Part shown: piece after piece, positions 1 to 23,637 of the stretch | Layout: each line of letters opens with the position of its first letter | Numbering within the stretch: position 1 is the first letter of the stretch | Virus record (IMG/VR): IMGVR_UViG_3300010413_000172 | Span: 1 to 23,637 of that record | Length of the DNA: 23,637 nt | Direction: 5' to 3' (one strand) | Origin: a virus | Notes under the pieces: model-generated | The model's database searches: none | What the model was told of the DNA's origin: nothing | The model's input: only the letters and a program-made list of their open reading frames with translations | Position numbers and translations under genes: made by a program

Positions 1-246
1 ATGATAGATAGGTTCACCATCTATAGTTCCAATCAGGTACTTAAAAATACAACTGATACTGCGTGGTCTTGTATGTTTGGTGACAAAAATGCAATCACGT
101 TTGCATCACAGATACTCAACAACGAAATGCTTCGGAATCCGAATGACTTTGGTGATCTCCAAAGGGGTCTTCAGGTCTATGGTCGTAAGGTTGTAGATGC
201 TCCCGGCTTAGGGATGCTCTATGCTTCCGCAGGAACCGAGGTATAA
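1..246 (+). CDS. Major capsid protein, C-terminal part (5' end outside window)
   Basis: These are the last 81 residues of what looks like a phage major capsid protein, the shell subunit of the head. The sequence is open from the first base. The ATG at position 1 is probably an internal methionine, because capsid proteins of this kind are usually around 300 residues or more. The pattern 'FGDKNAITFASQ' (residues 26-37), then 'RNPNDFGDLQRGLQVYGRKV' (residues 45-64), then a 'GMLYA' ending resembles the C-terminal strand region of podovirus capsid proteins. Position supports this: it directly precedes head-tail connector-like genes, and a strong stem-loop lies after its stop, where T7 has a terminator after its capsid gene. 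The call rests on remembered family patterns and gene order. The fold cannot be confirmed from this fragment. Confidence 0.7.
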   Translation: MIDRFTIYSSNQVLKNTTDTAWSCMFGDKNAITFASQILNNEMLRNPNDFGDLQRGLQVYGRKVVDAPGLGMLYASAGTEV

Positions 247-264
247 TAACCTTTAACTGAGAAT

Positions 265-286
265 GGGGAGTGCTTCGGTGCTCCCC
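265..286 (+). terminator. Stable UUCG-capped stem-loop after the capsid gene (attenuator or RNA-stability element)
   Basis: GGGGAGTGC (265-273) pairs with GTGCTCCCC (278-286), giving a nine-pair stem (seven Watson-Crick, two G-U) capped by TTCG (274-277) on a closing C-G pair, the especially stable cUUCGg tetraloop. It sits 18 bases after the capsid stop in the only sizeable gap (247-310) upstream of the final genes. No U-run follows, so it is not a classical intrinsic terminator. It may reduce read-through or protect the 3' end of capsid mRNA. In T7 the terminator T-phi lies after capsid gene 10, a comparable place. Confidence 0.7.
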
Positions 287-310
287 AAACTCACTCCATA
301 AGGAGTTAAG

Positions 311-973
311 ATGTTAGTATCTAAATTACTTTCAGAATGTTCTAATATACTCATTGATGCTGGAAACACTCGTTGGACAGCTAGTGAGTTACTAGATTAT
401 TATAATATGTGTGTGAGAATCCTCACTACACTCATACCTTCCTGCTATACAGTAACAACTGTAATTTCTTTAGATTCTGGAACTCGTCAGACTTTACCTG
501 CAGGAGCCAACAGTCTTATCCAAGTAACTAAAAATATGGGCACTTCTGGTATTGATGAAGGCAGAGGGGTTAGTCTAGTTAATCGTGAGATTTTTGATAG
601 AACATATCCCGGCTGGACTGTAGATACAGCAGCAGAAGCTATTATACATTATATGTATGACGGTAATGATCCATACCAATTCCATGTATATCCATCAAGT
701 GATGGAACTGGAACTGTTGAAATTATATATAGTGCTACTCCTACAGATGTGACAGACTCAAGTGATACTATTCTTCTAAGGTCTGATTATATACCTATTA
801 TATATGAAGGTGTTCTTTGGTTTGCTTTCACAAAAGATTCTGATTCTCCAAATAGTTCTGCTAAAGCTACTGAACATAAAGAAAACTATAGGCAACTTAT
901 CTTAGCCAAGGGTGGTTCTGATTTAAATAGTAACCCAAATCTTGTAGAAATACCACAAATGAGGAAGAATTAA
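311..973 (+). CDS. Head-tail adaptor-like protein (DUF6682-like)
   Basis: This 220-residue protein is the first gene after capsid and resembles the phage adaptor family I recall as DUF6682. In that family an N-terminal helix pair ('ELLDYYNMCVRIL', residues 26-38) is followed by 'GTRQTLPAGANSLIQVTKNM' (57-76), a 'VNREIFDRTYPGW' stretch, then 'IHYMYDGNDPYQFHVYP' and a strand rich in 'VEIIYSATPTDVT'. Proteins at this position form a ring between portal and tail and help gate the packaged DNA. The start has a good ribosome site (AGGAG at 301-305). The stop is one base before the next ATG, so translation of the next connector is probably coupled. The role is inferred from position plus the remembered pattern; the exact family number should be checked. 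Confidence 0.65.
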   Translation: MLVSKLLSECSNILIDAGNTRWTASELLDYYNMCVRILTTLIPSCYTVTTVISLDSGTRQTLPAGANSLIQVTKNMGTSGIDEGRGVSLVNREIFDRTYPGWTVDTAAEAIIHYMYDGNDPYQFHVYPSSDGTGTVEIIYSATPTDVTDSSDTILLRSDYIPIIYEGVLWFAFTKDSDSPNSSAKATEHKENYRQLILAKGGSDLNSNPNLVEIPQMRKN

Positions 974-974
974 T

Positions 975-1832
975 ATGGCTAACTATTCAAATTTCATGGA
1001 TGATATTCTTTCTGAAGTTCCGGGTTGCCCTTATCCTGTTGCACTTGCAAAATTGCAAAGGACAGTTAGGGATTTCTGTAAGAAAACTGATTGTTATCAA
1101 GCAGACCTTGATGATGTAAGTGTTGTGTCTGGAACACAAGAATATACAATATCTGATCCTGATGCTTATAATGAAATTATACGTTTAATATCAGTCAAGG
1201 ATGAAAACGATAACTATTATAATAGTTTCACTTATGACCCACCGACCTTAACTTTAAATTATGAACCTACTTCTGATTTTACTTTATCGTTAAGAGCATC
1301 TCTTCGTCCAGTTAAAGGAGCTACATCATATACAACTAGTACATCGGCAGATTATGAAAATGATTTTACAGATAGCGATTTGACTTCTGGCGTATTGACT
1401 GTAACTCATTCTTTAAATGATGAATATGTTGTTGTTGTTGTGTGGGATAACAATAAACAAATAGTAATACCAGATAATGTAACAGCAACAGATGCAAATA
1501 CTGTATCTATTGATTTATCTGGATATGGAACACTTTCAAGTAGTCCTAACGATTGGCATTACTTAATATTCTCAGGAGCTACATCAGTATCAACAGTAAC
1601 AACTTCTGACTCGACATCAGTTGATGATATAATTTTCTATAATTATTATGATGGTATTGTTGCTGGAACATTAGCACGTTTATTCAGGATGCCTAAACTT
1701 CCTTGGACAGATTTAGAGATGGCTAAGATATATAACAGTGAATATAATGGCTATGTAAACAAAGCCAGAATAGATAATAATAAACAGTTTACTGCAAGAG
1801 ACTTAAGCGTAAGTTTGAAGGATTGGGTATAA
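975..1832 (+). CDS. Connector / head-completion-like protein with inserted beta domain
   Basis: This 285-residue protein looks like a second phage connector subunit. Its N-terminus ('PGCPYPVALAKLQRTVRDFC', residues 16-35) and C-terminus ('YYDGIVAGTLARLF' followed by 'LPWTDLEMAKIYNSEYNGY') match the helical ends of phage head-tail joining proteins that begin with a 'PGCP..' segment. Between them, about residues 130-204, sits a beta-rich insert: 'SGVLTVTHSL', then 'VVVVVWDNNKQIVIPDNVTA', then 'TDANTVSIDLS'. It is flanked by Ser/Thr-rich linkers. That block resembles a small domain common in phage fibres and decoration proteins. GAGGAAG lies just upstream of the start, inside the preceding gene's end. 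A role in closing the head or joining the tail is inferred from context. Confidence 0.6.
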   Translation: MANYSNFMDDILSEVPGCPYPVALAKLQRTVRDFCKKTDCYQADLDDVSVVSGTQEYTISDPDAYNEIIRLISVKDENDNYYNSFTYDPPTLTLNYEPTSDFTLSLRASLRPVKGATSYTTSTSADYENDFTDSDLTSGVLTVTHSLNDEYVVVVVWDNNKQIVIPDNVTATDANTVSIDLSGYGTLSSSPNDWHYLIFSGATSVSTVTTSDSTSVDDIIFYNYYDGIVAGTLARLFRMPKLPWTDLEMAKIYNSEYNGYVNKARIDNNKQFTARDLSVSLKDWV

Positions 1833-1833
1833 T

Positions 1834-2508
1834 ATGGGAACACAAAATCATAAAGCAGTAGTTGCATCAGATGTACATATTATATGGTCATGGTCTGATA
1901 CAGCATTTCCAACAACTGTAACTGCTGATATTGGTAAAGTATTCAGAAACAGTTCAACAAATAAATTATATGTTTGTGTTGCTACTGGTTCATCTAATCA
2001 TTTTCTTGAACTTTTAGTAGCAGATACTACTGGAACTTCTGGTGACATTACAGTACAGAATGATCTTGATGTAACTAATGATTTGACAGTTGGTGGTGCT
2101 ACAACTATTACTGGTGCATTAACTGTTACAGGAGAAATTACAGGTGGAACTAAAGCTGTATCTATTTATGCAGTAGAGGCAACAGATGATGTAACTGCAA
2201 CTGATGGTAAGGCTTATTTTAGTATCCCTGCTATTCTTGATGGGGCTAACCTTACAAGAGCACAAGCTATTGTTATAACAGCAGGAACAACAGGTGCAAC
2301 AACTGTAGATATATACAATGTAACAGATGATGTTGATATGCTTACAGGAGCAATTTCAATAGCAAGCACAGAAACAGTTGGAACACCGGGGACTATTGAC
2401 ACATCAAATGATGACGTTGCAACTGATGATGTGCTAAGAATTGACGTTACATCAACAGCAGACACAGAGCCTCTTGGTCTTATCGTAACTTTAGAATTTA
2501 GGGTGTAA
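1834..2508 (+). CDS. Beta-rich virion decoration or fibre-base protein
   Basis: This 224-residue protein is rich in Thr, Ala, Val and Asp with almost no Lys or Arg, typical of phage surface structure proteins. Residues 1-60 form an N-terminal domain containing 'GKVFRNSSTNKLYVCVATG'. Residues 70-104 are short fibre-like repeats ('NDLDVTNDLTVGGATTITGA', then 'LTVTGEITGG'), probably a beta-helical shaft. Residues 105-224 form a C-terminal beta domain ('ISIPA'-like start, 'TAGTTGATTVDIYNVTDD', then 'DVLRIDVTS' and 'GLIVTLEFRV') of a kind repeated in phage fibre and neck proteins. No catalytic residues are visible. AAGGA at 1818-1822 could serve as its ribosome site, and the stop of the previous gene is one base upstream. 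A virion role is likely; its exact place (neck whisker, head fibre or fibre base) is not determinable. Confidence 0.55.
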   Translation: MGTQNHKAVVASDVHIIWSWSDTAFPTTVTADIGKVFRNSSTNKLYVCVATGSSNHFLELLVADTTGTSGDITVQNDLDVTNDLTVGGATTITGALTVTGEITGGTKAVSIYAVEATDDVTATDGKAYFSIPAILDGANLTRAQAIVITAGTTGATTVDIYNVTDDVDMLTGAISIASTETVGTPGTIDTSNDDVATDDVLRIDVTSTADTEPLGLIVTLEFRV

Positions 2509-2509
2509 T

Positions 2510-3205
2510 ATGGGAACAGTTACTATACTTGCAACAGTTACACAAGACCCATTATCTGAAGGTTATACAGGGGCAGTCTTTGGTTATGGTGCAGATTGGG
2601 ATGCATTACAAGGAACAAAGACTTCTGCAACTCTAAAAAACAATTCTAGCACTATACAGATAGAAAGTCAATACAATTCTGGGCTTGGTCGATATGAACT
2701 GTCAAGAGGATTTTTCACATTTACTGATTTAAGTGATTTTAAAGATGCATTAGATGCTGGCAATAATATATTAACAGCAAGACTTTCATTTTATGTTACA
2801 TTAAAAGATGTTCATACAATCAACAATAGGGGTGGGATAGCATTATATCAAGGAACATATAGTAATGCTTATTTTACTGGTTCTGATTTTAGAGAATTTT
2901 CAACATATTTTGGTAAAGTAGACTTAATTTCAACTTCATCTAATGGATGGATTAATATCTATTTCAATCAAGATGGTCTTGATTATTTAGTAACACAAGC
3001 TAACGCATCAGCTTCAGCAAAACTTTGCATAAGAACTTATGAAGATTATTATGACTTAGCTCCTTTATCTAGTCTATATCCTATTACTCAAGTAACCTAT
3101 ATAAGAGGGAATACAGGAACATATGTAAATTATAAACCACGTTTAGTAATAACATATGATACTACAGCAATAGCATTTAAACCTAAAGTTATGGTATTTA
3201 ACTAA
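2510..3205 (+). CDS. Beta-sandwich virion protein, DNRLRE / carbohydrate-binding-like
   Basis: This 231-residue protein has the outline of a DNRLRE-type or carbohydrate-binding beta-sandwich. It shows 'GRYELSRGFFTF' (60-71), a strand 'ILTARLSFYVT' (87-97), a central 'NGWINIYFNQDGLDYL', then 'AKLCIRTYEDYYD', and ends with 'YKPRLVITYD' (208-217). That last segment resembles the '(R/K)P-L-V-I-T-Y' close of this domain. In bacteria such domains sit on secreted or wall-anchored proteins and can bind sugars. In a phage tail cluster the likely job is virion decoration or weak attachment to host surface sugars. The start follows the previous stop by one base with only a weak ribosome-site match (AGGGTG), and the stop overlaps the next ATG (TAATG), so translation is probably coupled. 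Function is inference. Confidence 0.5.
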   Translation: MGTVTILATVTQDPLSEGYTGAVFGYGADWDALQGTKTSATLKNNSSTIQIESQYNSGLGRYELSRGFFTFTDLSDFKDALDAGNNILTARLSFYVTLKDVHTINNRGGIALYQGTYSNAYFTGSDFREFSTYFGKVDLISTSSNGWINIYFNQDGLDYLVTQANASASAKLCIRTYEDYYDLAPLSSLYPITQVTYIRGNTGTYVNYKPRLVITYDTTAIAFKPKVMVFN

Positions 3206-5619
3206 TGGCAAATATACGATTAAATACATTTGATGGTAGATCGCCACAAGTAGACCCAAAAAGATTATCAGAATCAGATTCCCAAACTGCGAAGAATTGT
3301 GATTTCCGTTATGGTAACTTAAGACCAATCGATGGATTAACTAAGGGAGACATGATGGGTGGTCTTCGTATAGTTGATATAGGTGGAACTATTAGTTGGT
3401 ATAATAGAATAGATGATGATACAGTATCATGTACATCTACTGCTCATGGTTTAACTACTGGTAATACTATAACAATTACAGAGAGTATAAACTATAATGG
3501 AAACTTTACTGTAACAGTTATTGATACTAATACATTTTCAATAACAGCAACAGATTTATGGAAAACTAATGACAAAGCTGGTGAATGGGTAAAGGACTAT
3601 ATTGTTATTCAGGATTCGACAGGCAACCTAACATCTACTGCTGTTGATGGTAATGGAGCATCTCCGGGTGATATAGATGCAGACATAACAGTAGAAACTG
3701 ATGCAGCACATGGATTATCTGTAGGTGATAATGTTTGGTTTGATAGTACAATGGGTGGGGTTGGTTATTATCCTACTGTATATACTATAACAGCTAAAAC
3801 TGATACTACATTTACATTTACTGCAACATATGTAGCAAATGCAGACCCATCAGATTCAGATTGGTTTGCTGGTGATTATGTTGTTACAGGTGAAGTAGGT
3901 TCTATCTATCTTATGAATGATAGTTGGTTAAATCTAGCTGGTGATACAGATTTTGCTGAATCATTTATAGCTGATAATAATTATAGAATTTACTATACAT
4001 CTGAATCAGGCCCAAGGCAAACTGATTATGATTTGGCTATACAAGGCCAATCATATCAATGGCCTTTTGAATATAATAGATTAGGGATAGAGAGTCCTCC
4101 TGATTCTATCAAAGCTACTGCCTCTGACGACACAACTGTTTTGGCTGACGATACAACTTCTTTAACAGTTGCACAATCAGTAGCATATGTTTATACATAT
4201 GTAACAGGATGGGATGAAGAGGGGCCAGAGTCGCCAGCTTCAGATGTTATTGATATTGAGGTAAATCAGAAAGTAACTCTTACTGGTTTCTCATTACCAT
4301 TAGTATATGCTAATAATATTGATTATATTCGTTTATATAAAACAGTTACAGGGACAGATGGCACTACAGAATATCTTCAGATAAACAGAAAAGGAATAAT
4401 AACAGGAACTACAGATGGTACTGATAAGGTTGTTATAGCTTCAGCAGGTCACGGACTTGTTGACACAACAGAAGCACCGACTGTTTTAATATATGGCACA
4501 ACAAGTTATAATGGTGAATGGACAGTTGAAGTAATAAATTCAGATTCATTCTATATACTTGACGATCAAGGAGTTTATATTGATTGGACATCTGGAACTG
4601 AAGAAGGTGAATGGGTACAAACATCTGACATAACATTAACTGATGCTGTAACATATGGAGTAATAGATAGAAATGACCCTGAAGATGCTGGTATACAACT
4701 CTCTACTGAGGATTTCGATCCACCGCCAACTGATTTGCAAGATATTCGTTTATTCTCTAATAATATTTATGCTGGTTTTAATGGAGATAATGAGCTTTGC
4801 TTATCAGAGCCGGGTTATCCGTATGCTTGGCCTATAAAATATAGAATACCTGTTGCATATTCTATTATAGCGGTTAGTGGATATTTGTCCACATTGCTTG
4901 TTCTTACTGATGAACAACCATTCTTGGTAGTAGGGACAGACCCATCAACAATGACTCTATATCCAATGCCATACAAGAAACCATGTATTAATAATACAGG
5001 TGTTGTCTCAACTCCAAATGGTGTGCTTTATCCTACATATGATGGACTATATAGAGTAACTTCATCTAGTGGTGATCTTGTTACTCGCAGAGTTATTGAT
5101 AGAATAACATGGGAAAACTATCCGCTAACTGATATATATGCTGCATATTTTGATGGTAAATATATAGCTTTCTTTAAGAATACTAATACTGGATTCTATC
5201 TTGATTTTGAAGCACAAAATTTAAGATTAGTTGATATTGAGTTTCCTGTTGATTTTAGATTTAAAAACTTTCATAATGATGGGCAGGACTTGTATCTATT
5301 AAGTACAGATAATTATTTATATCAATGGGGTGATGATCCAGATACACCTTTGACATATACATGGAAAAGTAAAATATTCCAATTTCTTTCTGCTACTAAT
5401 TTTTCTATTGCTAGGATTATAAATGATGGAACTAATGATTTAACTTTTAATCTTTATGTAGATGGTAGTTCAACTGCGTTTCATTATGAGAATGTAAGCG
5501 GGGATGATCTATTTAGATTGCCTGCAGGAACCAGAGCTAAAGAATTTGAGATTGAGGTTACTGGAACATCTCATGTTGACTTAATAGAAATTGCAAATAC
5601 TATTGAGGAACTTGAATAA
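3205..5619 (+). CDS. Tail nozzle / tail tubular-like structural protein with three AHGL repeats
   Basis: This 804-residue structural protein opens with 'NTFDGRSPQVDPKRLSESD', 'AKNCDFRYGNLRP', a start I recognise from podovirus tail nozzle or tail-tubular-B-like proteins. The body looks like a beta-propeller ('LQDIRLFSNNIYAGFNGDNE', 'LVLTDEQPFLVVGTDPSTM', 'NGVLYPTYDGLYRVT'). An Ig/Fn3-like segment lies near residues 300-395 ('YVYTYVTGWDEEGPESPAS'). Three related inserts start near residues 72, 161 and 407. Each has (A/G)HGL, a turn, and a 'YNG.(F/W).V..I....F.I' strand pair, resembling the FCCH-like beta domain found in phage tail proteins. Such proteins form the tail tube end through which DNA leaves. 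It starts on a TAATG overlap without a strong ribosome site. Tail role likely; T7 gp12 equivalence is inference. Confidence 0.65.
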   Translation: MANIRLNTFDGRSPQVDPKRLSESDSQTAKNCDFRYGNLRPIDGLTKGDMMGGLRIVDIGGTISWYNRIDDDTVSCTSTAHGLTTGNTITITESINYNGNFTVTVIDTNTFSITATDLWKTNDKAGEWVKDYIVIQDSTGNLTSTAVDGNGASPGDIDADITVETDAAHGLSVGDNVWFDSTMGGVGYYPTVYTITAKTDTTFTFTATYVANADPSDSDWFAGDYVVTGEVGSIYLMNDSWLNLAGDTDFAESFIADNNYRIYYTSESGPRQTDYDLAIQGQSYQWPFEYNRLGIESPPDSIKATASDDTTVLADDTTSLTVAQSVAYVYTYVTGWDEEGPESPASDVIDIEVNQKVTLTGFSLPLVYANNIDYIRLYKTVTGTDGTTEYLQINRKGIITGTTDGTDKVVIASAGHGLVDTTEAPTVLIYGTTSYNGEWTVEVINSDSFYILDDQGVYIDWTSGTEEGEWVQTSDITLTDAVTYGVIDRNDPEDAGIQLSTEDFDPPPTDLQDIRLFSNNIYAGFNGDNELCLSEPGYPYAWPIKYRIPVAYSIIAVSGYLSTLLVLTDEQPFLVVGTDPSTMTLYPMPYKKPCINNTGVVSTPNGVLYPTYDGLYRVTSSSGDLVTRRVIDRITWENYPLTDIYAAYFDGKYIAFFKNTNTGFYLDFEAQNLRLVDIEFPVDFRFKNFHNDGQDLYLLSTDNYLYQWGDDPDTPLTYTWKSKIFQFLSATNFSIARIINDGTNDLTFNLYVDGSSTAFHYENVSGDDLFRLPAGTRAKEFEIEVTGTSHVDLIEIANTIEELE

Positions 5620-8087
5620 TGGCAATCAAAAAATATAAAAGAACTATTAAAATACCTTCTATTCCAGAAGTAGACAAGAAGTTCATAGAAGAATATCCAG
5701 AAACTCATAGAGTTCTAATGGCTATGAAGGAGCAATTAGAGGTTTATGAGAAGCGTGGTAGCCATGATGATTCTGTTGTAAAATTTAAAGACCTTGATCT
5801 TAGTAAACAGTGGACATCTACAAGCATAACAACTCAAAGTGTTAGTCCATCTACAACAATAAATACTGTTCAGGATTTTCTTTCATTGCAAGGGAGTTCT
5901 GGATTAGCAACTGGTGGAGATATAACAGATAATGGTGACCAGACATTTACAGTAGCAAAAGGAACAGGTTGGATTCGTAATGCTAACCAACATGATGCAA
6001 CATTGTTAGCTTGTAATTGGAATGAATCTGCTGATATAGCTATAGCTGACGGAACTCTTTATTTTGTTTATGTAGATTATAACAATGGTCAACCAATTAT
6101 ATCTACTACTGAGACAAGAGATGACATAACAGGGCATGATTCATTTGAAATTGGTCGTGTTGTTAGAGAAGGGACTACTCTTCATATACAATATAATCCT
6201 GATTTAGTTGTACATGGCATTGGTCATGTAACAGAAAGATTCCGTCATCAAGTAGGGATACAAAGAGCTTCTGGTATTATTCTATCTGAAACAGGAACAC
6301 GTAATATTACTGTAACTGCTGGTGAAATATATGCTAAGCTAAATGAATATGACACAGCAGCTATAGATACATCAGCAACAGATACTTTTGATAGTTATTT
6401 AACCAACACATTATCATCTTCTGGAAATACACAATGGGACAACCAGAACTATGATAATGCTGGTGTATTAACAGCTATGACTGTCGGTAGATATGGAAAC
6501 CTCTGGTTCTTTATGGAAGCAGATGGTGGTCTTGTTTGTGTATATGGGACAAGCAATGCTGCTACTCAATCTGTAGCTGAAACAGAGAGTGCTCCAACTG
6601 TATTGCCTAAAAGGTTGCAGGAACAGGGTGGAATATTAATAGCTAGATTAACATATCAAAAAAGTGCTAGTTCTGCTGCTGCTATAGTTAATCCGTTCAC
6701 TACTTCTTTTACTGCTGCATCTGCATCAGATCATGGGAACCTTGCAGGACTAGCAGATGACGATCATTCTCAATATTTATTAGCTTCACAAGCTACAGAC
6801 AGAGGTACATTTACTACAAATTGGGCAGACCTCACTGATTCAGGAGCAACAACATTACATAAACACGATCATGGAGGAATGGACGGTTTAGGTGATGACG
6901 ATCATAGTCAGTATCTTCTTGTTGATGGCACAAGGGCTATGGCAGGTGATTTAGACTTAGATTCAAATGATGCAAATAATATCAATGCTATTCAATTTGA
7001 TACTGCTCCTACTCATTCACAATCTGAAGGTTCTTTATATTGGAATGGAACAGATCATACTCTTAATATAGATACAGAAAAGACAGGAGTTATTTTACAA
7101 GTTGGGCAAGAGATACTAACAAGAGCAAGAGCTACTGAAAATATATCTAATGGTGATATAGTTTGTGTTGTTGGTGCTCAAGGTGATAGGCCAGCAGTAG
7201 CAATAGCAGATGCAGATTTAGCTACTGCTCATAAAACATTAGGTATGGCTACACATGATATAACATCTGGTACTGACGGTTATATATGCAGATTAGGATT
7301 CGTAAGAGACTTAGACACAAGTTCATATAGTGCAGGGGATATGATATATCTTTCTCAGGTAGGCACAACAGGAAATACATGGACTAGCACAGCACCATCT
7401 ACTCCTGCTCATGCTGTTGTTATAGGAATGATTATAAAGGTTAGTGCTACTGAAGGAATCCTATGTGTTAATTTGACTAAATATCCAGACCTTAACAATG
7501 TAGATGATGTATTAATTGCATCTGCTGCTGATGGCGAACTTCTTGTTTATGATAGTGCATTGGCATATTGGAAAAATTCAAGTGTAGTAGGAACTTTAAC
7601 TGCTGGGAATATATCCTTTGCAGGGCAACTTGCTTTCCCATCTATACAAAATACATCTACAGATGTTAATACACTAGATGATTACGAAGAAGGCACATGG
7701 ACTCCTGTAATTGGTGGAGCTAGTGGAACCAGTGGACAAAGTTATGCTACCCAAGGTGGAACATATACAAAGATAGGACATAGAGTTTTTGCAACAGGGA
7801 TAGCTTTTCTGTCAGCAAAAGGTACAATTACTGGGACTTTAGTAATATCAGGTTTACCATTTGCTTGTGCTTCTGGAACAGATGAATATTCTACAGCAAC
7901 ATTTGGTTCTTGTAAATATTGGTCATTATCTAGTGGTCATGTACTACAAGGATATATAGGGGCAGGGGCATCATATATAACTTTAAACGAAACTGATTTC
8001 AATAATGATAATGTATCATTATTAGCTACATCAAATGTTGGAAACTCTACAGGAGTGATTGTTAGTGTTTCATATATTGCAGCATAA
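5619..8087 (+). CDS. Tail fibre / receptor-binding protein
   Basis: This 822-residue protein is a tail fibre. Residues 1-60 are charged and helical and probably dock to the tail. Residues 85-365 are beta-rich and resemble phage appendage domains. Two copies of a fibre motif follow at about residues 371-388 and 417-434: 'DHG.(L/M).GL.DDDHSQYLL', the second continuing 'VDGTRAMAGDLDL', a very common fibre repeat. The C-terminus (from about residue 685) has 'DDYEEGTWTPVIGG', then 'YATQGGTYTKIGHRVFATG', the tip domain of many fibres, probably the host-binding trimer tip. The start overlaps the preceding stop (TAATG). The downstream 92-residue gene is often beside fibres, suggesting assembly help. 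It is the most host-specific gene here; no depolymerase active site was recognised. Confidence 0.85.
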   Translation: MAIKKYKRTIKIPSIPEVDKKFIEEYPETHRVLMAMKEQLEVYEKRGSHDDSVVKFKDLDLSKQWTSTSITTQSVSPSTTINTVQDFLSLQGSSGLATGGDITDNGDQTFTVAKGTGWIRNANQHDATLLACNWNESADIAIADGTLYFVYVDYNNGQPIISTTETRDDITGHDSFEIGRVVREGTTLHIQYNPDLVVHGIGHVTERFRHQVGIQRASGIILSETGTRNITVTAGEIYAKLNEYDTAAIDTSATDTFDSYLTNTLSSSGNTQWDNQNYDNAGVLTAMTVGRYGNLWFFMEADGGLVCVYGTSNAATQSVAETESAPTVLPKRLQEQGGILIARLTYQKSASSAAAIVNPFTTSFTAASASDHGNLAGLADDDHSQYLLASQATDRGTFTTNWADLTDSGATTLHKHDHGGMDGLGDDDHSQYLLVDGTRAMAGDLDLDSNDANNINAIQFDTAPTHSQSEGSLYWNGTDHTLNIDTEKTGVILQVGQEILTRARATENISNGDIVCVVGAQGDRPAVAIADADLATAHKTLGMATHDITSGTDGYICRLGFVRDLDTSSYSAGDMIYLSQVGTTGNTWTSTAPSTPAHAVVIGMIIKVSATEGILCVNLTKYPDLNNVDDVLIASAADGELLVYDSALAYWKNSSVVGTLTAGNISFAGQLAFPSIQNTSTDVNTLDDYEEGTWTPVIGGASGTSGQSYATQGGTYTKIGHRVFATGIAFLSAKGTITGTLVISGLPFACASGTDEYSTATFGSCKYWSLSSGHVLQGYIGAGASYITLNETDFNNDNVSLLATSNVGNSTGVIVSVSYIAA

Positions 8088-8099
8088 AGGGAAATAAAT

Positions 8100-8378
8100 A
8101 TGCCGACATTAATGACAATAGAAGGAACAGTTGAGCAAGGACTGTTGATTAGAGATGCACTTTGTGCTAACCATAATTATTTAGAAATGATTGCAGACCC
8201 AAATAATATTGGAGAGGAAATACCAAATCCTGAATCTAAAACAGATTTTGCTAAACGTATGCTTCTTGCTTTTTTAAAAAGGCAAGTAAAAATATATAGA
8301 GAGAACGAAGTAAAGGCTACACTTGCAGCAGCAGTAGAACAAGCAGAAGCAGAAGCAGATGGAATAGGTGTAGCATGA
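8100..8378 (+). CDS. Small helical phage protein downstream of the tail fibre (unknown role)
   Basis: This 92-residue protein is predicted to be largely helical. A beta-like start ('MPTLMTIEGTVEQG') leads into 'DFAKRMLLAFLKRQVKIYRE', and the C-terminus is a repetitive Ala/Glu helix ('AAAVEQAEAEADG'). Small proteins with a 'DFAK...F.K..V..(Y/H)E' helix are often found next to phage tail fibres; their role is unknown to me, and a fibre chaperone or fibre-joint subunit would be reasonable guesses. A ribosome site (AAAGGGAA, about 8086-8093) supports the start, and its stop overlaps the next start as ATGA, implying coupled translation with the peptidase-like gene. It is charged, soluble and lacks a signal peptide. 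Confidence 0.6.
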   Translation: MPTLMTIEGTVEQGLLIRDALCANHNYLEMIADPNNIGEEIPNPESKTDFAKRMLLAFLKRQVKIYRENEVKATLAAAVEQAEAEADGIGVA

Positions 8379-8737
8379 AATATTATAAACTAATATATAA
8401 AGATAAATTTTCAAATGGTTTAACTTGTGCTGGTTATGCAAAAGGATACAAGATTTATATACTTAATAAATATAAAAATGATGTTGGTATCCTTGAGCAT
8501 GAGAAAACTCATGTTAGGCAATGGTTTTATTTTTTAACATTTCCATTTAGTTTTCTTTATAGCAATTTTAAATGGTTTAAATTATGGGCTGAAGTTCAAG
8601 CATATAAAGTACAGCTTAAAAATAATCCTCCTGAATGGCCTGATTATACAGAGCTATATGCAAAGTTTATAGTGAAGAATTATAAATTAGGGAATTATAA
8701 AACACAAGAAGAAGTAGTTAAAATGTTGAGGGCATAA
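8375..8737 (+). CDS. Mini zinc metallopeptidase-like protein (HEKTH)
   Basis: This 120-residue protein carries a compact HExxH motif, HEKTH at residues 42-46 ('ILEHEKTHVRQW'). About 27 residues later comes 'WAEVQAYK', where Glu73 could be the third zinc ligand, an arrangement typical of gluzincin-type metallopeptidases. Between them is a hydrophobic aromatic stretch ('FYFLTFPFSFLYSNF') that could be membrane-associated or buried. It overlaps its neighbours at both ends (ATGA upstream, TAATG downstream), so it is co-translated with the small helical protein and the acyltransferase-like gene. A role in fibre or virion maturation, or in attacking a host protein, is possible. It could also be an inactive fold. 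The motif is seen directly; the activity is inferred. Confidence 0.6.
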   Translation: MKYYKLIYKDKFSNGLTCAGYAKGYKIYILNKYKNDVGILEHEKTHVRQWFYFLTFPFSFLYSNFKWFKLWAEVQAYKVQLKNNPPEWPDYTELYAKFIVKNYKLGNYKTQEEVVKMLRA

Positions 8738-9192
8738 TGAATCTTAATATTTATTTAGTCAACCAACCTCAAGACATAGTTGAGGTTTGGGGATTAGTTA
8801 AGGAAGGATTTACTAAAGTAATGGATAAAGGTCATGGTGAAGAAACTCTTGACTTTATCTTAAGTCAGTTAATTAATAGCCAACTCTTTCTTTGGGTAAT
8901 ATTTGATAAAGAGACTGACGAATATATTGGATTCTTTACGACAAAGAAAGTTTTTAATTTCTATAAAGGTGATAATGTTGGTTGTCTTATTGTTAATCAT
9001 TATTACAAGAAGAATAGGAACTGGAATAAAGAGGGCAATAAAGAAGTTAATGAGTTTATAACAAGGCACGCAATGGAAACAGGCTGTAAATTTATTAAGA
9101 TGTACACAGCTAGAGATAAAGATAGATACTGGAACGACTTGGGTTTTTTCAGGGCATACACTGAGTATGTAAAAGAAGTCGTGGAGGACTAA
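8737..9192 (+). CDS. GNAT-like acyltransferase
   Basis: This 151-residue protein has the outline of a GNAT N-acyltransferase, a family that moves an acyl group from a CoA donor to an amine. It shows an N-terminal helix ('EVWGLVKEGFTKVM'), a strand pair with 'LWVIFDKETDEYIGFFTTKK', a central region with 'VGCLIVNHYYK', a long helix ('NKEVNEFITRHAMETG'), a strand 'KFIKMYTARD' and the closing 'YWNDLGFFRAYTEYVKEV' (131-148), typical of the C-terminal GNAT strands. The usual acetyl-CoA loop (Q/RxxGxG/A) is not clear, as the corresponding region is rich in Lys, Asn and Trp. It may therefore be divergent, or an inactive structural relative. GNATs are known in podovirus tail clusters, where their substrates are mostly unknown. 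Confidence 0.6.
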   Translation: MNLNIYLVNQPQDIVEVWGLVKEGFTKVMDKGHGEETLDFILSQLINSQLFLWVIFDKETDEYIGFFTTKKVFNFYKGDNVGCLIVNHYYKKNRNWNKEGNKEVNEFITRHAMETGCKFIKMYTARDKDRYWNDLGFFRAYTEYVKEVVED

Positions 9193-9195
9193 ATC

Positions 9196-10272
9196 ATGGG
9201 TAAAGATGGTGGTGGTGGTGGCAATTCATATGATGCTGCATACAATCAACAGATGGCTACCCTTGCTAATGTTACAGCAGGGATGGGGTTCAATGATTAT
9301 CTACGGAGATATGGATATCAGTTAAATCCGATGTATGGTGGCATTACAAATCCAATGGCTTCTTATCAGATAGCATCTGGTGCTAATACATTTAATAGTG
9401 GTGCAGGATATACAGGAAATGCTACTATTCCAACATACAATCAGCCAAGTACACAACAAGGAACTGGCGGAGGTATGGGTGCACTTAATGGAATGTATCA
9501 GAATGAAAATGGTGAATGGTTAAGTTCTCCTCCCGGTGGTTGGGCTAATCAAGTTACTACAGGAGCCTCTCCTTATTCTGGTAAAAATGGTGGATTAATG
9601 TCTAATGTTGCTAATGCTGCTGGTCTTAATAATGGTATGGTTAGTGGAATACCTAACAACGGTGGATTGTTTACTCAGGCTGTTGATAGATATGGTCAAC
9701 CAATTATATCAGCTATTGATCTTGAAGATCAAGCCAATAGATTAAACTATCAGTTAAGCCCAGTTCAGCAACAGTATCTTATGGCTGGACTTAATAGTGA
9801 GATAGGATTAATTCCACAAAGAGGTGGTCTTGAGTCAGCACAAATTGCATCACAAATGAATTTATTGCCTGAACAAGAAGCTACTGCATTAGCTGCTTTA
9901 CAAGCACAGCAAGGCGTAATCCCCGGACAAATGGAATCTGTTAATGCTCAGAACGCTGCATTAGTTCAAAGACTTCAAGCTGCTGGTAATCCTGCTCAGA
10001 TTGCAGCAGATCAAGCAAGGGCAAGAGGTGAGGCTACTGCAAATGTACAACAAGCATTTAATCCTGCTGCACTAAGAACTCAGTTAACAAGAGCTGGTGT
10101 ACAGGGAACATCTGGACAGTTTACTGATGCTATGGCAAAGCAAGCATTTGAAAGAAGCAAAGCATTAGCTGGTGCACGTTATGTTGCTGGTAGGGATGTA
10201 CAACAGCAAGCAAAGAATGACCAGATGAAACTTATAGGAACAGGCGTATCTGCCTTACCTACTTATTCATAA
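9196..10272 (+). CDS. Internal virion protein, Gly- and Gln-rich
   Basis: This 358-residue protein opens with a glycine run (residues 5-9) and 'NSYDAAYNQQMATLANV', a start I associate with internal virion or ejection proteins of podoviruses. Residues up to about 185 are rich in Gly, Asn, Ser and Tyr and probably flexible. From 'LSPVQQQYLMAGLNSE' (about residue 188) to the end it is helical and rich in Ala and Gln, with 'ARARGEATANVQQAF' and 'LTRAGVQGTSGQFTDAMAKQ', and few hydrophobic faces. It begins the internal-protein block, just before the 104-residue protein. GGAGG at 9183-9187 supports the start, and AAGGAG (10271-10276) follows for the next gene. A T7 gp14-like role in the DNA-ejection tunnel is plausible, inferred from order and composition, not sequence proof. 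Confidence 0.6.
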   Translation: MGKDGGGGGNSYDAAYNQQMATLANVTAGMGFNDYLRRYGYQLNPMYGGITNPMASYQIASGANTFNSGAGYTGNATIPTYNQPSTQQGTGGGMGALNGMYQNENGEWLSSPPGGWANQVTTGASPYSGKNGGLMSNVANAAGLNNGMVSGIPNNGGLFTQAVDRYGQPIISAIDLEDQANRLNYQLSPVQQQYLMAGLNSEIGLIPQRGGLESAQIASQMNLLPEQEATALAALQAQQGVIPGQMESVNAQNAALVQRLQAAGNPAQIAADQARARGEATANVQQAFNPAALRTQLTRAGVQGTSGQFTDAMAKQAFERSKALAGARYVAGRDVQQQAKNDQMKLIGTGVSALPTYS

Positions 10273-10283
10273 GGAGAAATACA

Positions 10284-10598
10284 ATGGCATTTAATCCGAA
10301 TCAAGCATTGCTGGGTAAGATAGGTGGAGGAACTGATAACTATCAGCAATCTTCTGCTCAGATGATGCAAAATGCACAAGCAGCAATGGGTTCACAACAT
10401 CAGGTAAGAGAAGGTAATGAACCTACTGTTGGTAGTGCATTACAAGGTGCAATGGGTGGAGCATTGACAGCAGCAGGTGCAGGAGCAACATTAGGTGCTG
10501 TAGGTTTAGGAGAAACTGCAGCAGCTACATTTCTTACAGGTGGTCTTGGATTAGGGATTGCTGCTGGTGTTGGTTTACTTTCAAGTATATTTGGTTAA
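10284..10598 (+). CDS. Small Gly/Ala-rich membrane-active internal protein
   Basis: This 104-residue protein has a polar, Gln/Met-rich first half ('YQQSSAQMMQNAQAAMGSQ') and a long Gly/Ala hydrophobic second half from about residue 50 ('GALQGAMGGALTAAGAGATL', then 'GLGLGIAAGVGLLSSIFG'). The second half could span or insert into a membrane. Such small glycine-rich proteins between other internal virion genes are reminiscent of ejection proteins that enter the host envelope, but sequence similarity is too low to name it. The start is set by AAGGAG at 10271-10276. It could also be a holin-like protein, though its position inside the internal-protein block makes an ejection role more likely. Confidence 0.55.
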   Translation: MAFNPNQALLGKIGGGTDNYQQSSAQMMQNAQAAMGSQHQVREGNEPTVGSALQGAMGGALTAAGAGATLGAVGLGETAAATFLTGGLGLGIAAGVGLLSSIFG

Positions 10599-10610
10599 TA
10601 GGAGCATATA

Positions 10611-13094
10611 ATGGCTACCAAACAAACAGGACAAGATTGGATGGCACTTGGGCAGAATATGCTCAACATGGCAGGAAGCCTCCAACAAATGAAAGCAAAT
10701 AAATTACAGCAAGAAAGGGCTGCATTACAACTACAAGATGAAAAGCAGAATAAAGCTGCTGAAGACCTTGGAATGGAGATGGGCAGGAAACATATTTATG
10801 CTCTACCAGATAGTGCTGCTGACCAGACACCTGAAGTTAATGCTGTTATGAAACAACAGAACGCAGCATTAAGTCCTGCCAAACAGGTGAAAGCTGAATT
10901 GCTAGCTGAAGAATATATCAATAAAGATATTGATAATCAAGCTGGAATTATGGCAGAAAGATGGAACGCTCCTTTTCAAACAATGCTTCGTGCTTATGAT
11001 AATAATTCTGATGCTGCATTAACAGCACTTATGAAAGAGATGAAAGGACTTGATAATGTAAATGACAAGTACACATCTAAACTTCGTGTAGCATTTAGGA
11101 ATAAGATGATTGGTCAGGTAGCTCAGTCTGCTGAAACACAGGCTAAGATTTCTAGTGCTGCTATGACACGATCACAGGAAGTACAAAACAACTTAACAGT
11201 TAATGGTCAGCGTTTAGTTGGTTCGTTGATGGAGCACGTTAAGCAGGGGAACGAGCAGCAAGCTGCTGCTACATATGGAGAGATATGGAATCAGTTTGGT
11301 TCTGCTATGTATGGGCCAGCATTTGAGATGAAATATAATGGAGAAACAATTCAGATAAAAGAACGCAGTAGTGGAAAGGTAGTTAAAGAGTTTGATCCTC
11401 TTGATCCACAAGCTGCTTCTAATATTGGAAATTTAGTTTCTTCTCAAATGGGAAACCCTCAGCTTGGGCAAACTTTAGTTAAGCGTTATCAGGACGAGAT
11501 TACTTCACGTCTTCAAGAATCATTAAATGATATGCCGGGTACACTTCAAACAGATATGGAGTTAACACGTAAAGATGGTGTTAAAGTTAAGATGCCAGCA
11601 GGAACAAATCTGTATATGTCAAAGAATTATCTAACTAATTCTGCTGGTGAAGTATTCCCTTTATATGAAAATGAAGCTGCTGTAGGTAAAACATTTTGGG
11701 ATGTTGAAACATTACCAGAATCTACACGCAAAAATATTGATGCTCAAGTAACTGCTATTGGTAAAGAAATGGGTTGGACTCCTGAGCAGATGGAAGAGTA
11801 CAGGCAGAACGCATATGCAGCAGAGAAGGGAAGATTAAATAAAATAACAAATAATGGAGTTCCTATGCAATATCTGCAGCAGCAAGTAGATAGATTGCAA
11901 GATGCTGCATATCCTGTTATCGGTGGCCCACTTGATGCTGAATCATATATGAAGAAGCTACAGGAAATAGGTTCAGGTTATGGTGATGCAGTATATAATA
12001 TTCCATTATCTGATGGTACTGAGTTTCGTGGTACTATCCCTGCATGGATGGATGCAGAGATGGAAGTAAGAAAGCTACAGTCAGAAGCAGTTAAAAATGA
12101 ATCACGTGGAGCTAATGGAACTCCGACACCTTCACCACAACCGGGAGCAGTAGAAGCACCTCCTGTTAATATGCAACAGAGAATTGAGGCTGGCCCCAAT
12201 TATGGGATTGGTGATTTAGCTAAGATGGGACAGAGTGCATTAGGTACTGGTATTGGAATTGCAACTGATGTTATGGCTGGAAGAAAAGATATTACTGGCA
12301 AACCTATTGCTGGTGCAGATCAGGCAGAGCCAAGACTAATTGAGAAAGCTACTGATAAGATGCACGAATGGGCACAAGCAGAGAAGCAATGGCTTAGTGA
12401 TACATATGGAAGAATGACAGGTTCAGCATATGATAAGTGGAATAAAGAAAGATATGGTGGCGGAGAAACATCTGCAATACCAATGGCTAAGTCACACCCT
12501 GCTTTATCTGCTGGAATTGATATGATTAAAAGTCACAAGACAAAAAATGTTGTTAGTAAACAAAAGCCAGTTGAAAATGAATCAATGAATAATTTGTTCA
12601 ATGATTACTTACAATATCATCATGGGAAAAAGAATATACCAAATAATTTAAAGAAAAAATATACAGCTAAAGTAAAAAAGTATCTTGAGAACTATCCAGC
12701 TAATGGTGATGAAATGTATGGTGCTTTAAATGAAGCAGCACACGGCCCATTATCTGAAGAATATGAAAAAATTGCTGGAAATAAAAATGTTTTAGGTGAT
12801 ATGTGGATTCATGGTTTATTCGAGTCTGATGGATATTCAGATTTTTATGGCCCAAAAGATAAGAAAGGTAGGATGGCAGTTGGCCCTTGGCAAGTAAGAC
12901 CTAACTATGCAAAGGATTGGGTTAGAAGTTCAAAAATGTATGGAAAGAAGGCAGAAGAATTTACTGGCAAAACAAAAGCAGAACTTAAGAAAATGTCAAA
13001 GAAGGAATGGGAAGAGTTTTTATTAGACCCAAATGTTAACGCATTGTTTGCACTTGGATTGTATATGCAACACATGAAAGCTGCTAATAAATAA
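10611..13094 (+). CDS. Internal virion protein with C-terminal lytic transglycosylase domain
   Basis: This 827-residue protein is mostly helical and Gln/Ala-rich at the N-terminus (coiled-coil-like 'QQMKANKLQQERAALQLQDE', about residues 24-43). It passes through a Pro-rich linker near residues 503-519 ('GTPTPSPQPGAVEAPPV') and ends in a lytic transglycosylase-like domain, roughly residues 650-827. That domain has the catalytic-type 'LFESDGY' (Glu738), then 'GPWQ' at 758-761 in place of the usual GLMQ, and a final 'LLDPNVNALFALGLYMQHM', the family's conserved closing helix. Such enzymes cut the glycan strands of peptidoglycan so DNA can pass the wall. In T7 this domain is at the N-terminus of gp16; here it ends a mid-sized protein. 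AGGAG (10600-10604) supports the start. Activity is inferred from the motif. Confidence 0.75.
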   Translation: MATKQTGQDWMALGQNMLNMAGSLQQMKANKLQQERAALQLQDEKQNKAAEDLGMEMGRKHIYALPDSAADQTPEVNAVMKQQNAALSPAKQVKAELLAEEYINKDIDNQAGIMAERWNAPFQTMLRAYDNNSDAALTALMKEMKGLDNVNDKYTSKLRVAFRNKMIGQVAQSAETQAKISSAAMTRSQEVQNNLTVNGQRLVGSLMEHVKQGNEQQAAATYGEIWNQFGSAMYGPAFEMKYNGETIQIKERSSGKVVKEFDPLDPQAASNIGNLVSSQMGNPQLGQTLVKRYQDEITSRLQESLNDMPGTLQTDMELTRKDGVKVKMPAGTNLYMSKNYLTNSAGEVFPLYENEAAVGKTFWDVETLPESTRKNIDAQVTAIGKEMGWTPEQMEEYRQNAYAAEKGRLNKITNNGVPMQYLQQQVDRLQDAAYPVIGGPLDAESYMKKLQEIGSGYGDAVYNIPLSDGTEFRGTIPAWMDAEMEVRKLQSEAVKNESRGANGTPTPSPQPGAVEAPPVNMQQRIEAGPNYGIGDLAKMGQSALGTGIGIATDVMAGRKDITGKPIAGADQAEPRLIEKATDKMHEWAQAEKQWLSDTYGRMTGSAYDKWNKERYGGGETSAIPMAKSHPALSAGIDMIKSHKTKNVVSKQKPVENESMNNLFNDYLQYHHGKKNIPNNLKKKYTAKVKKYLENYPANGDEMYGALNEAAHGPLSEEYEKIAGNKNVLGDMWIHGLFESDGYSDFYGPKDKKGRMAVGPWQVRPNYAKDWVRSSKMYGKKAEEFTGKTKAELKKMSKKEWEEFLLDPNVNALFALGLYMQHMKAANK

Positions 13095-13102
13095 GGAGAA
13101 TT

Positions 13103-16100
13103 ATGTCATTCTTAAATGATTCGTCGGAACAGTACAAGAAGTTAATAGGTATTAGTACGACCACACCAGAACAAGCACCAGAAGAACAGGGGCTTGGTGA
13201 AGAGTTCATGACAGGACTCAAACGTGGAACTGAACAGACAATAGGTACTTTAAGCGGTGCTGTCGGTCTAGCTGGTGGTCTAATAGAAAAGGTTGCACCT
13301 TCAACAGAAGTTGGAGAGAAGATGCAGAAGTGGGGTTATGAGTCTTACTTGAAACATATGCAGAATGTTCAAGAAAAGTATTCTCCAACTGTAGCAGGAT
13401 TCTCTCAGATTAAATCTGCTAAGGATGCAGTACATTGGTTCTCAGGTGTAATAGGTGAACTTGCTCCTACTGCTGCAGAAGTAATGTTGTCTGCTGCTCT
13501 TGGTGGTGGTATAGCTGGTATTGCTGCACGTAAGGGTGGAAAGAAAGCTATTGAACGTATATTCGAGAAACAAATAGCAAAAGAAATTGAGAGTGAAGTT
13601 GGCAAACGTGCTATTGCTAAGTTCGGAAGAGAAGCTGCTGAAGCACAGATTGCCAAAGAGATAATCAAGAAAGCTGGTGCAACTGCTGGTGCATGGGCTG
13701 GTTCAACTGCTATGGAAGCTGGTGGTATGTATTCTGAATCAGCACAGGATGTTGGGCTTGAGAAAGCTAGTCCATTTACAGCTTTAGCATTAGGTATGAT
13801 TTCTGGTGCTTCAGAGGTAATATCTCCTTCTGGTCAGGTTATGACCAAGATGGGTATTGGTTCTATAGTCCGTGACTTCAAGAAACAGTTTATTAATCTT
13901 GGTGGCGAAGCTGTACTTACGAGAGTTGGATTAAAGTTTGGTAAAGATGTACTTGAAGAAGCAACACAGGAAGGTTTTCAAGAGTTCCTTAATGTTGTTA
14001 ATGATGAACTTAATAATCCTGATGTTGACCATGCCACTAAACAGAACTTAATTCGTATCCTTGATGCTTCTGCTGCTGGTGCTGCTGGTGGCGTATTGTT
14101 CGCTGGGGCTAAATCCCTTGGCCGTTACAATGCAATGCAGCAAAAGAAAGCATCTGATAAGTTCCAAGAGCAAATGACTGAGGAAGAAGGTGAACCTGAA
14201 GCACCAGTTCAAACTGATATATTCGGAACTCCCTATGGTCAAGTTGTTTCAACTAAACAAAGAAATCCTATTAACATAGTTGTTCCTACTCAAACAGAAC
14301 AAGCACCAGAAACAACTGAGGGTTGGAACGCTGGATTCGATATTGAGAAAGGGCCAGCACAAGGTTATCCATTTCAAATTATTCCTGATACAGCTTATGA
14401 AGCAGGTCAGCTTGAATCTGGTCAGGAAATAACTTTCGTTGATAACGGAAAAGAGAAGACAGGTACAATCACTAAGCTATTCCCTAACGGTACTGCTAGT
14501 GTTAATGTAGGCAGTAAAACAGTTAAGGTTCCTTTAGCTAACCAAGCACCAATAGCACATATAGTTGATGTAGAAACTAAACAACAGCAACCTTTCGTTG
14601 ATACTGAAGGGATTGGTGACCAGTTTCGTATGCCTGACGGCACATTAAGAAATGATATATCTCTTGATTTAGAGACGAATAGGTTCGTTGATAAAGAAGG
14701 TACTGTCGTTTATCCAGTAATTAAATCAACAACAGGAGTTACAAGTGATAAGGAAAAGAGGGGAGTATTACGTACTCCTGAGCCACAAGGGGAAGGTACT
14801 GTACAAGAACAAGCAGCGGAGCAAGGTAGTGAAGAGGGAGCAACAGGTGAACTACTTCAAACACCAGAAAGGACATTAACATCTAAGATCACAGGTCAGC
14901 CAATTCCTGTAGCTACAGAAGCACAGGAGGCTGCTCCTGCTCCAACTGAGTTGCCTGTAACCCAAGAGGATGCAGAAGCATTAGCGACGATTACAGAGCC
15001 ATCTGAGGCTCCTAAGAAGAAGGGGAAGAAGAAAACTGAGGCACAACCTCAATACGAAGCAACTGGTATAGGGCCAGAAGAATCTCCGGGCATTGAAGAG
15101 AAGGCTAGGAAGAAAGGGAAGAAGAAAGAGGTAGAACTAAAAGTTGCAGGGCCAGAAGAAGTTGTTGCTGAAACACCTAAGAAAAAGAAAGGCGTTAAAC
15201 TTGGGCCGAAGACTGAAGAGATTGTGGCTGAACAGGCAGAAGAAGTTCCACCTGAGGTAACTGCTCCTGAGAAAAAAACAGGAAAGAAGTTACCTAAAGC
15301 TAATGTATTAGATAAAGGAGACAACTATACTGTTGAGGAAATAACAAAAACAAATGATAAAGGCCAAAAGGTTTTTAGTAGAGTTGCTTTTTATATTGAC
15401 GAAAATGGTAATCAGCATATAGCTGGAACTATTGAACGTCCTATTTATAAAACAGAAAAGGTAAATGCAAAGCATAAAGAGAATGATACATTACAATTAA
15501 TTCAAGATGCTGAAGATTTACATAGAGAATTTTCTGAGAAAGCTGACAAGGAAACTCAGGATTGGGCAGATAAAAATATAAAAGATATGCTTTATAAAGA
15601 GTTTGGAAAAGAACAAACTGATACATTGACAACTAGTTGGTTTGATGTCAAGGAAGTAAAGCAAACTTTTAAAGATTATAATGATGCTAAGAAAGGTGGG
15701 GACAAAGAAGAGATTGCTGTTGCTGCTTATAATCTTGGTGATATAAAGAAAGCTATATATGAAGATGCAAGAGAACAACTAACAAACATAGAAGCACAGA
15801 AAAAGAAAGCACTCGAAAAGAAACGAGCTAAAGAAGCTAAAGCTGAAGCTAAAGTAGAGGCACGTGAGACTGAGAGACAGGAAGGAAAAAAAGAACCTGT
15901 AACTCATGGGGCTACATTACAAGCTAAGATAGATGCTGGTTCTGTTCTTATGGATATTGATGGTAGAGCATTTGCTACAAAGAAAGATGCTACTGCCAGA
16001 GTATCTGCCGTTAAGAGAGTTGTTGCTGAACTTGGATTTGATCCTAAGAAAGTATCTATCATACAAACAGCAAGGCTTGCCGAGAGCGAAGACTATCGTG

Positions 16101-19100
16101 GTGGAGATATAACAGGAACATATGTTATTAGATATACTGGTAAAGTTGGAGAAGGTATTGAATCTCCACTTACACATCCATATATCAAAGATGTTGCTTC
16201 TGTTGCTACTGAAGTAAAGGAACGGAAAGAGGCTGTTGTAACCCATAACGGTGTAAAATATCGTCAGCCTTACCAGAGGATTGATAAAGGTTTGGTCAGT
16301 ACATCTGCTACACTTCAGGAAGAAGTTTACTTTGATAACACTGAAGACAATACTAGGTGGAAACTTGTACCACAGGAAAAGAAAGTGGGCAAGAATATGG
16401 TTGAGACAGGTAAAATTTATGTAGTTAAAGTTGACCCTGACCAAGCATATGAAACTCATGCTGGTAATGTAGCTGATTGGCCTACTGGTGATTATAAATT
16501 ATTTGGTTCAGTTGTTACAAAAGAAGGAAAAATAAATAATGAAGTATTGAATTGGGTTACTAATCATTACTATAAAAATAGCCCTTCATCTTTAATAGGT
16601 AAAACATTTCCTTTCACAAAGAAAACTATATTCGAGAAGTTTGTAAAGAACTCTGGCGACAAACGACTTGAGGTTGTTCCTGTTGCAAAGGATAAAGGGA
16701 ACAAAGTTATTTGGGGTGTTCTTCGTAAAGGTGATCCTCTTGCTGCAGTTTATAAAACAAGAGAAGAAGCTATCAATGAAGGTATTCCAAAAATAGACCC
16801 TGAGAATACAGGCAATTTAGTTTATGTTGATGAAATAAAATCAGGATTAAATAAAGGAAAGTTTAAAGTATTTGTTAAGCAACTACGTGAAGGTGTATCT
16901 GTTCTTCGTTTTCTTGAAGATAAGATTCAGATAATGGAGAAGATTACTCCTGAAGTTGCTGTACGTAAAACTTTGACAAGTGCTGAACTTGAGAACTACT
17001 TTGCTGAAGCAGTACCAGAAGCAGAGGATAGAGCTAAGTTCACTGCTGAACTTGAAAGTAGAATTACTAAGGCTGCAGAAAAAGCAAGACTTGGTGATGA
17101 ACCTTATGTCCAAAGAATTGTTTGGGATGTCGTATCTAAATATGTCAAGCCTACTAGGAAAGGTACGCTAAATAGAACTCAGATAAACAAGTTTAAGAAA
17201 CAAATCTATACTGATATATTAGAGAAATACAATACAACATATAGAAGTAAGAAGCTAGGAACAAAAGAACTTGATGTATTAAGTAAACGTGTTCGTGACT
17301 TTACTGTTGAATTACTTGGTATCAAAGATACAGCTTTTATGAATAAGATAGAGAAGGACTTTGCTAACCTACAGAGGATTGGCGTAAGAACTAATATCTA
17401 TCGAACAAATGAGACTATCAAGAATGATATTGATTGGAACAAGGAAGCTAAATTAAAACTGTCACGTGACGACAAGTTTAATTTAATATCTGATTTAACA
17501 GGTGTTCAATTCCCTAAAGCGAAGGCTGCTATTTCCGATAAGGTAATGGTTGGTGATATTGAGAAGTTACAGCATAAGATACTATCTGCTCCTGATGCTA
17601 TGGAGGCACAGAACATACTTGATGATATGTATGGGGAGCAGGATAACTTCTACCAAGAGGCCATGTATCAGCATGGCCTCACATTAATCAATAATACTTG
17701 GAAGATAAACAAGCACGCTCCTTATATTGGTATAACAATTAAGACAGGGAAAACTATTGGTAAGATTGTTGGAACAGAGAATAATGATTTCATTGTTAAG
17801 AGTGTAAAGACAGGAAATGAATTTAGAATTTCTCATTCTACTTTTTTTAGGCAGGGCAATAATCCTATATATTATAAGCAAGGGAAGAAGTGGGTTAAAG
17901 TAACTGAAGGTATTCAGAATCCAGACTTCATGATGTCTGCTGATGGATGGGAACGTGTATATAATCTAAGTGATGAAGAGTTTGCTCTTGAATCAAAGAA
18001 ACTTTTACTAAAGGCTAAATATAGAAAAGAGTTTAGACAAAGCATACCTAAATTAATTAAAGAATTGACACAAAGCTGGGTACATAAGCCTGAGATATTT
18101 GTTGTTGATTCACCTGAAATGTATGCTGATCCTAACTTCATTAAAGAACATGGTCGCTTTGTTCCGGGAGTTGTTGATTCAACTGCTTTTATAGCAGGGA
18201 ACATGAAGGTTTATGTTAATGCTTGGAAGGTTTTTAATAAGTCTCACTTAACACATTCCGTACTTCATGAAGTTGTTGGTCATTGGGGATTGCGTTCAGT
18301 CTTTGGAGATTCATTAAATGATGTTATTGTCAGCATGATTAAAGATATAGGTGTTACTGAGATGGCTCAGTATCTACAGGAGACAGGATATGATCTAAAG
18401 AGAAAAGCAGATGGAAGATGGGACAAGACTGATTTCCAGATAGCTGAGGAATATGCATCACAGATAGCTGGTGCTGGACTTAAACCTTCGTTTATTCGTA
18501 GAATAATAACAGCTATTAAAATGCATTTCAAACGAATGGGATGGAATGTCAGGATTACAGACAATGATGTTATAGCTCTTGTTGCCACATCACATAAGTT
18601 CGTAACAGAAGGAAAAGGAACTGCTAAAACTTATACTGAGTTGTCATTAAAAGATAAGAAATTAATATCTCAGATGGCTAGAGAAACAGGGCAGATAAGT
18701 AAAGCATTTGTTCCTTCTACACGTGCTGATGATATATCATATCTTGCTGAAGCTATTCCAGAATTGAGAGAAGAAGCACCAAAGAGATTTGCAGATCATG
18801 GTAGCTTTATTAACAAAATGGTTAACAAGATGACTCCTCTTGGTAATCTAGTTAATAAAGGTAAGTATCTAGCAGTTCGTTATAGAACTCTTGGCCAGCT
18901 TGGTCAGGTTGAAACAAGGACTAAGCAAATATATAATTTGTTCAAAAAGCAAACTGCTGATACACCAGAGATATATAAATACCTAACAACTAAGAACGCT
19001 GACCCTACTGCTATCAAAGATAAAGTATTACGTAATGCAGCAGTAAGAGTTAAGGATGAACTGTTCCAGAATGGTAAAGACTTGGTTGATCGTGGGCTTA

Positions 19101-21103
19101 TGGCTCAAGAGGCTCTTGATAAATGGGGCGGAGCATATCTGCCTAGAGTTTATCTGAAGCATTTACTTGACAGTAAGCAACGTAATTCTTTTGGTTCTGG
19201 TAAAACATTATCTGGAATCTATGCTCTACCTAGAACAGCAGATGAAGCATATAGAAAAGTTATAGGCGAGATAAAAGAACCAGCTTATCTTTCATCGAGA
19301 GCATATAGTATTGAAGCTAGGGATGTTATACTATTTGATTGGTTAAATGAAATAAGCAAGGATAAACAATGGGTACTTCCTCAATCATTTGTTGACTATA
19401 AAGGGAAGAAGGTAACAGCTACTTATCTCAAGTCTGTCGCTGAACATCTACGTAAAACTGCTGATGCTGCAAAGCTAGATGTAAATAATGAGATGCGACT
19501 TGAAGCACAGAGAATGGAGACTATAGCTAATCATGCACCAGAAGTCCCAGAACACTTGACAAAGGATTACAGGAAACTCCCTTCTCATTCTAAATATGGT
19601 CGTCTTGCTGGTATGTGGGTTGATAAACATATCTATAATGATATAGTTGAGACATCAACCATAACAACTGGCGAAGAGTCATATGCTGAGAAAGTGCTTG
19701 GACATAATAAGATGTTAACTAGATTGACAAAGAAATGGAAATGGGCAAAGGTAGCTGCTAATATTCCTGCTCACTTCAGAAACTTTGCAACTAACCAGAT
19801 ATTACTTTATCTTTCTGGCATGTCAATCGGTGATGTCAATAAGTATTATTGGAAAGCATTTAATGATATTAAGAATGATGGTAAATATTGGCAGATAGCT
19901 AAAAGGTATGGAGTTAAGGAAGCTACATTTACTAATACAGAAATGTGGAGAGTTGATCGTGCATTAAAGTCAACAATAAGACGACATCGTGAGAACGCTG
20001 GATTATTAATGACTGTATGGGATAATGTTGCTAACATGATGGAATATTCTGTAGAGAAATCTGGCGACCTTTACCAATGGTCTGAGGCTTTAGGAAAGAC
20101 AGCAAAGCTGATGTATGAGATTGAACAGAACAATGCATCAGAAGAACACGCTGCTCTTGAAGCACACAAATGGTTATTTGATTATTCACTTGTTACTCCG
20201 TCAATGAAGTATCTGCGTAATGCTCCAATAGGTGTACCATTTTTAACATTTAATATGAAGGTACTCCCTAGACTAGTTGAAGTTGCACGCATGAACGCAT
20301 TTAGATATGTTCCTTTCATGTTAATGCCATTAGTTATGGCCGAGGCTGTTAAGTCTGCATTTGATTTAGATGATACAGACTATGAGAAACTCATGAAGAT
20401 CGTACCTAAGTGGATGCAAGAGAAATCAAATATCTATTTACTACCAATGCGTGATTCTAAGAATAGGTTCCAAGCTGTTAATGTTGACTACTTCTTGCCT
20501 TGGAGTCCTTGGTGGGAAGCTGCTAGAGATATGAAAGAGGGTGTTATAAAAGGTGATGTTACAAAGCTAGGCGACATGATGAAAAGTTTTGGTCTGTTCG
20601 GTGGGCCAGTTCCTCAAGCTATATCAGCATATCAAACTGGTATTGATCCATTTACAGGTAATGAAATATTTTCTGACCAAGATTCATGGGAAGATAAATA
20701 TTGGAAAACGACTACATGGCTATGGGGAATGTCAGCCCCTACTTGGATAACAAGTAATGGTTTTGCTGGGAAGGTAATGGATTCTCTTAATACAATGGAA
20801 CGTGATACGAACAATACTCAACCTACATTAGCACAAGCAGCAATGCGTATGTTTGGCGTGAATACATATCCTGTTGATGCTATTAAGTCAAGATTACAAA
20901 ATATAAAATCTCTCAACACAGAACTAAAAGCAGCTAAAGCAAAGATGACACAAGAGATGAAGAAATATAAATTTGGAACTAAGGCTTGGAAAAATGCAAG
21001 GGATGAATATAGGGCTATCGTATTACAAAAGCAAGATGAACTACGCAAATACAAACAAGATACATCACTTAATAAGAATCTAATAGCTAAATTGACAAGA
21101 TAA
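13103..21103 (+). CDS. Giant multidomain (polyvalent-type) internal virion protein with zinc metallopeptidase motif
   Basis: A single 2666-residue open frame, about one third of the window. Residues 40-340 have Gly/Ala-rich hydrophobic stretches ('LSAALGGGIAGIAARKGGKK' near 131) that could enter membranes. Residues 545-735 are a low-complexity E/K/P/A linker with KKKGKKK-type blocks, followed near 894-930 by a charged helix. A zinc-site motif HEVVGH lies at 1722-1727 with 'WGLR' after it and a candidate Glu ligand in 'IAEEYASQIAG' (1782/1783), as in the metallopeptidase of phage and plasmid polyvalent proteins. Residues about 1850-2440 resemble the C-terminal region of such proteins ('YLPRVYLKHLL', 'AANIPAHFRNFATNQ', 'IGVPFLTFNMKVLPRLVEVA'), with a possible TM segment at 2402-2420. 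Order suggests a T7 gp16-like internal protein injected with DNA. Only the protease motif is assignable; I see no polymerase motif. Confidence 0.7.
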   Translation: MSFLNDSSEQYKKLIGISTTTPEQAPEEQGLGEEFMTGLKRGTEQTIGTLSGAVGLAGGLIEKVAPSTEVGEKMQKWGYESYLKHMQNVQEKYSPTVAGFSQIKSAKDAVHWFSGVIGELAPTAAEVMLSAALGGGIAGIAARKGGKKAIERIFEKQIAKEIESEVGKRAIAKFGREAAEAQIAKEIIKKAGATAGAWAGSTAMEAGGMYSESAQDVGLEKASPFTALALGMISGASEVISPSGQVMTKMGIGSIVRDFKKQFINLGGEAVLTRVGLKFGKDVLEEATQEGFQEFLNVVNDELNNPDVDHATKQNLIRILDASAAGAAGGVLFAGAKSLGRYNAMQQKKASDKFQEQMTEEEGEPEAPVQTDIFGTPYGQVVSTKQRNPINIVVPTQTEQAPETTEGWNAGFDIEKGPAQGYPFQIIPDTAYEAGQLESGQEITFVDNGKEKTGTITKLFPNGTASVNVGSKTVKVPLANQAPIAHIVDVETKQQQPFVDTEGIGDQFRMPDGTLRNDISLDLETNRFVDKEGTVVYPVIKSTTGVTSDKEKRGVLRTPEPQGEGTVQEQAAEQGSEEGATGELLQTPERTLTSKITGQPIPVATEAQEAAPAPTELPVTQEDAEALATITEPSEAPKKKGKKKTEAQPQYEATGIGPEESPGIEEKARKKGKKKEVELKVAGPEEVVAETPKKKKGVKLGPKTEEIVAEQAEEVPPEVTAPEKKTGKKLPKANVLDKGDNYTVEEITKTNDKGQKVFSRVAFYIDENGNQHIAGTIERPIYKTEKVNAKHKENDTLQLIQDAEDLHREFSEKADKETQDWADKNIKDMLYKEFGKEQTDTLTTSWFDVKEVKQTFKDYNDAKKGGDKEEIAVAAYNLGDIKKAIYEDAREQLTNIEAQKKKALEKKRAKEAKAEAKVEARETERQEGKKEPVTHGATLQAKIDAGSVLMDIDGRAFATKKDATARVSAVKRVVAELGFDPKKVSIIQTARLAESEDYRGGDITGTYVIRYTGKVGEGIESPLTHPYIKDVASVATEVKERKEAVVTHNGVKYRQPYQRIDKGLVSTSATLQEEVYFDNTEDNTRWKLVPQEKKVGKNMVETGKIYVVKVDPDQAYETHAGNVADWPTGDYKLFGSVVTKEGKINNEVLNWVTNHYYKNSPSSLIGKTFPFTKKTIFEKFVKNSGDKRLEVVPVAKDKGNKVIWGVLRKGDPLAAVYKTREEAINEGIPKIDPENTGNLVYVDEIKSGLNKGKFKVFVKQLREGVSVLRFLEDKIQIMEKITPEVAVRKTLTSAELENYFAEAVPEAEDRAKFTAELESRITKAAEKARLGDEPYVQRIVWDVVSKYVKPTRKGTLNRTQINKFKKQIYTDILEKYNTTYRSKKLGTKELDVLSKRVRDFTVELLGIKDTAFMNKIEKDFANLQRIGVRTNIYRTNETIKNDIDWNKEAKLKLSRDDKFNLISDLTGVQFPKAKAAISDKVMVGDIEKLQHKILSAPDAMEAQNILDDMYGEQDNFYQEAMYQHGLTLINNTWKINKHAPYIGITIKTGKTIGKIVGTENNDFIVKSVKTGNEFRISHSTFFRQGNNPIYYKQGKKWVKVTEGIQNPDFMMSADGWERVYNLSDEEFALESKKLLLKAKYRKEFRQSIPKLIKELTQSWVHKPEIFVVDSPEMYADPNFIKEHGRFVPGVVDSTAFIAGNMKVYVNAWKVFNKSHLTHSVLHEVVGHWGLRSVFGDSLNDVIVSMIKDIGVTEMAQYLQETGYDLKRKADGRWDKTDFQIAEEYASQIAGAGLKPSFIRRIITAIKMHFKRMGWNVRITDNDVIALVATSHKFVTEGKGTAKTYTELSLKDKKLISQMARETGQISKAFVPSTRADDISYLAEAIPELREEAPKRFADHGSFINKMVNKMTPLGNLVNKGKYLAVRYRTLGQLGQVETRTKQIYNLFKKQTADTPEIYKYLTTKNADPTAIKDKVLRNAAVRVKDELFQNGKDLVDRGLMAQEALDKWGGAYLPRVYLKHLLDSKQRNSFGSGKTLSGIYALPRTADEAYRKVIGEIKEPAYLSSRAYSIEARDVILFDWLNEISKDKQWVLPQSFVDYKGKKVTATYLKSVAEHLRKTADAAKLDVNNEMRLEAQRMETIANHAPEVPEHLTKDYRKLPSHSKYGRLAGMWVDKHIYNDIVETSTITTGEESYAEKVLGHNKMLTRLTKKWKWAKVAANIPAHFRNFATNQILLYLSGMSIGDVNKYYWKAFNDIKNDGKYWQIAKRYGVKEATFTNTEMWRVDRALKSTIRRHRENAGLLMTVWDNVANMMEYSVEKSGDLYQWSEALGKTAKLMYEIEQNNASEEHAALEAHKWLFDYSLVTPSMKYLRNAPIGVPFLTFNMKVLPRLVEVARMNAFRYVPFMLMPLVMAEAVKSAFDLDDTDYEKLMKIVPKWMQEKSNIYLLPMRDSKNRFQAVNVDYFLPWSPWWEAARDMKEGVIKGDVTKLGDMMKSFGLFGGPVPQAISAYQTGIDPFTGNEIFSDQDSWEDKYWKTTTWLWGMSAPTWITSNGFAGKVMDSLNTMERDTNNTQPTLAQAAMRMFGVNTYPVDAIKSRLQNIKSLNTELKAAKAKMTQEMKKYKFGTKAWKNARDEYRAIVLQKQDELRKYKQDTSLNKNLIAKLTR

Positions 21104-21113
21104 GGAGAACTTA

Positions 21114-21860
21114 ATGAAAAGAATATGGGCAATAACAACTGCATTATTGTTATGGGGATCGGCTGCATTAGCTACTCCTTATGGAACTCTAGTACCAACT
21201 AGTCCAAGTGATGCAACCCTAGAGATTCCGAACAGCACATCATGTACAGATACAGACGAAGGTCATGTCTGTTCTGATACAGATGATAATACTTTAAGGG
21301 TTGGTCCTGATGTTTATTATTCAGGGGAACATACTACTGATACAAATACTAATGCTAGTACAGAATGTTCTGGAACCACAACTTACCTAGACGGAGAAGG
21401 TAATTGTGATGATATATCAAGCGTATATTCAACTGGTGCACACACAACTGATACAGGGCCATCCCCTGACTGTAGCGGTACAGGAGTATATCAGGATGGT
21501 GAAGGAAACTGTGATGATACTACAGCTTTTGTAATTACTTGTACTGGTGGAGATGTACTTGGGACTGATTGTGGTTCTGGATATGATTTTACGCTAGGAT
21601 TTGTAGTTCAGATAGCAAGTGGAACAGTAACACTCCCTGCTGTAGGTACAGGTTATTATGGTTGTTTTAAAGCAACAACTGCTGCTGCAATAACTATTGA
21701 CCCAAATGCTAATGATAGAATTATTCTTGATGGAACTGCTGGTGCAGATGGAGAATATATTACATCAACAGGAACTATTGATGATACAATATGTATCTAT
21801 GCAGATTCATCTGCTGGATGGACAACAATGTTTAATCCTGATGAATTTACAGCACAATAA
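21114..21860 (+). CDS. Secreted cysteine-repeat protein (signal peptide)
   Basis: This 248-residue protein has a clear Sec-type signal peptide (MKR, then 'IWAITTALLLWGSAALA', probable cleavage after Ala20). The mature part is acidic, Thr/Asp/Gly-rich and has ten cysteines, suggesting disulfides made outside the cytoplasm. Two tandem repeats lie at residues 71-100 and 108-135, each 'G(E/A)HTTDT...CSG...Y.DGEGNCDD' with Cys spaced 13 apart (85/98, 120/133). The repeats resemble spacer repeats of phage appendages. The C-terminal half is beta-rich ('SGTVTLPAVGTGYYGCFKAT'), like fibre-end domains. AAGGAG at 21102-21107 supports the start. It follows the giant protein and precedes another exported protein. 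It could be released to act on neighbouring cells, sit in the envelope to block reinfection, or be a virion part with an odd N-terminus. Confidence 0.6.
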   Translation: MKRIWAITTALLLWGSAALATPYGTLVPTSPSDATLEIPNSTSCTDTDEGHVCSDTDDNTLRVGPDVYYSGEHTTDTNTNASTECSGTTTYLDGEGNCDDISSVYSTGAHTTDTGPSPDCSGTGVYQDGEGNCDDTTAFVITCTGGDVLGTDCGSGYDFTLGFVVQIASGTVTLPAVGTGYYGCFKATTAAAITIDPNANDRIILDGTAGADGEYITSTGTIDDTICIYADSSAGWTTMFNPDEFTAQ

Positions 21861-21869
21861 GGGGAAGAT

Positions 21870-23099
21870 ATGAAGAGGGTAATAAGCTTTTTAGCCGGAC
21901 TATTTTTAACTGTTAATGTTGCACAAGCTGGATTAAATCCTGTATTCTGGCAGATGTGTGCTGGAGAAACCGCTGTTGTATCTAATGATTGCACTACAAC
22001 TACATCAACATCTGAATATGATGCTGAAATAGATAATAATGCTTCTACTTTATTATCAAATTCACATCCATATGTTAATGTTACTGGAACTAATATAGAT
22101 GTATTCTATGCAGAAGGGGTAATAGGTGGAGCATCGAGAGTATTAAGATGGGCGCATAGTACAAACACAGGAAGCACTTGGTCTGTTAGCACAATAAGAG
22201 ATTATACTAATGATAAATTCCAATATATACTTGGTGTCGATGTAGATGATAGCGGATACTATCATGTGGTTTATAATACACAGAATTTATCTCCAAATAA
22301 AATAAGATACATAACCAACAAGTCTGGGTCATTAGTCGAAACAGAAATATATTCTACGACATCCGCTATTACTGAGCGTGGTGCTGTTGTATGGGATAGC
22401 AATACTAGCGATGTTTTTGCTATGTTTGCAACTGGTGCTTCCTATTCTCCAGTATTAAAATGGTGGGATAATAGTGGCTCTTCTTGGACTACTTCTAATC
22501 TAACTGGTGCTTCCACTATCTCTGCTTTTGCTCCTTGGCTAGATATTAGAAACGATGGCGATTTATTTATAGGGGCTGCTGGAACTAGCACAACATATTA
22601 TTGGGATACATATGACCCAGATACAGATGCTATTGTAGATGGTGGTACTTTTACTGGCCCAGCTACATTTGCTTACAATGTTTTATGGAACAAGCGACTT
22701 GGAGATAATGATATAATAGATGTATTTTATTTTCTTAGTGGTGATTTGTACATAATAACAAACGCAACTGGTTCTTTTGCAACTACAAAATTATTAGATA
22801 CTGCCAACACATATTCAACACCACAAACAACATATACATACAACCAACCAAAGAGAATGTATCAATATTATGAAGGTAGATATAGAATGGTTGTATATGA
22901 TTCTACTACAGGCCCACCAAGCGGTTACTTTATGTGGGATTCTTATTATCCAACAGATACTAGCAATACAATAACAAGAACAGCAGACGCTTCTGGTTCT
23001 TATCTTTGGAATATTGAAGGGCCAAATTGTAATTTATCACATTATATATATAGAGATTCATTTAGTAATATCTCATATTCTTTTGAAACTTTAAACTAA
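21870..23099 (+). CDS. Secreted beta-propeller-like (BNR/Asp-box-like) protein
   Basis: This 409-residue protein begins with a signal peptide (MKR, then 'VISFLAGLFLTVNVAQA', likely cut after Ala20). The rest is beta-rich, with repeats like 'YVNVTGTNIDVFYAEG', 'DVDDSGYYHVVYNTQ' and 'WLDIRNDGDLFIGAAGTS', suggesting a beta-propeller. An Asp-box-like 'STNTGSTW' is at residues 97-104 (Asn where the sialidase Asp-box has Asp). Such propellers occur in sialidases and glycan-binding proteins, but the full sialidase active site is not obvious to me. It has three cysteines (30, 41 and one near the C-terminus). The ribosome site is AAGGGG directly after the previous stop. With the previous gene it forms a pair of exported proteins in the late operon. 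A glycan-binding or surface-modifying role is only a guess. Confidence 0.55.
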   Translation: MKRVISFLAGLFLTVNVAQAGLNPVFWQMCAGETAVVSNDCTTTTSTSEYDAEIDNNASTLLSNSHPYVNVTGTNIDVFYAEGVIGGASRVLRWAHSTNTGSTWSVSTIRDYTNDKFQYILGVDVDDSGYYHVVYNTQNLSPNKIRYITNKSGSLVETEIYSTTSAITERGAVVWDSNTSDVFAMFATGASYSPVLKWWDNSGSSWTTSNLTGASTISAFAPWLDIRNDGDLFIGAAGTSTTYYWDTYDPDTDAIVDGGTFTGPATFAYNVLWNKRLGDNDIIDVFYFLSGDLYIITNATGSFATTKLLDTANTYSTPQTTYTYNQPKRMYQYYEGRYRMVVYDSTTGPPSGYFMWDSYYPTDTSNTITRTADASGSYLWNIEGPNCNLSHYIYRDSFSNISYSFETLN

Positions 23100-23114
23100 T
23101 AAGGAAACAGGAAA

Positions 23115-23456
23115 ATGGCAGACGCAACATTTACTAGGCAAGACCATGAGGTTGAGTGTATGGATAGGAGACAGAACATGAGGGAATACGTGTGCTTAAA
23201 GTTAAAGCCTATCATCAAGCAGCTTAACGTATATGGTTGGATACTAGGACTATTTATTGCAGGGCTAGTTGGGGGCGGTATTTGGAAGAACAATGTTGAT
23301 GCTGCTCAGAACGAAAAGCTAAGGAGTATGAAAGAGATTGCTTCAATACAACATGATGAAATTATAAAGAGATTAAATAAACTTGAAGAGTTGAATGAAA
23401 AGAAATTTAATGCTATATTGAAAGCATTAAATAATGAAAGAAAAGATATTCACTGA
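23115..23456 (+). CDS. One-TM coiled-coil protein, holin- or spanin-like candidate
   Basis: This 113-residue protein has a polar, cysteine-containing N-terminus (residues 1-37, including 'EYVCLKLKPIIKQ'), one hydrophobic segment at about 39-57 ('VYGWILGLFIAGLVGGGIW') and a C-terminal charged coiled coil ('RLNKLEELNEKKFNAILKAL'). The basic residues before the membrane segment suggest N-in, C-out, placing the coil in the periplasm. This fits a small accessory lysis protein, holin-like or spanin-like, or a membrane anchor. It is the last plus-strand gene, after the exported proteins. AAGGA (23101-23105) or CAGGA (23108-23112) could be its ribosome site. The stop lies inside the first 3'-end hairpin. 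Lysis function is a guess from topology and position. Confidence 0.5.
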   Translation: MADATFTRQDHEVECMDRRQNMREYVCLKLKPIIKQLNVYGWILGLFIAGLVGGGIWKNNVDAAQNEKLRSMKEIASIQHDEIIKRLNKLEELNEKKFNAILKALNNERKDIH

Positions 23457-23479
23457 CACTCCCTCGCCCTCAGTGTCAG
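23453..23479 (+). other. Hairpin overlapping the last stop codon
   Basis: CTGACACT (23453-23460) pairs perfectly with AGTGTCAG (23472-23479) around an 11-base loop, and the stop codon TGA (23454-23456) sits inside the stem. No U-run follows it directly. It lies just before the stronger terminator and may be part of a bipartite transcription stop or an mRNA 3'-end protection element. Confidence 0.6.
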
Positions 23480-23490
23480 AGAATAGGAAA

Positions 23491-23526
23491 GGGGGACGGC
23501 CTTGAGTGGCTATCCCCCCTTTTTTT
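23491..23526 (+). terminator. Rho-independent terminator of the late operon
   Basis: GGGGGA (23491-23496) pairs with TCCCCC (23513-23518). An inner GGCC/GGCT pairing (one G-U, separated by a C-A mismatch) extends the stem around a short loop. Seven T's follow (23520-23526, with one C between). This is a standard GC-rich hairpin plus U-tract. It ends plus-strand transcription just before the convergent tRNAs. Confidence 0.85.
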
Positions 23527-23529
23527 ATA

Positions 23530-23606
23530 TGGTGGAGCAGCTAGGATTCGAACCTAGACCTGATGGGTTACAGCCATGCGTGCTACCGTTAACACTACTT
23601 TGCTCC
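23530..23606 (-). tRNA. tRNA with GTA anticodon (Tyr-type), encoded CCA, short variable arm
   Basis: Read on the minus strand from 23606 to 23530 it folds as a tRNA. The acceptor is GGAGCAA with CTGCTCC (A7-C66 mismatched), A73, then an encoded CCA. The D-arm stem is GTG/CAC with GG in the loop, the anticodon loop is CTGTAAC (anticodon GTA, Tyr), and the T-arm is CTAGG/CCTAG around TTCGAAT. The variable region is only four bases, whereas bacterial tRNA-Tyr normally has a long variable arm. G1-C72 and A73 agree with bacterial Tyr identity. The expected U8-A9 is displaced: two extra bases (AG) seem to lie between acceptor and the T-A before the D-stem, and the first anticodon-stem pair is C-C. 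Tyr charging is therefore uncertain. Confidence 0.85.
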
Positions 23607-23609
23607 AAA

Positions 23610-23637
23610 TGGAGCCTATTGAGGGAATCGAACCCCC
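23610..23637 (-). tRNA. Partial tRNA (3' end only; possibly Gly)
   Basis: The last 28 bases, read on the minus strand, give a T-arm (GGGGG/CCCTC around TTCGATT), an acceptor 3' strand AATAGGC, discriminator T and an encoded CCA. The rest, including the anticodon, is outside the window. A U73 discriminator with inferred G1-C72 and C2-G71 fits tRNA-Gly better than most; Cys also has U73. It is separated from the GTA tRNA by three bases (23607-23609), typical of tight phage tRNA clusters. Confidence 0.8.

Follow-up and report, generated by a model that had tools for sequence, protein, structure and literature searches.

The virion RNA polymerase of phage N4 (gp50) begins with a domain that contains predicted membrane helices, followed by a low-complexity linker of 100 residues, the RNA polymerase itself, a domain carrying an HExxH motif (C1) and a helical domain (C2) of approximately 110 kDa (PMC12633501), for which a 2025 preprint found no significant structural relatives (PMC12633501). 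The pores of N4 are attributed to gp51 and gp52, not to gp50 (PMC12633501). According to unpublished work cited in a review (PMC4496689, ref. 78), genome injection depends on the N-terminal domain of the polymerase and encapsidation on its C-terminal domain. The polymerase is packaged unprocessed (PMC5512222). HEXXXH zincins are already on record from phage polyvalent proteins (Iyer et al. 2017; PMC5512222), and the motif as such is therefore no novelty. A comparable zinc site occurs in dipeptidyl peptidase DPP III (family M49), which carries HEXXGH with natural HEXXH variants and uses the second glutamate of an EE pair as its third ligand (PMC5805324).

The window analyzed here is a complete IMG/VR virus record of 23,637 bases, probably a fragment of a larger genome; it begins within a gene that is presumed, from its position only, to encode the major capsid protein. 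It contains one giant gene at 13103-21103, whose 2,666 codons are open without interruption, as the sequence-only reading had claimed. A PHROG search of the window showed that the matching neighbor genes encode mainly virion proteins, with head and packaging matches upstream and the giant gene placed after the tail genes. This order resembles that of N4 (capsid ... gp52, gp51, gp50) in that a protein of 104 residues and one of 827 residues precede the giant protein, with no detectable sequence similarity between these two neighbors and N4 gp52 or gp51. The features discussed below are as follows.

10284-10598, + strand: 104-residue protein, positional counterpart of N4 gp52 (small ejection protein), by gene order only
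10611-13094, + strand: 827-residue protein, positional counterpart of N4 gp51, by gene order only
13103-21103, + strand: whole gene of the 2,666-residue giant protein (open frame, ATG to stop)
13160-14110, + strand: N-terminal Gly/Ala-rich region, residues 20-336 (conserved in L063, L065 and L082/L083)
14735-15307, + strand: Glu/Lys/Pro-rich low-complexity linker, residues 545-735 (by composition)
15308-18037, + strand: middle region, presumed cargo, residues 736-1645 (no recognized relatives found in searches)
18050-18613, + strand: zincin domain, residues 1650-1837 (75-protein profile, order of elements in the AF2 model, match to the N4 C1 profile)
18266-18283, + strand: HEVVGH, residues 1722-1727, with two predicted His ligands and the catalytic Glu1723 (by invariance)
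18449-18451, + strand: Glu1783, predicted third zinc ligand (invariant in 47 of 47)
18803-21079, + strand: C-terminal helical module, residues 1901-2659, presumed to serve encapsidation/ejection (77 relatives, AF2 model)
19550-20338, + strand: core of the module, residues approximately 2150-2412, aligning with C2 of the N4 polymerase (hhalign)

Several neighbors have features of their own. The C-terminal part of the 827-residue protein (10611-13094, + strand) contains ESDGYSDFYGPKDKKGRMAVGPWQVRPN, which by eye is a lytic transglycosylase-like motif, and Pfam and NCBIfam gave no match to a lytic transglycosylase in this protein. A 120-residue protein (8375-8737, + strand) with its own HExxH (HEKTH) matches phrog_13761, a family of unknown function (E 5.4e-14), with no match in Pfam. 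The 804-residue product of 3205-5619 (+ strand) has a match to the ubiquitin-activating-enzyme FCCH domain that falls just under the cut-off (29.4 versus 29.5 bits), which is odd for a presumed tail protein. In the product of 975-1832 (+ strand), the match to phrog_437 (virion structural) falls on the N-terminal half, and residues 116-183 hit different families, one of them a head decoration protein; this split suggests an added surface domain. A weak match to an Rz-like spanin at 23115-23456 (+ strand; phrog_1152, E 0.012) would point to a Gram-negative host, and a scan of genome contigs returned two MAG loci, too few for host inference.

At the N-terminus, residues 20-336 are conserved in three relatives, all of which also bear the C-terminal module. 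The sequence-only reading had described hydrophobic, membrane-like Gly/Ala segments here; the region is indeed rich in Gly and Ala, and its hydrophobicity is moderate rather than membrane-like (the best 19-residue Kyte-Doolittle mean is 1.55, and none reaches 1.6). The linker at 545-735, previously called Lys-rich, is of low complexity as stated, and its composition is more exactly Glu/Lys/Pro-rich (Glu 17.8%, Lys 14.1%, Ala 11.0%, Pro 10.5% and no Phe). The long unmatched stretch claimed from residue 735 onward was confirmed over residues 735-1640: our searches of Pfam, PHROGs, NCBIfam, PDB sequences, the phage collection and IMG/VR gave no match to it, sensitive slice searches with residues 735-1600 gave noise only, and a single-sequence scan of viral contigs with the middle region gave no match. 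Pfam, PHROG and PDB-sequence searches of residues 735-1640 likewise found no T7-like RNA polymerase domain, and we therefore do not class the protein as a virion RNA polymerase.

Translation places HEVVGH at residues 1722-1727, as claimed. The motif is HExxxH, not the classical HExxH, and with this spacing (H-E-x-x-x-H) the second histidine is residue 1727. A pattern scan of IMG/VR returned 53 loci, nearly all of them phage proteins of approximately 1,700-4,700 residues, some open-ended, and the domain recurs in divergent phages with the motif retained at approximately 24% identity. Across 47 clusters (at less than 80% identity to each other), H1722, E1723, H1727 and E1783 are the sole invariant columns (47 of 47), and a second alignment yielded the identical four and no others. 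Residue 1782 varies (E in 30 and D in 7 of the 47 clusters), so that of the two glutamates proposed earlier as third ligand, Glu1783 is the candidate and Glu1782 drops out. Because the pattern scan selects for the motif, the unbiased checks are the third ligand and relatives that were not selected by motif. In the 16 zincins reached solely via the C-terminal module, all four residues are kept while positions 1724-1726 vary (the variants include HEPITH, HETVVH and, in L001, a shortened HELGH), indicating conservation far beyond chance. On these residues the zincin looks catalytically competent. Three other giants (L011, L022 and L033) contain a second zincin-like motif, HEWWHSLDNY or HEWWHAMDNY, approximately 240 residues before HEVVGH.

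Aligning zincin-only together with module-only sequences produced a misalignment, and the two domains were modeled separately. The AF2 model of the zincin (residues 1610-1880, from 48 sequences; mean pLDDT 72.9) runs in the order helix, three strands, long motif-bearing helix and later helix with Glu1783. Polyvalent metallopeptidase (MPTase) zincins are defined by a three-stranded sheet with an N-terminal helix and two C-terminal helices, and the order of elements in the model agrees with this; from conservation and the model, HEXXXH lies in the first and the glutamate in the second C-terminal helix, so that, as far as helix placement goes, motif and Glu1783 sit in the two helices expected of a zincin. 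A Foldseek search of the PDB with this model returned nothing significant. A second structural aligner ranked zincin-type domains first (lethal factor, Certhrax, MATCAP, plasmid ArdC, IrrE and PPEP-3), with Z scores falling from 7.4 to about 5, in a range (Z below 8) that is common by chance; we weighed these matches by the consistency of the list together with the sequence evidence, and a shared fold is silent on substrate.

The newly described part of the protein is its C-terminal module of approximately 760 residues, which is confidently predicted to be helical (AF2 pLDDT 84.5, pTM 0.85). Residues 1901-2659, approximately, have a relative in MW202615. Single-sequence scans of viral contigs with the zincin and C-terminus had matched nothing, so profiles were needed: a three-sequence module profile found 118 IMG/VR loci, of which 80 were kept, and iteration led to 87 proteins, so that, besides the giant protein, 77 non-redundant phage proteins carry the module. 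The median distance from its end to the C-terminus is nine residues (within 60 residues in 92%), in complete proteins ranging from 797 to 4,096 residues. Fourteen module proteins are shorter than 1,000 residues and consist of little beyond the module itself, whereas the 34 of at least 1,500 residues divide into 18 with and 16 without an HExxxH zincin. The domains upstream of the module are exchangeable; in the relatives they include inorganic pyrophosphatase, RadC, ART-PolyVal, PBECR5, a Strawberry-notch-type helicase, Zeta toxin and ddrB-ParB.

Against BFVD, the module model gave 48 matches at E ≤0.001 (best 2.6e-22, TM up to 0.68), and these are the ends of annotated polyvalent proteins, among them one of phi19:3, under names that include ART-PolyVal, Zeta, LPD38, RelA/SpoT and helicase. 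The resemblance of the C-terminal region to polyvalent proteins, previously proposed, thus holds in the module family, in the profile of Achromobacter phage CF418P1 (below) and in BFVD. Foldseek found nothing significant for the module in the PDB, and with the second aligner the matches were confined to the last helical hairpin and came from coiled coils that are unrelated, a result that we rejected. PDB entry 9k3a ('Tail protein', 1,114 residues) gave a weak profile match (E 0.001).

We compared the two C-terminal domains with those of the N4 polymerase by profile. The PHROG scan contained a weak hint to virion RNA polymerase, and a shallow N4-like C2 profile matched the module at E 0.0018. 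A deep profile built from 21 Schitoviridae polymerase C-terminal regions aligned with the module over 260 collinear columns (hhalign probability 95.7, E 9.2e-9), compared with E 0.34-0.96 for one reversed and 20 column-shuffled decoys; with module sequences from zincin-less loci only, E was 4.1e-8. The zincin aligned with N4 C1 over 74 columns (probability 90, E 1.7e-6, decoys 0.48 or worse), with HEVVGH opposite N4 HELVH and one residue inserted, and the motif contributes part of this score. At the level of profiles, then, these alignments show the module to be homologous to C2 and the zincin to C1. Foldseek with the module model did not return the N4 C-terminal domain, whose chains may lie outside the library.

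Evidence from other phages bears on where such proteins reside. Cellulophaga phage phi18:3 gp123, whose annotation as a virion protein cites experimental MS/MS proteomics, has the module (E 1.7e-51), and in five relatives the module matches PHROG 22602, a family of virion structural proteins (best E 7.6e-13). The giant protein is of the phage polyvalent kind, as the sequence-only reading had it, and is probably a virion component that enters the host together with the DNA. Our preferred explanation, which we regard as likely, is that it is a giant ejection protein built like the N4 polymerase, with a different cargo in place of the polymerase. By homology with N4, the C-terminal helical module (1901-2659) would get the protein packed into the virion; by analogy, again with N4 only, the N-terminal region (20-336), on its flexible linker, may take part in ejection. 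Region 736-1645 would be the cargo, active in the cell once infection has begun. Points against this explanation are that the kinship with N4 is seen by profile comparison and not by Foldseek, that the N-terminal region is only moderately hydrophobic and that the neighbors show no similarity to N4 gp51 or gp52. H1722, H1727 and E1783 are predicted to bind zinc and E1723 to activate water, and the zincin (1650-1837) would be an active protease that either frees parts of the giant protein or cuts a host protein.

What the zincin does can be read in three ways. It may serve mainly in self-processing, with no host target, and cut the giant protein where its domains meet, either ahead of packaging or once delivered, a reading to which we give slightly less than an even chance. 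Iyer et al. argue for this role in polyvalent zincins, and P1 DdrB undergoes processing ahead of its packaging (PMC5512222). In 6 of 18 complete relatives, as well as in the giant protein and N4, no more than about 200 residues separate the zincin from the module; this proximity in a third of cases favors processing. However, 16 of the 34 module proteins of at least 1,500 residues lack this zincin, so processing by it is not obligatory, and the unprocessed packaging of the N4 polymerase also speaks against it. That the zincin is optional favors cargo instead, and we consider it plausible, if the less probable course, that it is an injected effector cutting a host protein such as a component of a defense system or of the transcription machinery. 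Its distance from the module varies from 80 to 2,345 residues, as expected of exchangeable cargo, and it adjoins effector-like domains (for example, the Zeta toxin in L018), although its adjacency to the module in the giant protein fits processing equally well. A structural or degenerate zinc site, in a domain that is no protease but part of the C-terminal packaging unit, as N4 C1 may be, is unlikely. N4 C1 has HExxH yet no reported cleavage, and encapsidation is said to require the N4 region that includes it (PMC5512222), but Glu1723, which is catalytic and not a ligand, is as invariant as the ligands (47 of 47), and a purely structural site needs no such residue.

The sequence-only reading had also likened the protein to the largest internal protein of T7-like phages and proposed that it is a DNA conduit. 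An internal protein of the T7 gp16 type, forming the DNA channel through the inner membrane by itself, would fit the placement of the gene after the tail genes and the conservation of the Gly/Ala-rich N-terminus in a few relatives. Yet the giant protein has no strong membrane segment, Pfam and NCBIfam found no lytic transglycosylase domain in it (the T7 gp16 hallmark that we looked for), and its C-terminal half relates to the N4 polymerase, which makes this alternative improbable. Both C-terminal domains being related to C1 and C2, the N4 polymerase is a better model than T7 gp16, and the T7 analogy was not upheld. The conduit proposal found no direct support, its membrane candidates being weak and the pores of N4 being assigned to other proteins than gp50.

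The ejection protein modeled on N4 has a wider counterpart, toward which we lean with somewhat less assurance: the orphan C-terminal half of the N4 polymerase would be one case of a widespread helical delivery module (for encapsidation/ejection), often preceded by a zincin, whose cargoes have been exchanged between polymerase, ADP-ribosyltransferase, RNases, helicases and unrecognized regions. If C2 belongs to a module of dozens of phage proteins, its role becomes testable in other systems. If the reading is true, the module can serve to recognize packaged and injected phage proteins, and the unrecognized region of approximately 900 residues is a candidate early-infection effector.

Set against known systems, the giant protein resembles polyvalent proteins in being a giant multidomain phage protein encoded among virion genes and in sharing its zincin and module with bearers of LPD, ART-PolyVal, PBECR5, ddrB-ParB and Zeta domains, and differs in that it has no Pfam polyvalent-domain match itself. 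With the metallopeptidases of Iyer et al. (PMC5512222) it has in common the motif and a third Glu in the following helix. The module aligns with the LPD38-bearing (PF18857) C-terminus of Achromobacter phage CF418P1 (probability 94, E 1.1e-7, 296 columns), a phage that also has HEVVGH; the Pfam LPD38 model (PF18857) matches neither the giant protein nor seven close module relatives, and a direct comparison of the CF418P1-type C-terminus with N4 C2 gave no match (E 0.076). In phi18:3 gp123, the module follows a different upstream part, with no zincin of this family. DPP III shares with the phage zincins the switch between HEXXGH and HEXXH and the EE-pair third ligand, with no Pfam match to M49 and no detectable sequence relation in the giant protein; we take this as a likeness in the working of the zinc site, not as kinship. 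The similarity to N4 gp50 is visible only with profiles and extends over the whole layout (N-terminal region, low-complexity linker, large middle, zincin and large helical C-terminus). The two proteins differ in their motifs (HExxxH here, HExxH in N4) and in the middle, where an unrecognized region stands here and no RNA polymerase domain was found; the order of zincin and then helical module is common to both, with C1 and C2 related at the profile level. That the orphan C2 of N4 appears, on these profile alignments, to be one member of a delivery module common among phages is the most interesting result of the analysis, and one that lies outside the original claim.
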